Positions 1 through 64,000 of a stretch of DNA of 64,000 nt are shown here, piece after piece. Origin of the DNA: Sneathiella limimaris (lineage in GTDB: Bacteria; Pseudomonadota; Alphaproteobacteria; Sneathiellales; Sneathiellaceae); assembly GCF_012932565.1 (NCBI RefSeq), contig NZ_JABBYJ010000002.1, forward strand, positions 248,001 through 312,000, read 5' to 3'. A program made the position numbers and the translations under genes. The number at the start of each line of letters is the position of its first letter. Position 1 is the stretch's first letter. The notes under the pieces are model-generated. The model ran no database searches. It was not told where the DNA came from and worked only from the letters and a program-made list of their open reading frames with translations.

Positions 1-106
1 AAAAGACGACTTTCGATCAATCTTACCTGCCGGGTAATTGCGTGCCTTACCTTAAAAGGCCCATGATCTCCTCATTCTGATAACCCAGGAGAAGGAGAAA
101 TCGGAA

Positions 107-517
107 ATGACATCTAACACTACTCACTTTTTAAAAAAGGCACTCCTCGCTGATGCGAGCTTTGCTTGCGCAAGTGGACTAATCTGCATCTTTGCAAGCA
201 GCCCACTAACTACTTTAATGGGGCTAACGGAACCGCTTTACCTCACCATACTCGGAATTGTGCTTGTTCTGTATTCCTTTGATATCGCGATTGTGGCGCT
301 AAAATTCACAACCAAAACAATCTTCACCAAAATCTATTTTGCAGCTGATATCGCCTGGATTATCGGATCAGCCATTCTTGCAATTGGCTTTGCTGAATTG
401 TTTAGCACAGCGGGACTAGTCCTCATTGACCTTGCGGCCATTGCTGTCGCCGGATTTGCCTACAGCAAATATGTAGGTCTGAAAAAGCTGTCTACATCCA
501 GCTTCCAGCATGCTTGA
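107..517 (+). CDS. small four-helix membrane protein, unknown function
   Basis: This is a 136-residue protein that I do not recognise. Four hydrophobic stretches (about residues 12-36, 42-65, 73-95 and 98-121) separated by short charged loops make it an integral inner-membrane protein with almost no soluble part. The start is supported by a purine-rich GGAGAAGGAG ribosome site about 9 bases upstream. It stands alone on the plus strand, is closed by its own intrinsic terminator and converges on the glutathione S-transferase gene. The lysine- and serine-rich tail carries no motif. The reading frame is convincing from its hydrophobic periodicity and ribosome site; the function is not known. Confidence 0.8.
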   Translation: MTSNTTHFLKKALLADASFACASGLICIFASSPLTTLMGLTEPLYLTILGIVLVLYSFDIAIVALKFTTKTIFTKIYFAADIAWIIGSAILAIGFAELFSTAGLVLIDLAAIAVAGFAYSKYVGLKKLSTSSFQHA

Positions 518-525
518 AGATAAAG

Positions 526-562
526 CTACCCGCGAGCGTATATACCCGCGGGTAGTATTTTT
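526..562 (+). terminator. intrinsic terminator after the small membrane protein
   Basis: CTACCCGCG (526-534) pairs perfectly with CGCGGGTAG (547-555) around a 12-base loop and is followed by TATTTTT. The T-run overlaps the stop codon of the convergent GST gene, so the two genes are packed end to end. Confidence 0.85.
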
Positions 563-1217
563 AAGCAGGAATAAGAGTACTGATATAAGAGTTTTTGTTT
601 TCCAGAAATTTTCGAAGTAACTGCGGATATTCTGGTGAAACGGCGGATTTCACGGATGAGCGATTTGCGACGACATTTCGCCAGTTGGAAACCCTGTTCG
701 CACCCTCCATAAGATGAAAATCACCAATCTCTTCAAACACATCAAGATACCTAAAAATAGTCGCCCAGACGCCGTCAATAAGCTGAAAACTCCCCCCACC
801 AAAAAAGGGCCCCTTGATCTGCTGATCGATCTGTAAGAACCGTTTATGAAGGGCGGTCCTTTTATCTTCAAAACTTTGTTGATCCGGTGCTGAATAAAAG
901 CCACCTATGGCATTCAGTGTTGCTGAGCCAAATTCTATCCATGATTTATGTCGTGCCTTTTCAAGTGGATCCGATGGGTACAAGCTTTCAGGTGTAACCT
1001 CATCTAGATAATCGGCAATCACCTGACTTTCGAATAGCACTTGATCATCCACCAAAAGCAATGGAACCTTTCCAAGTGGAGACAATTTCAAAAACCATTG
1101 CGGTTTGTTTGAAAGGTCCACATATCGCCGGACAAAAGGTATTTTCTTCTCTTCAAGTACGATAGCTGCCCGTTGAACATAGGGGCAAAGTGAATGGCTA
1201 ATGAGTTCATATGTCAT
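561..1217 (-). CDS. glutathione S-transferase family protein
   Basis: This 218-residue protein has a thioredoxin-fold N-terminal half (strand TYELISHS, then CPYVQR at residues 11-16, the usual position of the catalytic Ser/Cys, and the cis-Pro segment GKVPLL near residue 52) and an all-helical C-terminal half, as in cytosolic GSTs. The motif LFESQVIADYLDE is the glutathione-contacting Ser region. I chose the ATG at 1217 because GGAG lies 8 bases upstream; a longer frame to 1298 would run through the operator repeats and has no ribosome site. It is divergent from a MarR regulator, so GST expression is probably released by an electrophile or phenolic ligand (inference). The substrate is unknown. 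Confidence 0.88.
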   Translation of the reverse strand: MTYELISHSLCPYVQRAAIVLEEKKIPFVRRYVDLSNKPQWFLKLSPLGKVPLLLVDDQVLFESQVIADYLDEVTPESLYPSDPLEKARHKSWIEFGSATLNAIGGFYSAPDQQSFEDKRTALHKRFLQIDQQIKGPFFGGGSFQLIDGVWATIFRYLDVFEEIGDFHLMEGANRVSNWRNVVANRSSVKSAVSPEYPQLLRKFLENKNSYISTLIPA

Positions 1218-1234
1218 TTGGCTGCTCCATTTAT

Positions 1235-1293
1235 ATGCATTTGCATGTAAATATAGATTTCCAAATTGAATTTCAATGCATTTGCATGTAAAT
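1235..1293. promoter_or_regulatory. twin MarR-type operators between GST and marR
   Basis: The 18-base sequence ATGCATTTGCATGTAAAT occurs twice without mismatch, at 1235-1252 and 1276-1293, 41 bases apart (about four helical turns). Each copy holds the perfect inverted repeat ATGCA-TT-TGCAT and a near-palindrome centred on CATG. One copy sits before the GST start, the other ends 7 bases before the MarR start codon. This is the expected layout for an autoregulated MarR gene and a divergent target; binding itself is inferred. Confidence 0.8.
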
Positions 1294-1300
1294 TTCATTT

Positions 1301-1741
1301 ATGACGTCAACGAACCCTAAAATTGTCCAGGCTTGGACACACCTTATGCGAACGTCGCAGGTACTTCAGACCAAGATCGAAACCGCTCTGAAGGAGCAAG
1401 GGTTTCCGTCTTTGAACTGGTATGATGTTCTCTGGGAAGCAGAACAGGCTGACGACAAAGGTCTTCGCTTATTTGAACTGGAGCAACGCCTACTGCTAAA
1501 ACAGTATGGTGTTTCACGACTTGTCGAACGACTTGAAAATGCGGGCCTACTCAGTCGACAAAAAAGTGATGAAGATGGGCGCGGCTATAGAATCTTTATT
1601 ACGAAAGAAGGCAGAAACCTCCGTCGGCAAATGTGGTCTGTATATGGTACAGCACTGGACGCTGAACTGGGCGGATACTTGACTGATCAAGAAGCTGAAC
1701 AACTAAGCGGGCTTCTAGGAAAGCTATTGTCCAACAAATAA
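1301..1741 (+). CDS. MarR family transcriptional regulator
   Basis: This 146-residue winged-helix repressor has the family layout: N-terminal dimer helix, recognition helix region LFELEQRLLLKQYGVSRLVERLE (split over about residues 61-84) and the wing SDEDGRGYRIFITKEG with the characteristic D-x-D-G-R (about residues 93-109). It lies 83 bases from the divergent GST gene across a twin operator. There is no recognisable ribosome binding site before the ATG: the second operator copy occupies that space, so the message may be leaderless or weakly translated. An internal ATG at 1346 would cut into the dimerisation helix. The ligand is unknown. Confidence 0.92.
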   Translation: MTSTNPKIVQAWTHLMRTSQVLQTKIETALKEQGFPSLNWYDVLWEAEQADDKGLRLFELEQRLLLKQYGVSRLVERLENAGLLSRQKSDEDGRGYRIFITKEGRNLRRQMWSVYGTALDAELGGYLTDQEAEQLSGLLGKLLSNK

Positions 1742-1810
1742 AGGCTAGTTATCCCTACACTCCTCCCTATTATATAAAATTAGATAAAACTAATGGGGGA
1801 GTTTTTTTTG

Positions 1811-2155
1811 ATGACCATTACACCGGATTTCATACTTCAAATCTGCTATTATGGCCTGATCGCTTTTGGCATCTTCTGCGCCGTAGTCGCAATCGCTTGT
1901 TGGGTGACCTTTCGGGGACATAATCTCAGTGGCGATAGTCTCTCAAACATCATTGCCCAGACAGAGATCCCTAAACTGGCCACAATTATTCTGATCATCG
2001 TGGCTGCTACCTTTCTGGGTCTCCTTCAGCTGGTTAGCGGCGAAAGCGTTGTCGCCATCTTAAGCGGGATCGCAGGCTATGTACTAGGCGGGCGAAACCC
2101 ACAGCGCAAAGATAAACCAGAAGGCACTGGCACAAAAAAAGCCGCGACATCTTGA
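1811..2155 (+). CDS. small two- to three-helix membrane protein, unknown function
   Basis: This 114-residue protein is not one I recognise. It has an N-terminal hydrophobic segment (about residues 8-31), a second at about 53-72 and a short third one (VVAILSGIAGYVLGG), followed by a hydrophilic Lys/Gly/Thr tail. GGGGGAG at 1794-1800 followed by a run of eight T sets the start at the ATG at 1811 and not at the ATG at 1793, which would place the ribosome site inside the coding region. Its stop codon lies in the loop of the terminator of the convergent pntB gene. Confidence 0.65.
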   Translation: MTITPDFILQICYYGLIAFGIFCAVVAIACWVTFRGHNLSGDSLSNIIAQTEIPKLATIILIIVAATFLGLLQLVSGESVVAILSGIAGYVLGGRNPQRKDKPEGTGTKKAATS

Positions 2156-2166
2156 GCCGCGGCTTT
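2134..2166 (-). terminator. intrinsic terminator of the pnt operon
   Basis: AAAGCCGCG (2138-2146) pairs with CGCGGCTTT (2158-2166); read on the minus strand the stem is followed by seven or more T. It closes pntB and also lies across the end of the convergent small membrane-protein gene. Confidence 0.85.
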
Positions 2167-2188
2167 CCTGATTAGATTATGAGATCGA

Positions 2189-3580
2189 TTAGATCGCTTT
2201 CATAATATCCTCGATCATCTTCTTGGCGTCAGCCAGAAGCATCATTGTGTTGTCCTTATAGAACAAGTCGTTGTCGATACCGGCATAACCGGAAGACATG
2301 GACCGCTTCACGAAAAGAACGGTCCCGGCCTTATCCACATCAAGGATCGGCATACCGTAAATCGGGCTGGATGGGTCGTCGCGCGCGGCTGGGTTCGTCA
2401 CGTCGTTCGCACCCACCACAAGAGCTACGTCAGCTGTTGAGAAGTCAGAGTTGATTTCCTCCAGCTCAAAGACCTCATCATAAGGCACCTGGGCTTCAGC
2501 CAAGAGGACGTTCATGTGACCAGGCATCCGACCCGCAACCGGGTGAATAGCATATTTCACATCAACACCTTCAGCCTTCAGCTCATCCACCATTTCCCGA
2601 AGGGCATGTTGAGCCTGAGCAACTGCAAGACCATATCCTGGAACGATAATAACCTTACCAGCATTTTTCATGATAAAGGCCGCATCATCAGCAGAACCTG
2701 CCTTGAATGGCCGGTCGACCTGCTGACCAGAAGAGGCAGCGGCATCATCACCGCCGAAGCCGCCCAGGATCACGCTGAAGAAGGAGCGGTTCATCGCCTT
2801 ACACATGATGTAGGAAAGGATCGCACCGGAGGAGCCGACCAGGGCACCCACAATGATCAGAGCCGTATTTTCCAGAGTGAAGCCGATACCGGCAGCCGCC
2901 CAACCTGAATAGGAGTTCAGCATAGACACCACCACTGGCATATCTGCACCACCAATTGGAATGATGATCAGGAAACCAATGATGAAGGCAAGCGCAGTCA
3001 TTCCCCAGAAGATAGCTGGATTTAGATCAACGCAGAACCAGATGATCAGGCCTACAATTGCCAAACCAATGAGAAGGTTAAGCATATGCTGACCCGGAAA
3101 AGTAACTGGATTTCCAGAAACCAATCCCTGTAGCTTGGTAAAGGCGATCACAGAGCCGGAGAAGGTAATCGCACCAACAACAATACCAATAGCCATTTCA
3201 ACGCGGGAGAGGACAGTCAACTGCCCACTTTCCCCGATGATGCCGTAGGCTTCTGGGTTATAAAATGCTGCCGCTGCAACAAGCACTGCAGCCAGGCCGA
3301 CCAAGGAATGGAAAGCAGCAACAAGCTGCGGCATGGCTGTCATGGCAATGCGTTGGGCAATTACTGCACCGATTGCGCCACCAATTACAATACCGCCAAT
3401 GATCCACTCATAAGACAGAACGCTTGGGCTCAGGATAGTCACGACGATCGCGATCGCCATGCCCAGCATGCCCATCACATTACCGCGGCGAGAACTTTCC
3501 GGCGAGGAAAGGCCCCGCAAAGAAAGAATGAAAAGAATGGCGGATACCAGATAGGCAAGCGCCGTAAAGTTAGCTGACAC
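2189..3580 (-). CDS. pntB: NAD(P) transhydrogenase, beta subunit
   Basis: This 463-residue subunit couples hydride transfer from NADH to NADP+ with inward proton flow and so supplies NADPH. The first 260 or so residues are a bundle of transmembrane helices (domain II); the C-terminal part (from about residue 290) is the NADP-binding domain III with VIIVPGYGLAVAQAQHAL, GRMPGHMNVLLAEA and the closing KRSMSSGYAGIDNDLF region, all typical. The start is a GTG at 3580 behind AGGGGGATAAG. It is the last gene of an operon with the oxidase subunit IV, pntAA and pntAB, 12 bases behind pntAB. Confidence 0.97.
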   Translation of the reverse strand: MSANFTALAYLVSAILFILSLRGLSSPESSRRGNVMGMLGMAIAIVVTILSPSVLSYEWIIGGIVIGGAIGAVIAQRIAMTAMPQLVAAFHSLVGLAAVLVAAAAFYNPEAYGIIGESGQLTVLSRVEMAIGIVVGAITFSGSVIAFTKLQGLVSGNPVTFPGQHMLNLLIGLAIVGLIIWFCVDLNPAIFWGMTALAFIIGFLIIIPIGGADMPVVVSMLNSYSGWAAAGIGFTLENTALIIVGALVGSSGAILSYIMCKAMNRSFFSVILGGFGGDDAAASSGQQVDRPFKAGSADDAAFIMKNAGKVIIVPGYGLAVAQAQHALREMVDELKAEGVDVKYAIHPVAGRMPGHMNVLLAEAQVPYDEVFELEEINSDFSTADVALVVGANDVTNPAARDDPSSPIYGMPILDVDKAGTVLFVKRSMSSGYAGIDNDLFYKDNTMMLLADAKKMIEDIMKAI

Positions 3581-3592
3581 TGGCTTATCCCC

Positions 3593-3886
3593 CTATTTCT
3601 GTTTTTTCTTATACATGGCGAGCATTCGCTGGGTTACCAGAAAGCCACCAAAGATATTTACCGACGCCAGAACGATCGCAATAAAGCCGAAGATCTTGGC
3701 AAGGTTCAGATCATCTGGGCCCGCAGCAATCAGCGCACCGACGATAATCACAGATGAAATGGCATTCGTAACCGCCATCAAGGGGGTATGCAGGGCTGGT
3801 GTTACGCTCCAGACCACATAGTAGCCAACGAAAATTGCAAGAACAAAGATCGCCAGCCGAAAAACAGTAGGATCGACCATATCCAT
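3593..3886 (-). CDS. pntAB: NAD(P) transhydrogenase, alpha subunit part 2 (membrane)
   Basis: This 97-residue protein supplies the three transmembrane helices that in E. coli form the C-terminal end of PntA; alphaproteobacteria commonly carry them as a separate gene. Helices are at about residues 8-28, 37-58 and 63-86, with the conserved segment [19 protein letters not shown] between the first two. It lies 2 bases after pntAA and 12 before pntB, so the three subunits are very likely made together. Confidence 0.95.
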
Positions 3887-3888
3887 GA

Positions 3889-5043
3889 TTAGTTACCTCC
3901 TTCTGTCAAAAGTGGATGAACGACTTTTCCGTCCCGTGTCAAACCGGTTCCAAGGATAATTTCATCCTCCCAGTTCATTTCTAAAGCGCCTGTTTCCTTG
4001 TTAATCATCGGTGTCAGATAATTAAGCAGGTTCTTGGCATAGAGGCTGGAGGCATCACTGGCCAAACGGCTTGGTACATTGTAATGGCCAACAATCTTCA
4101 CACCTTTGTCAGTCACAACAACTTCACCAGCCTTTGACTGGGTAACATTACCACCGGCTTCAACCGCAAGATCCACAATCACTGAGCCTGGCTTCATAAC
4201 GGCCAGCATCTCATCAGTGATGAGAATGGGAGCTTCCCGCCCCGGGATCAACGCCGTTGTAATAACGATGTCCTGTTTCTTGACATGTTCAAAAACAAGC
4301 TCAGCTTGTTTTTTCTTGTATTCGTCGGACATTTCCTTGGCATAGCCACCTTCACCTTCACCGGTCTCTTCAGACTCGACCATGATGAATTTGGCGCCAA
4401 GGCTTTCAACCTGTTCTTTCGTAGCTGCACGAACATCAGTCGCGGTTACAACAGCACCCAGTCGGCGAGCGGTCGCGATGGCCTGCAGTCCGGCAACACC
4501 GACGCCCATGATGAAAGCTTTCGCAGGGGCAATCGTACCCGCTGCTGTCATCATCATTGGAAGAGCCTTGCCATATTCGGCAGTCGCATCCAAAACAGCT
4601 TTATAACCGGCCAAGTTGGACTGGGAAGACAAGACGTCCATGGATTGCGCCCTACTGATGCGGGGAACCAATTCCATGGCATGAGCCTCGATACCGGCAG
4701 CGGCATAAGCTTCGACCTGATCCTTGTTCTGCATAGGTGCCAAGATTGAAATCAATGTGGCCCCTTTCTTCATCAAGGCGAGCTCATCCGGTCCACCCTC
4801 AGCCTCGGTCAAGGGGCGTTGAACTTTCAGGACAACATCGGCATCTTTCAGGGCTGCTGCGGCATCCCCGGCAATGGTGGCTCCGGCGTCGGTATATTCC
4901 TGATCAGAGAAAGAGCTCAGTAACCCGGCTCCTGTCTCGACAACAACTTCAACTCCCAGACCCACATACTTCTTTACAGTATCAGGAGATGCCGCCACAC
5001 GTTTCTCGTGCGCCCGACGCTCCTTGGGGATTGCGATTTTCAT
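3889..5043 (-). CDS. pntAA: NAD(P) transhydrogenase, alpha subunit part 1 (NAD-binding)
   Basis: This 384-residue soluble domain I binds NAD(H). It opens with [20 protein letters not shown], carries the [20 protein letters not shown] loop that clamps the nicotinamide (family Arg, Asp and Gln all present) and the Rossmann motif GVGVAGLQA followed by the acidic end TDVRAAT. I set the start at the ATG at 5043, which has GAGGAT just upstream and matches the family N-terminus; the frame extends 20 codons further without support. It leads the three pnt genes, with an aa3-oxidase subunit IV gene 116 bases upstream in the same direction. Confidence 0.96.
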
Positions 5044-5159
5044 AATCGATCCTCTTTTATTTGTATTTAAAGTGGGTGTGATCGACGCCCCCTGCTGCGT
5101 CAATTTGCGAATGTCTGCCCTTTAATTATCTAAAGCGCAGACAGCACAATTCCCCGATA

Positions 5160-5288
5160 TCAAGTGATGATATAAACAACGAAAGCTGTAATCACAGCAG
5201 AGATAATAGTTCCCCACGTAAACAGCTTAACGAAAGCATTATAAGACTCTTTCTGCTGTTCAACGTTCATATTACCCTGTTCGTACAT
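5160..5288 (-). CDS. aa3-type cytochrome c oxidase subunit IV (42 residues)
   Basis: A 42-codon gene reads MYEQGNMNVEQQKESYNAFV, then KLFTWGTIISAVITAFVVYI and IT. The amphipathic head ending in E-S-Y-x-A-F followed by W-G-T and a single transmembrane helix is the signature of the small bacterial aa3-type oxidase subunit IV (PF07835), which packs on the side of the oxidase in alphaproteobacteria. GGAGAGG stands 5 bases before the ATG. The gene sits directly upstream of pntAA on the same strand, an arrangement I recall from other alphaproteobacteria; the oxidase subunits I-III are not in this window. It is too short for many gene finders. Confidence 0.85.
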   Translation of the reverse strand: MYEQGNMNVEQQKESYNAFVKLFTWGTIISAVITAFVVYIIT

Positions 5289-5438
5289 AGTTTCCTCTCC
5301 ACTTTAATCGGTGTATTACGCTGCATCGCAATATATCAAAACTTGGACTTCGGGCAACAAAATGTGTGCTTTTGGTAATTTTTAAATAATTTCCAGCTAA
5401 AAATGGGGACAGTTCACCGTCTTTTCTAGGACAAAACG

Positions 5439-6221
5439 ATGTGTCGCTGGCTTGCTTATTTTGGAACACCCCGTGTCATCGAAAGCTTTGTATACGAAGG
5501 GGATCATTCCCTGAGTGCCCAAGCGCTCCACTCTCATAAAGCAAAGTTAGGTGTTCAAGGTGATGGTGGCGGTCTAGGCTGGTATAGCCACCTACCCGAA
5601 CCAGGCCTCTATCGAAATCCCGGACCTGCTTGGTCAGATCCAAATTTACGGGAACTTTCCTGCCATGTGACTAGCCACATTTTCTTTGCGCATGTTAGGG
5701 CTTCTACTGGCGCGCCTAACATATTTGTCAATTGCCATCCCTTTCGATATGGAAAATGGCTATTTATGCATAACGGTCAAATTGGGGGCTTTTCACAAAT
5801 CAAACGCCGCCTGCAGGAACATTTGACCGATGTTACTTACACTGCCCTTCAAGGAAGCACGGATAGCGAAATGCTGTTCATGATCATGGCATCCAAAGGG
5901 CTTGAAAAATGTCCAAAGGAAGCTCTGCGCGACACGGTATCTATCGTAGAGGAAATCCGCCGCTCTGAGGGAATCGAGGAACCGTTTCGGGCAACATTTG
6001 CCATATCAAATGGAGAACAACTCTGGACACTAAAATGGGCAAGTGACGCGCAGGCCCCGTCACTTTTTTACAGGAATAACGACCCAACCTCGGTTTTGGT
6101 TGTCAGTGAGCCTTTAGATAAAGAAAGTACCAGCTGGATTGAAATTAACGAAAACAGCCTGCTGCATTTCTGCAAGCAGGCTGATGGTCAAATCACCGAA
6201 AAAGTTGAAAGGTTTCTTTGA
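5439..6221 (+). CDS. class II glutamine amidotransferase (YafJ-like)
   Basis: This 260-residue protein begins MCRWLAYFG, so Cys2 becomes the N-terminal nucleophile after methionine removal, as in Ntn-type glutamine amidotransferases of the YafJ/EgtC group. The usual active-site neighbours are visible: GLGWYS, FFAHVRAST, NCHPF and FMHNGQIGGF, and the GSTDSEMLF segment. There is no fused synthetase domain, so the acceptor of the released ammonia is unknown. AGGA lies 8 bases before the ATG. It converges on the M3 peptidase gene with 13 bases between the stops. No ergothioneine genes are near, so I do not call it EgtC. Confidence 0.9.
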   Translation: MCRWLAYFGTPRVIESFVYEGDHSLSAQALHSHKAKLGVQGDGGGLGWYSHLPEPGLYRNPGPAWSDPNLRELSCHVTSHIFFAHVRASTGAPNIFVNCHPFRYGKWLFMHNGQIGGFSQIKRRLQEHLTDVTYTALQGSTDSEMLFMIMASKGLEKCPKEALRDTVSIVEEIRRSEGIEEPFRATFAISNGEQLWTLKWASDAQAPSLFYRNNDPTSVLVVSEPLDKESTSWIEINENSLLHFCKQADGQITEKVERFL

Positions 6222-6234
6222 AAATCAGTTCAGA

Positions 6235-8010
6235 TCAGCTCAAAGCTTCCAACTCGTCAATGAACTCTTCAATAACGCCAAGTCCTTTTTGCCAGAAGGC
6301 CGGATCACTGGCATCGAGCCCAAACGGAGCGAGAAGCTCTTTATGGCGTAACGTCCCGCCAGCTTTCAGCATCTCAAAATACTTCTCCTGAAATCCACTC
6401 TCTGCATTCTGGTAAACTGCGTAAAGCGCGTTCACCAGACAATCCCCAAAGGCATAGGCATATACGTAAAATGGTGAATGAATGAAGTGAGGAATATAGG
6501 TCCAGAAATATTGGTATTCATCATGCAAACGAATAGCTGGGCCCAGACTTTCCCGCTGGACCTCCATCCAAATTTCCCCAATCTGATCGGGAGATAATTC
6601 CTCCTCTTTGCGGGCTGTATGAAGCCGAACTTCGAATTCATAGAAAGCGATCTGGCGGATTACAGTATTAATCATATCCTCAACTTTGCTCGCCAGCATC
6701 ACCCGCTTTTTCGCAGGATCAGTTTCTTTATCCAAAAGCGCTCGGAAGGTTAGTTGCTCCCCAAACACACTTGCGGTCTCGGCCAGTGTCAACGGCGTAT
6801 CGGCTAGCAGCGCACCCTGAGGGGCAGCCAGAACCTGATGCACCCCGTGCCCTAACTCGTGGGCCAAGGTCATCACATCCCGCACCTTGCCCTGATAATT
6901 AACCAGCAGATAAGGATGCGCACTTGGAACAGTTGGATGAGCAAAGGCCCCGGGGGATTTTCCAGGGCGAACTGAGGCATCGATCCAGGGTTTATCAAAA
7001 AACTCCTGTCCCAGTTTGGCGAGTTCAGGAGAGAATCTACCGTAGGCATCCAACACCGTATCCCGAGCTTCATCCCAGGTAATCAAGCGGTCATCATCCT
7101 CGGGCAATGGCGCGTTCCTGTCCCAATAATCCAGCTTATCCTGTCCCATCCATTTGGCTTTCAAGGCATAATAACGATGAGACAGCTTCGGATAGGACTT
7201 GCGAACAGCTTCGGCCAAAGCGTCCACGACTTCTGCTTCCACCTGATTAGACAGGTGACGCATTGTCATGGGACTGTCGGCTTTACGCCAATCATCTTCT
7301 ATAGCCTTGTCTTTCGCCAGGGTATTGGTAATCAATGCGAAAAGACGTACATTCTCGCCAAACACTTTACCAAGGCATTTGGCTGCTTTCTTTCGGGTTT
7401 CCCCATCTTTAGCAGACAGAAGGTGTAGCACCTCCTGCGATGCCATGCTTTTGCCATCAAGCTCAAACTTAAGGCCTGCCATTGTTTCATCGAACAAACG
7501 TACCCAGGCACTGCGACCAGACACGCTTTTCTCGTGCAACAGCTTTTCTAGCGCATCATCCAGCTGGTAGGGTTTCATCGATCGCACGTTATCAATCCAT
7601 GGCTGATAACGCTTCAATTCCGAATTTTTATAGAAATTCGAGATCTGAGAATCCTCTATGCGGTTAAGTTCCAAGGTAAAGAACAGAAGATCAGTTGAAA
7701 TCATACTGATTTTCTCCTGCATATTCTGGAAAAACTTACCGATATCCGGGTCTGTCATGTCTCCAGCATAGACAAGATACGCAAATGACATGATGCGTCC
7801 GAGCTTCTCCTCCAGCTCCTCGTATGCTTTTAAGGCTTCAAGAAAAGCGTCCGCATCCAAATTAGAGAGCTTACCTTGATAATCAGCCGCAAAGGCCTTT
7901 GCCTCTTCAGCAGCCGACGTCAGATCACTCTCCAACTCAGGCGAATTCCGAGACGGATAAAGGTCTGTAAGATCCCATTCAGGCAGATTGCTTAAAGCAG
8001 CTTCGGACAT
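6235..8010 (-). CDS. pepF: M3 family oligoendopeptidase F
   Basis: This 591-residue zinc metallopeptidase degrades short peptides in the cytoplasm. The HExxH motif is in LAHELGHGVHQVLA (about residues 384-397), followed about 25 residues later by the third zinc ligand segment LAETASVFGEQLTF, which is the oligoendopeptidase F arrangement. The N-terminal half is helical and charged with no signal peptide. It lies 56 bases downstream of the second of two thioesterase genes on the same strand and could be cotranscribed with them, though no functional link is evident. Confidence 0.93.
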   Translation of the reverse strand: MSEAALSNLPEWDLTDLYPSRNSPELESDLTSAAEEAKAFAADYQGKLSNLDADAFLEALKAYEELEEKLGRIMSFAYLVYAGDMTDPDIGKFFQNMQEKISMISTDLLFFTLELNRIEDSQISNFYKNSELKRYQPWIDNVRSMKPYQLDDALEKLLHEKSVSGRSAWVRLFDETMAGLKFELDGKSMASQEVLHLLSAKDGETRKKAAKCLGKVFGENVRLFALITNTLAKDKAIEDDWRKADSPMTMRHLSNQVEAEVVDALAEAVRKSYPKLSHRYYALKAKWMGQDKLDYWDRNAPLPEDDDRLITWDEARDTVLDAYGRFSPELAKLGQEFFDKPWIDASVRPGKSPGAFAHPTVPSAHPYLLVNYQGKVRDVMTLAHELGHGVHQVLAAPQGALLADTPLTLAETASVFGEQLTFRALLDKETDPAKKRVMLASKVEDMINTVIRQIAFYEFEVRLHTARKEEELSPDQIGEIWMEVQRESLGPAIRLHDEYQYFWTYIPHFIHSPFYVYAYAFGDCLVNALYAVYQNAESGFQEKYFEMLKAGGTLRHKELLAPFGLDASDPAFWQKGLGVIEEFIDELEALS

Positions 8011-8066
8011 ATTTTTGATTTACTCCAATTTGAATTGATCAGCAGTTTACACATAAGTTCCAATGT

Positions 8067-8516
8067 CTAACTGACAAGGAAATTTGCGTTGGCTGTAGCA
8101 ATCGGTTTGCTTCGATCCTTTTGCCAGGCTCTAACCCGCATATTCGCAACACGACGGCCAGGTTTGGTAATCACAGCTTCAGCAAAACACTCATCCACCT
8201 TGGCCGAGCGAAGATAGTCGATCGTGAAAGTGATGATTTTCGGGAGCTGGGTAATTTCTTGAGTTACTAGCAGATGAACAAGAGCCGTACTTTCCAGAAA
8301 CGCTCCGACGACGCCACCATGAATGGCTGGAAGCGTTGGATTGCCCGTAAATTTCTTATTTTGGGGAATTCGGCAAATTAGTTCGTTTTCGCGGTCCAGG
8401 ACTTCCATCCCTAAATAGTTGAAATAAGGAATGAGATCAGCGATCGCCGACCAATTTTTTTCTTCTTTGGCTTTCAAGATTTTTTGCAAAAACTCTTCGC
8501 TTGATGACTCGGTCAT
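8067..8516 (-). CDS. PaaI-like hotdog thioesterase (second of a pair)
   Basis: This 149-residue hotdog protein has the PaaI signature NPTLPAIHGGVVGAFLESTA, with the HGG turn and a Glu at the position that is usually Asp or Glu, then the strand ITFTIDYLRSAKVDECFAEA. Such enzymes hydrolyse acyl- or aryl-CoA esters. Its start overlaps the stop of the preceding thioesterase gene by 4 bases, so translation is probably coupled and the two may form mixed dimers or tetramers (inference). The substrate is not deducible. Confidence 0.88.
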   Translation of the reverse strand: MTESSSEEFLQKILKAKEEKNWSAIADLIPYFNYLGMEVLDRENELICRIPQNKKFTGNPTLPAIHGGVVGAFLESTALVHLLVTQEITQLPKIITFTIDYLRSAKVDECFAEAVITKPGRRVANMRVRAWQKDRSKPIATANANFLVS

Positions 8517-8989
8517 GAATTGCCTCCTTCTTCTGTAGAGACCCGATCAAGAGGCATACTGGCGCTGCTATGAAGCATGAACGTACTCACACTATTCGCA
8601 ATGGGATCATCAGGATTGTCGTGATAGGCAACTGCCCGCACAAATCCTATCTGCCGGGTTAGTCGATAGCAGGTTGCTTCTGCAAGAACATCTTTTCCTG
8701 GTTCAGCGGATTTTAGATAGTCGATCCTGAGATCCAATGTTGCGATAGGGATATATTTCTGGAGTTTGGCGTAGATACACATCCCTGAGGTCGTATCAAT
8801 CAAAGTGGTCACTATTCCGCCATGAAGAACCCCCGTAACAGGGTTTCCAACAAATCGCTCATCGTAAGGTAACTTCATCACAACAGAATCATTGCTCAAT
8901 GATTCCACTTGCACACCGATATCGCTGCAATGGGGGATGGCGATATCGATGATATTTTGTATCTGAGTGATATCAAATGCTTCTGACAT
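8513..8989 (-). CDS. PaaI-like hotdog thioesterase (first of a pair)
   Basis: This 158-residue hotdog protein carries NPVTGVLHGGIVTTLIDTTSG, with HGG and the catalytic-type Asp of PaaI thioesterases, and the second strand block ATLDLRIDYLKSAEPGKD. It follows the epimerase gene by 5 bases and overlaps the next thioesterase by 4 bases. The pair shares the same layout but limited identity, and only this copy has Asp in the helix after HGG, where the partner has Glu. It acts in the cytoplasm on CoA thioesters; the chain is unknown. Confidence 0.9.
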   Translation of the reverse strand: MSEAFDITQIQNIIDIAIPHCSDIGVQVESLSNDSVVMKLPYDERFVGNPVTGVLHGGIVTTLIDTTSGMCIYAKLQKYIPIATLDLRIDYLKSAEPGKDVLAEATCYRLTRQIGFVRAVAYHDNPDDPIANSVSTFMLHSSASMPLDRVSTEEGGNS

Positions 8990-8994
8990 TTTCT

Positions 8995-9978
8995 TTATGT
9001 TCTTTCAAAATACTCCCGATACCAGTCAACGAATTTCGGGATCCCGGTTTGGAGCCGGGTAACAGGTTCATAACCAACAGCTTTGCGAAGAGGCTCAATA
9101 TCGGCATATGTTTCTTTCACATCCCCTTTTTGCATTGGCAAAAGCTCCAATTCGGCCTTAACGCCAAGGGATTTTTCTAGAATATCGACCAATTCCATCA
9201 AAGGTTCTGGTCGGTTATTTCCGATATTGTAGACCGCATAAGGGGGATGCCCCTCTCCGCCATCTTCTGGAATTGCTTTTACCAGCTTCATGATACCGCT
9301 GACAATATCATCAATGTAGGTAAAGTCCCTTTTCATATCTCCATTATTGAAGATTTTGATAGGCTTTCCAGCCAACATGGATTCAGTAAACATCCAATAG
9401 GCCATATCCGGCCGGCCCCATGGTCCATATACCGTAAAAAAGCGAAGTCCAGTCGAGGGAAAACGGTAGAGATGGCTGTAACTATGCGCCATCAATTCGT
9501 TAGACTTTTTTGTCGCCGCATAGAGAGAAACGGGCTTATCAACTGATTGCGATACAGAATATGGAAGCTCTTTATTCCCACCATAAACCGAGCTGGAACT
9601 CGCATAGAGCAAGTGTTTAAGATCAGGGTTGTGACGACAATATTCCAGGATATTCAGAAATCCAACCAGATTGGATTGAATATAGGAGTGAGGATTTTGA
9701 AGGCTATACCGAACCCCAGCCTGTGCAGCTAGATGAATGACATACTCGATTCTCTTATCCGCTAAAGATGCCGATAATTCTGCCTGATCCGCAATATCTA
9801 TCTTTTCAAAGGAAAATTTCTCAAATTTATCAAGCTCTTTGAGGCGTTCTTCTTTCAGAGAAACATCATAATAATCGGTCAGACAGTCAATCCCGAAGAC
9901 GGTCTCACCTGCTTCCAAAAGCTGTTTGGCGACATACATGCCGACAAAGCCGGCTGCCCCAGTAACCAGATATGTCAT
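8995..9978 (-). CDS. NAD-dependent sugar-nucleotide epimerase (UDP-glucuronate 4-epimerase type)
   Basis: This 327-residue extended short-chain dehydrogenase has the NAD-binding GAAGFVG (residues 7-13), the catalytic Ser in ASSSSVYGG, Y-x-x-x-K in YAATKKSNE and the sugar-binding block GLRFFTVYGPWGRPDMA. This last block and the DYYDVSLKEERL segment are characteristic of CapI/LpsL-type UDP-glucuronate 4-epimerases, which make UDP-galacturonate for surface polysaccharide. No glycosyltransferase lies nearby. It heads a tightly packed minus-strand unit with the two thioesterases, an odd partnership that may be only promoter sharing. Confidence 0.9.
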   Translation of the reverse strand: MTYLVTGAAGFVGMYVAKQLLEAGETVFGIDCLTDYYDVSLKEERLKELDKFEKFSFEKIDIADQAELSASLADKRIEYVIHLAAQAGVRYSLQNPHSYIQSNLVGFLNILEYCRHNPDLKHLLYASSSSVYGGNKELPYSVSQSVDKPVSLYAATKKSNELMAHSYSHLYRFPSTGLRFFTVYGPWGRPDMAYWMFTESMLAGKPIKIFNNGDMKRDFTYIDDIVSGIMKLVKAIPEDGGEGHPPYAVYNIGNNRPEPLMELVDILEKSLGVKAELELLPMQKGDVKETYADIEPLRKAVGYEPVTRLQTGIPKFVDWYREYFERT

Positions 9979-10133
9979 ATACCCTTCATCCCTTTGATTT
10001 GTTTGGCACTCTAAACCAACTCAAAATTTAATAGACAGGAAAAAAGTTAAAAAACACTCCACGAAACATTCTTTCTATATGTCAGCATTATTGACCTTTA
10101 TTGAAAAGGCTGCTACATTTCTTATATTAATAA

Positions 10134-10147
10134 ATGCAAATTTGCAT
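10134..10147. promoter_or_regulatory. perfect 14-base palindrome upstream of indolepyruvate oxidoreductase
   Basis: ATGCAAATTTGCAT is a perfect palindrome that ends 6 bases before the AGGGAG ribosome site of the following gene. It resembles the operator at 1235-1293 (ATGCATTTGCAT) with two bases added in the centre, so the same or a related regulator could bind. Binding is inferred. Confidence 0.55.
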
Positions 10148-10166
10148 GAGCTAGGGAGTAATAAGT

Positions 10167-13100
10167 ATGAAGCTTGCTGACGTAACGCTCGACGACAAAT
10201 ATACACTCGAACAAGGGCGTGTATTTCTAACCGGAATTCAAGCTCTGGTCCGTCTTCCCCTTGTCCAAAAAGCGCGTGATCGAGCGGCTGGACTTAATAC
10301 AGCAGGCTTTATTTCGGGTTATCGCGGCTCCCCTCTTGGTGGATATGACCAAGCCCTTTGGAAAGTTCGCCCCCTACTCAAAGAAAACGATATCCATTTT
10401 GAACCTGGTATCAATGAAGACCTAGCCGCGACAGCCGTTTGGGGCAGTCAGCAGCTAAATATGTACAAAGGTGCCAAATATGACGGTGTCTTTAGCCTCT
10501 GGTATGGCAAAGGCCCAGGCGTTGACAGAACAGGCGACGTTTTTCGCCATGCAAACTCCAACGGAACATCGAAATACGGTGGCGTTCTAGCACTCGCTGG
10601 CGATGATCACGGCATCGTATCATCAACTGTTGCCCACCAAAGTGAACATGGCTTTATGGGTTGGATGATGCCAGTGCTGCATCCAGCCAATGTTCAGGAA
10701 GTTCTAGATTACGGGCTAATCGGTATCGCGATGTCCCGCTACTCGGGTCTTTGGGTTGGCTTCAAATGTATTTCTGAAACGATTGAAGGCGGTGCTTCCG
10801 TTTATGTGGATCCAAACCGGGTTAATATCCAAATCCCAGATCTGGAATTGCCACTCGGTGGCCTCAATATCCGCTCCCATGACAACCGCTTCGATCAGGA
10901 AGTGCGCCTCAACCAGCACAAAATCTATGCTGCCCGTGAATTTGCGCGGATCAACAAACTCGACAAAATTACAATGGATAGCCCAAAGCGCCGTTTCGGG
11001 ATCGTCACGACCGGCAAGGCCTATCTGGATGTACGTCAGGCACTTCGGGATCTTGGGATCACCGATGAAATGGCTGCGGATATCGGTCTGAGCGTTTACA
11101 AGGTCGGTATGCCTTGGCCATTGGACCCTGAAGGGGTTCGCAACTTTGCTGAGGGTCTTGAAGAAGTTCTAGTCATTGAAGAAAAACGTGCTCTTGTCGA
11201 AAACCAGATGAAAGAGCAGCTCTATAACTGGCAAACGTCTGTTCGCCCAAGGATCATCGGTAAATTCGACGATGAGAAAAAGAGTGTTTTCCCCTCCTCT
11301 GGTGAATTGACACCGGCTATGGTTGCCCGCGTAATCGCTGCCCGTATTCGCCGGTTTTACACATCCGAGCATATCGAAAACCGCTTGGCCTTTTTGGACC
11401 GAAAAGAGCAACAGCTCAATCAGTCACCAGCCAAGATCACTCGGACACCTTTCTACTGCTCAGGCTGCCCCCACAACACCTCAACCGTTGTTCCAGAAGG
11501 GAGCCGTGCTGTTGCCGGTATCGGGTGTCACTTCATGGTGACCTGGATGGATCGGAATACCAATGAATTCACCCAAATGGGTGGTGAAGGTGTTCCATGG
11601 GTTGGACAGCAACATTTCACGGATGAAAAGCATATTTTTGCTAATCTGGGTGATGGGACTTATCACCATTCCGGTCTTTTAGCTATTCGGCAGGCAATTG
11701 CCGCCAAAGCCAACATCACCTATAAAATCCTGTACAACGATGCGGTTGCTATGACAGGTGGTCAGCCCTTGGATGACCAGCTAACTCCTTGGCAAATTGC
11801 GCAACAGGTTGCCGGTGAAGGCGTCAAAACAATCAAGGTTGTTTCAGATGAGCCGGATAAATACCCATCCAACATTGAATGGCCAAAAGGAACGACCTTT
11901 GATCACCGCGATGACCTGGACAAAATCCAGAAGGAAATGCGGGAACTTCCTGGCGTTACTATTCTTCTTTATGATCAAACCTGCGCATCTGAGAAACGCC
12001 GCCGTCGCAAACGGGGCAAATTTCCTGATCCTGCCAAACGGGTCATGATCAATGATCTGGTTTGTGAAGGCTGCGGTGACTGCTCAGTCAAATCAAACTG
12101 TATCTCGGTGGAACCGCTGGAAACTGAATTTGGCCGCAAGCGGACAATCAACCAGTCCAGCTGCAACAAAGACTTCTCTTGCATTAAAGGATTTTGTCCA
12201 AGTTTTGTGACGATTGAAGGCGGCGAACTTCGGAAACCAGAGAAAAGCGACAAGGCAGATCCTGCATCTGATGTTCCCCTGCCAACAATCAAGGAAGTCG
12301 TTCATCCCTACCGTATTCTGGTTACCGGAATTGGCGGGACTGGCGTTGTCACCATTGGCGCCCTGATGAGCATGGCAGCGCATCTGGAAGGCAAAGGGGT
12401 TACAGTCTTGGATCAGGCTGGCCTGGCCCAAAAAGGCGGCGCGGTAACAAGTCACATTCATATTGCGCCAAGGCCCGAAGATATCAGCGCCGTTCGAATT
12501 CCAGCAGGCCGTGCCGATCTGCTGATCGGGTGCGACATGGTGGTAGCCGCCTCGTACGATTCCCTTGCCAAATTGGATGTGGGTATCGCCAAGGCGGTGG
12601 TGAATTCTCATCCCGCGCCAACAATGGACTTCACGCTAAACCCGGACGCTCCGTTCCCGGTTGCCGACACCCTCGCCCATATTGAGGATGCGGTTGGTAA
12701 GGACGCCTGCCACCTGGTTGAAGCCAGTGAAATCGCAACGACCCTCATGGGTGACGCAATTGCCACCAATCTCTTTATGCTGGGTTATGCCTTCCAAAAA
12801 GGCTTTGTCCCCCTCACCCGGGAGGCACTGGAACGAGCTATTGAATTAAATGGCGTTGCAATTGACGCTAATAAACTTGCCTTTGCCTGGGGCCGCCTGA
12901 TGGCACATGACCCAGATAAGGTTCTGGCAGAAGTTGATAAGCTCAAAGGGCCTGTTGATATCCTGCAGCCTACAGAAGATCTCGAAACCATGATCTCCCG
13001 CAGGGCTGAGTTTTTGACAGACTACCAAAATAGCGCTTATGCGGATGCATACACCAAAGTCATTGACACTGTTCGTCTGACTAAGGATGAAGACCTGACC

Positions 13101-13619
13101 AAAGCTGCGGTGAAATCACTCTTCAAACTTATGGCCTACAAAGATGAGTATGAAGTTGCTCGCCTGCACGCTGAAACCGGTTTCAAAGATCGGATTGGTC
13201 GCATGATGTCTGGTGACTACACTGTCAAATATCATTTGGCTCCACCTTTGTTTGCCAAGAAAGATCCGGAAACGGGTCACCTTAAAAAAGCAGAATATGG
13301 TCCCTGGGTCGGCAAAGCCTTTGCTAAGCTTGCAAAGCTGAAGTTCTTGCGGGGCACTGCTTTTGATCCCTTCGGTTATACCGAGGAACGAAAAGCTGAA
13401 CGTAAACTGATCACCCACTTTAAGGGAACATTGGCTTACGTGACCGAACATCTAAATGACCAGAACCGGGCCGTTGCGCTTGAACTGCTCGAACTTCCCA
13501 TGAAGGTTCGGGGATATGGTCATGTGAAGGAAAAAGCGCTTGAGCAATATTACGCTGAGCATGAGCATCTGATGCAGTTGTTCAACAATCCAACGGATGT
13601 TCTAAAAGCAGCTGAATAA
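10167..13619 (+). CDS. indolepyruvate:ferredoxin oxidoreductase, single-chain
   Basis: This 1150-residue enzyme joins the alpha and beta parts of archaeal IorAB in one chain and oxidatively decarboxylates aryl 2-oxo acids to aryl-CoA. In order: a pyrimidine-binding domain (GFISGYRGSPLGGYDQAL near residue 50), a hinge, a thiamine diphosphate domain with NLGDGTYHHSGLLAIRQA and the Mg-binding YNDAVAMTGGQP (near 500-540), a ferredoxin-like cysteine cluster (CEGCGDCSVKSNC, then CNKDFSCIKGFCP, near 635-680), and a C-terminal gamma-type domain opening VTGIGGTGVVTIGAL (near 715). The start has AGGGAG upstream. It stands alone on the plus strand behind a perfect palindrome, consistent with catabolism of phenylalanine, tyrosine or tryptophan. 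Confidence 0.93.
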   Translation: MKLADVTLDDKYTLEQGRVFLTGIQALVRLPLVQKARDRAAGLNTAGFISGYRGSPLGGYDQALWKVRPLLKENDIHFEPGINEDLAATAVWGSQQLNMYKGAKYDGVFSLWYGKGPGVDRTGDVFRHANSNGTSKYGGVLALAGDDHGIVSSTVAHQSEHGFMGWMMPVLHPANVQEVLDYGLIGIAMSRYSGLWVGFKCISETIEGGASVYVDPNRVNIQIPDLELPLGGLNIRSHDNRFDQEVRLNQHKIYAAREFARINKLDKITMDSPKRRFGIVTTGKAYLDVRQALRDLGITDEMAADIGLSVYKVGMPWPLDPEGVRNFAEGLEEVLVIEEKRALVENQMKEQLYNWQTSVRPRIIGKFDDEKKSVFPSSGELTPAMVARVIAARIRRFYTSEHIENRLAFLDRKEQQLNQSPAKITRTPFYCSGCPHNTSTVVPEGSRAVAGIGCHFMVTWMDRNTNEFTQMGGEGVPWVGQQHFTDEKHIFANLGDGTYHHSGLLAIRQAIAAKANITYKILYNDAVAMTGGQPLDDQLTPWQIAQQVAGEGVKTIKVVSDEPDKYPSNIEWPKGTTFDHRDDLDKIQKEMRELPGVTILLYDQTCASEKRRRRKRGKFPDPAKRVMINDLVCEGCGDCSVKSNCISVEPLETEFGRKRTINQSSCNKDFSCIKGFCPSFVTIEGGELRKPEKSDKADPASDVPLPTIKEVVHPYRILVTGIGGTGVVTIGALMSMAAHLEGKGVTVLDQAGLAQKGGAVTSHIHIAPRPEDISAVRIPAGRADLLIGCDMVVAASYDSLAKLDVGIAKAVVNSHPAPTMDFTLNPDAPFPVADTLAHIEDAVGKDACHLVEASEIATTLMGDAIATNLFMLGYAFQKGFVPLTREALERAIELNGVAIDANKLAFAWGRLMAHDPDKVLAEVDKLKGPVDILQPTEDLETMISRRAEFLTDYQNSAYADAYTKVIDTVRLTKDEDLTKAAVKSLFKLMAYKDEYEVARLHAETGFKDRIGRMMSGDYTVKYHLAPPLFAKKDPETGHLKKAEYGPWVGKAFAKLAKLKFLRGTAFDPFGYTEERKAERKLITHFKGTLAYVTEHLNDQNRAVALELLELPMKVRGYGHVKEKALEQYYAEHEHLMQLFNNPTDVLKAAE

Positions 13620-13639
13620 GCAAGTTACTTCATGAGATG

Positions 13640-13670
13640 CCAATTGGTCCTGCAGCGCAGGATTAATTGG
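13640..13670 (+). terminator. long stem-loop after the indolepyruvate oxidoreductase
   Basis: Positions 13640-13653 pair with 13657-13670 in a 14-bp stem (two G-U pairs) with a 3-base loop. The T-run after it is poor (CTCTCGTTTC), so it may end transcription only partly or protect the 3' end. Confidence 0.55.
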
Positions 13671-13723
13671 CTCTCGTTTCTGAAGGCATAAATAGGCATC
13701 TCTTAAGTTGGGAGAACGCCATC

Positions 13724-13936
13724 ATGCTAAAACTCAAAAAGACTTGTGAAACTTGTGACGCCCCTCTCATCAATGGGGAGGCAGAAGCCTACATCTGCAC
13801 ATTCGAATGCACTTTTTGCAGACCTTGCACGACAGATACCCACAAACATATCTGCCCCAATTGCGGCGGCAATTTAGTTCTCCGCCCTACCAGGCCGGAA
13901 AAACTAATTGAGAAAAATCCTCAAGCTGACGTCTGA
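13724..13936 (+). CDS. DUF1272 small zinc-ribbon-like protein
   Basis: This 70-residue protein starts MLKLKKTCETCDAPL and is rich in paired cysteines: CETC, CTFECTFCRPC and CPNCGG, the arrangement of the DUF1272 family, which probably binds zinc. The ATG at 13724 has GGAG 9 bases upstream; the frame reaches back to 13667 without a ribosome site. Its end overlaps the convergent hypothetical gene by 16 bases. The function of the family is not known. Confidence 0.88.
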   Translation: MLKLKKTCETCDAPLINGEAEAYICTFECTFCRPCTTDTHKHICPNCGGNLVLRPTRPEKLIEKNPQADV

Positions 13937-14217
13937 TTTAGCGCCACTTTCTCCATGCTTTTCCGTTTTTTCTTGGCTTTCTTAAGTGCTGGTTGAAGCC
14001 CTTCCAGCAGGAGACGAATAAGAGTAGCTGTTTCCATATTAAGCTCAATCTTATCGGGGCTGCCGTTCGCTGATTTTTCATGACGCTTAGCCGCAGCTTT
14101 CAAAAGTCGCTTCACATCCCGATCATCCAGAATGTCCTTAAGGATCAGCTCCTGCAAGAGAAGCTCCACAATGGTGAGGGATGCAAATCCTGTTTTATCT
14201 GCTGAAATCTGTCGCAT
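13921..14217 (-). CDS. small hypothetical protein, helical and basic
   Basis: This 98-residue protein is not one I recognise. It is predicted helical, with a hydrophobic stretch FASLTIVELLLQELILKDIL, a Leu-rich segment TATLIRLLLEGLQPAL and a very basic KKAKKKRKSMEK run near the end. The ATG at 14217 has GGGAA upstream; a TTG at 14244 would start inside the terminator of the preceding gene and is rejected. It may be a regulatory or nucleic-acid-binding protein, but nothing shows that directly. Confidence 0.6.
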   Translation of the reverse strand: MRQISADKTGFASLTIVELLLQELILKDILDDRDVKRLLKAAAKRHEKSANGSPDKIELNMETATLIRLLLEGLQPALKKAKKKRKSMEKVALNQTSA

Positions 14218-14227
14218 GGTTCCCAGT

Positions 14228-14259
14228 AAAAAAGGGCTGCGCAATGTCTCACACAGCCC
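14228..14259 (-). terminator. intrinsic terminator of the 3-hydroxyacyl-CoA dehydrogenase gene
   Basis: On the minus strand an 8-bp stem (14252-14259 with 14234-14241, one wobble pair) and 10-base loop is followed by TTTTTT (14228-14233). It ends the dehydrogenase message just before the small hypothetical gene. Confidence 0.85.
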
Positions 14260-14294
14260 CCTACACTTAATAAGTGCAAAATATATTTCAAATC

Positions 14295-15611
14295 CTACTC
14301 AGAAGGAACTGTCTCCCATTTTCCATCGCGGGACATATATTTGGAGCCATCCTCAGAATAAAAGCTTGTTGCTCCGGCGTCTTTGAGAACTTTCAGCATT
14401 ACTGGCAGCTCTTTGCCCTCTGCATCCAATTTGGCAATGACCTTGTCAGTTCCTAATTGGTCCAGCAGCTCAAACGGACCTTTCGCCCAACCAAATCCCC
14501 AGCGCATGGCACGATCAATATTGACTACATCGTCCGCGATTTCCGGGATGAGATCTGCTGCATAGAGGAGTGTTCCGCCCATGATGTCCCAAACAAGCTG
14601 TCCTTCCGCATCATCGGCGAAGAAAACAGTTTCAGGCGCCTGATGAATAGGTGAAAGCTCAACTGTCTCTTGTGGGCGCCAGCTTTCGCTTGTCAGATCA
14701 AAGATCTCTTTGGTCTTCGCTCCATCTTCAGCAATGTTAAGGCGATAAAAGCCTCCCTTAGCTTTCCGACCGAGCTGTCCCCGCTCCAGCATAGCCTGTT
14801 CCACGGGCGGAAAACTCGTATAGGCAAGCCCCACATCACCCTGAGGAAGATTTACTTTAAGGTTCTTTCCCACCAGATCCATGATGTCCAAACCAATAAG
14901 GTCGATCAGACCATAAAGGCCGGTTGGCGGCAATCCAACCGGCTTACTCAACAGCGCGTCCACCTTTTCCATTGGCATACCGGCTTCAAGGGCAGCCTTA
15001 GCTTTGTGCAAGCCTGACAGCATAAAGAAGCAGCCTATCCGATTGCCGATGAAGTTCACGGTGTCCTTTGCATAAACGACACCCTTGCCGAGTTTCTCAC
15101 CACAAAAACGCGCCAGCGCCTCAGTAACATCCGGAGTTGTCTTCTCCCCCGGGATCAGCTCCATCAAGCGCATGATTTTTACCGGGTTGAAAAAATGGGT
15201 TACAACAATATCCTTCTGCAACCGTTCTGGCATATCGGCCGCAATATCCTTGAGAGGAATACCTGAAGTATTGGTGGACACAACCGACCCATCCCGGCGA
15301 AGTGGCTCCAGCTTTGCAAACAATTCCCGTTTTGTGGCTAGATCTTCGATAATCGCTTCACAAATCCAGTCATAGTCAGCAATCCGTTCAAGGTCATCAT
15401 TGAAACTACCAAGCTTGATCCGTTTGGCGGATTCAGGGTTTTCAAAGGCTGGTGGACGAATATTGATCATCCGATCCAGAGAAGCTTCTGCAGCCTCCAG
15501 CGTGACATCCAAAAGCAGAACATCTGCTCCGGCATCTGCTGACGCCGCAGCAATTCCAAGCCCCATAGTACCGCCGCCAAGCACGGCAACTGATTTAACG
15601 TCTCTGGTCAT
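14295..15611 (-). CDS. 3-hydroxyacyl-CoA dehydrogenase, stand-alone
   Basis: This 438-residue protein oxidises 3-hydroxyacyl-CoA with NAD+ in fatty-acid beta-oxidation. Residues 8-40 hold the Rossmann motif [21 protein letters not shown] (split here as [10 protein letters not shown] and [11 protein letters not shown]), residues about 130-150 the catalytic [12 protein letters not shown], and [16 protein letters not shown] opens the first C-terminal helical domain. A second C-terminal domain follows ([24 protein letters not shown]-like, near residue 370). This is the dehydrogenase half of FadB/FadN proteins without the crotonase half. GAGGGAC precedes the ATG. No thiolase or hydratase gene lies alongside. 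Confidence 0.93.
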   Translation of the reverse strand: [438 protein letters not shown]

Positions 15612-15690
15612 TTTAGTCCCTCATTTACAGAATGACCTGAGTTACCATTTGCAGCTCGTCAGATAAACCGGAAAAACTCAAGCCACATAC

Positions 15691-15718
15691 AAAAAAGCGG
15701 CCCAGATTACTGGACCGC
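15691..15718 (-). terminator. intrinsic terminator of the Acb2/Tad1-like gene
   Basis: GCGGCCCAG (15697-15705) and CTGGACCGC (15710-15718) form a 9-bp stem with one G-U pair and a 4-base loop; on the minus strand six T follow (15691-15696). Confidence 0.85.
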
Positions 15719-15747
15719 CTTTCAAATCTTTAGATAACTCTGTTGGT

Positions 15748-16155
15748 TTAGACTTCAGCTTCCAATGTCAGTGCAAATTCCTTGATAACTTCTTCCGTGA
15801 TTTTGGAATTCGGGAATGCTTCTTGGACTTTCGCATGAATTTCCGATGCAGAGAGGCCGTTTCGATGATTTTCGATAATCAGATTCTGGATCCTTTCCCG
15901 TTGCGGCTTTGTTTTAGCAACCGCGATGCGAACCGCTGCATCTTTTGCTTCCAATAATTTCTGAAGCGCGACCATTTTCTGAGAATGATCTGGAAGCTGC
16001 TCGACCAGTGAATGGGCCAGTTTGTTGAACGGCTTACTAATGGCCTGCAGTCCTTCCGGTAGATGCTTATAGTCGAAGAAACACAACATATCTTCATACT
16101 GGGCACGAGCAAGTATCGCCTGACGTTTTGCAATTCCTTCAGTCTTCTGACTCAT
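15748..16155 (-). CDS. small helical protein with an Acb2/Tad1-like hairpin segment
   Basis: This 135-residue protein is helical and soluble. Residues about 25-80 follow the pattern I know from the helical hairpin of phage Acb2/Tad1-type proteins, which bind cyclic nucleotide messengers and block CBASS or Thoeris defence: CFFDYKHLPEGLQ, PFNKLAHSLVEQLPDHSQK and ALQKLLEAKDAAVRIAV, that is F-x-Y-x-x-L-P, a first helix ending LP, then a helix with KLLEAKDAAVR. The C-terminal 50 residues (ENHRNGLSASEIHAKVQEAF onward) look like a separate small helical, possibly DNA-binding, unit. There is no phage gene nearby. GGAG lies before the ATG, and an own operator and terminator isolate the gene. Family assignment is by eye and the cellular role is unknown. 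Confidence 0.55.
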   Translation of the reverse strand: MSQKTEGIAKRQAILARAQYEDMLCFFDYKHLPEGLQAISKPFNKLAHSLVEQLPDHSQKMVALQKLLEAKDAAVRIAVAKTKPQRERIQNLIIENHRNGLSASEIHAKVQEAFPNSKITEEVIKEFALTLEAEV

Positions 16156-16188
16156 GACTATATCTCCGCATTTGTGGGGGCACAGGAT

Positions 16189-16210
16189 GGAACGTTACTC
16201 GGAACGTTCC
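16189..16210. promoter_or_regulatory. tandem GGAACGTT operator before the Acb2/Tad1-like gene
   Basis: GGAACGTT occurs at 16189-16196 and again at 16201-16208, where it is extended to the perfect palindrome GGAACGTTCC (16201-16210). The pair lies 34-55 bases upstream of the start codon, in promoter distance. The half-sites GAAC are 8 bases apart, one more than the GAAC-N7-GAAC of alphaproteobacterial LexA, so I do not call a LexA box. Confidence 0.5.
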
Positions 16211-16302
16211 CTATTTGATGCCTTAAAATACGGCTAAAAGCTTAAATAAAAGATTAACGAAATGTAAAAATCTGGATAGATTTTGATCCATTTCGGGCAC
16301 AG

Positions 16303-16332
16303 AAAAAGCCGGGCGAAATATCCGCCCGGCTT
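16303..16332 (-). terminator. intrinsic terminator of fba
   Basis: AAGCCGGGCG (16306-16315) pairs perfectly with CGCCCGGCTT (16323-16332) around 7 bases, and TTTTT follows on the minus strand. It lies 26 bases after the aldolase stop codon. Confidence 0.92.
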
Positions 16333-16357
16333 ATCGAAACGACTCTGAAAGTTAGTC

Positions 16358-17428
16358 TTATTTCGCGACTGATTTCCCAGTTGAACCAAGCTCACGGAAA
16401 GCTTGCCCCAAACGCTCAACCATCTTCTCTTCACCCATCCGCAGCCATTTGCGTGGATCGTAAAGTTTCTTAAGCGGCTCTTCCGTCTCTGGGTGGATCT
16501 GATGCTCGAAGGCAACCATATTTTCCTTGGCGAAAGCACCAACACCTTCAGCGAATGCAAACTGTGTGTCTGTGTCGATATTCATCTTGAACACACCATA
16601 TTCAATAGCCTCAGTAATTTTTTGAGGCTCTGAGCCTGATCCACCATGGAATACGAGGTCCAAAGGCTTCTCAGATAGACTATGAGTTTTGGAAACCAGT
16701 TCCTGAGAGGCTTTCAGGATTTCAGGGCGCAACTTTACGTTACCAGGCTTGTAGACGCCGTGCACGTTACCAAAGGAAGCCGCAATGGAGAAATGTCCGA
16801 TTGGGCTCAGACGATCATAGGCTTCGAGAACGTCTTCTGGCTGAGTGTAGAGTTTACTGTTGTCCATGCTGTCAACATCGCTGCCGACACCATCTTCCTC
16901 ACCGCCTGTAATACCGAGCTCGATTTCAATGCTCATGTCCAACTCAACAGCCCGCTTCAGAAGCCGTGCAGACTCGTTCAAGTTATCATCGAGAGACTCT
17001 TCAGACAGATCCACCATGTGAGAGCTGAAAAGCGGAATACCATTTTTCTTTTTGTATTCAGCACCAGCATCAAACAGACGATCAACCCATGGGATCAGCT
17101 TTCTGTTGGCATGATCAGTGTGAAGGACTGCGCAGATACCGTAATGTTTGGCGAGCAAATGAACGTGCTGGGCAGCTGAAACCGCGCCATAAAGCATGGC
17201 ATCATCACCATTAGGCATTCCCTTGCCCGCATAGAAGGTTGCACCACCATTGGACAGCTGAATGATTACGTCTGAGCCATTTTTGGCTGCCGCTTCCATC
17301 ACAGCATTGATACTATCTGTACCCACGACATTTACGGCTGGCAACGCAAATCCGCCTGCCTTACAGTTACTGACCAGTTTCTGGTATTCTTCACCAAAAA
17401 CTACACCTGCTGGAAGTTCTAGGGACAC
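16358..17428 (-). CDS. fba: class II fructose-bisphosphate aldolase
   Basis: This 356-residue zinc enzyme cleaves fructose 1,6-bisphosphate to two triose phosphates and works in the reverse direction in gluconeogenesis. Class IIA features are present: FALPAVNVVGTDSINAVMEA at the N-terminus, the zinc-binding VLHTDHANRK (about residue 110), SSHMVDLSEESLDDN, ELGITGGEEDGV, FGNVHGVYKPG and the phosphate-binding VFHGGSGSE. Length equals that of E. coli FbaA. The start is a GTG at 17428 with AGAGGA 8 bases upstream. With pyruvate kinase 3.5 kb away it supplies glycolysis functions. Own terminator; gapR lies upstream. Confidence 0.96.
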   Translation of the reverse strand: MSLELPAGVVFGEEYQKLVSNCKAGGFALPAVNVVGTDSINAVMEAAAKNGSDVIIQLSNGGATFYAGKGMPNGDDAMLYGAVSAAQHVHLLAKHYGICAVLHTDHANRKLIPWVDRLFDAGAEYKKKNGIPLFSSHMVDLSEESLDDNLNESARLLKRAVELDMSIEIELGITGGEEDGVGSDVDSMDNSKLYTQPEDVLEAYDRLSPIGHFSIAASFGNVHGVYKPGNVKLRPEILKASQELVSKTHSLSEKPLDLVFHGGSGSEPQKITEAIEYGVFKMNIDTDTQFAFAEGVGAFAKENMVAFEHQIHPETEEPLKKLYDPRKWLRMGEEKMVERLGQAFRELGSTGKSVAK

Positions 17429-17458
17429 GGTTCTTATCCTCTCTCATTCTCAATGAAA

Positions 17459-17480
17459 CACCCGGCGCAATGTCCGGGTG
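17459..17480 (-). terminator. probable weak terminator between gapR and fba
   Basis: CACCCGG (17459-17465) and CCGGGTG (17474-17480) form a 7-bp stem with an 8-base loop, followed on the minus strand by only TTTC. It probably reduces read-through from gapR into fba. Confidence 0.55.
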
Positions 17481-17506
17481 AAACAATTCAGTTAATCCAT
17501 AAATTC

Positions 17507-17806
17507 TTAAAAAGAGTCACCTTCTGGTGGCAAGTCCTGATCCGCTTCAGAGGGCATCTCATCGAGCATTCCAAGCGCATGCTTGTATAGATCGATCATA
17601 TACTCCTGCTCCTGATAATCGGCTTTGTCCATCTTGCGAAGACGCAGAACAGCCCGCATGGCCTTTACATCGAAACCAGTGCCTTTAGCTTCGGCAAAGA
17701 CTTCCTTGATATCATCTGCAATCGCCTTTTTATCTTCCTCGAGCCGCTCAATGCGTTCGATAAAAGATCGCAAATGATCTGCTGCGACGCCACCAACGTC
17801 AGCCAT
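17507..17806 (-). CDS. gapR: GapR, DUF2312 nucleoid-associated protein
   Basis: This 99-residue protein matches the alphaproteobacterial GapR family: DHLRSFIERIERLEEDKKAI, DIKEVFAEAKGTGFDVKAMR and ALRLRKMDK-like helix ends followed by YQEQEYMIDLYKHALGM. GapR forms a coiled-coil tetramer that clamps overtwisted AT-rich DNA ahead of moving polymerases and supports replication and chromosome segregation, as worked out in Caulobacter. The acidic C-terminal tail (EADQDLPPEGDSF) is a lineage extension. It lies between the DUF1244 gene and fba on the same strand, 88 bases after DUF1244. Confidence 0.93.
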   Translation of the reverse strand: MADVGGVAADHLRSFIERIERLEEDKKAIADDIKEVFAEAKGTGFDVKAMRAVLRLRKMDKADYQEQEYMIDLYKHALGMLDEMPSEADQDLPPEGDSF

Positions 17807-17894
17807 TACTCACCTCTTTAACTTGATGCTCAATTATGTACAGAAGGGTTTAGCGATATTTGCATGCTTTCGCTAGTCCCCGATTGGAATATTT

Positions 17895-18191
17895 TTAGTC
17901 CTTAGGCCTGTTTTGCTCAAAATCTTTCAATTGACCGGCGCTGGCTTCAGTCTGGTATTTATCCTTCCACTCCGAATAGGGCATACCATAAACGATCTCC
18001 CTGGCTCTTTCCTTATCCAATTCCACGCCCTTATCGGTCGCAGCCTCTTGATACCAACGGGACAGACAATTCCGGCAAAACCCCGCCAAATTCATTAAAT
18101 CGATATTCTGAACGTCGGTTCGTTCCTGAAGATGATCACGCAAACGCCGAAACGCCGCAGCCTGAAGCTCTAATTCTGTTTGATCTGTCAT
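17895..18191 (-). CDS. DUF1244 family protein
   Basis: This 98-residue protein matches the DUF1244 family of alphaproteobacteria: FRRLRDHLQERTDVQNIDLM, then the conserved cysteine pair in AGFCRNCLSRWYQEAA and the closing block YGMPYSEWKDKYQTEASAGQ. Its function is not known. I chose the ATG at 18191, which has AGGGAGAG upstream; ten more codons upstream are open but unsupported and overlap the previous gene. It sits 26 bases after the carboxylate-amine ligase gene. Confidence 0.9.
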   Translation of the reverse strand: MTDQTELELQAAAFRRLRDHLQERTDVQNIDLMNLAGFCRNCLSRWYQEAATDKGVELDKERAREIVYGMPYSEWKDKYQTEASAGQLKDFEQNRPKD

Positions 18192-18217
18192 TCCAACTCT
18201 CCCTAATTTTGTTCTTT

Positions 18218-19360
18218 TCAACCTAAGCCGGAAATAGTTTCCTGCAAGACCTGATCAACTACTTTTTGAAGCGATGTCTTCAGATCCTCACCTGCATCCT
18301 GTGAAGCCTTAAATGTCGCCAGCTGCCGATCGGCCGATGTTCCTCGGGAAATAATCGTGCGAGCGTGCAAGACTTCATCAAGACACCCAAGCGCTTCCGC
18401 ATCTTCTCGAACAAGTTCGATTATCTCTTCTATCAGGTCTGAAACTGGGACCTGATCAATAATCCCAAGGTCAATTAGTTTCCCCTCAACACCAAATCGC
18501 TGCGCGAGCCATCGGTTTTCTGCCACCAGAGTTCGAGGATAAATCCGCCAGCGCTGATTATTCCGGCGAAGCCGATAAAGCATGCGAAGCAAACTGGAAT
18601 AGATCGCTGCGATACAAAGGGCATCCTCCATCAGCGTGCAGACGTCGGTCATCCGCATTTCCAAAGTTGGAAACTTGCCAGAGGGGCGCAAATCCCACCA
18701 AATCTTTGACCCCTCTTCGATGGCTCCGGCCTCAACCATCACATTGATCAGACGCTCATATTCACCAAAACTTTCAAACCGATCGGGGATCCCGGTTCTG
18801 GGCAAACTATCGAACACACTTAACCGATAGGATTTCAGGCCACTCACCTCACCCCGCCAAAAAGGAGAAGATGTACTGAGCGCCAAGAGATGCGGCAGGA
18901 AGTATGAGATCTGGTTCATCAGATCAATCCTAAGTTCCGGCTCCTCAACCGCGCAATGAACATGCATCCCGCAGATCATCAATCGCCTGACAACAGCCTG
19001 CAAATCCCGGGCAATCACATCATAGCGCTCTTTGGCTGTATGCTTGAGAAGGTGCCAATCTGCAAACGGATGAGTGGAGGCAGCCATCAATCCAAGGCCA
19101 TGCTTTTGCGCCACATCAGAAACCGTAGAGCGAAGCTCACTTAAGGCTTCGCGCGCCTCCCCCACGTTATGACAAACGCATGTCCCAATTTCGATCTGGG
19201 ATCTTAAGAATTCAGGCGTCACCTGATGATGTGGGAGACGCCTCTCACATTCTTCCAGGATGGCTGAAGGTGGATCAATTGCAAGATCCCGTGTCTCTGG
19301 ATCCACCAGAAGATATTCTTCCTCAATCCCGATCGTAAATGTAGGTTCCTTGATCGACAT
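18218..19360 (-). CDS. carboxylate-amine ligase, glutamate-cysteine ligase type 2 (YbdK-like)
   Basis: This 380-residue protein belongs to the GCS2 family, which forms a gamma-glutamyl-type amide bond with ATP. The N-terminus FTIGIEEEYLLVD holds the Mg-binding Glu cluster; ICGMHVHCAVEEPELRIDLM, LSTSSPFWRGEVSGLKSYR and the DLRPSGKFPTLEMRMTDVC segments follow the family. The ATG at 19360 is 1 base after the stop of the amidohydrolase gene; a longer frame would run 49 codons back into that gene and is rejected. The substrate of these proteins is mostly unknown. The tight coupling to an N-formylglutamate amidohydrolase-like enzyme suggests both act on one glutamyl or similar compound. Confidence 0.88.
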   Translation of the reverse strand: MSIKEPTFTIGIEEEYLLVDPETRDLAIDPPSAILEECERRLPHHQVTPEFLRSQIEIGTCVCHNVGEAREALSELRSTVSDVAQKHGLGLMAASTHPFADWHLLKHTAKERYDVIARDLQAVVRRLMICGMHVHCAVEEPELRIDLMNQISYFLPHLLALSTSSPFWRGEVSGLKSYRLSVFDSLPRTGIPDRFESFGEYERLINVMVEAGAIEEGSKIWWDLRPSGKFPTLEMRMTDVCTLMEDALCIAAIYSSLLRMLYRLRRNNQRWRIYPRTLVAENRWLAQRFGVEGKLIDLGIIDQVPVSDLIEEIIELVREDAEALGCLDEVLHARTIISRGTSADRQLATFKASQDAGEDLKTSLQKVVDQVLQETISGLG

Positions 19361-19361
19361 C

Positions 19362-20180
19362 TTAAGCAGCGTCCCCGAGAAGTCTTTTTTCAATTTGCCG
19401 AAGAAGGTCCGCAATGAGATTGGCCCATTGCTCAGCCCCATGATGTGTATCGATAAGATCCTGCCTGATCTCAATGACAACATGCGGAATATCGCGCTTG
19501 GTACCATGTTCGTTCATCGTGTAACCGAGAGGCTCACGCGCTGAGTAAGGTTCATTATCACCAACAACCAAAGCCGCATTTTTTTTCAAAATTTCGAGCA
19601 TGGGAAGCGCGATCCGACCATCCTGATCCCACAGAACCCCGATATGCCAAGGTCGTTCGAAATCATTCATGATCGGCGTAAAACTATGCATGGAGATAAC
19701 TATTGGTGTCTCTGTCAGGTTTAACAGATCATCCAGCATTTTGGTAATTTGGTCATGGTAAGGCTGAAAATAAGTCTCTATCCGCCTCGAACGCTCGACC
19801 TCCGATACATCCTTATTGGCAGGGACCACAACACCATCACTTACATAGGGCGTAGACGATGGATCATCGGGATAACGATTGGCATCAATCAAAAGGCGAG
19901 AAAAACAGGAAAAGATAGCTGGGCAATCCAGTTTTTCAGCCAATCTCTTCGTGACATCCTCAATCCCGATATCCCAAGCCACATGCCGGCGCAGCAAGGA
20001 TACGTCCTCAATCCCAAGGTTTTTGTAGTCCTCTGGGATGTGACGGCTGGCATGATCTGCAATCAGAAAGATTGGCGATTTGCTGTGTTCGTTTAACGTA
20101 TAAAAAGAGTCAGGCATTTCAGGTTTACGGATCTGGCTTACTGGGATCGGTTCAAAGAACTCAATATAGGCGATAATCAC
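19362..20180 (-). CDS. N-formylglutamate amidohydrolase family protein
   Basis: This 272-residue zinc hydrolase has the family landmarks IFLIADHASRHIPEDYKN (the zinc-binding DHAS near residue 43), LRRHVAWDIGIEDVTKRLAE, FSRLLIDANRYPDDPSS, the IVISMHSFTPIMN histidine segment and the closing HVVIEIRQDLID. Classical members end histidine degradation, but no hut genes are here, so the substrate is open. The frame starts with a GTG at 20180 with AGGGG very close; an ATG at 20117 (MPDSFYTLNE) is a possible shorter start with a poor ribosome site. It leads the operon with the carboxylate-amine ligase and DUF1244. Confidence 0.85.
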   Translation of the reverse strand: MIIAYIEFFEPIPVSQIRKPEMPDSFYTLNEHSKSPIFLIADHASRHIPEDYKNLGIEDVSLLRRHVAWDIGIEDVTKRLAEKLDCPAIFSCFSRLLIDANRYPDDPSSTPYVSDGVVVPANKDVSEVERSRRIETYFQPYHDQITKMLDDLLNLTETPIVISMHSFTPIMNDFERPWHIGVLWDQDGRIALPMLEILKKNAALVVGDNEPYSAREPLGYTMNEHGTKRDIPHVVIEIRQDLIDTHHGAEQWANLIADLLRQIEKRLLGDAA

Positions 20181-20225
20181 TACCCCTGAAAAGCAGGCAA
20201 TTTCGATCTGGAATTCTAATTGATG

Positions 20226-20726
20226 TTACTGGTGCCAGCGCTCTTCAATCGCCATCGCGATCCCGAGGAAATCTGCGTCTTGTTCCATCATGCCATCTGG
20301 TGCAAGCCACCAATCTGTCATCTCATTATTGAAATAGGCAACCGGATCAGCAATTCCGGACGCTTCCAACTCGGACAAGCGGGTCACCGCCCAGCTGTAG
20401 GTGTATTTTTTACCAGTTTGCTCACTCCGAAGGCGCAGATCCTCCAGATACTCAGCCGCCTTTCGGGCCGGTATGGAAGGTTTATGATCCCGTTTGAACG
20501 GTCCTGCAGAAACGTTTGGTTCGGCCCGGTCGATCTGAAAAGCTTCGCTCGACTTTTTCTTCCATCGATGCAGACTTAGTCTCATCCAAGGAATAAATTG
20601 AAAGCGGATGAGGGCGACGCAAAACCCAATGCCATCGGCACCTGCATAGAGCAACCGAACAAGCTGCCGCTTCAGTCCAACACGGAAGTACCACCGAATC
20701 TGTCTATCTGGAAATCCACTTTTCAT
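20226..20726 (-). CDS. hypothetical protein, 166 residues
   Basis: I do not recognise this protein. The first 55 residues are basic and aromatic (RQIRWYFRVGLKRQ, FIPWMRLSLHRWKKK), possibly a membrane-surface helix; the rest is soluble, with a charged helix KAAEYLEDLRLRSEQTGKKY and a tryptophan-rich DWWLAPDGMMEQD. The stop is 45 bases before the amidohydrolase start, on the same strand, so it may lead that unit. It is divergent from pyk across 157 AT-rich bases. Amino acid composition and placement support a real gene. Confidence 0.6.
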   Translation of the reverse strand: MKSGFPDRQIRWYFRVGLKRQLVRLLYAGADGIGFCVALIRFQFIPWMRLSLHRWKKKSSEAFQIDRAEPNVSAGPFKRDHKPSIPARKAAEYLEDLRLRSEQTGKKYTYSWAVTRLSELEASGIADPVAYFNNEMTDWWLAPDGMMEQDADFLGIAMAIEERWHQ

Positions 20727-20883
20727 GGAAATAAGTTTGTGACTTTTTAGTATTAATTATTTCCTAACAATCTCGAAAATTGAGAAACTTTTTGAGGAAA
20801 AACACTAGATATACTAAATATTACAGTCAGATAGTCTGGTTACCCTACCCATACGCTGGAACAAAAGGACTTGTGATCAAACC

Positions 20884-22320
20884 ATGCGCCGCCAACGAAA
20901 AACCAAAATTCTCGCCACACTAGGCCCTGCTAGCTCCTCCCCTGAGATGGTGGAGAAACTACACCTAGCTGGGGTCGACGTCTTTCGCCTGAATTTCAGC
21001 CACGGTGAGCATGCAGATCACAAAGCCAGGTATGACACCATACGGGCACTAGAAGAAAAACAAGGTCGCCCCATCGGGATACTTGCCGATCTGCAAGGCC
21101 CAAAAATCCGGATCGGCACTTTTGCGGATGGCCCAATCAAGCTGGAAGATGGCGATAAGTTCACGCTCGATTTGCAAGATAAGCCCGGCGACAAAACCCG
21201 CGTTTCCCTCCCTCACCCCAAAGTCATGGAGTCACTAGAGGTTGGTACTGAACTCCTTCTTGATGACGGCAAACTCCGGCTGAAAGTCCTCAAAGCCTCT
21301 CCTGAAACTGCTGATTGTGAAGTTATGGTTGGCGGGAAATTATCGGATCGCAAAGGGGTCAATATTCCAAACGCCATTGTGAAAATGAGTGCGCTGACGG
21401 AAAAGGACCGTCGGGATCTGGATTTTGCACTAGAACTTGGTGTTGACTGGGTTGCCCTCAGTTTCGTGCAGCGCCCTGAAGATGTCGCCGAAATCAAAAA
21501 AATTGTCTCAGGCCGGGCCGGGGTTATGGCCAAAATCGAAAAACCCGCAGCTGTAGATGAACTGGATGGCATTATCGAACTGGCAGATGCAATCATGGTT
21601 GCACGCGGGGATCTGGGCGTAGAAATCCCTCTACAAAAGGTCCCGTCCATTCAAAAAAACATCATCAGTGTCGCAAGGGAGGCCGGAAAACCGGTTGTCG
21701 TTGCGACCCAAATGCTGGAAAGCATGATTACCTCTCCCGTGCCAACCCGGGCGGAGGTTACCGACGTCGCCAACGCGATCTACGACGGGGCTGATGCGGT
21801 GATGCTGTCTGCTGAAAGTGCAGCGGGTGAATATCCTTATGAAGCCGTCTCGACCATGAGTAACATTGCCGAAGAGACCGAACTTGACGTCAATTACCAG
21901 AAACGGATGGATAACCAGCATGGCATACTAGAAGCAACGACTGCCGATGCGATCAGTGCGGCAGCCTCCCAAGTTGCCCGAACAATCAATGCGACCTCCA
22001 TCGTTACTTATACAACGTCAGGCTCCACTGCCCTTCGCGCCGCGCGGGAGCGGGGCACGACACCAATACTCGCACTTACGCCATCGTTGCCAACTGCGCG
22101 TAGACTGGCCATTGTCTGGGGCTTGCATTGCGTCCATACGGAAGATGCTGCAAACTTTGCCGACATGGTCGAAAAAGCCTGCAACATCTGCTTCAAGGAA
22201 GGCTTCGCCAGACCTGGGGAGCGGATCGTCATCATGGCGGGCGTTCCTTTCGGTACGCCTGGCTCCACAAACATCCTCCGCATTGCCTGGGTCGGCGAAA
22301 AAACCCTCAATCTGGACTAA
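20884..22320 (+). CDS. pyk: pyruvate kinase
   Basis: This 478-residue enzyme makes pyruvate and ATP from phosphoenolpyruvate and ADP. Landmarks in order: RRQRKTKILATLGPASSS, FRLNFSHGEHADH (substrate and K+ binding), ILADLQGPKIRIG, the B domain, ALSFVQRPEDV, IMAKIEKPAAVDEL-like catalytic Lys segment (GVMAKIEKPAAVDEL), IMVARGDLGVEIP, PVVVATQMLESM, PTRAEVTDVANAIYDGADAV and a C-terminal allosteric domain. AAAAGGA lies 13 bases before the ATG, a little far. Its stop is 1 base from the stop of the convergent secreted-protein gene. Pyruvate kinase near GapR and DUF1244 is a common alphaproteobacterial neighbourhood. Confidence 0.97.
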   Translation: MRRQRKTKILATLGPASSSPEMVEKLHLAGVDVFRLNFSHGEHADHKARYDTIRALEEKQGRPIGILADLQGPKIRIGTFADGPIKLEDGDKFTLDLQDKPGDKTRVSLPHPKVMESLEVGTELLLDDGKLRLKVLKASPETADCEVMVGGKLSDRKGVNIPNAIVKMSALTEKDRRDLDFALELGVDWVALSFVQRPEDVAEIKKIVSGRAGVMAKIEKPAAVDELDGIIELADAIMVARGDLGVEIPLQKVPSIQKNIISVAREAGKPVVVATQMLESMITSPVPTRAEVTDVANAIYDGADAVMLSAESAAGEYPYEAVSTMSNIAEETELDVNYQKRMDNQHGILEATTADAISAAASQVARTINATSIVTYTTSGSTALRAARERGTTPILALTPSLPTARRLAIVWGLHCVHTEDAANFADMVEKACNICFKEGFARPGERIVIMAGVPFGTPGSTNILRIAWVGEKTLNLD

Positions 22321-22321
22321 A

Positions 22322-22924
22322 TTAAGCGTTTCGTGCTTTAACTTTCACAAATCGCAATAATACCATTCCAGCCCCAAAAAACAGCAACAATGCTGGCGGA
22401 AGTGGAACCGCTGGCATGTCGATATCGCCATTTTCTGAGGTGATGATGTAAACAATACTGCCATCCGCATTGGTACTGGATGTATTGCTATAATGCGTTC
22501 CAACGATATATGACCAAATAGCCGTGGCAGATGAATAAGTTGCAGTTTGAGCATTTACTTGCGCTGGATCATCTGAAGGCCCCTGCGGCATAATAAAGGT
22601 TATATTCCCGCCTGTATCGACACCATTAATCCCAAAATCAACGCACCACTCCAAAAAACTAGAAATTTGATCAGATAAGGCTGTTGTGAGATTTTCAAGC
22701 TGATCATTTGGCAAGCTAAGAAAATCACTTTCCTCATCACAGCCATCAAACAACTCAACACAGGAACCATCAACAAACTCTACATCATAGAATTTGTCAC
22801 CGGCTTGAAGCCCCGTAATCTTGACTAAGGTATTATCTTTAATAAGAAGCGTCGCAGCATAACTTTGTGAAGCCACCCAAAAGTACGCCAAAGCCAAACC
22901 CATAAAACAAACAACCACGCGCAT
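22322..22924 (-). CDS. secreted protein with PEP-CTERM-like C-terminal anchor
   Basis: This 200-residue protein has an N-terminal signal peptide (MRVVVCFMGLALAYFWVAS, cleavage near QSYA) and a C-terminal tripartite tail: VPLPPALLLFFGAG, a hydrophobic helix and the basic end KVKARN. This is the VPLP variant of PEP-CTERM sorting signals, normally cut by an exosortase. The exported middle is polar, rich in Asp, Ser and Thr, with a probable disulfide in VDGSCVELFDGCDEE, and no domain I know. No exosortase or polysaccharide cluster lies in the window. It converges on pyk. Confidence 0.75.
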   Translation of the reverse strand: MRVVVCFMGLALAYFWVASQSYAATLLIKDNTLVKITGLQAGDKFYDVEFVDGSCVELFDGCDEESDFLSLPNDQLENLTTALSDQISSFLEWCVDFGINGVDTGGNITFIMPQGPSDDPAQVNAQTATYSSATAIWSYIVGTHYSNTSSTNADGSIVYIITSENGDIDMPAVPLPPALLLFFGAGMVLLRFVKVKARNA

Positions 22925-22997
22925 CGCAATCTCCTACACCAATACTCAACTATAGGGTTTAACGACGCGAATTCGGGTTTTATGAAAATATAAAGCT

Positions 22998-24293
22998 TTA
23001 ATTCTCCAGTTTTTCTGGTTTTGGGCCACCACTTGCCCAATCCAGAAGCTGCACAGTATGAACCACTGGCAGATCCATGCCGGAGGCAATCTGCTCAATA
23101 CAGCCGATATTACCGGCAGAAACCAGGTCCGGTTTTACGGATCGGATATTGCGGACTTTCCGTTCTTTCAAGCGCTTGGAAAGTTCTGGTTGCAACAGGT
23201 TGTAAGTGCCAGCGGATCCGCAGCAAATATGTGCTTCGGGTAGGGTTTTTACAGTAAAACCGGCTTTTTCCAGAAGCATTTTAGGGGGTTGAATAACCTT
23301 CTGGCCATGCTGAAGGGAACAGGCGGAATGATAAGCAACGACCAAGTCCGAGCTGAAATTCGATGTTTCGAGCTCCAAATCCATCAAGTACTCAGTCACA
23401 TCTTTTGCAAGTTTTGACAATTGCTCTGCCTTCTTGGCGACTTCGGGCTCATCGTGTTGGAAAAGGTGTCCGTAATCCTTCACAGTCGTCCCGCAGCCAG
23501 AGGTATTGATGATAACTGCATCCAGCTTGCCAGCCTCTATTTCCGCTGACCAAGCTTCGACATTTTTTCGGGCCAGCGCCTTGGCGGGATCCTCTTGCCC
23601 CATATGCAAAGGCAACGCCCCACAGCAACCTGCGCTTTCGGGAATAACCACTTCTATCCCATGACGGGTTAGCAAGCGGATCGTCGCATCATTGATATCG
23701 GGGGAGAGAACCTTCTGCGCACACCCCGTCATCAAGATCACCCGGCCATTTGATGAGCCACCGATCGCTTTATGCTTAGGCGTTTCATCGAGAAGGGATC
23801 TGGAAGGCAACCGGCTTGGCGCCATTTCGAGCATAGCCCGAAGCCGTCCTGAAAAAACCGATTTGAACGGCTTTGCAAAACCCGCAGCAAACAGAGACAG
23901 GCGAAACATATTTGGCCGCACCAATAAGACGCTCAGCATTTTTCGCAGCAGCCGGTCAATGAGTGGGCGATCATATGTCTCATCTACATAGGCTCTCGCA
24001 TGATCCAGCAGATGCATATAGTCCACGCCTGAGGGACAGGTTGTCATGCAGGAGAAACAGGATAAGCACCGATCCAGGTGGGTCACCGTTTCTTCAGGTG
24101 CAGGCGCCTCATTTTGCAGCATTTGCTGAATGAGATAGATACGCCCACGGGGACTATCCCGCTCGTCTCCCAGTTCGGTATATGTCGGGCAGGTCGCCGT
24201 GCAGAACCCACAATGCACACACTTCCTCAGGATATCATTGGATTCCTGGAATTTTGGGTCGGCCAGTTGGGCAAGGGAAAAATCGGTCTTCAT
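22998..24293 (-). CDS. glcF: glycolate oxidase iron-sulfur subunit
   Basis: This 431-residue subunit carries electrons from the GlcDE flavins to the respiratory chain. Two 4Fe-4S motifs are at the N-terminus: CVHCGFCTATCPTY (with GDERDSPRGR after it) and CLSCFSCMTTCPSG. Two CCG domains follow, with ESAGCCGALPLHMG and EAHICCGSAGTYNLL. The start ATG shares one base with the glcE stop (TGATG), so translation is coupled. It is the last gene of glcDEF. Confidence 0.96.
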   Translation of the reverse strand: MKTDFSLAQLADPKFQESNDILRKCVHCGFCTATCPTYTELGDERDSPRGRIYLIQQMLQNEAPAPEETVTHLDRCLSCFSCMTTCPSGVDYMHLLDHARAYVDETYDRPLIDRLLRKMLSVLLVRPNMFRLSLFAAGFAKPFKSVFSGRLRAMLEMAPSRLPSRSLLDETPKHKAIGGSSNGRVILMTGCAQKVLSPDINDATIRLLTRHGIEVVIPESAGCCGALPLHMGQEDPAKALARKNVEAWSAEIEAGKLDAVIINTSGCGTTVKDYGHLFQHDEPEVAKKAEQLSKLAKDVTEYLMDLELETSNFSSDLVVAYHSACSLQHGQKVIQPPKMLLEKAGFTVKTLPEAHICCGSAGTYNLLQPELSKRLKERKVRNIRSVKPDLVSAGNIGCIEQIASGMDLPVVHTVQLLDWASGGPKPEKLEN

Positions 24294-25528
24294 CAGGCAT
24301 CTCCCCCACTCACCGGATACATGCGACCTGGATTGAGGATCCGATAGGGATCAAACCCTTCGCGGATTTTCTCGGTAATTCGCATTTTTATGGGATCCAA
24401 CGGCTGGAACACACCTGCTTTGAGTCTTAAGTCTTCTGGTGCCCGCATCAAAGTCGCATGACCACCATTTCGAATTTCACCACGAATGACTTCTGCCCCG
24501 GCAAGCGGTGTGTCAGCTGGAACAGAAAGCCAGATAAGCCCCCCAGCCCAGTCCAAATAATATATGAGATCAGGAATAGATTGTCCTAATCGGAATAGAT
24601 ATTCCGCAGTATCAGACGGCGGCAAGGAGACACGCCAGACTAATCTTTGTTGATCAGCTGCAAATGGTGTTACGCTGGCTGTTGCCGACCAGAATTTCCG
24701 GGATCGCATGCCATGCAGTTCCTCAATCTCGCCGGCTTCCTTGAACATTTCTTTCAAGGCATCATTGCGATGAGCGACGGAGGGCGGCGCACCTTCAATC
24801 AGCAAGGCCGTAATTGGCTGATCCTGATCACTCACATAATCCAGATCATAAGCCTTCGTCATGTTGGCTGGAATATAAGCGGTCGAAACGACTTCATGTA
24901 CTGAGGACATCGCATCTCGCATGGTCAGCACCGCAGCACCTGTCCCTTGCCCATAAATCAGGATCGTTCGTACCTTTTCCGGGTTTGGCAAAACCTTGAA
25001 GGTAAAATCTGTGCAGACGGTTACGGTTCCGTAAGATCCCGCAACCAATTTACAGAGATCATATCCGGTCACATTTTTCATGACCCGGCTACCGGTTTGG
25101 AAGGCCTGACCACGACCGGTAACGCCTTGTACGCCCAACAAGTGATCTCGCGCAGCGCCTGCACGGTTCCGTGAAGATCCGGACAGGTTAGCATTAAACA
25201 CGCCACCAAGTGTGGATAGCCCCGCTTCCTTGCCATAAAGCGGCCCCAAGTCCGGTGGGGAAAACGCCAGCCGCTGGTTGTTGGCCAGGAGTTCAGCCTC
25301 AATATCCGACAAGGCAGCTCCCGCGCCTGCCTGCATGACCAGTTCACCTGGCTCATACATTTTAATATCCTTGAGACCTTTTAGGGACAGGGTATGTTCT
25401 GCCTCAACAGGCAGGCCAAGCTCATTCTTGCTGCCAGACCCCTCGATTTTAAGTGGGGTCTTTTCGGCGCTCGCCCATTCCAGGAGTTCCAGAACCTGGG
25501 CATCTGAGGAAACTTCAAATAACGACAT
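24293..25528 (-). CDS. glcE: glycolate oxidase FAD-binding subunit
   Basis: This 411-residue subunit has a PCMH-type FAD domain: LKIEGSGSKNELG, ELVMQAGAGAALSDIEAELL, LSTLGGVFNANLSGSSRNRAGAARD (split around GGVFNANLSGS) and KNVTGYDLCKLVAGSYGT, the order found in GlcE. It is shorter than GlcD and lacks the long C-terminal lid. It starts 3 bases after glcD and overlaps glcF by one base. Confidence 0.96.
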   Translation of the reverse strand: MSLFEVSSDAQVLELLEWASAEKTPLKIEGSGSKNELGLPVEAEHTLSLKGLKDIKMYEPGELVMQAGAGAALSDIEAELLANNQRLAFSPPDLGPLYGKEAGLSTLGGVFNANLSGSSRNRAGAARDHLLGVQGVTGRGQAFQTGSRVMKNVTGYDLCKLVAGSYGTVTVCTDFTFKVLPNPEKVRTILIYGQGTGAAVLTMRDAMSSVHEVVSTAYIPANMTKAYDLDYVSDQDQPITALLIEGAPPSVAHRNDALKEMFKEAGEIEELHGMRSRKFWSATASVTPFAADQQRLVWRVSLPPSDTAEYLFRLGQSIPDLIYYLDWAGGLIWLSVPADTPLAGAEVIRGEIRNGGHATLMRAPEDLRLKAGVFQPLDPIKMRITEKIREGFDPYRILNPGRMYPVSGGDA

Positions 25529-25531
25529 GTC

Positions 25532-27025
25532 TTAGAACCTGGGAATATCTGGGAAAGGAATTTGGCCTTCATGCACATGCATTTTGCCAAGTTCAGCACA
25601 ACGATGCAGAACCGGAAAGACTTTGCCGGGATTAAGTCGTCCATCTGGATCGAAAGCACATTTCAATCGCTGCTGCTGCTTCAGATCATCCTCAGAGAAC
25701 ATCTCTCCCATCAGGTCGCGCTTCTCAATGCCAACCCCATGTTCGCCAGTCAGCACACCACCAACCTCAACACACAGCTTGAGAATATCAGCACCGAACT
25801 GTTCGCATTTTTCCAACTCGCCTGGCTCATTGGCATCAAACAGGATCAGCGGATGCAAATTTCCGTCCCCAGCGTGAAAAACGTTCGCTACCCGGAGCCC
25901 ATAATGGGCGGAGAGCTCGTTCATCCGCTTCAAGACATAAGGTAGCTGCCCGCGGGGAATTGTACCGTCCATACACATGTAATCTGGCGAAATTCGGCCT
26001 ACAGCGGGAAACGCAGCTTTTCGTCCCGCCCAGAAGGTCATGCGTTCTTCTTCACTCTGACTTTGCTTAATAACCGTAGCGCCGCATTCTTTTGCGATCT
26101 TACCTATCTTCTCGTTGTTATACTCAATTTCCACTTCTGGACCATCCAGCTCAACGATAAGGAGCGCCTCCACATCCAATGGATACCCGGCGTGACAGAA
26201 TTCTTCGGCAGCGTGAATGGCATAGCGATCCATCATCTCCATACCGGCAGGAATAATACCGGCCCCGATGATCTGGCCCACGCATTCACCAGCCTGCTCG
26301 CTAGAGGGAAAACCAATTAATTGCGCGGTGACAAATTCCGGACTTTTCAAAATTCGAACGGTGACTTCGGTGATCACACCGAGAAGCCCTTCAGATCCGG
26401 TCACGATCCCCAGAAGATCATAGCCTTCCGCATCCAGATGCTTACCCCCAAGACGGATAATCTCACCATCCATGGTTACCATCTCGACACCCAGCACATT
26501 ATTGGTGGTCAGGCCGTATTTCAGGCAATGAACACCGCCGGAATTTTCTGCAATATTGCCCCCGATAGTACAGGCAATTTGACTGGATGGATCAGGCGCA
26601 TAATAAAAGCCATCGCTTTTCACAGCTTCTGTAATCGCCAGATTGGTCACACCCGGCTGCACGACGGCACAGCGGTTATCATAATCGAGCTCAAGAATTT
26701 TATTAAACTTGCCGAGGCCCAACAGCACACCATCTGCCAGTGGTAGCGCACCTCCAGACAAGGACGTTCCAGCACCGCGCGGCACCACATTGACGCCTTC
26801 GGCAGCGCAAAATTTAAGGATCTCCGCAATCTCTTCTTTGGTTTCAGGAAGCACGGCAATCATTGGCAATTGACGGTAGGCACTTAACCCATCACATTCA
26901 AAAGCCCTAAGTCCTGCTTCCTCATCAATGACTGCTTCTGGGTTGCGAACCAGTTCACGAAGTTGCTCAACCAGATATCCCCGCTTGGCTAGAACATCTT
27001 CATCCGGTTTCGGCATCATTACCAT
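25532..27025 (-). CDS. glcD: glycolate oxidase catalytic FAD subunit
   Basis: This 497-residue flavoprotein oxidises glycolate to glyoxylate. It has the PCMH FAD domain (VNVVPRGAGTSLSGGALPLA near residue 95, then IGGNIAENSGGVHCLKYG) and the vanillyl-alcohol-oxidase-like cap and C-terminal domain with NVFHAGDGNLHPLILFD and GGVLTGEHGVGIEKRD. GGGAGG lies 8 bases before the ATG. It heads glcDEF. No glcC regulator or malate synthase G gene is adjacent, so control of the operon cannot be seen here. Confidence 0.96.
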   Translation of the reverse strand: MVMMPKPDEDVLAKRGYLVEQLRELVRNPEAVIDEEAGLRAFECDGLSAYRQLPMIAVLPETKEEIAEILKFCAAEGVNVVPRGAGTSLSGGALPLADGVLLGLGKFNKILELDYDNRCAVVQPGVTNLAITEAVKSDGFYYAPDPSSQIACTIGGNIAENSGGVHCLKYGLTTNNVLGVEMVTMDGEIIRLGGKHLDAEGYDLLGIVTGSEGLLGVITEVTVRILKSPEFVTAQLIGFPSSEQAGECVGQIIGAGIIPAGMEMMDRYAIHAAEEFCHAGYPLDVEALLIVELDGPEVEIEYNNEKIGKIAKECGATVIKQSQSEEERMTFWAGRKAAFPAVGRISPDYMCMDGTIPRGQLPYVLKRMNELSAHYGLRVANVFHAGDGNLHPLILFDANEPGELEKCEQFGADILKLCVEVGGVLTGEHGVGIEKRDLMGEMFSEDDLKQQQRLKCAFDPDGRLNPGKVFPVLHRCAELGKMHVHEGQIPFPDIPRF

Positions 27026-27077
27026 GGAGAATCCTCCCTATTGCTCAGACTCACTATTATAGGGACCTTTCAGGCAC

Positions 27078-27140
27078 AAAAAAACCGCTACTGCGGTACA
27101 GAGCGGCTTTTTTCACCATCCAGAAACCCGGAAACCGGGC
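27078..27140 (-). terminator. two hairpins after rpmJ
   Basis: CCCGG-AAA-CCGGG (27127-27139) with TTTCTGG after it on the minus strand lies first, then CCGCT/AGCGG (27085-27089 with 27102-27106) followed by TTTTTTTG. The second is a plausible intrinsic terminator of rpmJ and separates it from glcD. Confidence 0.7.
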
Positions 27141-27168
27141 TTCCTTGTTTTCCAAGGTCAATCGGAGC

Positions 27169-27294
27169 TTAGCCCTGACGTGCCTTGAAACGTGGGTTTG
27201 TTTTGTTAATCACGTAGACACGTCCTTTACGACGAACTACGCGGCAATCGCGATGACGCTTTTTCGCAGATTTCAGCGAGTTAATTACTTTCAT
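27169..27294 (-). CDS. rpmJ: 50S ribosomal protein L36 (zinc-less type)
   Basis: This 41-residue ribosomal protein starts [20 protein letters not shown] and ends [12 protein letters not shown]. It has the alphaproteobacterial form with a single Cys, lacking the C-x2-C-x12-C-x4-H zinc set of the classical L36. I set the start at the ATG at 27294, which matches the family; the frame extends 34 codons upstream without support. It stands alone between hairpins and the methyltransferase gene. Confidence 0.96.
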
Positions 27295-27420
27295 GACACA
27301 GGTCCCAAAAATCTGTTCTGAATTTGAAGGCCGGAACATACTCACCGATCCTTCATATGTCAATGCGGAAAAGGCAGAAACATTGCCATTTTTCACATCA
27401 GTCGAATTTTATTGAAATTT

Positions 27421-28362
27421 CTAGACGATTTCCGGTGGTACGCGCGCGTAAATCCTAAAGACTTTAAGCGCACCACTTTCCATAGCTTTCACTCGGGCGG
27501 TCCACAGCTCACCCTCTTTCAACACCCAATCATGCAAGTGACCACTTTTGGCACCAGCGCTTGTTTTCTGGGCATATTCAGCAAATGCTTTCAACACATT
27601 CGCCCTGTATTCATCTGTGGTATCTTCGGCGATGCTCACCTCAAACCCAGCTTTGGTCAACAGTGTCCGCGCTTCCTGGACTTCTAACAAATGTGGTTTT
27701 TTGGGCTCCATTTCATACCATTCCAGAAGAGCTGGATGATCAAGAGAAACCCCTTCCACCATATAGTCAGACATCATGAATTGCCCTTCATTCTTCATCA
27801 TTGAGTGAATCCGGGCAAAACAGGCGGCTTTATTCTTTACTGTGAACAGCGCTTCAGATGCGTAAGCTACATTTGCAGATTTTGGTTTCGGGTCAAATTC
27901 TTCAAAATCACATTTATGGAATCTCAGAAAACGGGAATTCCCCGCCATCTTGGTCATTTCATTTGAAGCATTGACCAGGTCCTGATCTTCTTCATAGCCA
28001 TCCACATAGGCTTCAAACTTTTCATTCACCCAATGGGCAAAGCCGCCGAGACCAGAGCCAAGCTCCACAACACTCAGTGTTTTGTTGATGCCGAGTGGGT
28101 TTGTCAGCTTTTGCTTGGTTGTATCTGGAACACAGCGGGTCATCCCATCGCCAAATAAAGTGACAACGGATTTGCGGCGACTTAAGGACCAGCCATGAAC
28201 GGTTGGTGGCCCATCATCTTCAATGGGCAAGTCTTCAGCCTCGGTTACGACAAGCTTCCGTTTTTCCTGAAGCTCGTAACCTTCCCACCAAAGCTTTAGC
28301 CGTTCCTTCAAAGGAACCTTGGCTGCTGGTTGTTCCTTTACTTCGCCAGCATCAGCGCCCAT
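27421..28362 (-). CDS. SAM-dependent methyltransferase, class I
   Basis: This 313-residue protein has the class I motif I SVVELGSGLGGFAHWV (about residues 96-111), a motif II-like acidic end YVDGYEEDQDLV and a motif around RFHKCDFEEF. A Lys/Glu-rich head (residues 1-60) precedes the domain, and a C-terminal part (LLEVQEARTLLTKAGFEVSI) resembles small-molecule methyltransferases of the UbiE/sarcosine type. The substrate is unknown. It stands alone between rpmJ and the acyl-CoA synthetase, all on the minus strand. Confidence 0.85.
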   Translation of the reverse strand: MGADAGEVKEQPAAKVPLKERLKLWWEGYELQEKRKLVVTEAEDLPIEDDGPPTVHGWSLSRRKSVVTLFGDGMTRCVPDTTKQKLTNPLGINKTLSVVELGSGLGGFAHWVNEKFEAYVDGYEEDQDLVNASNEMTKMAGNSRFLRFHKCDFEEFDPKPKSANVAYASEALFTVKNKAACFARIHSMMKNEGQFMMSDYMVEGVSLDHPALLEWYEMEPKKPHLLEVQEARTLLTKAGFEVSIAEDTTDEYRANVLKAFAEYAQKTSAGAKSGHLHDWVLKEGELWTARVKAMESGALKVFRIYARVPPEIV

Positions 28363-28474
28363 TACTTCCGCACCTTTTAAGTGTCACGCGTTGTGATCCA
28401 TCCTTTTCTTAATATATCCTGTGGATAATGTCAGATAATTATTAACCATGTGTAAATTAAAAAACCAACACTAT

Positions 28475-30076
28475 TTAGCTAACTGATTGTTTAATATACT
28501 CATCTCTGAGTTCTCGTTTGAGGATCTTGCCAATTGTACTACGGGGTAAATCGTCTCGGGTCACAATTCCGGACACCCGCTGTGTTTTACCAAGCCGCTC
28601 ATTGACCCAAACCTGGATATCATCCTCACTTGATTTTGCATTTGGAGCAAGCACGACCAGCCCCAAAGGTGTTTCTCCCCATTCCTCACTCGGAATCGCG
28701 ATAACAGCCACATCGGTCACCTCAGGATGACGGATTAATTCCGCTTCAATATCAGCGGCGTAGATGTTGAAACCACCTGAAAGGATCATGTCTTTCTTTC
28801 GGTCCAACAGATATAGAAATCCATCCTCATCCAGCCGACCCATATCTCCACTTCGGAAGAAGATCCGTCCATCAGGATGTTTCCAGATCATTTCATCGGT
28901 TAAATCCTGACGATTATGGTAACCGGTCATCATGGCATCAGACCGTCCGACAATCTCTCCAATTTCACCCTGGGGCAAAACTTCACCCTCTTCATTAATG
29001 ATCAGGACTTCCGCTCCCATCCCGGGCTGCCCAACAGAGGCCAGCTTATCAGGATTTTCTGTTGCGTTGAGGACAGTCCCAATCCCCCCTTCTGTCAGGC
29101 CATAAACCTCAATCAGCTTACCGGGCCAACGCTCAAGCGCATCCCGCTTCACGTGCTCACGTAGCGGCGCACTTGTAGAAAGCTTTAGCTGGCAATGACT
29201 GAGATCATAGTCATCGAACTTTTCATACGCCAGGATCCGTTGATATTGAACTGGAACCAGCATTGTATGAGTGGCTTTCTCTTGTTCAGCCAACCGCAAA
29301 TATTCTTCCACATTGAACTTAGGCATCAACACAACGCGCCCGCCAAGAGCCAAGGTCGGCAGCATGGCAACCAGCGTGGTATTTGAGTAAAGAGCCGTCG
29401 CGATCATAGTCGTCGCCCCCTTCTCCAGACCCATCTGACTGAAGCGTAGCACATGCTGATAGCGCATATAATGGCTCTGCTCGATCCCCTTGGGAACGCC
29501 AGTTGTGCCGGAACTGTATATCAGGTTAAAGGCGTCCTCTGGCTGAATATCCGCAACATGGACATCTGTAGGCATCGGCTCGATGACATCTTTGAAACTA
29601 GCCCAACCCTCTTTATCAAAATCAAAAGCAATATAGGCATCTTTCGCCAACCCATTCAGTTTGCCCATGAAAGGTTCGATCAGATCCAAAGTTGAGCTCG
29701 AGGCAAAAAGAAGTTTGGAGCCGCTGTCCTCTATCATGCCCGCCAGCTGTTCACTAGACGCCATCCCAGAGAGGGGCACAATACAAACGCCTGCCTGCAA
29801 TCCTCCCAGATAAACAGTGACATATTCCCGGCTACTTCTGGCAAGAATTGCAATCTTGTCACCACGACCAAGGCCCCGGCTCGTCAAGAAGTTCGCGACT
29901 TTATTAACATCCAGAATAAGTTCGGCCCAAGTAACGCCTGCGCCTTCGACCTGCAGTACCTCCAATTCAGGGGCTTCCGTGGCGGATTGCTGAAACAAGA
30001 GTGGATAGGCGACAAAACCAGCTTCCAGATCATAAGGGCTGGAATTTTCCGCATTCTGAATGGACGCTGAACTCAT
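28475..30076 (-). CDS. acyl-CoA synthetase, AMP-forming
   Basis: This 533-residue ligase activates a carboxylic acid with ATP and CoA. The P-loop NLIYSSGTTGVPKGIEQSH (about residues 166-184), the VYGLTEGGIGTVLN motif, the FFRSGDMGRLDEDGFLYLLDRKKDM hinge (split around RSGDMGRLDEDG) and the C-terminal lysine in PRSTIGKILKREL are all present. The ATG at 30076 has GGAGG five bases upstream; a TTG 60 bases further up is open but unsupported. That GGAGG is buried in a 13-bp perfect inverted repeat, so translation is probably controlled. It follows the 5'-nucleotidase gene by 63 bases. Substrate not deducible. Confidence 0.93.
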   Translation of the reverse strand: MSSASIQNAENSSPYDLEAGFVAYPLLFQQSATEAPELEVLQVEGAGVTWAELILDVNKVANFLTSRGLGRGDKIAILARSSREYVTVYLGGLQAGVCIVPLSGMASSEQLAGMIEDSGSKLLFASSSTLDLIEPFMGKLNGLAKDAYIAFDFDKEGWASFKDVIEPMPTDVHVADIQPEDAFNLIYSSGTTGVPKGIEQSHYMRYQHVLRFSQMGLEKGATTMIATALYSNTTLVAMLPTLALGGRVVLMPKFNVEEYLRLAEQEKATHTMLVPVQYQRILAYEKFDDYDLSHCQLKLSTSAPLREHVKRDALERWPGKLIEVYGLTEGGIGTVLNATENPDKLASVGQPGMGAEVLIINEEGEVLPQGEIGEIVGRSDAMMTGYHNRQDLTDEMIWKHPDGRIFFRSGDMGRLDEDGFLYLLDRKKDMILSGGFNIYAADIEAELIRHPEVTDVAVIAIPSEEWGETPLGLVVLAPNAKSSEDDIQVWVNERLGKTQRVSGIVTRDDLPRSTIGKILKRELRDEYIKQSVS

Positions 30077-30116
30077 GGTATCCTCCGTTATCTTTATTTT
30101 TGAAACGGAGGATACC
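30077..30116 (-). promoter_or_regulatory. hairpin masking the acyl-CoA synthetase ribosome site
   Basis: On the minus strand GGTATCCTCCGTT (30116-30104) and AACGGAGGATACC (30089-30077) form a perfect 13-bp stem with a 14-base AT-rich loop. The 3' arm contains the GGAGG ribosome site and the ATG follows at once; the 5' arm holds the matching CCTCC. No T-run follows, so it is not a terminator. Translational control, or a protein operator, is inferred. Confidence 0.75.
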
Positions 30117-30139
30117 CTCAAGGTCACGCTTTGCAAAGG

Positions 30140-31651
30140 CTAGTTTGCAAAGCCAGGTTTCACACCACCTTTTTTCTCAATGAAATTCATAACGGTGCTT
30201 GCCATTAACTCACCTGCGGCTTTGTCAATGAGGACCTTTGAGGCTTTCAGCATGGCATACCCATCGCCGCCGCCAGCAACATAGTCGTTGGTTGCAATTG
30301 TATAGGTTGCCGCTGGATCGATTTGCTTGCCTGCCACCTGAACGGAGGTCACTCTTGACCCTGATGGTTTGGACACATCATAGCTATATTCAAGACCGGA
30401 GAATTGCCCGAACCGGCCGGCTCCCTCCTCTACCTTGGAAACACTATGCTCAACCAGATCTTTGAGGGCTTTTCCGGAAATCTCCAACTTCACCGTGACA
30501 TTACCGAATGGCAGTTCTGTCAGAATATCCTTGCGGGTCAGAACGGTCCCCGCCGCATATTCACGATCACCCCGAATACCCCCGCCATTGGTGAAGCCAA
30601 TATCTGCATCCACTTCTTCTTTCATGGCATGAGCAATCAGCACGCCAAAATCGGTACTTTTGGTCCGAACTGTCGTCCGACGTGTATCCAGATCAATCTC
30701 GGTTGGACCGACCGGAATCTCCAATTTTGCATCCAACTCTTTTTGATAGCTCGCCACAACAGAACCTACGTCTGCATCTGGGTTTATCGAAGTTGTTGCG
30801 ATTAACTTCCAACTGGGGACAATAGACAGGTATGGTTTGCCGCGTTTTTCTTTTCTCTCAACCAGAAGATCCACAACCCCGAGATATCTGAGATCAGATC
30901 CTGCCTGCAGGATAACCGTGTTCTTCTCTTTGGTTGCAAAAGCCTTATGATCGTGCCCACCGAGAAGCACATCAATCCCGTCAACTTCCTCAGCCAAACG
31001 AAGGTCATCCGATAGCGCCATATGCGTTAAAGCAATGACAATATCCGCCCCTTCTGCTTTCAGCTTGGCAACCATCCGCTCAGCCGCAGGGATTATGTCT
31101 TCAAACGCGACCGCCTTTCCAGGTGATGAAAGGTAAACAGTATCAGGTGTTGTTAGTCCGAAAACACCGACCTTAAACCCGCCCATATCCTGGATCATCA
31201 TCTCCTGGTTCCCAAGTGCCTCAACGCCCGCCGCGACGGAAACGTTGCTGGCGAGCCAGGGAAATTTGGCTTCCTTCAACCGATCCCGTGTAACATCAGG
31301 TCCAAAGTCAAACTCATGATTCCCGATAACGGCGACATCCACCTTCAGGAGGTTGAGCATCTCAATCATCTCAACGCCATGAGAAAGCCCGGACATGAGT
31401 GACGGCGAAATGAGATCTCCTCCAAATGTGGTCAAACTGTTTGGGCTGCGCTCCCGTTCCATCTGGATCAGTGTCGATAGTTCTGGAAACCCACCAAACC
31501 CACTTTTTCCGGAGATTTCTCCCATATCGTTCGTATGCAGAAATGTCAGGCGAACCTCCTCCGCCCGCCCAATGCCAACGCCCATAAACAGGATCAGCAA
31601 AACCCCAATAAATGCTCTACTTCTCTTCAGCCCCAACTTTAATTTTGTCAT
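30140..31651 (-). CDS. periplasmic 5'-nucleotidase / metallophosphatase
   Basis: This 503-residue exported protein has a signal peptide (LGLKRSRAFIGVLLILFMGV, cleavage near GRAEE), an N-terminal calcineurin-type phosphatase domain with HTNDMGE, GGDLISPS, AVIGNHEFDFGPDV, ALTHMALSDD and LLGGHDHKAF, and a C-terminal nucleotide-binding domain with FTNGGGIRGD, LPFGNVTVKLEISG and TIATNDYVAGGGDGY. The usual His after NDx is here Gly-Glu, a variant of the first motif. GAGGAT precedes the ATG at 31651; seven further codons are open upstream. It probably releases phosphate or nucleosides from nucleotides in the periplasm. Confidence 0.9.
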   Translation of the reverse strand: MTKLKLGLKRSRAFIGVLLILFMGVGIGRAEEVRLTFLHTNDMGEISGKSGFGGFPELSTLIQMERERSPNSLTTFGGDLISPSLMSGLSHGVEMIEMLNLLKVDVAVIGNHEFDFGPDVTRDRLKEAKFPWLASNVSVAAGVEALGNQEMMIQDMGGFKVGVFGLTTPDTVYLSSPGKAVAFEDIIPAAERMVAKLKAEGADIVIALTHMALSDDLRLAEEVDGIDVLLGGHDHKAFATKEKNTVILQAGSDLRYLGVVDLLVERKEKRGKPYLSIVPSWKLIATTSINPDADVGSVVASYQKELDAKLEIPVGPTEIDLDTRRTTVRTKSTDFGVLIAHAMKEEVDADIGFTNGGGIRGDREYAAGTVLTRKDILTELPFGNVTVKLEISGKALKDLVEHSVSKVEEGAGRFGQFSGLEYSYDVSKPSGSRVTSVQVAGKQIDPAATYTIATNDYVAGGGDGYAMLKASKVLIDKAAGELMASTVMNFIEKKGGVKPGFAN

Positions 31652-31727
31652 TTCATCCTCACCTGAATTCACTTGCCAGAACCCGCTACCACCCTATACC
31701 CATATAAGGGGTCAAGGATGACCAAGA

Positions 31728-32156
31728 ATGCAGGGAAAGGAAAGTCTGTTGTTTAACCTCCATCCACAACTGGCCAACGATACGGTTACTCTCGGCACTT
31801 ATGGCATCAGCAAGCTTCTCTTAATGAAAGATGCGCGTTACCCTTGGCTCATTCTGGTTCCGATGCGGCAGGGACTTACAGAATTACATGAATTGACTGC
31901 TTCAGATTACGACGATGTTGCTGACGCAATCCGGGCCTTAAGCGATAAGGTGAAATCATTATTTCAGGCTGATAAAATCAATGTGGGTATGCTAGGCAAC
32001 CTGGTTCCCCAACTCCATATCCATATCATCGCCAGGAACCAAAGTGACCCGGCCTGGCCAGGCCCCGTCTGGGGACAGGGAAAAGCGGTCCCCTATGAAG
32101 ACAAAGCCCTAATCCAACGAATAGATCTCATATCAAACCACTTAAAACTAAATTAA
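31728..32156 (+). CDS. HIT domain protein
   Basis: This 142-residue HIT-fold protein has MLGNLVPQLHIHIIARNQSD, which keeps two of the three histidines of the H-x-H-x-H triad; the first is Gln, as in a common bacterial subgroup. Members hydrolyse or transfer nucleotides from AMP-linked or dinucleotide compounds; the substrate here is unknown. It is divergent from the 5'-nucleotidase, with 76 bases between, and its end overlaps the convergent DUF2332 gene by 9 bases. Confidence 0.9.
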   Translation: MQGKESLLFNLHPQLANDTVTLGTYGISKLLLMKDARYPWLILVPMRQGLTELHELTASDYDDVADAIRALSDKVKSLFQADKINVGMLGNLVPQLHIHIIARNQSDPAWPGPVWGQGKAVPYEDKALIQRIDLISNHLKLN

Positions 32157-33206
32157 CCAGTTAATCCACCTTCCATGGTAATCGCCTCTTGCCAGCTTAA
32201 CTGTTTCACCGCCTGGCCAAAGGGTTAAGCTCAAAGCAGCTCCTGGCTCCTCACCATCAGCTTCGAAGCTCAACCAGGCCAGAGGTGCAGTTTCACTCGC
32301 TTGGTTCCCGGCTCTTTCAAGCAGGGCTCGCCCGGCTTGTTGTCTCTCGTTTGGGAAATATTGCCAGGCTATTGTATTATAAATCACATGCACAGTCCCA
32401 TCGACTGGGTCTCTCAAACGATCCTCCAACCACTCAATTGCGTCTCCCTGATAAACCGGTTTAAGATCCTCTGTAGATAAAAGCATCTCTATGCCCGCCG
32501 CAGTTCTTTCCATCCGGTCCTGTTGATCTGGCCAAATGTAAGACATCAAGCGCAGTCGTTCCTCCTTGGATTCTAAATTGACGGGCTTCAGATCTACAGC
32601 TGCGCGATCTACCACCTCTACGTCACAAAGAGGCGGCAATATGCCTTTAACTTCTGGCTCAAGACTGACTTTGCTGTTTGAATCGCCCCAGCTCCGGCCC
32701 GCAAAATCATAGTGAAACTGATCCCAAATCTGATTAAGACCGGCACTGGCCCCGAGCTCTGAGATTTTAAAGCGTTGCAATCCGGTTCGCTTGCATGTCT
32801 CCATAAATCCAGGCAGCAAAATTGCAGAGCGCCGTATTTCATTTGTTTGGGGGGCACTATCAAGCCAATGATCGACAAAATCTTCATTTTGAGAAATGGC
32901 TTCCACCACGGCTTTCCATAACGCTTCCTTCGGCAAGTCAAGATGATGCGGCGGATAAACGGCTGCTAGGCCTGGTGCTTTTTCAAAAAGAACCAACGCG
33001 TGCAATGCACCAGCTAGTCGCAAAGGCACCGAATGGCTTTGAGAACTTAAGTCTCCATCCCAGTGGATCATCCTTTGCCAGACACGCCCCTCCATCGGCA
33101 AATGTGCCGCAACGACCTCGAACAATGTGGCACTAAACTCTGATCCCAACATCCGACAGGATTTTGCCTGGGAGATAAGTGCAGTTTTCAATCTTATTTC
33201 GCTCAT
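32148..33206 (-). CDS. DUF2332 family protein
   Basis: This 352-residue cytoplasmic protein matches DUF2332, an uncharacterised family common in aerobic bacteria: AAHLPMEGRVWQRMIHWDGD-like opening, LRLAGALHALVLFEKAPGLA, the block TQTNEIRRSAILLPGF-like region (here APQTNEIRRSAILLPGF), FKISELGASAGLNQIWDQFH (reminiscent of a Rossmann methyltransferase motif) and a closing LWPGGETVKLARGDYHGRW. Nothing shows its activity. It converges on the HIT gene with a 9-base overlap and is divergent from the histidine kinase. Confidence 0.85.
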   Translation of the reverse strand: MSEIRLKTALISQAKSCRMLGSEFSATLFEVVAAHLPMEGRVWQRMIHWDGDLSSQSHSVPLRLAGALHALVLFEKAPGLAAVYPPHHLDLPKEALWKAVVEAISQNEDFVDHWLDSAPQTNEIRRSAILLPGFMETCKRTGLQRFKISELGASAGLNQIWDQFHYDFAGRSWGDSNSKVSLEPEVKGILPPLCDVEVVDRAAVDLKPVNLESKEERLRLMSYIWPDQQDRMERTAAGIEMLLSTEDLKPVYQGDAIEWLEDRLRDPVDGTVHVIYNTIAWQYFPNERQQAGRALLERAGNQASETAPLAWLSFEADGEEPGAALSLTLWPGGETVKLARGDYHGRWINWLI

Positions 33207-33322
33207 TCAGCTCCTTTACATCAACGTTTTAGTAATATTCTCGAGTTAATCTGACTTAAGACAGGTTTTAGTCAAATATGAAGAAAAGCCGCTAATTTGT
33301 TATTTTTTCAAAGATTGCAGCC

Positions 33323-34483
33323 ATGGATGAAGTCAGATTTATAATCAACAGTGTTTGGGCGCTTCTGTTTTTAAGCATTACCCTTTATTTCATCCGGAAA
33401 TCAAAGTGGTTTCCGTCAACCGATCGCGGAATGCCAATTCTGATTATGGGATTTACCGCGCTGACAATCGGATCGGTGGTCGCAATTATTTGTGTTACCC
33501 CAGCCCTGTTTAATGGGCACTTTACCTTAGAACAACTTGCCAATTACTATATCATCGCAGATGTCATTCGCGCAATTGGTGTTTTAATTATCATCAATGG
33601 CATCATTATGTGGTCAAGAGCTCTGCTGACACAATACCAGCTCGTGAAAGAGAAGCAGGAGCTGGAAAATCGTGTCTCCAAGCAAAGTGACCTGCTAGCC
33701 TCTCAGTCCCGCGACCTTGAAATTCGAACAATAGATTATCTGGAGCAGAAAGACGCAACGATTGAGGCTGAAAAATCGAAAACCAATTTCCTGCGCAACA
33801 CCAGCCATGAGTTTCGGACACCCCTAAATGCAATTATTGGCCTATCTGACCTGTTGATGGAAGGAAAGGTTTCCTCACGCGAAGAGCAACGTGAATTTGC
33901 CCGCATGATCTCAGATTCAGGACGCAAACTCCTCAAGATCATTGATACATTATTGGATATTGCACGGATCAAGTCCGGAGAATATATCGCCAACTCAAAA
34001 CCCGGCGTTCTGCGCGAAGTCATTGATCAATGTGTCAGCCTGCATTTACCAAAAGCGCACGCAAAATCTATTCAGTTCCGGCATATTCCGGAAAATGATG
34101 AAAAGATCATGGCCTTTTTCGATGCCAACGCAACGCATCACATCCTAAGCAAATTAATCGTCAATGCGATCACCTTCTCTCCCAGAGAAACAACGATTAC
34201 AATCAAGATAGACCAGGAACAATCTGATTATATCAGAGTCATTGTAACTGATCAGGGGCCCGGCATTCCTCAGGAACACCTCAAGTCTGTCTTTGAAATC
34301 TTTAACCGTGCCGAACGGTGGCAGCACCGCGGAAACGAGGGAACCGGACTTGGTCTTGCCCTGTCTTTAAAAATGGCGCAAATCCAGGATGGGTTATTGG
34401 AAATTCAGAGCGATGGTGAGACCGGTACAACCTGTATTCTGTCACTGCCTTCATGCGAGAGTGCTCTGCAAAAAACGGCCTAG
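33323..34483 (+). CDS. membrane-bound sensor histidine kinase
   Basis: This 386-residue kinase has three transmembrane helices (about residues 6-24, 36-58 and 76-100) with little periplasmic sequence, a coiled-coil linker (about 103-152), a HisKA domain with the phosphorylated His162 in FLRNTSHEFRTPLNAIIGLS, and an HATPase domain with KLIVNAITFSP (N box), VTDQGPGIPQEH (G1) and GNEGTGLGLALSLKMAQ (G2). There is no receiver domain and no response-regulator gene next to it, so the partner must lie elsewhere. It ends 13 bases before the convergent TetR gene. Confidence 0.92.
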   Translation: MDEVRFIINSVWALLFLSITLYFIRKSKWFPSTDRGMPILIMGFTALTIGSVVAIICVTPALFNGHFTLEQLANYYIIADVIRAIGVLIIINGIIMWSRALLTQYQLVKEKQELENRVSKQSDLLASQSRDLEIRTIDYLEQKDATIEAEKSKTNFLRNTSHEFRTPLNAIIGLSDLLMEGKVSSREEQREFARMISDSGRKLLKIIDTLLDIARIKSGEYIANSKPGVLREVIDQCVSLHLPKAHAKSIQFRHIPENDEKIMAFFDANATHHILSKLIVNAITFSPRETTITIKIDQEQSDYIRVIVTDQGPGIPQEHLKSVFEIFNRAERWQHRGNEGTGLGLALSLKMAQIQDGLLEIQSDGETGTTCILSLPSCESALQKTA

Positions 34484-34496
34484 AAACGAGTTCAGT

Positions 34497-35150
34497 TTAA
34501 TCCTGATCTAAAACCGGCTTAATCTCAATCAAGCCAACACGGATGAGAATGCTCTGAATGTAGTTTGCCTTCACAACCCTAAAGAGACGCTCCACGTCTT
34601 CTTCGGTCTCAGCAAACATCTTGCGAAGCGCAAGTCCCCTCAAAATGACAAGAAGAGACGCTCTCCAGGAGATTTTCTCAGCATCTTCAGCGTCAAAATC
34701 GTGAATAAGCTTCAACCACTGGGCATCCCTTTTGATCTCCAACGTTGAAAGCGCTTCGCGGATGGAGTCTGACATTTCGGGGTTCAGTCGGCCGTTAACG
34801 GCGAGTTCCATGAAAACGGCGTAAGTGTCACTTTTATACCCGTCCCAATAAATATCGACAATTTGCTCCAGCCTCTCAAGGCGTTCAACAGTCTGTAAAC
34901 CCTTGTGATCAAGTTGGGCAGTCATGTCATCCACGACCTTGATCACGACTTCGCGCAACAACTCATAGGGACTGGAAAAGTGATATTGGACGGCACCACG
35001 GGTCAACCCGGCCATTTCTGCAACTTCTGCTGTCGTGAATTTGGAGGCGCCCTTGTCCCTGATCAACTCAAATGCAGCCAGAATCAGTTTAGATCGAGTT
35101 TCCTCGCGCCGTTGTTGTTGTGTTCTGCGCTGAGGTGCCTGCGCTCCCAT
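34497..35150 (-). CDS. TetR family transcriptional regulator
   Basis: This 217-residue regulator has the N-terminal helix-turn-helix (about residues 18-64) with KLILAAFELIRDKGASKFTT and AEVAEMAGLTRGAVQYHFSS, the latter being the recognition helix, and a helical ligand domain of the TetR_C type. An N-terminal Gln/Arg-rich tail (PQRRTQQQRREE) precedes it. It is divergent from the alpha/beta hydrolase gene across 512 bases that hold a palindrome in a promoter-like setting, so that gene may be its target. Ligand unknown. Confidence 0.93.
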   Translation of the reverse strand: MGAQAPQRRTQQQRREETRSKLILAAFELIRDKGASKFTTAEVAEMAGLTRGAVQYHFSSPYELLREVVIKVVDDMTAQLDHKGLQTVERLERLEQIVDIYWDGYKSDTYAVFMELAVNGRLNPEMSDSIREALSTLEIKRDAQWLKLIHDFDAEDAEKISWRASLLVILRGLALRKMFAETEEDVERLFRVVKANYIQSILIRVGLIEIKPVLDQD

Positions 35151-35662
35151 ACTCGATATCCCTCAGTTGTCATTCCACCCGTTATCTCTCGAGCGTTGTT
35201 TACCGTTGTTTTTGTTATTTAATAAACAAAATCATCCTACAGATTTCCAATTCCATTTCAATAGCCATCAATTTTGAAAAAAAATGACAAAAAGTCAAAA
35301 TTCCTCTTGATACATTCATTCATGAATGTTAGTTTCATTTTCAAGAAGAACAATAAGGGGGAACTAGTCAGTGCAGGGTGTGCGTCTAAAACCCCCAACC
35401 TTATGTTTTCTTCCTTGATTACTCTGCTGGGCTTTCTCAGGATCCAAGCTGTTATTGATGGGATCACTACTGCTTAGATCATTACACGTCTCCAAGACAA
35501 AAAGCCTCCCCTGGTAAACCGAGAAGCCCAGCAACCTTTCTTCCGAATACTATGTTACTTTGTGTCTCGATCCGATCCATTGATTTGATCTCAGCCTTTA
35601 CCTCCCCTGCCCTTAAAAGATAATGTTGAGAACCCACTCAACCATTCTGTCCGGGGAGTTTT
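35151..35662. other. 512-base gap between tetR and the alpha/beta hydrolase: promoter and structured leader
   Basis: I see no convincing protein gene here; the short frames have no ribosome site or codon logic. Visible elements are a TTGATA (35307-35312), 17-base spacer and TAGTTT promoter-like pair whose spacer holds the palindrome CATTCATGAATG (35317-35328); a possible 15-codon frame from GTG at 35371 behind GGGGG; and a long-range inverted repeat GCTGGGCTTTCTC (35426-35438) with GAGAAGCCCAGC (35521-35532). Confidence 0.4.
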
Positions 35663-36565
35663 ATGACAACGGAACTTAACCATATAAAGGCGGGTTGCCT
35701 TAATGTCGCTTATCGCGATTCAGGCCCTTCTGAAGCCCCTGTCGCAATTCTGCTGCATGGCTTCCCCTATGACATATGTAGCTATAATGAAGTCTCAAGG
35801 ATCCTTAACGGGCGCGGCATCCGGACAATCACACCTTATCTTCGCGGTTATGGCGCAACTGAATTTCTGTCACCAGACATTCCTCGCTCTGGTGAGCAAG
35901 CGGCACTTGGATCCGACTTACTCGCCCTGATGGACGCACTTTCACTTTCAGATGCAGTTGTCGCTGGCTATGACTGGGGCGGACGCGCAGCCTGTATAGT
36001 ATCAGCGCTATGGCCTGATCGTGTCAGCGGTCTGGTCAGTGGCGGTGCAGGCTATAATATCCAGGATATTAAAAACTCCGCGAAGCCAATTAACCCTGAA
36101 GACGAAGTTCGGTATTGGTATCAGTATTATTTTCATTTGGATCGGGGTCGCAATGCGCTCAGAGACAATCGAAAAGAACTCTGCAAATTCATATGGAAGT
36201 TATGGTCGCCTAGTTGGGAATTTGACGACAAGACATATGAGGAAACAGCCGCGTCTTTTGAAAATGGCGATTTTGTTGACGTCGTTGTCCATTCCTACCG
36301 CCATCGATTTGCGAATATAGCGGGAGACCCAAAATTTGCTGATATAGAAGAAAAACTCGCTCGCCAACCGCTCATCACTGTTCCATCCATCATCCTACAA
36401 GGCGCAGACGATACGGTCGACCCTCCCACAGATATAGATACAGCAAAGGCTCATTTCACAGGCCCATATGAACGGCATATTCTAGCCGGAGTTGGTCACA
36501 ACATACCTCAGGAAGCGCCGCAGGAATTTGCAAAAGCTGTGGAAAAGCTGATCCATAAAGACTGA
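35663..36565 (+). CDS. alpha/beta hydrolase, epoxide hydrolase / haloalkane dehalogenase type
   Basis: This 300-residue hydrolase has the oxyanion motif LLHGFPYD (residues 31-38) and the nucleophile elbow AGYDWGGRAA, with Asp104 in place of Ser, which marks the epoxide hydrolase and haloalkane dehalogenase group. The catalytic His lies in GVGHNIPQEAP near residue 277, after the acid segment LQGADDTVDPPTD. A cap domain (about 145-215) is rich in Tyr, Trp and Arg. The start has GGGGAG upstream. It is divergent from TetR and may be controlled by it. Confidence 0.88.
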   Translation: MTTELNHIKAGCLNVAYRDSGPSEAPVAILLHGFPYDICSYNEVSRILNGRGIRTITPYLRGYGATEFLSPDIPRSGEQAALGSDLLALMDALSLSDAVVAGYDWGGRAACIVSALWPDRVSGLVSGGAGYNIQDIKNSAKPINPEDEVRYWYQYYFHLDRGRNALRDNRKELCKFIWKLWSPSWEFDDKTYEETAASFENGDFVDVVVHSYRHRFANIAGDPKFADIEEKLARQPLITVPSIILQGADDTVDPPTDIDTAKAHFTGPYERHILAGVGHNIPQEAPQEFAKAVEKLIHKD

Positions 36566-36591
36566 GCTTTCGATCAAGCTTCTATTGCAAT

Positions 36592-36625
36592 AAAAAAGCC
36601 AGTATCTATTCATAAAGATACTGGC
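36592..36625 (-). terminator. intrinsic terminator of the MaoC gene
   Basis: GCCAGTATCT (36598-36607) pairs perfectly with AGATACTGGC (36616-36625) around 8 bases; six T follow on the minus strand. It closes the acyl-CoA dehydrogenase-MaoC unit. Confidence 0.9.
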
Positions 36626-36650
36626 CAATCTTCATACTGTTTGGGCTGAT

Positions 36651-37115
36651 CTAGTCTTCGTCGCGACACTTCACCATGCGAAGTGGGGTATACTCGATTG
36701 CGACGGTGCCATCCTGCTTGGTGATTTTGTTCCGCGTCCGGACAAGCCCTCGCCCCTTGCGACTATTGCTTTTTCGCGATTCAATCACCTCACACTCAAC
36801 ATGGATCGTATCCCCGGCAAAAACAGGACCTTTAACGTCCAGTTCCATATTCAGAAATGCGAGCCCGGTATATTGCATGGTTGATTGCACAAGCAGCCCT
36901 TCTGCAAAAGAATAGACAAGCGCACCAGGAGCCACACGCCCCCGAATATCGGAATGTTTCTCCAGGTATTCTGTGTTCATAAACAACACTTCCTGCATTC
37001 CGGTTGCGTTGATGAAATTGACGATATCCGCTTCTGTCACAGTGCGACCAATGGTTTGAAATTGACGGCCGAGTGGCAAATCCTCGAAGAAAAGTCCTAA
37101 TCCAACAGTTTCCAT
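36651..37115 (-). CDS. MaoC family hotdog dehydratase
   Basis: This 154-residue hotdog protein has FFEDLPLGRQFQTIGRTVTE, DIVNFINATGMQEVLFMNTE and the substrate-tunnel block GRVAPGALVYSFAEGLL, as in MaoC-type (R)-enoyl-CoA hydratases; the usual hydratase Asp-His pair is not obvious (the position normally read as D-x-NPxH is NTEYLEKH here), so activity is uncertain. I set the start at the ATG at 37115 behind AAGGGAG; a longer frame would overlap the dehydrogenase gene. It follows that gene by 13 bases. Confidence 0.85.
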   Translation of the reverse strand: METVGLGLFFEDLPLGRQFQTIGRTVTEADIVNFINATGMQEVLFMNTEYLEKHSDIRGRVAPGALVYSFAEGLLVQSTMQYTGLAFLNMELDVKGPVFAGDTIHVECEVIESRKSNSRKGRGLVRTRNKITKQDGTVAIEYTPLRMVKCRDED

Positions 37116-37128
37116 GGTCAAAACTCCC

Positions 37129-38274
37129 TTAATCTGCGAAAGCCAGTCGGCCGATGATGTTCCGCTGGATCTGGTTTGTGCCTTCAACAATCTTCAATAC
37201 CTTGGCATCCCGGAAATACCGACCGATTGGATATTCGGATGAAATGCCCGCCGCACCAAAAAGCTGAACGGCATTTTCAGCAACCGTCATTGCTGTATCC
37301 GTTGCAAACAACTTGGACATCGCCGCCATGCCAGCAAGGTCATTGCCGCGAATACCATCATTCACCATTGCAGCGGCTTTATAGACCATAAGGCGGGAAG
37401 CCTCGGTTTGAGTTTCCATATCCGCAATCATCCAGCGCACGCCCTGAAAATCCGAAATGGCCTGACCAAAGGCCCGGCGCTCCCGAATGAAAGCTTTTGT
37501 ATGATCAATCGCACCTTGAGCAAGACCAACGGCTCGCGCCCCAATATAAGGGCGGGATTTGTTGAAGGCCTCCATGACGATTTTGAAACCCTTACCCTCT
37601 GGACCCAATCGGGCACTTTCGGGCACAAAGCAATCATTAAAAAAGAGCGGATTTGACGGCACACCCCGTGCCCCCATTTTATCCTCTTTTTTGCCAACCT
37701 CGAAACCTGGTGTTCCCCGGTCAACGATAAACATATTGATGTTACCAGTCCCATGCGCGTCACCAACCTTCGCCGCAACAACGACAAAGTCAGATACTTC
37801 CGCATTCGTACACCAGATTTTCTGGCCGTTAATGACATAGCCACCATCTTTTGGAACCGCACGAGTTTTAATGCCCGCAACGTCAGACCCACTTTGCGGC
37901 TCTGTTGTTGAGAAACAGCCTCGCAAATCACCCGACGCCAGGCCAGGAAGATACTTCTCTTTCTGCTCTTTACTGCCGCCGGCAAGAATGGCACCAAAAG
38001 GCAGCCACTGAACCAACAAAAGATAAGCCGTGTTATAGCAAATCCGGCCAAGCTCCTCGATCGCCAGGCAGCAGGAAATGCTATCTTCTGTTCCGCCATA
38101 TTCTTCGGGGAACGGCAATGTGAACAGTCCCAACTCTTTTAATAGGTCATACATGTCCTGAGGATATTCAGCCGTCTTGTCGATATCGTTCGCGCGGGGC
38201 GCAACTTTCTCATTAGCCACGCGACGGACAAGATCCCGCACGGCCCGTTGATCTTCTGTCAGTTCAAAATTCAT
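37129..38274 (-). CDS. acyl-CoA dehydrogenase
   Basis: This 381-residue flavoenzyme introduces the 2,3 double bond into an acyl-CoA. Family segments: FELTEDQRAVRDLVRRVANE, LPFPEEYGGTEDSISCCLAI, CFSTTEPQSGSDVAGIKTRA, YVINGQKIWCTNAEVSDFVV, the C-terminal GAAGISSEYPIGRYFRDAKV and the catalytic-base region VEGTNQIQRNIIGR, where Glu is in EGTNQIQ. It leads a two-gene unit with MaoC and is divergent from a LysR gene, which probably controls it. The chain-length specificity cannot be read from the sequence. Confidence 0.95.
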   Translation of the reverse strand: MNFELTEDQRAVRDLVRRVANEKVAPRANDIDKTAEYPQDMYDLLKELGLFTLPFPEEYGGTEDSISCCLAIEELGRICYNTAYLLLVQWLPFGAILAGGSKEQKEKYLPGLASGDLRGCFSTTEPQSGSDVAGIKTRAVPKDGGYVINGQKIWCTNAEVSDFVVVAAKVGDAHGTGNINMFIVDRGTPGFEVGKKEDKMGARGVPSNPLFFNDCFVPESARLGPEGKGFKIVMEAFNKSRPYIGARAVGLAQGAIDHTKAFIRERRAFGQAISDFQGVRWMIADMETQTEASRLMVYKAAAMVNDGIRGNDLAGMAAMSKLFATDTAMTVAENAVQLFGAAGISSEYPIGRYFRDAKVLKIVEGTNQIQRNIIGRLAFAD

Positions 38275-38411
38275 GAGGCTCTACTTTGTTTTTTGTTTGG
38301 ATCACTCTTCCTATCAACTGTCTCAGCAGCTTTGCATAGTAAAGAGGAAATTGGGTAGGTTGGAAACAGGGCTCGTCCTACCTTGTCGTTATTTTTTCTA
38401 ACTATCTCAAA

Positions 38412-38468
38412 ATATTGAGGCATCATCCAATATATTATTCGACAAATTTTGATATATTTTATATATCA
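38412..38468. promoter_or_regulatory. inverted repeats in the acyl-CoA dehydrogenase / lysR intergenic region
   Basis: ATATTG (38412-38417) and CAATAT (38428-38433) form an interrupted palindrome with a 10-base spacer, a common LysR box geometry. A second repeat, TGATATAT-TTT-ATATATCA (38450-38468), ends 5 bases before the LysR start codon. Both are candidate LysR binding sites; binding is inferred. Confidence 0.55.
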
Positions 38469-38473
38469 CCTTA

Positions 38474-41459
<2,986 letters not shown>

Positions 41460-41661
41460 TCACTGGCCTGCAGGTGTTATTTTCTTTATTTTAAGAGTTT
41501 ATTATTCCGAAAGATATTTTACAATATAATACATCTTCCGGGCGAACTTCATGGGGGTGAAGTGAAAAATCAGCTTCTAAAAGACCTGGGTAACTTGAAA
41601 TATAGTATGGAGCTAACTCTCTGAGACTACTATTTCATAAGAGAAAATTTGAGTACCAAGT

Positions 41662-44358
41662 ATGACAGAAACGCAAAAGCTAGACCAGTTTGTCAGCGCC
41701 TTTCTGGACTGGAGCAGTCTGGACGAAACCAACCTATCTGGTGGTTTAAAAATACTAGCCGACTGTTTCGGCGCGACCTGCGTAATTGCCAGCGTTCTTT
41801 CCAAAAAAGACAAAACCATTCTTCAGAGCTGGCAGGCTCCAGAAAACCTCTCAACTAATTTTCGTGCCTTAACAGATGAATACCTGGTCGATCACTCAGA
41901 AGACTACGACACTCATCCCCAGTGCAGAAACTTTGAAGGATCTTCTTTTCGGGCTAAATCTTTCGCTTTTCAAGACCAGCAAGGTGAACTTGTTTATGAT
42001 GTGACGCTTTGGGGTGATCTCTCCATCAACCTCTTGGAAACTGAAAAACTCTTCCTGAGGATGGCGTGTCAGGCCCTATCGCAAAAAATGCGGGAGCAAA
42101 TTTCGCCAGACAATAAAGTAGCGGCCATGATTGTGGACGCCTTTAATGCCATGGATGATGGGATCATTGTGTACGACTCTGATCTGAATGTGGTTGCCTT
42201 TAACAAAAGGCAGAAACGCCTCTTCCCTTCTGTCGCCAGTTCCATGTCTGTGGGTGTCGCATATGATACAATACTGCGCAAACAGCTGGAGGTTAACCCG
42301 CTCAACATCCCTCTGGATCAGCATGAGGACTGGGTCAAAAAACGCAAAAGGCAGCTGCGCCAGGATACTCATCAGGAAGAGCAAAAATTCGGCAGTGGTG
42401 AAACCATACGGCTGACGACACATAAAACACCATCTGGCGGTGCCGTGTCCGTCCGCAGCGACATAACTGAGCTTGTGGCTGCACGCCAAAAAGCCTTCGA
42501 AAATGAACAACTTTTCCGCGCTCTATTGATTGGCGCCCCAATCGCCCTTGTCATAATTTCCGATACAGAGATCCTTTATGCAAATGCCACAGCAGAAGAG
42601 TTTCTGGATGCTGAGGAAGGTCAGCTGGTCGGAATGAGTTTTGAGGAAATCAGTCCCGATATAGAATCCCGGAAACAGGTGGTGACCCACGTTCGTGAAT
42701 TTGGTCACCTGGATAACATTGAACAGGAACTTGTATCCCTTAAAGGGAACAAGAAAAGTTCAATGATGTCTGTGCGCAGTCTGACTTTCGAAGGGAAGGA
42801 CGCCTATTTCGTCTCCTTTATTGATGTCACAGAGCTGGTTGATATTCAAAACGCGTTGCGACTCAGTGAAGAGCAGAACCGAAACCTGCTGGAGATGGTC
42901 CCCGATGCCCTTATTGTTCAGGTTGATGGTGTTATTAAATATGTGAATCCCGCAGCAGTGCATATTTTCAATGCAGGTAGTGTGGAGAACATGATCGGCA
43001 ACCCAAGTCTGGAACTGGCAGCACCTGAAGTCAGGGATGAAATTCTAAAGTTCCGATCCAAAACCATGACGTCCCAAACCCCTGACATGATCCGCTCCAA
43101 GCATGTCAGATATGGCGGCGAAGTTTTTCACTCCGAACTTTTTTCTCAATCAGTTTCCTGGAATGGGGAAAAAGGAACACTGAGCTTTATTCGGGACCTA
43201 AATACCCAGATCGCCTACGAAGAGCAGTTGATCAGAAACGAAAATGAGATGCAGCTTGCCCAAGCCATCGGCAAATTCGGTCACTGGCGCATGAACACTG
43301 ACAATAGTGGTCTCTATTGGTCGGATGAACTCTTCAGGATTCATGGACTGGAACCAGGTTCAGTTGACATCAACTTTTCATATGCGGCCTCTTTCATTCA
43401 CGAAGAAGACCAACCCAGGCTTCGCCAAATCTTAAAGAACTGCATTGAGAACGGGAGTGTAGAGGAATACAAGACCCGGATCGTTCGTGCAGACGGTCAA
43501 ATCAGGTATTTGGAAGGGAAAGTTCACCCGACCTTCGACAGCGCCGGAACAATTACTGAAGTTTTCGGCGTTTCTCAGGACGTCACTGAACGACGGGAAC
43601 TTGAAAACAGGCTTCAACATTCGCAAAAGATGGAAGCCATCGGCCAACTTACCGGTGGGATTGCCCATGACTTCAACAATCTACTCGCTGTCATTATTGG
43701 CAATGCAGAGTTGCTTTTGGAATCTATCCCCGAAAATCTATCGCACCTCAGAGGCCATATTGAGTCCATTCTCAATGCCTCGGAAAAAGGCAGCGACCTG
43801 ACGATGAACATGCTGGCTTTTGGCCGCACTCAGATGCTCAAGCCACGTGAAATCAGCCTCAATAATCATGTTCAAAAAATGGTACGGGTTTTGGAACGTA
43901 CTCTGGAAGAGAATATTGAAATCCAGGAAAATATTTCTGAGGAACTCTGGCCCTGCAAAGCGGATCCCGGACAACTTGAAAACGCAATCCTGAACATTGC
44001 CCTCAATGCTCGTGATGCGATGCCAAATGGCGGCAAACTTATCTTCACGTCCCGCAATGTCTATCTGGACGGGAAGGAGACATTGGATGAGGAAAAACCC
44101 ATTCCCGGTGACTATGCCTGCCTGACCATAACCGATACTGGTTGTGGTATCCCTGTAGACCAGCTCCCTCACGTTTTTGAACCGTTCTTCACTACAAAAG
44201 AAGTTGGCAAAGGCACAGGACTTGGTCTTTCCATGGTGTATGGATTTATCAAACAGTCAAAAGGGTATCTGCAAATCACCACTGAACAGGATATCGGCAC
44301 CCGGATCAGTTTCTATTTCCCTCGACTAACCGCAGAGAGATCTCTGGAAAAGGCTTAG
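41662..44358 (+). CDS. soluble multi-PAS sensor histidine kinase
   Basis: This 898-residue kinase has no transmembrane segment. A GAF-like N-terminal domain (about 1-145) is followed by four PAS-type domains (about 150-275, 280-400, 405-520 and 530-650; the last with [12 protein letters not shown] and [20 protein letters not shown]), a HisKA region with [20 protein letters not shown] (phospho-His near residue 668) and an HATPase domain with [31 protein letters not shown] and [14 protein letters not shown]. There is no receiver domain and no response regulator gene adjacent. It ends with a 4-base overlap on the convergent DUF1513 gene. The signal is unknown; PAS domains suggest redox or a small ligand. 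Confidence 0.9.
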
Positions 44359-45440
44359 ATTAGCGGGGTTAAATGGTTATCCCATGCCCCTTCCAGAACT
44401 TCGGCTTTTCCCGTCTCTTCAGTGCCAAAAGCCCCACGGCCCGAACTGAAAACGAACCCCTTCTCAGTAGGTCCAACACCACAAACATCTGCGATATGGC
44501 GCATCTCAACTGGCACCAGTTTGCGCCCTTCGAGCACAATCAGACTGTCCCCACGCGGACTGGAAATAGCAACTTTTGAATGATCGAGACTGCTCATGAC
44601 TGAGCCGATATACTGATGCAGGGATCTGGTCTTCTCGTTGGGAAGGTCAACAAATTCCAGTGTCGGTCTGTCCCATTTTTTGAGACCTAGAAGCGGGACT
44701 GTATCAAGCTTGTTCCCTTGATACTGGCAACCGAAAACAATCGATTTATCCGGCCCCTCTGCTAAGTGACGCAGAGAGAGTTTATGTAAATCCTTCGGGA
44801 CAGGGTAGTGGGCAATCGCTTTACCCTGCCGCACATCGATATAGGTCAGCCCGGGCGCCATCATCGGAATATTGAGCTTCTGACGGGGATAATCTGGGTG
44901 TGTGGAAATGCCACCGATTGCAACGACAGCCGTTCGCTGATCCGACATCAGGACAACCTGATGGGCACCAATCCCAAGACAATCGATCTGCCCCACATGC
45001 CGATAACCTTGTTCAACTTCATAAACCCCAAGGTAACTTCGGTCAGCCTCATAGTCATTTTCGGTAGCAAATAAGAAATGACCATCCGGGGAGTAAAATC
45101 CATGTCCAAAGAAATGCCGCCCTTCAGGGCAGGTAAATTCAGCTAATTGGGCATTTGACTTCAGGGATATGACCGTCGCGATGTTTCCCGGCCGACGTGA
45201 AAACAGGACGGCTTCCTGCCTTAACGCACTATAGGCACCGCCATGCCCCCGAACTGGAATTTCCACATTGCAGCGGATATCCCCCTCACTTGATATGACC
45301 GTCGCATATTGACGATCCTTTATCTGACTACTGGATAAATACAGGAGCTCTCGCTCCTTAGCGGCCCATGCCGGTTTTAGGGTCAGCAAGGCACTACTTG
45401 TTGCAATCCCTTTCAGGATTTGTCGGCGATTAATCTCCAT
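44355..45440 (-). CDS. Tat-exported DUF1513 beta-propeller protein
   Basis: This 361-residue protein starts MEINRRQILKGIATSSALLT, with the twin-arginine motif NRRQILK and a hydrophobic region ending KPAWA, so it is sent folded to the periplasm by Tat. The rest matches DUF1513, a repeat protein probably shaped as a propeller, with GHGGAYSALRQEAVLFSRRP, HFFGHGFYSPDGHFLFATEN and VGPTEKGFVFSSGRG. It is the last gene of the imelysin operon and its start overlaps the second imelysin gene by 11 bases. Function unknown; a role in iron handling follows from context only. Confidence 0.88.
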   Translation of the reverse strand: MEINRRQILKGIATSSALLTLKPAWAAKERELLYLSSSQIKDRQYATVISSEGDIRCNVEIPVRGHGGAYSALRQEAVLFSRRPGNIATVISLKSNAQLAEFTCPEGRHFFGHGFYSPDGHFLFATENDYEADRSYLGVYEVEQGYRHVGQIDCLGIGAHQVVLMSDQRTAVVAIGGISTHPDYPRQKLNIPMMAPGLTYIDVRQGKAIAHYPVPKDLHKLSLRHLAEGPDKSIVFGCQYQGNKLDTVPLLGLKKWDRPTLEFVDLPNEKTRSLHQYIGSVMSSLDHSKVAISSPRGDSLIVLEGRKLVPVEMRHIADVCGVGPTEKGFVFSSGRGAFGTEETGKAEVLEGAWDNHLTPLI

Positions 45441-46539
45441 CAAGTGAATTAAACCCCAAATTCAGACCAAGAAGCTCTGGATAAATCTCAGCGAGGAGGG
45501 TTTCAACCCCTTGCATGGGAACGGTCACATATTGCAAAAGCGCGTAAGTCTCCGGATCCTTGAGCAGGCTTGGATAGTCCTTTCCTGTTGCAATCAGCTT
45601 CTGAAGAGAGCTAATCACCTGATTAATTTCAAAATGGAATTGGTCCGCTGTTCCGCGATCTTCCTCGCTCAGTAATTTGCGAAAACCAAGGGTATCATGC
45701 AATTTTTCCAGTGACTGAAATCCTGCCAACAAAGCGGGTAGCGTCATCCCAGATCGCCTGAATGACGCCTTCTTTGGATTTGCCTTTGTCATCTCCTCCC
45801 CGAGGGATGGCTGCAGTTTAATGGCTTTTGCGATTTCAATGAACTCGACCGCGGATTTGAGGATTTCTTTTAATACCTCGTCAGTGGAACGATAGAGCGG
45901 ATTACTCGCAGATGGCTGGATCATCAAGCCACCAAAGGTGCCCATGCCGCTCCAGTTCGCATCAATTGTGTCGGCAATCTGCTCAATATTCGCAGCTATA
46001 CCTCTCGCAAAGGCACAGCGGCGAGCGCCGTCTGTTGTTGCCAATCTTTCTGAGTTTTTTCCGAACAGCAGAAATTCCAGCGCAGGCAACCCCTGGACAG
46101 CTACGCTTCTGCCACTGAAATCAGAGACATTTTCAGCCGGGTTTTTCTCCGCATCATAAAGAAGCTTTTGAACCTGCCGCAGTCCGCGGGACCTTGGATC
46201 CGGCCAGAAAAAGACCTTCTCCAGTCGGTTATCATCCCGCACGGGGCCAAAGCGGATCGGTTCGGCCGCCGACCAAGCCAAAACCAAGTCCCTAAAACGC
46301 AGACGAATATCTTCCAGGCCTTTCTCCGATGGCTCACCACAAAACCCCTCAAGCTGAAGGGTCAATGTTTCCGCCCTTTGGGCAAGCCCCTGATAGATTG
46401 GATGAATATATCCCTCAATAAAGGCCCTGGTCTGATCTGGTCCAAGCTCTCTTGCACTCACTGTCGATCGTTCTGCGATGAAGATACTTGCAATCAACAA
46501 AACGGACAAAAGGGAGCGGCGGTAGAACTTTCTAACCAT
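45430..46539 (-). CDS. imelysin family periplasmic protein (second copy, motif changed)
   Basis: This 369-residue exported protein (signal peptide to about residue 29, ERSTVSA) belongs to the imelysin/peptidase M75 family. The family motif G-x-H-x-x-E reads GLPALEFLLFG here, with the His replaced by Pro, while the first imelysin of the operon keeps it. Helical bundles include RFRDLVLAWSAAEPIRFGPV and FFWPDPRSRGLRQVQKLL. Its ATG overlaps the di-haem protein stop by 1 base (TGATG), so the two are translationally coupled. A role in iron uptake or storage in the periplasm follows from the Fur-linked operon. Confidence 0.9.
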   Translation of the reverse strand: MVRKFYRRSLLSVLLIASIFIAERSTVSARELGPDQTRAFIEGYIHPIYQGLAQRAETLTLQLEGFCGEPSEKGLEDIRLRFRDLVLAWSAAEPIRFGPVRDDNRLEKVFFWPDPRSRGLRQVQKLLYDAEKNPAENVSDFSGRSVAVQGLPALEFLLFGKNSERLATTDGARRCAFARGIAANIEQIADTIDANWSGMGTFGGLMIQPSASNPLYRSTDEVLKEILKSAVEFIEIAKAIKLQPSLGEEMTKANPKKASFRRSGMTLPALLAGFQSLEKLHDTLGFRKLLSEEDRGTADQFHFEINQVISSLQKLIATGKDYPSLLKDPETYALLQYVTVPMQGVETLLAEIYPELLGLNLGFNSLDGD

Positions 46540-48065
46540 CAGAGAGACTCCAGGAAACGGATCAGGCGGGTTCGGTTTAGGGGGCTCATTAAGCGGAACT
46601 GCTCTTTGGCGGCTTCAGCCTCGCCGCCATGCCAGAGAATGGCTTCGGTTAAGTTCCGTGCGCGCCCATCATGGAGGAAATAGGTATGCCCATTCACTTC
46701 ATCTGTCAAACCGATCCCCCAAAGGGGTGGCGTTTTCCATTCAGTACCACTTGCACTTCCAACCGGAAAATGATCCGCAAGCCCCTCCCCCATATCATGG
46801 AGCAACAGGTCCGTGTAGGGCCAGATTAACTGAAAACGATGCTCTTTCTGCTCCGCATTCCGGCTCGTCACAAATTTTGGCGTATGACAGGAAACACATC
46901 CCGCCTCATAAAAGAGCGCTTTGCCTTTCAGAACCTCTGGATCGTCAAAATCCCGCCGGGCAGGAGGTGCCAAATTTTTCGAATAGAAAGTCACAAGTTT
47001 TAAAACTGGATCAGGGGCCTCCACATCGCCGAGACGCTTTTGCACACCTGTTTTCTGCTCAAGGCAAGCCGATTGAGCAGCCGTGCAGTCACCATAATGC
47101 CGGTGATCCAAAATTGTTGAAATCCCAATATCACCAGCAAAGGCGCCCGCTGATTGTTCCCGCACAGAAGCCGCGCCAGCCTTCCATCCAAAGCGCCCAA
47201 GGCGTCTTGGACTTGCCTTGTCATCTCCAATCCAGCTCGCCCTGCCGGAGATGCCATCACCATCTCTATCCTCGGGATCTTCCTTAGACAGGATATCATT
47301 CACATGGATTGCCTCAAGAAGTCCGAGGCCGATCATTTGGGGCGCAACCCTTGGAGACAGCAGAACATCTTTATGAAGCGGCCCATAACCCAACTGGCTC
47401 ACTGAGTAAGTCGGCTTTCGGAGGGAGATAATTTCACCACCTGCCAACTCGACAGGAACCTCTTCATAGGTGATGACCATCTTACCTTCAGGCGGAATTT
47501 CTGAAATCGATAAATCCTGTAGCTGTCCGCCATAGGTCGGCTCTTCGATCAGGACTTTCGTCCCGGCTTGAATTAAAGCCTCATCTTCAGCTGTTTGAGG
47601 TTTGATCGCCAGACGAAGAAACATGGAAACGGCGCTGTCTTCCATGGATTCCGGAGGATGCCCCCGGCCATCTTTTAAATGACAGCGTTGACAGGACCGC
47701 GCATTGAACAGAGGACCAAGTCCATCTGAGGCCGCTGTTGAGGAGGGCGAAGACACCCATAGTTTTCGAAACAGGCCATTACCCAATTTAAACTGCTGCT
47801 CTCCCTCAAAGTCCAGGTTCGCTGAAAATTGAGAAAAAGAATCCCGACCGACTGAGTGTAGGGTTGTTGCAGCCCCGCCCTGCATTTTTTCGAACTGTTC
47901 AGCACGGGTAAAATTGTCGGTTGCCTTGACTATAGCGGCGACACGGGCTTTATCCCGACTGTTCAGATCATCACGGGTAAAGGGATCTGCATTAGCAGAA
48001 GACAGGACAAAGGGCGCCATGACAAAGAAGGCGCACCAGATTGAAATCGTTTTGTGTGTCATCAT
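46539..48065 (-). CDS. di-haem oxidoreductase, DUF1111 (thiol oxidoreductase-like)
   Basis: This 508-residue periplasmic c-type cytochrome has a signal peptide (KTISIWCAFFVMAPFVLSSA, cleavage near NADP) and two haem-binding motifs, CQRCH (in NARSCQRCHLKDGRG) and CVSCH (in YEAGCVSCHTPKF). It matches the DUF1111 di-haem family regularly found between two imelysin genes. Axial Met or His ligands cannot be assigned by eye. The frame is open further upstream, but MMTHKT at 48065 starts the signal peptide; there is no clear ribosome site, and a stem-loop lies just upstream. Its likely role is electron transfer to or from iron at the cell surface side. Confidence 0.9.
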   Translation of the reverse strand: MMTHKTISIWCAFFVMAPFVLSSANADPFTRDDLNSRDKARVAAIVKATDNFTRAEQFEKMQGGAATTLHSVGRDSFSQFSANLDFEGEQQFKLGNGLFRKLWVSSPSSTAASDGLGPLFNARSCQRCHLKDGRGHPPESMEDSAVSMFLRLAIKPQTAEDEALIQAGTKVLIEEPTYGGQLQDLSISEIPPEGKMVITYEEVPVELAGGEIISLRKPTYSVSQLGYGPLHKDVLLSPRVAPQMIGLGLLEAIHVNDILSKEDPEDRDGDGISGRASWIGDDKASPRRLGRFGWKAGAASVREQSAGAFAGDIGISTILDHRHYGDCTAAQSACLEQKTGVQKRLGDVEAPDPVLKLVTFYSKNLAPPARRDFDDPEVLKGKALFYEAGCVSCHTPKFVTSRNAEQKEHRFQLIWPYTDLLLHDMGEGLADHFPVGSASGTEWKTPPLWGIGLTDEVNGHTYFLHDGRARNLTEAILWHGGEAEAAKEQFRLMSPLNRTRLIRFLESL

Positions 48066-48090
48066 AGGGTTGCTCAGACCACGGGATGAA

Positions 48091-48113
48091 GGGTGGCGAA
48101 CTCGCCGCCACCC
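48091..48113 (-). other. stem-loop between irpA-like gene and the di-haem gene
   Basis: GGGTGGCG (48091-48098) and CGCCACCC (48106-48113) form a perfect 8-bp stem with a 7-base loop in the 60-base gap of the iron operon. No T-run follows, so it probably stabilises or limits the message. Function inferred. Confidence 0.6.
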
Positions 48114-48123
48114 AAGGGAGATA

Positions 48124-49413
48124 TTATTTAAACACGGCTGATGTGTTATCCAGACTGTCAGATCCTTCGATGGCAATTTCACCATAGCCCAAAGTTGTGA
48201 CGATCCGCTCAATCACGCGCGTCTGGGCAATTAGTCCATCAATCGCATTCTGAACGACAGCATTACCGACAGGATTATTTTCACCGATCATCTGGTCATA
48301 GGCTTCAATGCTTTCAGCCCGCGCTTTCATCACAGCCATTGCCGTCACAGTGGCGCTTAACTTGCCGCGCATTTCGCTGTCCAGATTGTCATCTTTTGAC
48401 GCAACCAGACTTGCCAAAGAGGGACCGGATACGATTGAACCGTCGAGGCGCTTGTAACTGCCGAGATACACATTCTGAATGCCAATCTGATCAAAATAGT
48501 GGGAATTATGGGTATTGTCGGAGAAGCAGTCATGCTCTTCTTCGGGATCCTTCAACAGAAGGCCAAGCTTCATCCGCTCACCTGCCAACTCTCCATAAGA
48601 CAAAGATCCCATACCGGTTAGAATGGCCGTAATTCCGGCTTCTGGTTTTGCTGTGACGGCAGCACGGGCGGCTCCGTCAGCTTTCCATTCAGCTGTAATG
48701 TCTTTAAGGTCACTGATCAACAGGTCCGCTGCGGCCAGCAAATATTCATTTCGCCGGTCACAATTTCCACCCGTGCAGTTTTTCACATCGAAATCCGTAT
48801 ATGGGCGACTACCGGCACCGGCCCTTGTTCCATTGAGATCCTGCCCCCACAGCAAAAATTCAATCGCATGGTAGCCGGTTGCCACATTGGCCTCTACCTC
48901 TTCTGCTTCATGAAGTGTATCTGACAGTAGGGTTGGCGTGATCTTGCTAGCGTCAACTTCCTTGCCACTAATTGTCAGCTTCTTATTGGCAATAACATTG
49001 ACCGTATAAAGTGCATTTTCATCGGACGCATCCCCGTAGGATCCGTCCACATAATCAATCAAACCTTCATCTAGTGGCCAGGCGTTTACCTTACCTTCCC
49101 AATCGTCAACAATCGGGTTACCAAACCGGAAAGCTTCACTCTGCTGGTAGGGTGCGCGGGCGGCAATCCAGGCCGCTTTGGCCGCAGCCAGCGACGCTGC
49201 AGATGGATTTTCTGTCAATGTAACCAATGCCGCTTTCAGGGCTTCCGCACTCGTTAGCGAGTCTGAATAGATCGCCTCTGCAATATCTGCGTAATTTTGC
49301 GTGATAGCTGCCAAGTCTGGTTTGCTCTCAGCGGATGCTGATAGCGGAAGGCTCGCCGCCCCAACGGCCAATATACCTAATAACGTGCCAGTGACAGTTG
49401 TCTTGAGACCCAT
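48124..49413 (-). CDS. imelysin family protein, IrpA-like (first copy)
   Basis: This 429-residue exported protein (signal peptide TVTGTLLGILAVGAASLPLS, cleavage near ASAES) is an imelysin of the iron-regulated IrpA type. The family motif is intact in VATGYHAIEFLLWGQDLNGT (G-Y-H-A-I-E, near residue 192), and AAWIAARAPYQQSEAFRFGN and EDRRNEYLL-like (NCDRRNEYLLAAADLLISD) segments follow. GGGAGTGAG precedes the ATG. A Fur box lies 59 bases upstream, so it is expected to be made when iron is short. It heads the four-gene iron operon and probably binds or shuttles iron in the periplasm. Confidence 0.92.
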   Translation of the reverse strand: MGLKTTVTGTLLGILAVGAASLPLSASAESKPDLAAITQNYADIAEAIYSDSLTSAEALKAALVTLTENPSAASLAAAKAAWIAARAPYQQSEAFRFGNPIVDDWEGKVNAWPLDEGLIDYVDGSYGDASDENALYTVNVIANKKLTISGKEVDASKITPTLLSDTLHEAEEVEANVATGYHAIEFLLWGQDLNGTRAGAGSRPYTDFDVKNCTGGNCDRRNEYLLAAADLLISDLKDITAEWKADGAARAAVTAKPEAGITAILTGMGSLSYGELAGERMKLGLLLKDPEEEHDCFSDNTHNSHYFDQIGIQNVYLGSYKRLDGSIVSGPSLASLVASKDDNLDSEMRGKLSATVTAMAVMKARAESIEAYDQMIGENNPVGNAVVQNAIDGLIAQTRVIERIVTTLGYGEIAIEGSDSLDNTSAVFK

Positions 49414-49471
49414 TTTCTCACTCCCGAGAAGTTGTGTGTAATTTGTGATATCAATCCCCAGTTAATCATGG

Positions 49472-49486
49472 GAATGATAATCATTC
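49472..49486 (-). promoter_or_regulatory. Fur box in the imelysin operon promoter
   Basis: GAATGAT-A-ATCATTC (49472-49486) is a perfect 7-1-7 inverted repeat that matches the core of the Fur consensus (GATAATGATAATCATTATC) with two substitutions per arm end. It lies 59 bases upstream of the irpA-like ATG. Repression by iron-loaded Fur is inferred from the match and from the gene content; alphaproteobacteria may use Irr or Mur instead. Confidence 0.8.
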
Positions 49487-49563
49487 TTAAATACTGGTTA
49501 GCGTTATGACATTTTCCACCTCCCCGCTTCAACCGATTTCTTCAAAATTTTGAGGGGTGCGAC

Positions 49564-49600
49564 AAAAAAACCGGCTTGGAAATTTCCAAACCGGTTTTTT
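49564..49600. terminator. terminator of the TRAP operon
   Basis: AAAAAACCGG (49565-49574) pairs with CCGGTTTTTT (49591-49600), and the inner TTGGAAATTTCCAA adds to the stem apart from one mismatch. T-runs on both sides let it work in both directions; it ends dctM on the minus strand. Confidence 0.9.
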
Positions 49601-49623
49601 GAGTGTGAAACTAAACCTATCGC

Positions 49624-50961
49624 CTATAACAAACTGGGTAGCCAGAGCGTAATTTGCGGAAAGACGATCAACAGGACCAGCGTCAAAACATCCATCAACA
49701 GGAACCAACTAATCCCTTTAAAGATAGTCTCGAGGCGCACCTTGTCCCCCACCACCCCTTTCAGGACATAAACGTTCAATCCCACCGGCGGCGTAATCAG
49801 GCCAATCTCCAGGAACTTCACCATGATCACCCCGAACCAAATCAGATCATAACCCAACTGCTCAACCACAGGGGTCACAACAGGCAAGGTCAGCAACATG
49901 ATCCCAAGGGGATCCATGAAAGTTCCAAGAATGATGTAAACCAGTGACAAGGCCAGCAGAATACCGATGGGTGGCAGATCAAGTGTCACTGCCCAGTCTG
50001 CCAATACGTTGGCAACACCCGTAATCGCAATAAATCCAACAAAGATCTTGGCGCCAAGTACAACAGCGAAAATACTGCTGATCTGCGTGATGGTTTCGAC
50101 AAGTGCCGTCTTGGTATTTTCCCGGTTCAATCGTTTGGAAATAAACCCAAGCGCCCACGCACCGATGGCACCGACAGCCGCGGCTTCAGTCGGGGTGACA
50201 AAACCGGTGTAAATACCACCCATGATCAGGGTAAAGAGCACAATGATTGACCAGGTGCCTTTCAGGGAGTGAACTTTCTCACTCCAGCTGACTTTTTCAG
50301 GGCTTGGGGCAAGTTCAGGATTAATCGCCACCCGAACCCAAATCATCGCCATGTAGATAAGCGCGGACAGAAGGCCCGGGATGAAACCCGCCATCAACAG
50401 GGCACTAATGGATTGCTCAGTGAAAATACCGTACAAAATCATCAGAATGCTTGGCGGAATGAGGGAGCCAAGCGTACCACTGGCTGCGACAACACCTGTT
50501 GCCAATCCCTTTTCATACTTGTAGCGAAGCATTTCCGGAACTGCCAGCTTACCCATCGCGGCGGCTGTTGCCAGACTGGACCCACTAACGGCTGCAAACA
50601 TGGCACAACCCGCAACGGATGCCATGGCAAGCCCCCCTTTCAGGCCACCCAGCCACATCCGTGCTGTATTGTAGATGTCCTTTGTGAAGCCGGCATGGAA
50701 AGCTACATATCCCATCAACAGAAACAGCGGCACTGCAACCAGCGAGAAAGAGGCAATAAACGAAAACGGCTCAAAACTCAGAAATGCCCAGGCGGCGTTG
50801 AAACCGCGATCCAGGTCTAACTCACTTCCTTGCGGCCAACCAACAGCCAGGATGAGACCAACAAATCCTACGAGGCCGAGCGCATAAGCAATCGGAACAC
50901 GAAGAAAAATTAACAGAAGCAGGATAACAAGCCCTGCAACACCCAATAAGAGAGGATCCAT
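49624..50961 (-). CDS. dctM: TRAP transporter large permease (DctM family)
   Basis: This 445-residue integral membrane protein has about 12 hydrophobic helices and the DctM blocks LRVPIAYALGLVGFVGLILA, FSLVAVPLFLLMGYVAFHAG, KGGLAMASVAGCAMFAAVSG, VVAASGTLGSLIPPSILMIL and FMDPLGIMLLTLPVVTPVVE. It forms the sodium-driven channel of a tripartite transporter for an organic acid. It follows dctQ by 11 bases and ends at a strong terminator. Confidence 0.95.
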   Translation of the reverse strand: MDPLLLGVAGLVILLLLIFLRVPIAYALGLVGFVGLILAVGWPQGSELDLDRGFNAAWAFLSFEPFSFIASFSLVAVPLFLLMGYVAFHAGFTKDIYNTARMWLGGLKGGLAMASVAGCAMFAAVSGSSLATAAAMGKLAVPEMLRYKYEKGLATGVVAASGTLGSLIPPSILMILYGIFTEQSISALLMAGFIPGLLSALIYMAMIWVRVAINPELAPSPEKVSWSEKVHSLKGTWSIIVLFTLIMGGIYTGFVTPTEAAAVGAIGAWALGFISKRLNRENTKTALVETITQISSIFAVVLGAKIFVGFIAITGVANVLADWAVTLDLPPIGILLALSLVYIILGTFMDPLGIMLLTLPVVTPVVEQLGYDLIWFGVIMVKFLEIGLITPPVGLNVYVLKGVVGDKVRLETIFKGISWFLLMDVLTLVLLIVFPQITLWLPSLL

Positions 50962-50972
50962 GCGACTTATTC

Positions 50973-51482
50973 CTAGTGATCAGGGTAGTGAGATTTTTGA
51001 ACAGATGAAGGCCCTTCCATCAGCGCCTTGATCAGGTCCGTAATAAGCTTGAGGGTAAGTAAGCCTGTTCCAACAGTGACCGATGCCCGCGCTGGCCAGG
51101 ACGGAACATCCAAAAGACCATCGAACACAGCATCATCCTCAAAGGCCATCATGGCGTCCCCATAGGAAGAGACGGTCACAATTGCCATGAAAGCTATTCC
51201 AACAAACAGGCCCAGCAATTCACAAAGATACTGGCCTTTTGGTGGCATCACGTCCGTCAGGATCGTTACAGCCAGATGCTCTTTCTGATACTGAACAAAA
51301 GCAAAAGGAATAAATACAACGACAACCAGCAACGCCTGCATGATGACAACATCATCCGGAAGGGAAGCATTGAAGAAGTAGCGTCCGCACACGGACACGG
51401 TAATGAAAATCATCATAAACATAAGCACGCACATCCCCAAAACGGCGAAGGCCTTGCTTATCAAGTCGACAATCTTGAACAT
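50973..51482 (-). CDS. dctQ: TRAP transporter small permease (DctQ family)
   Basis: This 169-residue protein has four membrane helices (about 11-33, 46-66, 86-107 and 128-148) and the DctQ-typical block CGRYFFNASLPDDVVIMQALLV. It pairs with the large permease. An intrinsic terminator separates it from the binding-protein gene upstream, so it is probably made in smaller amount. The C-terminus is short and polar. Confidence 0.92.
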   Translation of the reverse strand: MFKIVDLISKAFAVLGMCVLMFMMIFITVSVCGRYFFNASLPDDVVIMQALLVVVVFIPFAFVQYQKEHLAVTILTDVMPPKGQYLCELLGLFVGIAFMAIVTVSSYGDAMMAFEDDAVFDGLLDVPSWPARASVTVGTGLLTLKLITDLIKALMEGPSSVQKSHYPDH

Positions 51483-51500
51483 TTACACACCTGTTAGGCA

Positions 51501-51532
51501 GAAAAAGGGATGCAGTTCCATAACTGCATCCC
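51501..51532 (-). terminator. intrinsic terminator between the TRAP binding protein and permease genes
   Basis: GGGATGCAGTT (51507-51517) pairs perfectly with AACTGCATCCC (51522-51532) around CCAT, and TTTTT follows on the minus strand (51502-51506). It should cut off most transcripts after dctP, leaving a fraction to enter dctQM. Confidence 0.9.
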
Positions 51533-51546
51533 CAACAAGACAGATC

Positions 51547-52620
51547 TTAGCGATCCCAAGGATAACCTTTGGTTTTCAGCTCGTTTTCATATTTAGCCCG
51601 AACCTCTTCGAACTTTTTGATGAAAGCTTCACCATCAACACCCTTTTTGGCAACCTGCTTGATCCATTCAGCTGTGTATCCAGAAGCAGCTTCTTTCCAG
51701 ACATCAATGTCGCTGACTTCGTGGAACTGAACTTTATGACCGTCAATGCCAGCTTCCATGGCAGCTTGAGCAGACTTTTCAGATTCCACGAAACGGCGTC
51801 CGTATTCGTCCATGAATTCCACACCCAACTGATCGAAGATTTTCTTCTGTTCAGCTGTAAAGCTGTTGTAGAGGTTCAAGTTAATAGCCGCGCCATAGCC
51901 CAGCACCTGACCCATTTTCAGAACAGAGAAGTTGCCGGCAACTTCATACATTTTGTAGGCTTTCGCCAAGGCAATGTAGTTTGTAGTCGCATCAACAGTG
52001 CCGCGATCCAGAGCCTGGTAAAGCTCACCAAAGCCGATGTTCACCGGAGAAGCACCTAGGTTCTTCATCATGTCGACCCAGCCACCGCTCACGCGGACTT
52101 TTTTGCCATCGATGTCTTTTGCAGACTTGATCGGCTCTTTGGACATCAGATCAACAGGACCTGTTGTGTAGTTGGTGAAGATTTTAATGTTCCGCTTTTT
52201 CGCTTCAGCCTGAAGTTCTTCACTTGTCTGGCGAAGTTCATACCAGGTGCGCATACCAACCCATGGATCGCCTACACCAAAGGGTGCGTTGGCATAATTC
52301 CAAACTGGCAGTTCACGTGGGGTATAAATTCCCATAACAGTGCCAACTTCGGCAAGACCTGCGCCAACGGCTTTCAGGTTTTCTTTCGCTTTCACAAGTG
52401 ACTGGGACCAGAAGAACTTGACGGTGATTTCACCATTGGTCCGTTTTGCCAACTCGTCAGCCCACCATTGCAGGGCTTCTGCACGGGGTCCCCGAGGTGG
52501 ACCAAGTTCACTAAAGCGAAGCTCAATTGCCTGAACAACTGAAGCGGACATACCAAGCAACAGAGCGCCGGCGGCAGCTGTTACCAATGCTTTCTTAGTG
52601 CTGCGGATAAATTTAAGCAT
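51547..52620 (-). CDS. dctP: TRAP transporter substrate-binding protein (DctP family)
   Basis: This 357-residue periplasmic protein has a signal peptide (KALVTAAAGALLLGMSASVV, cleavage near QAIE) and the DctP fold: LRFSELGPPRGPRAEALQWW, VKFFWSQSLVKAKENLKAVG, GKKVRVSGGWVDMMKNLGA (the conserved Arg that binds the carboxylate) and FGELYQALDRGTVDATTNY. The ligand is probably an organic acid but cannot be read from the sequence. It leads dctPQM and is followed by an attenuating terminator. Upstream there is a 495-base gap with promoter-like AT-rich sequence. Confidence 0.94.
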   Translation of the reverse strand: MLKFIRSTKKALVTAAAGALLLGMSASVVQAIELRFSELGPPRGPRAEALQWWADELAKRTNGEITVKFFWSQSLVKAKENLKAVGAGLAEVGTVMGIYTPRELPVWNYANAPFGVGDPWVGMRTWYELRQTSEELQAEAKKRNIKIFTNYTTGPVDLMSKEPIKSAKDIDGKKVRVSGGWVDMMKNLGASPVNIGFGELYQALDRGTVDATTNYIALAKAYKMYEVAGNFSVLKMGQVLGYGAAINLNLYNSFTAEQKKIFDQLGVEFMDEYGRRFVESEKSAQAAMEAGIDGHKVQFHEVSDIDVWKEAASGYTAEWIKQVAKKGVDGEAFIKKFEEVRAKYENELKTKGYPWDR

Positions 52621-53115
52621 GCGTTTACTCCCACTAGTAATGCAAATGTTTTAGTTTGATAGAAAAACAGCACGACAAGGCTGTCGTGGCCGCTCTTCCT
52701 GGGGATTGGAAAGTTGGTGCAGAAGCGCACCAAACGCCTTCTAAATTTCGTTCTTGTTAATTCTTGGCGGCACTCTATGCATTCAAATATTGAGTGTCAA
52801 AGGCATTGTTTAGGAGAAAACAATTTTTTTTACTGATATTTTTTCCAATAAATACTAGCGAAATGAACAGCATCTTATTTAATCTAATTTTTTCAATTAG
52901 TTATGTTAGTTAGCATAATCATTATTGTTTTACTTCAACCTATTCTTATTAAGTAAAAACTGCTAAAAACAGCATGAAAATGGCTAAATTTTCGGCAATA
53001 TTTCTGACCATTTGGGCAGGAATAACGGAGGATGGTTGCATCACTTTTATGCCGACACCCACATAGGTCGTTACGATCCAAAATAAGCCGACCCAATTCG
53101 ACTCACGATCAGTGA
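52621..53115. other. 495-base gap between dctP and rodA: no gene seen, probable dctP promoter
   Basis: The stretch is strongly AT-rich between 52800 and 52990 and has no frame with a ribosome site. It holds two copies of TTAGTTA in tandem (52897-52903 and 52906-52912), next to the small palindrome ATAATCATTAT (52915-52925), which recalls half of a Fur box. These are candidate regulator sites for dctP on the minus strand; the rest shows nothing recognisable. No terminator after rodA is evident. Confidence 0.4.
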
Positions 53116-54255
53116 TCAATACTTCTTGGGGTGGATTTCAACGTCACGATGGACATACACACTAATGATCAAACCAAAGCTGACCAACAGGGTAAGCATG
53201 GAAGTTCCGCCATAGGAAATAAGCGGCAGAGGAACCCCAACAACAGGTACCAATCCCATCACCATGGCAATGTTGATGAAGACATAAAGGAAAAACACAC
53301 CTGTCAGGCCGAGCGCCAGCAACCGTCCAAACTGATTGCGAGACCTGAAGGCTATGGCATATCCATAAGCCATCAGCAGGATATATAGGGCAAACAAGAT
53401 CAGCCCGCCGACCATACCAAACTCTTCCGCCAGCATGCTGAAGATAAAGTCTGTCCGCATTTCCGGCAAATAGTTCAAATGGCTTTGGGTTCCTTGTACA
53501 AATCCCTTACCAAACAGCCCGCCAGAGCCAAGCGCAATCTTGGACTGCATGATATGATAGCCTGAACCCAACGGATCTGACTCTGGATTGAGGAAGATCA
53601 GGATCCGCTTCTTCTGGTAATCATGCAGGAACTGATAGGCAAAGAAGCCAGCCGGAATAGCGACACCGATTACGGCTGCGAACTTCCACCAGGCAACCCC
53701 AGCTGCAAAGAAGACAATCCCTGCCCCAGCCACGATCAGAAGCGTGGTGCCAAGATCTGGCTGCCGCAACACTAACAAGGCTGGCATTGCCACGAGGACA
53801 AGCGGCGGGATTAGCCAGCGGATCCGCCGAACATCCTCAATCGCAAGTCCATGGAAATAACGCGCCAGTGCCATCACCAATGTGATTTTCATAACCTCAG
53901 ATGGTTGCAACTGAATGGGACCAACCTCCACCCAGCGCCTGGCGCCCATGCCGATAACACCCATGACCTCAACAGCACCAAGCATCATAAGGGCAATAAA
54001 ATATAGAGGATATGCGAGCCTGAGCCATATTCGAATATCCGTAAGGGCAACGATCAACATGATCACAAGCCCAGCCGCAAAACGGATCATCTGACGAGAT
54101 GCCCAGGGCTGTACGTTTCCATCTGCCGCGGAATACAGCATCAGGAACCCAACAGAAGCCGTCACGCAGATCAGCAGGACAAGACCCCAGTTGATATCCC
54201 AGATCTTTTTGGACAGCGGAACATTTCGCTCCGGTGCACCCAATTCTCTAAGCAT
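53116..54255 (-). CDS. rodA: peptidoglycan glycosyltransferase RodA
   Basis: This 379-residue SEDS-family membrane protein polymerises glycan strands with PBP2 during cell elongation. Ten hydrophobic helices are visible; conserved blocks include GARRWVEVGPIQLQPSEVMK, VALRQPDLGTTLLI-like (VLRQPDLGTTLLIVAGAGI), QSKIALGSGGLFGKGFVQGT with the essential polar residues, LPEMRTDFIFSMLAEEFGM and GVPLPLISYGGTSMLTLLV. It overlaps mrdA by 8 bases and ends the mre operon. Confidence 0.97.
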   Translation of the reverse strand: MLRELGAPERNVPLSKKIWDINWGLVLLICVTASVGFLMLYSAADGNVQPWASRQMIRFAAGLVIMLIVALTDIRIWLRLAYPLYFIALMMLGAVEVMGVIGMGARRWVEVGPIQLQPSEVMKITLVMALARYFHGLAIEDVRRIRWLIPPLVLVAMPALLVLRQPDLGTTLLIVAGAGIVFFAAGVAWWKFAAVIGVAIPAGFFAYQFLHDYQKKRILIFLNPESDPLGSGYHIMQSKIALGSGGLFGKGFVQGTQSHLNYLPEMRTDFIFSMLAEEFGMVGGLILFALYILLMAYGYAIAFRSRNQFGRLLALGLTGVFFLYVFINIAMVMGLVPVVGVPLPLISYGGTSMLTLLVSFGLIISVYVHRDVEIHPKKY

Positions 54256-56170
54256 CCTGATCCTCCTTATTCAAAGGAGTTTCAGAAACCTTACTCTCAA
54301 CACCGCCTTTACGGGCAGATTTTAGCCGCATAGCCTCCTGCAGCAGGTCACGTGCTATCGGGGCAGCCGCTTTTGAACCACTTCCGCCATGTTCTACAAT
54401 CACAGAGACAGCATAGCGCGGCTCATCATAAGGAGCATAAGCCACAAACAGGGCATGATCCCGGTATTCCCAGGGCTTTTCATCAGATTTCAGAACCCCG
54501 GTCAGTCGTTCTTTCTTGGAAATGCGGCGAACCTGTGCCGTCCCGGACTTACCCGCCATTTTCCATTCCCGATCAGGTCTGGATCCACGGCCTGTTCCTT
54601 TATCCCCGTTCATCACATCATACATGCCAGCAAGCACACTTCGAAGGGCCGACTGATCCACACCCATGTCTGGCGCCGGAGGTTGCACTGGAATTTCAGC
54701 TTCCTGTCCCTCCTCCGCGTTAAGGATATGATATTTCTGTTTAATTAATCGGGGGCTGACTTTCTTGCCACCGTTGGCCAATCGCGCTGTCATGACAGCC
54801 AGTTGCAGCGGCGTTGTCAGCACATATCCCTGCCCGATGCCTGCATTGAATGTATCCCCAACCTGCCAGCGCTCTCCGCGCACAGCCTGTTTCCAGTTCG
54901 TCGTTGGGATCAGGCCCCGCTTCTCACCATAAAGATCAAGCCCCTGCCGATCGCCAAGACCAAAGCGTTCGGCAACCTCTGCTATGCGGTCAATACCGAC
55001 TTTGCGGGCAATATCATAAAAATAAACGTCACAAGATTGCTCAATTGCCTCTCGCAAGTTCATCTTGCCATGCCCACCCCGCTTCCAGCAGTGGAACTTG
55101 TGACGGCCCAACATCGTATGACCACCGCAAAAAGTCGTGTATTCAGGTGTAATCACACCGGATTCAACGGCTGCCAACGCAACAATCATTTTGAAAGTGG
55201 ATCCGGGCGGATATTGACCGGTCACAGCCTTGTTGCTCAATGGATGTTTCGGATTGGATTGCAGCTCCCGCCATTCACGGACGCTAATACCGGTGGTAAA
55301 GCTGTTCGGATCAAAGCTTGGAACAGATACCATGGATAAAATATCGCCGGTATGCACATCCATCACCACTGCAGCCGCACTTTCCTCACCCATCCGGCGC
55401 GATGCATATTGCTGCAGCTTGGCATCGATAGTCAGTTCGATATCGGCGCCCGCTGTTCCTTCCTGACGGCTCAGTTCGCGGATCACGCGGCCATAGGCAT
55501 TCGCCTCTACCCGACTTGTCCCCGCTGTTCCGCGAAGCGCATGATCATAGTATTTCTCAATTCCATTCTTGCCGATTTTGAAACCTGGCAATTCCAACAA
55601 CGGATCCGGTTCCAAATTCTTCAGGTCGCGCTCAGATACAGATCCAACATATCCAACGGTATGCGCAAACAGCGGACCGTATGGATAATGGCGGGTTTCA
55701 CCCACATCGAGCTGAATACCCGGCAATTCAGGACTGTGGATATTGATCCGAGAGAATTCCTCCCATGTCAGGTTCTCCATGACTGGAATAGGAACAAAAC
55801 CCCGTTTTCGCTTGGTTTCTTTCAAAACCCGTTCCCGATCAGAGGGAGAGACAGGAACCAATTGCGATAGCCGATCCAACGTTTTTTCAACGCTTTTGGT
55901 CTGCTCACGAATAATCACAACCCGATAATTCTGGCGATTGCTTGCAACTTCCACACCGAAGCGATCATGGATCCGCCCCCGAAGAGGCGCCAGGAGCCGG
56001 ATGTTCATCCGGTTTTCGTTCGCCATCATGGCGTATTCGTCGGATTGGATAACCTGCAGGTAATAAAGCCGTCCGGCCAGAACCGACATCAAGGCGGCCT
56101 GCCCGCCTGCCAGGATTAGGGACCGGCGGGTAAAGGTACCAACTTTTTCCTTATCACGTGCACGGGACAT
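54248..56170 (-). CDS. mrdA: penicillin-binding protein 2
   Basis: This 640-residue transpeptidase cross-links lateral wall peptidoglycan. A single N-terminal membrane anchor (SLILAGGQAALMSVLAGRLY), a dimerisation domain and the transpeptidase domain with GQYPPGSTFKMIVALAAVES (active Ser in STFK), SCDVYFYDIA (SxD box) and KMAGKSGTAQVRRI (KSGT) are seen. The end is a charged tail rich in Lys and Glu. It lies 1 base after mreD and overlaps rodA by 8 bases. Confidence 0.97.
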   Translation of the reverse strand: MSRARDKEKVGTFTRRSLILAGGQAALMSVLAGRLYYLQVIQSDEYAMMANENRMNIRLLAPLRGRIHDRFGVEVASNRQNYRVVIIREQTKSVEKTLDRLSQLVPVSPSDRERVLKETKRKRGFVPIPVMENLTWEEFSRINIHSPELPGIQLDVGETRHYPYGPLFAHTVGYVGSVSERDLKNLEPDPLLELPGFKIGKNGIEKYYDHALRGTAGTSRVEANAYGRVIRELSRQEGTAGADIELTIDAKLQQYASRRMGEESAAAVVMDVHTGDILSMVSVPSFDPNSFTTGISVREWRELQSNPKHPLSNKAVTGQYPPGSTFKMIVALAAVESGVITPEYTTFCGGHTMLGRHKFHCWKRGGHGKMNLREAIEQSCDVYFYDIARKVGIDRIAEVAERFGLGDRQGLDLYGEKRGLIPTTNWKQAVRGERWQVGDTFNAGIGQGYVLTTPLQLAVMTARLANGGKKVSPRLIKQKYHILNAEEGQEAEIPVQPPAPDMGVDQSALRSVLAGMYDVMNGDKGTGRGSRPDREWKMAGKSGTAQVRRISKKERLTGVLKSDEKPWEYRDHALFVAYAPYDEPRYAVSVIVEHGGSGSKAAAPIARDLLQEAMRLKSARKGGVESKVSETPLNKEDQDA

Positions 56171-56171
56171 C

Positions 56172-56687
56172 TTAAATATGCCTCAGCAAACTGCCTTGGA
56201 CCAAAGCGAAACACCAGACCACAGGCGGGAAAATCAGGACCGTCAATCCATACTGAACGAGCACAGGTATGATCGGCAAGAAGGTGAAGGAGATGATGCA
56301 AGCCAGAAGCCAGCTCAGGATTGCAATTGCCGCACCGACCAAAAGAAATCCCCACCAGGTCAAAATAAATGCCTTACCAACAAAAACCTGACGCTGAGTG
56401 ATCGCTATGCCATGAACCACGAGAAGGGTTAGCGAACTCAGTCCCATCGGCGTCCCAGTCAGGATATCAAACAGAAGACCCAAGATAAAAACCATGGGTG
56501 CCGGCAACAGATAGGGACGATGCAAACTCCAGTAAAAAACCGCGATCATCAAAAAAGACGGGGTCACCGTCGCATATCCGCTGATCCGAATGGGAACAAC
56601 GCTCAGCAGGATCAGCAGAAAAGACAGCAGAAATGGAATACTGCCTCTTGCCAGTCTGTTGATTTGATATGAAATGGTGGGCGTCAC
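56172..56687 (-). CDS. mreD: rod shape-determining protein MreD
   Basis: This 171-residue membrane protein has five or six hydrophobic helices and the MreD block FYWSLHRPYLLPAPMVFILG followed by GLLFDILTGTPMGLSSLTLL. It links MreC to the elongation machinery. The start is a GTG at 56687, 15 bases after mreC; the stop is 1 base before mrdA. Confidence 0.92.
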   Translation of the reverse strand: MTPTISYQINRLARGSIPFLLSFLLILLSVVPIRISGYATVTPSFLMIAVFYWSLHRPYLLPAPMVFILGLLFDILTGTPMGLSSLTLLVVHGIAITQRQVFVGKAFILTWWGFLLVGAAIAILSWLLACIISFTFLPIIPVLVQYGLTVLIFPPVVWCFALVQGSLLRHI

Positions 56688-56702
56688 CTTCGTGTCACCT
56701 TA

Positions 56703-57593
56703 TCAGTTTACCAATTGGCTTTCACCAAGATCACCAGGGTTGGTGTGTTTATCTGTCAAACCCGGCAGGTCGTAGCGCAGAACGCTGACATGCTCAAGCC
56801 TTGACCAGTCGGCATAAGCCTGAACCCGAACCTGCCCCTCAACAACAGAGGAGACAATTCCGATCGGCCAGCCGGCAGGTAGCAAGCCGCCATCGCCACT
56901 TGTCACCACTCGGTCACCGGGGGATACCTGGGCATTTGTCGGCAAAAATTCAAGCTTTGGTGAGGTCGAGTTATCCCCCACCAGAATTCCTTTATACCGG
57001 GAATTTTCAAGCGCCACGGGAATGCGGGAGTTAAGGTCAGTCAGAAGCAGAACACGGGCGGACTGATGCCCCACCTCGACCACTCGGCCAATGACACCAT
57101 GTGGACCTACTGCTGCCTGTCCCACACGAACCCCATCCAGAGTTCCGGCACCCAATAACAGTGTCCGAACGAAAGGGCCGCCGCTATCACCGACAACCCG
57201 CGCTGTAATCGGCAGAACCAGCGGATCCTCCAGCGCGTTCAGCATGCGGCGATAATAATCGTTTTCCTTCTCCAGAACCCGGCTGATGGATTGCCATTTC
57301 AGCAATCTCTCATTCTGCTGGCGGAGACGCTCATTTTCCTCAACAAGGCTCGCAAGCTCCTGCACCCGCTCAATACCCTTGTTCAAGGCATTAATGGGTT
57401 GAGACAAAGTGCTTAAGACCGGCGACAGGGTATCCGTGCTGATCGTCCGAACCCGTTCCATCAGAACAAGATCCACTTTACCGAGGACCAGAAGAACGAT
57501 GGACAGACCGATCAGGGACAGAAAGGCAAAGCGCTGAAAAAAGACTTTCAGCGGGATCGCCAGTTTCCAGGCTGAATCCTGACCTAGTGCCAT
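56703..57593 (-). CDS. mreC: rod shape-determining protein MreC
   Basis: This 296-residue protein has a short cytoplasmic head, one membrane helix (about residues 19-42), a coiled coil (about 75-120, with KGIERVQELASLVEENERLR) and the two beta domains of MreC, with ARVVGDSGGPFVRTLLLGAG and SPGDRVVTSGDGGLLPAGWP. It organises the elongasome from the periplasm. It starts 47 bases after mreB. Confidence 0.95.
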   Translation of the reverse strand: MALGQDSAWKLAIPLKVFFQRFAFLSLIGLSIVLLVLGKVDLVLMERVRTISTDTLSPVLSTLSQPINALNKGIERVQELASLVEENERLRQQNERLLKWQSISRVLEKENDYYRRMLNALEDPLVLPITARVVGDSGGPFVRTLLLGAGTLDGVRVGQAAVGPHGVIGRVVEVGHQSARVLLLTDLNSRIPVALENSRYKGILVGDNSTSPKLEFLPTNAQVSPGDRVVTSGDGGLLPAGWPIGIVSSVVEGQVRVQAYADWSRLEHVSVLRYDLPGLTDKHTNPGDLGESQLVN

Positions 57594-57640
57594 TCACCAA
57601 ACTCCCAACTAAGGACCATCAACTCTCCTGCTTAATTCTC

Positions 57641-59001
<1,361 letters not shown>

Positions 59002-59030
59002 AAAAAAACCGGCATCATTATGACGCCGGC
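59002..59030 (-). terminator. intrinsic terminator of the CoA-transferase gene
   Basis: CCGGCATCAT (59009-59018) pairs with the ATGACGCCGG side (59020-59029, one G-U pair) and seven T follow on the minus strand (59002-59008). The central bases form the small loop. Confidence 0.85.
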
Positions 59031-59062
59031 TCCGATTATTCAGATCTTAGAACGGAATAGTT

Positions 59063-60466
59063 TTACTGCAACCAAACAGGCGCAGAAGACCCAAGTGCAG
59101 GCGACGGGCCGGCATATCGCGGCTGAATTTCTGTGTACCGGACAAGCGGCGCAAGATGCCGGATATCTCCATAAGATGTCTTGCTTGTTTGTTGCAGGGC
59201 GATAACTTCTTCGGGGCTCAGGGACTTCGCCTCCTTTGGATTTTCGACCCGTCCCTGACGCTGGAGCATCATACCCGTTTGACAAAGAGAGACTTTCACG
59301 TGGTAGCTGCCCCCTTCTCTTGCCCGGCGGGCCAACGCCAGCATCGTACCATAGGCTCCCAGATATCCGGTTCCATAGTCTGTGAAATAGACAGGTAGCA
59401 GCTCTGGAAATCCGCCGTGGTCCAGCCCGTTTTCATGGGAAATTCCGGTGACGGTCTGGGCGATTTGCTCCCACCCGGCCCGGTCGCTGAACGGACCGCC
59501 GCTGCCATAACAGTTGATGGACGTGTAGATCAGTCCCGGACGCAATGCCGCTAGCTCTTCAGGACCGAATCCTTTCCCCTCCAAGGCGCCCGGCCGATAA
59601 CCCTGACTAAACACATCCGCATCCTTCACAAGCGTTTTCAACGCTTCTGCCTCCGCGGCGTCCCGCATATCCAGATAGCAACTTCGCTTCCCATGGGAGA
59701 GATCAATCACGAATTTCTTGATCTGCGGAACATGATCCGCCCCGATCATTAAGACATCCGCCCCATATTCCCCAAGGGTGCGTGCTGCCACTGGTCCGGC
59801 AAGGATACGCGTAAGATCGAGTACGCGGATCCCGGCGAGGGGCGGTCCATCTGTCAGAAATGGCTCCGGATCGCTCTCGCCGATTTTCTCAATCTCCACA
59901 ACAGCTTGGGCGGTCAATGCTTGCCCATGGGGGTGGGCCAGCCATTCCTCCTCCGTCCGGACGATCCCGCCGCAGCAGTTCGCCTCGGCAATGGCCCGGT
60001 CCAGATCCTCAGCCGTCCATTTGGCGACAGCCTTGCCAATACTTTGCGGATTAAAATCACAACCCAAAATCTCCAGCACCTTTGCCTTCATATGGGCCAT
60101 GCCAAAATGCGGCATAAAGAGCCGATCATCCTTTGTGTGATAAGGGGCGATAGTAGCATAGGCCTGCTGGGCGAGCGTTGAGTCCCGCATCGGCACATAA
60201 GATCCATCTGCTTGCTTGAATTCCAGATGATTGGCACTGGCGAGCGCCGCCGCTGCATGGCGCGCATCCACCGAAACGGCATCGCTCCGGCCTGTCTTCA
60301 ATTTCCAGATATCACTAACGGCAACGCCGTTCGCCGCCAGAATGGCAGCCCCCGTCTCGGCCACCCGAAAGCGGGTCTCATATATGGGGTCAGACCCGGT
60401 GATGGATACAGACGGCTCATCCTCGAGCCCCCGCACCCGCATCAATTCCTCAAAGGCGTTTATCAT
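59063..60466 (-). CDS. CaiB/BaiF family CoA-transferase
   Basis: This 467-residue protein belongs to family III CoA-transferases. The core starts at about residue 205 with LAGIRVLDLTRILAGPVAAR and continues with LGEYGADVLMIGADHVPQ, KRSCYLDMRDAAEAEALKTL, VFSQGYRPGALEGKGFGPEE and YFTDYGTGYLGAYGTMLALA. About 200 extra N-terminal residues precede it and look like a partial second copy of the fold. I set the start at the ATG at 60466; the longer frame would run through the ilvC terminator. Donor and acceptor are unknown. It lies downstream of ilvC, separated by that terminator. Confidence 0.85.
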   Translation of the reverse strand: MINAFEELMRVRGLEDEPSVSITGSDPIYETRFRVAETGAAILAANGVAVSDIWKLKTGRSDAVSVDARHAAAALASANHLEFKQADGSYVPMRDSTLAQQAYATIAPYHTKDDRLFMPHFGMAHMKAKVLEILGCDFNPQSIGKAVAKWTAEDLDRAIAEANCCGGIVRTEEEWLAHPHGQALTAQAVVEIEKIGESDPEPFLTDGPPLAGIRVLDLTRILAGPVAARTLGEYGADVLMIGADHVPQIKKFVIDLSHGKRSCYLDMRDAAEAEALKTLVKDADVFSQGYRPGALEGKGFGPEELAALRPGLIYTSINCYGSGGPFSDRAGWEQIAQTVTGISHENGLDHGGFPELLPVYFTDYGTGYLGAYGTMLALARRAREGGSYHVKVSLCQTGMMLQRQGRVENPKEAKSLSPEEVIALQQTSKTSYGDIRHLAPLVRYTEIQPRYAGPSPALGSSAPVWLQ

Positions 60467-60540
60467 TTTTCTTATACCTTGGATTTTTAAAACTTGGTTT
60501 GTCCCCAAGTCTAAGGGAGGAGGCAAAGCCTTGCAAAAAC

Positions 60541-60572
60541 AAAAAAACCGGCCCCTTTTCAGGAGCCGGTTT
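60541..60572 (-). terminator. intrinsic terminator of the ilv operon
   Basis: AAACCGGC (60545-60552) pairs perfectly with GCCGGTTT (60565-60572) around 12 bases; the minus strand continues with a T-run. It closes ilvC. Confidence 0.9.
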
Positions 60573-60596
60573 CTGTAACTCAATCCTAAATCCAGA

Positions 60597-61634
<1,038 letters not shown>

Positions 61635-61686
61635 CTAAAAAATATTCTGTATGTTCTGAATTTATTTCTGGTTCGGACCCGTGACC

Positions 61687-62196
61687 TTAAATGGTGCCAC
61701 TGCCGCGTTTGACTGCCACAATACCCGTGCGGCAAACTTCCGTTTTTCCAAGAGGTTCCATCAGTTCCACGAAGGCTTTCACCTTGTCGCGGTTCCCTGT
61801 AACCTCAAAAACAAAGGAGGTTTCCGTGGTATCCACCGCATGAGCCCGGAAAATATCCGCCATGCGCAGGGCCTCAACCCGTTTCTCTCCCTTACACTCG
61901 ACTTTAACCAGGGCCATTTCCCGCTCAACGCTTGGCCCATCGATAGTCAAATCGACGATTTTATGAACCGGCACCAGCCCTTCAAGCTGAGCCTTGATCT
62001 GGGCGATCACCATCTCGGTGCCTGTCGTGACAATTGTAATACGGGAGAGGTTCTGTGCCTCGTCCACCTTCGCCACTGTCAGGCTTTCAATATTATAGCC
62101 GCGTCCGGAAAACAGCCCGACAACGCGCGCCAGCACACCAAATTCATTATCAACCAGTACCGCGATGGTATGTCTGTGAAAATCAATATCTTTCAT
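61687..62196 (-). CDS. ilvN: acetolactate synthase small (regulatory) subunit
   Basis: This 169-residue protein has the ACT domain near the N-terminus (HTIAVLVDNEFGVLARVVGL, FSGRGYNIESLTVAKVDEAQ) that binds valine for feedback control, followed by the ALS small-subunit C-terminal domain (EVTGNRDKVKAFVELMEPLG). It activates the large subunit. It starts 76 bases after ilvB. Gene letters follow common alphaproteobacterial use (also written ilvH). Confidence 0.96.
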   Translation of the reverse strand: MKDIDFHRHTIAVLVDNEFGVLARVVGLFSGRGYNIESLTVAKVDEAQNLSRITIVTTGTEMVIAQIKAQLEGLVPVHKIVDLTIDGPSVEREMALVKVECKGEKRVEALRMADIFRAHAVDTTETSFVFEVTGNRDKVKAFVELMEPLGKTEVCRTGIVAVKRGSGTI

Positions 62197-62272
62197 TTTG
62201 TCCAGGTATTCTCTTGGGGGTCATGTTCGACCGAATTTATAACAGAATGATGAAACCGTTCGGCAACACCCC

Positions 62273-64000
62273 TTACACCAGCGTCATGCCCTGAGAAGAA
62301 ACCTCAGGTCCTTCCCCTTCCTCCTGATCCGCCAGCAGCATTTCATTATGCGCCGCGCCAGAAGGCACCATTGGGAATACATTTTCCTGCTTGTCGACCA
62401 GCATGTCTACCAGAACCGGCCCCTTGATCTTGATCATCTCCTTGATGCAGTCATCCACTTCCCCCGCCTCATGACAGCGAAGACCGGTTGCCCCAAAGGC
62501 TTCGGCAAGTTTCACAAAGTCCGGCAGGGCATCCATGTAACTTTCGGAATAGCGGCCGCCATGCAGCAGTTCCTGCCACTGGCGCACCATGCCCATATAT
62601 TCGTTATTGAGGATGAAGATCTTCACCGGCAAGCGATACTGGATGATGGTGGCAATCTCTTGAATATTCATCATGGTAGAGGCTTCACCGGCCACATCCA
62701 CCACAAGCGCATCCGGATGGGCAATCTGCACACCCATGGCAGCGGGCAGACCATAACCCATGGTGCCAAGGCCACCAGAGGTCATCCACCGGTTTGGTTC
62801 CTCAAATTCCAGATACTGGGCAGCCCACATCTGGTGCTGGCCAACCTCAGTCGTGAAATAGCGATCCATCCCTTTTGTCAGCTCGTTCAGGCGGGTCAGC
62901 GCATATTGCGGCTTGATCACATCGCCATTTTGCTCAAAGCCGAGGCATTTGCGGGACCGCCAGCCTTCAATCTGCTTCCACCATTTTTCAAGCGCCTTGG
63001 CGTCGGGCTTACAGACCTCTGACTTCCAGACCTTGACCATATCTTCCAGCACGTGGCCCACATCGCCAACAATCGGAATATCCACCTTGATATTCTTGTT
63101 GATGGAGGAAGGATCGATATCCACATGGATTTTCTTCGAGTTGGGGGAGAACGCATCCAGACGCCCGGTAATCCGGTCATCAAAGCGCGCGCCGATACAA
63201 ATCATCACATCGCAATCATGCATGGCGTTGTTGGCTTCGAACGTGCCATGCATACCCAGCATCCCAAGGAACTGCTTGTCAGACGCAGGATAGGCACCCA
63301 GGCCCATCAGTGTATTTGTGATCGGATAACCGGTCATACGGACAAACTGGGTCAGAACCTTTGCCGCTTTCGGACCAGAGTTAATGACGCCGCCGCCTGT
63401 GTAGAAGATCGGCCGCTTGGCGCCTGCGATCAGTTTCACTGCCTGCTTGATAGCTTTCAGATCGCCCTTCACTTGCGGGTTATAGCTCTTATGCTGGACA
63501 AGGCTTGGCGGTGTATAATTCTTGCTTGGCTGGAACTGCACGTCTTTTGGCAGGTCGATCACAACCGGGCCCGGACGGCCAGTTGTCGCCACATGAAACG
63601 CTTCGTGCATAGTGCGGGCCAGATCATCCGCATCCTTGACCAGATAGTTATGCTTGGTCACAGGGCGGGTAATACCAACGGTGTCCGCTTCCTGAAACGC
63701 ATCGTTGCCAATCAAATGAGTTGCCACCTGCCCGGTGAGGCAGATAATCGGAATACTGTCGAGCTTGGCATCGGCAAGGCCGGTCACTGCATTGGTCGCA
63801 CCCGGACCAGAGGTCACGAGAACAACACCTGGCTTACCGGTGGAGCGGGCATACCCTTCGGCAGCATGAACCGCGCCGCCTTCCTGACGAACCAGAATGT
63901 GGCGAATGCTATTTTGCTTGAACAGCTCATCGTAAATGGGGAGCACAGCACCGCCAGGATAGCCGAACACCACCTCGACACCCTGATCAATGAGTGCCTT
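62273..64000 (-). CDS. ilvB: acetolactate synthase large subunit (5' end beyond the window)
   Basis: The coding region runs off the right edge: the bases beyond 63973 continue in frame as [15 protein letters not shown], so the start lies outside. The visible 575 residues carry [16 protein letters not shown], the catalytic Glu in [20 protein letters not shown], the FAD-binding middle domain and the thiamine diphosphate motif in [20 protein letters not shown], where the usual GDGS reads GEAS. It condenses pyruvate with pyruvate or 2-oxobutyrate. Followed by ilvN and ilvC. Confidence 0.96.

Follow-up and report, generated by a model that had tools for sequence, protein, structure and literature searches.

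A small gene among conserved host genes

The window, a stretch of 64,000 nucleotides of Sneathiella limimaris DNA, carries on its reverse strand a gene of 135 codons and a stop (positions 15748-16155), as defined from the list of open reading frames, its relatives and substitution data. A first, sequence-only reading had likened the product to Acb2/Tad1-type proteins on the strength of several short motifs, and these are indeed present in the 135-residue product. The gene had further been described as chromosomal and remote from any phage, which holds: the neighbours are host genes and their order is conserved in relatives. On the same strand lie the genes for a class II fructose-bisphosphate aldolase (fba, 16358-17428, GTG start; PF01116, E = 8.7e-78) and a 3-hydroxyacyl-CoA dehydrogenase (14295-15611; PF02737, E = 1.1e-43), and the window neighbours also include GapR and DUF1244.

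The gene had been credited with its own operator and terminator. The putative operator is an inverted repeat with perfect 8-bp arms (GGAACGTT-N6-AACGTTCC, 16189-16210); it has a single match in the window, with zero mismatch, where 0.26 would be expected with up to three mismatches. The repeat does not occur upstream of the other five copies of the gene. Among the 283 loci examined, exact copies were confined to loci of G000, and upstream of the G008 copy a different 6-bp inverted repeat was read by eye. We therefore discarded the operator, as the repeat is specific to the own-genome locus among these loci and not conserved. As for the terminator, a hairpin followed by a T-run can be read directly 3' of the gene on the reverse strand (15691-15718), but it was not listed by the scan. 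The scan gave no sigma-70 promoter. A CBASS partner, proposed as a check, did not appear either: the best match to a SMODS nucleotidyltransferase in the genome of the window reached 12.3 bits, against a cut-off of 26.5.

An AlphaFold2 model of the protein (mean pLDDT 91.8) places helices at residues 3-27, 34-53, 58-98, 103-113 and 119-134, and three parts can be delimited, all on the reverse strand. The N-terminal extension (residues 1-20; 16096-16155) corresponds to the predicted helix 3-27. It is followed by a phage-type helical hairpin (residues 21-82; 15910-16095), defined by hmmscan matches to PHROG 1761/5120, by phage homologues and by the model, where it corresponds to helix 34-53 and the first part of helix 58-98. 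The end of that long helix, together with helices 103-113 and 119-134, makes up a C-terminal helical, HTH-like tail (residues 83-135; 15751-15909). A helical hairpin with an added C-terminal helical unit had been anticipated from the sequence; the model contains both, and adds a further helix on the N-terminal side. The same two-helix antiparallel hairpin is predicted for a phage member of the family that is only 61 residues long (AlphaFold2, pLDDT 96.0; helices 2-7, 14-33 and 38-59).

The tail matched no Pfam or NCBIfam family over its curated cut-off. A likeness to Fur was weak (E = 0.0033, 17.5 bits, cut-off 220; E = 0.25 in a second search), and a Fur chain reached a Z of 3.9 by structure, which is not significant. 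Fur, DUF6465, DUF7232, C2_Mug190_3rd, RhlB and Cbp1 all fell under their Pfam or NCBIfam cut-offs and were set aside. The sole PADLOC match, to AbiTi (E = 0.019), was taken as chance.

A phage-type hairpin at two host loci

The window protein matches PHROG 1761 over residues 18-83 (hmmscan, E = 5.9e-25) and PHROG 5120 over residues 22-84 (E = 5.9e-15), two phage families without an assigned function; the copy from G005 also matches PHROG 1761 (E = 2.5e-24). The motif singled out in the sequence-only reading is thus not a chance resemblance: many phage proteins, which together make up a large family, have it as their core. By tblastn, the hairpin domain was located in 315 of 50,697 phage records and in 24 of 72,556 plasmid records; both counts contain some duplicates, and no match in either collection covered 80% of the host protein. 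Viral contigs contained at least 600 stretches matching a sequence pattern; 551 of the 600 listed encode a relative, and 80 such relatives were kept for comparison. Across 42 aligned rows, F27, H31, L32, A47, K66, L67, L68, E69, K71, D72, V75 and R76 are invariant. A Foldseek search of viral models also returned phage proteins in the top six places (28-48% identity over the aligned part, best E 1.1e-3), presumably members of the same family. The N-terminal helix and the HTH-like tail are absent from the phage forms examined.

Other apparent fusions of the hairpin were encountered. The protein of the Erwinia jumbo phage pEa_SNUABM_23 (L013:1219-1671) has a P-loop-like GAVGSGKS, read by eye, and PHROG 1761 covers both parts of this fusion. 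A 122-residue Ochrobactrum phage protein annotated as containing an Anti-TRAP domain (A0A6G6XYP8) aligned with the host model at a TM(q) of 0.44 and 46% identity, which suggests a further protein in which this hairpin is fused to another domain.

Near full-length matches to the window protein were found in six of the 24 genus genomes, its own included, the other five copies being 53-80% identical to it. A survey of 115 relatives gave a match in seven, namely these six and G103, a member of another family whose match is limited to residues 21-82. A family profile recovered the same seven genomes among 110 relatives and matched five of 386 genomes of the class; these sets overlap. When genome contigs were scanned with six peptides from the window protein, a single locus (L008) was retrieved. 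A weak family match (E = 3.5e-5) in the small genome G141 (L282, G141:C10:87661-87822) contains two in-frame TGA codons, and might reflect either reassignment of the code or decay of the copy.

All six host copies have the N-terminal region, the hairpin and the tail. The hairpins of the other five are 72-91% identical to that of the window copy, and the corresponding figures are 45-70% for residues 1-20 and 30-69% for residues 83-135; tails from the two context groups described below resemble each other little (22-32% identity across fba-side and fliI-side copies). In six pairs of host copies, the hairpin dN was 0.05-0.21, and dS was in every pair beyond the range of the method because synonymous sites are saturated. 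The protein sequence of the hairpin is thus strongly conserved against saturated synonymous sites, and purifying selection maintains the host gene, which occupies two distinct core loci. These values, and the presence of six intact, near full-length copies, argue against a functionless relic of a phage or mobile element, as does the fact that no recognized phage gene was seen among the neighbours of the host copies. A patchy distribution and two locations might be expected of such a remnant, which we nevertheless regard as extremely improbable. A prophage remnant was rejected, the neighbours seen being host genes.

In G000, G008, G014 and G018 the gene lies near fba, gapR and the 3-hydroxyacyl-CoA dehydrogenase gene. 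G006 has the same fba/gapR neighbourhood with the gene absent; its interval from the dehydrogenase gene to gapR (L252:3621-4683) holds instead thioesterase-like and TetR-like ORFs (named by eye), which adjoin the gene in G018 (L217). The G005 and G011 copies are flanked by fliI on one side and a FliJ-like gene on the other (L219:2581-4883 and L220:6119-8400), within a cluster of flagellar, chemotaxis and ctrA genes that is unlike the setting in the window species. The FliI protein of G005 scores over the FliI equivalog cut-off, the FliJ-like gene of G011 reaches 23.2 bits (under the cut-off of 50.45), and that of G005 gave no FliJ match. Around the G005 copy lie CtrA (over its cut-off) and CheR (over its Pfam cut-off); around the G011 copy lie CheB and FlhA, over their cut-offs, and FlhF-, CheY- and CheW-like proteins, below the NCBIfam cut-offs. 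With a patchy distribution and two contexts, the host genomes offer no constant partner gene.

A 59-leaf tree groups all six host copies in a single clade (support 1.0), which is consistent with one capture; whether capture happened once, and in which direction, hinges on this tree, which was built from segments of about 66 residues and rooted at the midpoint. Within the host clade, the G005 and G011 copies are sister to the four fba-side copies, weakly supported (0.776). That grouping, and the position next to fliI close to ctrA, che genes and, in G011, flhA and an FlhF-like gene, could speak for a flagellar or chemotaxis accessory factor that is functional between fliI and fliJ, the fba position being a relocation. 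We consider this quite unlikely: fliI was located in 22 genomes, and in 20 of them no copy lies between it and fliJ; four of the six copies are located elsewhere, and 18 of the 24 genus genomes have no match at all, six of these 18 being less than 90% complete.

A probable remote relationship to Acb2/Tad1

Direct membership in the Acb2/Tad1 family, as first proposed, was contradicted by the very profile on which the proposal had been staked: PF24729 (curated cut-off 27 bits) matched neither the window protein nor anything in its whole genome at E <= 10. Sub-threshold matches appeared in two of 15 family members (best E = 0.022), and hhalign found no match between the window family and 14 Acb2-type sequences, among them Acb2 of phage PaMx33, which itself scores 66.1 bits with PF24729. 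The link is provided by a third group, the FTYHPP-type phage proteins. All seven of those tested scored over the PF24729 cut-off (50.2-95.7 bits), and the FTYHPP profile was matched in hhalign by the window family (84.3%, E = 7.2e-6) as well as by its phage members alone (82.6%, E = 9.7e-6).

Two kinds of background were used to assess this match. The FTYHPP profile gave up to 15.1 bits with host proteins and up to 18.5 bits with phage members, and at most 10.1 bits with shuffled sequences (2,731 reported of 2,880). When it was run against 11,935 six-frame ORFs, the best other ORF reached 11.1 bits, a score that 69 of the 126 family ORFs exceeded and 57 did not; in the reverse direction, the family profile placed 46 of 86 FTYHPP ORFs above the best other ORF (9.6 bits), bearing in mind that the ORFs compared are not independent, many being close relatives. 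In the same set of ORFs, none of 19 Acb2-type ORFs beat the best other ORF with the family profile, nor did any of the 126 family ORFs with two Acb2-type profiles.

Cross-matches between PHROG families point the same way. PHROG 1454 is the PHROG of the FTYHPP type, and the window protein, L013, the G005 copy and L060 all matched it at 2.7e-4 to 8e-3. Among 142 genomes of the class searched with PHROG 1454 at E <= 0.001, the only match was to the window gene in its own genome (E = 8.7e-4), the G011 copy not being matched. With the FTYHPP profile, the window gene was also the one match in its whole genome at E <= 10 (E = 0.137, not significant alone). Conversely, the FTYHPP protein L131 matched PHROG 1761 (6.2e-3), and L127 did not. 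Five of the 14 members of the Acb2 set match PHROG 1454 (best 3.4e-9). One protein of that set, from the Rhodobacter phage RcapMu (L130:277-567), is annotated as similar to a cyclic-nucleotide binding domain.

Aligned by eye without gaps from the turn, the hairpins have in common a Pro at the turn, a Glu at +4, Ala at +8, Leu at +12, Glu at +14, Ala at +15 and +19, and Ala at -8; in the window protein itself, +4 is occupied by Gln. The position that would pair with Y11 of Acb2 (Y3 of FTYHPP) is Tyr in 34 of 42 family rows, and that which would pair with K26 of Acb2 (R18 of FTYHPP) is Ser in 41 of 42, the window protein included. We take these two to be ligand-contact residues, K26 being a nucleotide contact. 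The conserved pair of a Tyr and a basic residue of PF24729 is therefore not found in the window family.

Could two-helix hairpins with Ala, Leu and Glu patterns have come to look alike by convergence, with no relationship to Acb2/Tad1? The lack of a direct Pfam or hhalign match to Acb2 would fit this idea, and so would the profile matches in the PDB, all weak, where a designed helical protein (E 0.04) and phage Gp22 (E 0.049) stand above Acb2 homolog 43 (E 0.79). We find it unlikely, since the comparison of the family with FTYHPP beats shuffles and other ORFs in both directions, the PHROG families cross-match both ways, and the residues around the turn keep the same spacing without a gap. Structure searches were neutral. 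Foldseek and VIA-align against the PDB returned no significant match, mostly generic helical bundles, and no Acb2 or Tad1 chain among the matches listed, an absence that is not evidence against kinship. Among the viral models, Foldseek aligned two proteins named as Acb2/Tad1 hairpins (E about 5, target TM 0.62 and 0.72).

Of the resemblance originally proposed, then, a remote kinship stands, carried by the FTYHPP profile and the hairpin fold, and the direct PF24729/Acb2 match does not. The resemblance is real but remote, as FTYHPP intermediates link both families and the fold has the hairpin. From these profile comparisons, the window family is best placed as a distant sister of the Acb2/Tad1 hairpin and not as a direct member. 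The first intuition was right about the kind of protein and wrong about its membership.

A possible role and comparison with known systems

All together, we think it probable that the gene encodes an accessory domain that the host captured from phages, with a core, at about residues 21-82, distantly related as a sister to the Acb2/Tad1 hairpin; this judgement covers the identity of the protein and not its mechanism. The host may in effect have recruited a phage component for its own use. The hairpin domain would have entered the genus once, passing from phage to host. Among the titles and abstract openings searched (subscription papers and bioRxiv being mostly outside this coverage), no study of a chromosomal host version was found.

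As to mechanism, the hairpins may pack into an oligomer, in which the face bearing invariant residues such as H31, K66, E69, K71, D72 and R76 would capture a ligand. Tentatively, this ligand would be small and possibly nucleotide-like, which is our leading single guess, at well under even odds. A host sensor or sponge for nucleotide messengers had been suggested at the outset; the Ser in place of the conserved basic residue, and the lack of a SMODS match over the cut-off, bear on that idea. The tail could then turn ligand binding into an output, for instance a contact with DNA or protein, although we find this step doubtful. A still more specific version, in which a domesticated host receptor captures a nucleotide second messenger as an oligomer and signals through its HTH-like tail to DNA or to the flagellar export cluster, appears improbable. 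For that version, c-di-GMP is one candidate messenger because of the flagellar operon position in two species.

The hairpin might instead bind a protein, such as a phage virion, replication or host target, the host copy acting as a decoy, adaptor or regulator; we give this a substantial chance, if somewhat less than an even one. The invariant charged residues K66, E69, K71, D72 and R76 would suit a protein interface too, and the basic residue that presumably contacts the nucleotide in Acb2 is not kept. Phage copies moreover occur in both packaging/head and replication modules. Around 40 family members in viral contigs, a search of 77 neighbouring ORFs gave matches to 60 PHROG families at E <= 1e-5 (a single ORF may match several), and the 25 of these families that were listed comprise 14 of packaging or virion function, four of replication or recombination, one integrase, two homing endonucleases and four unknown. 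Among 14 annotated phage or plasmid records, the gene lies in or beside virion genes in five and among nucleotide-metabolism genes in one. However, some of the PF24729 proteins fetched for comparison, in several records, likewise lie beside virion genes, so that the phage context does not discriminate, and in the host genomes the gene keeps no constant partner.

With the captured phage hairpin as the favoured identity, several consequences follow. PHROG 1761/5120, found in 315 phage records, becomes tied at the profile level to the Acb2/Tad1 hairpin superfamily, which gives these families a testable function. The gene is also an example of an extended phage-type hairpin that resides in a host and is under selection. 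Should its product bind a nucleotide signal, a fold resembling that of phage counter-defence proteins would serve as a bacterial receptor.

Four known systems can be set beside the window protein. Acb2 homolog 43 (PDB 9ptq), a chain of 76 residues, matches the FTYHPP profile (E = 6.7e-7), and its match to the window family extends over the hairpin and is not significant; no paper was recognized as describing it among the titles and abstract openings searched. Acb2 of the Pseudomonas phage PaMx33 and T4 Vs.4 give no direct profile match to the window protein, yet its predicted protomer follows the plan described for Acb2, one N-terminal helix and two long antiparallel helices; Acb2 is described as a phage protein that forms a hexamer and binds cyclic oligonucleotides (PMC10419184, PMC12043709). 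The FTYHPP-type proteins (PHROG 1454) differ from the window family in that the latter has an N-terminal loop 4-5 residues shorter (alignment by eye), lacks the KLEEAVMWANAAIAR motif and a Pfam match, and carries Ser where Arg/Lys is conserved; the ungapped hairpin register, and the F-x-Y and H/P loop ahead of it, are the same in both. Finally, 13 of the 14 annotated phage or plasmid forms of PHROG 1761/5120 have 62-79 residues, whereas the host form has 135; the 14th, from the Erwinia jumbo phage, has 150 residues and an N-terminal P-loop-like part, and the extensions of the host form at either end are unlike those in the forms examined. Position 59 is Gln in all six host copies and Glu in 39 of the 42 alignment rows, and the pattern FxxxHLP...KLLEAKD..VR is common to PHROG 1761/5120 and the window protein.
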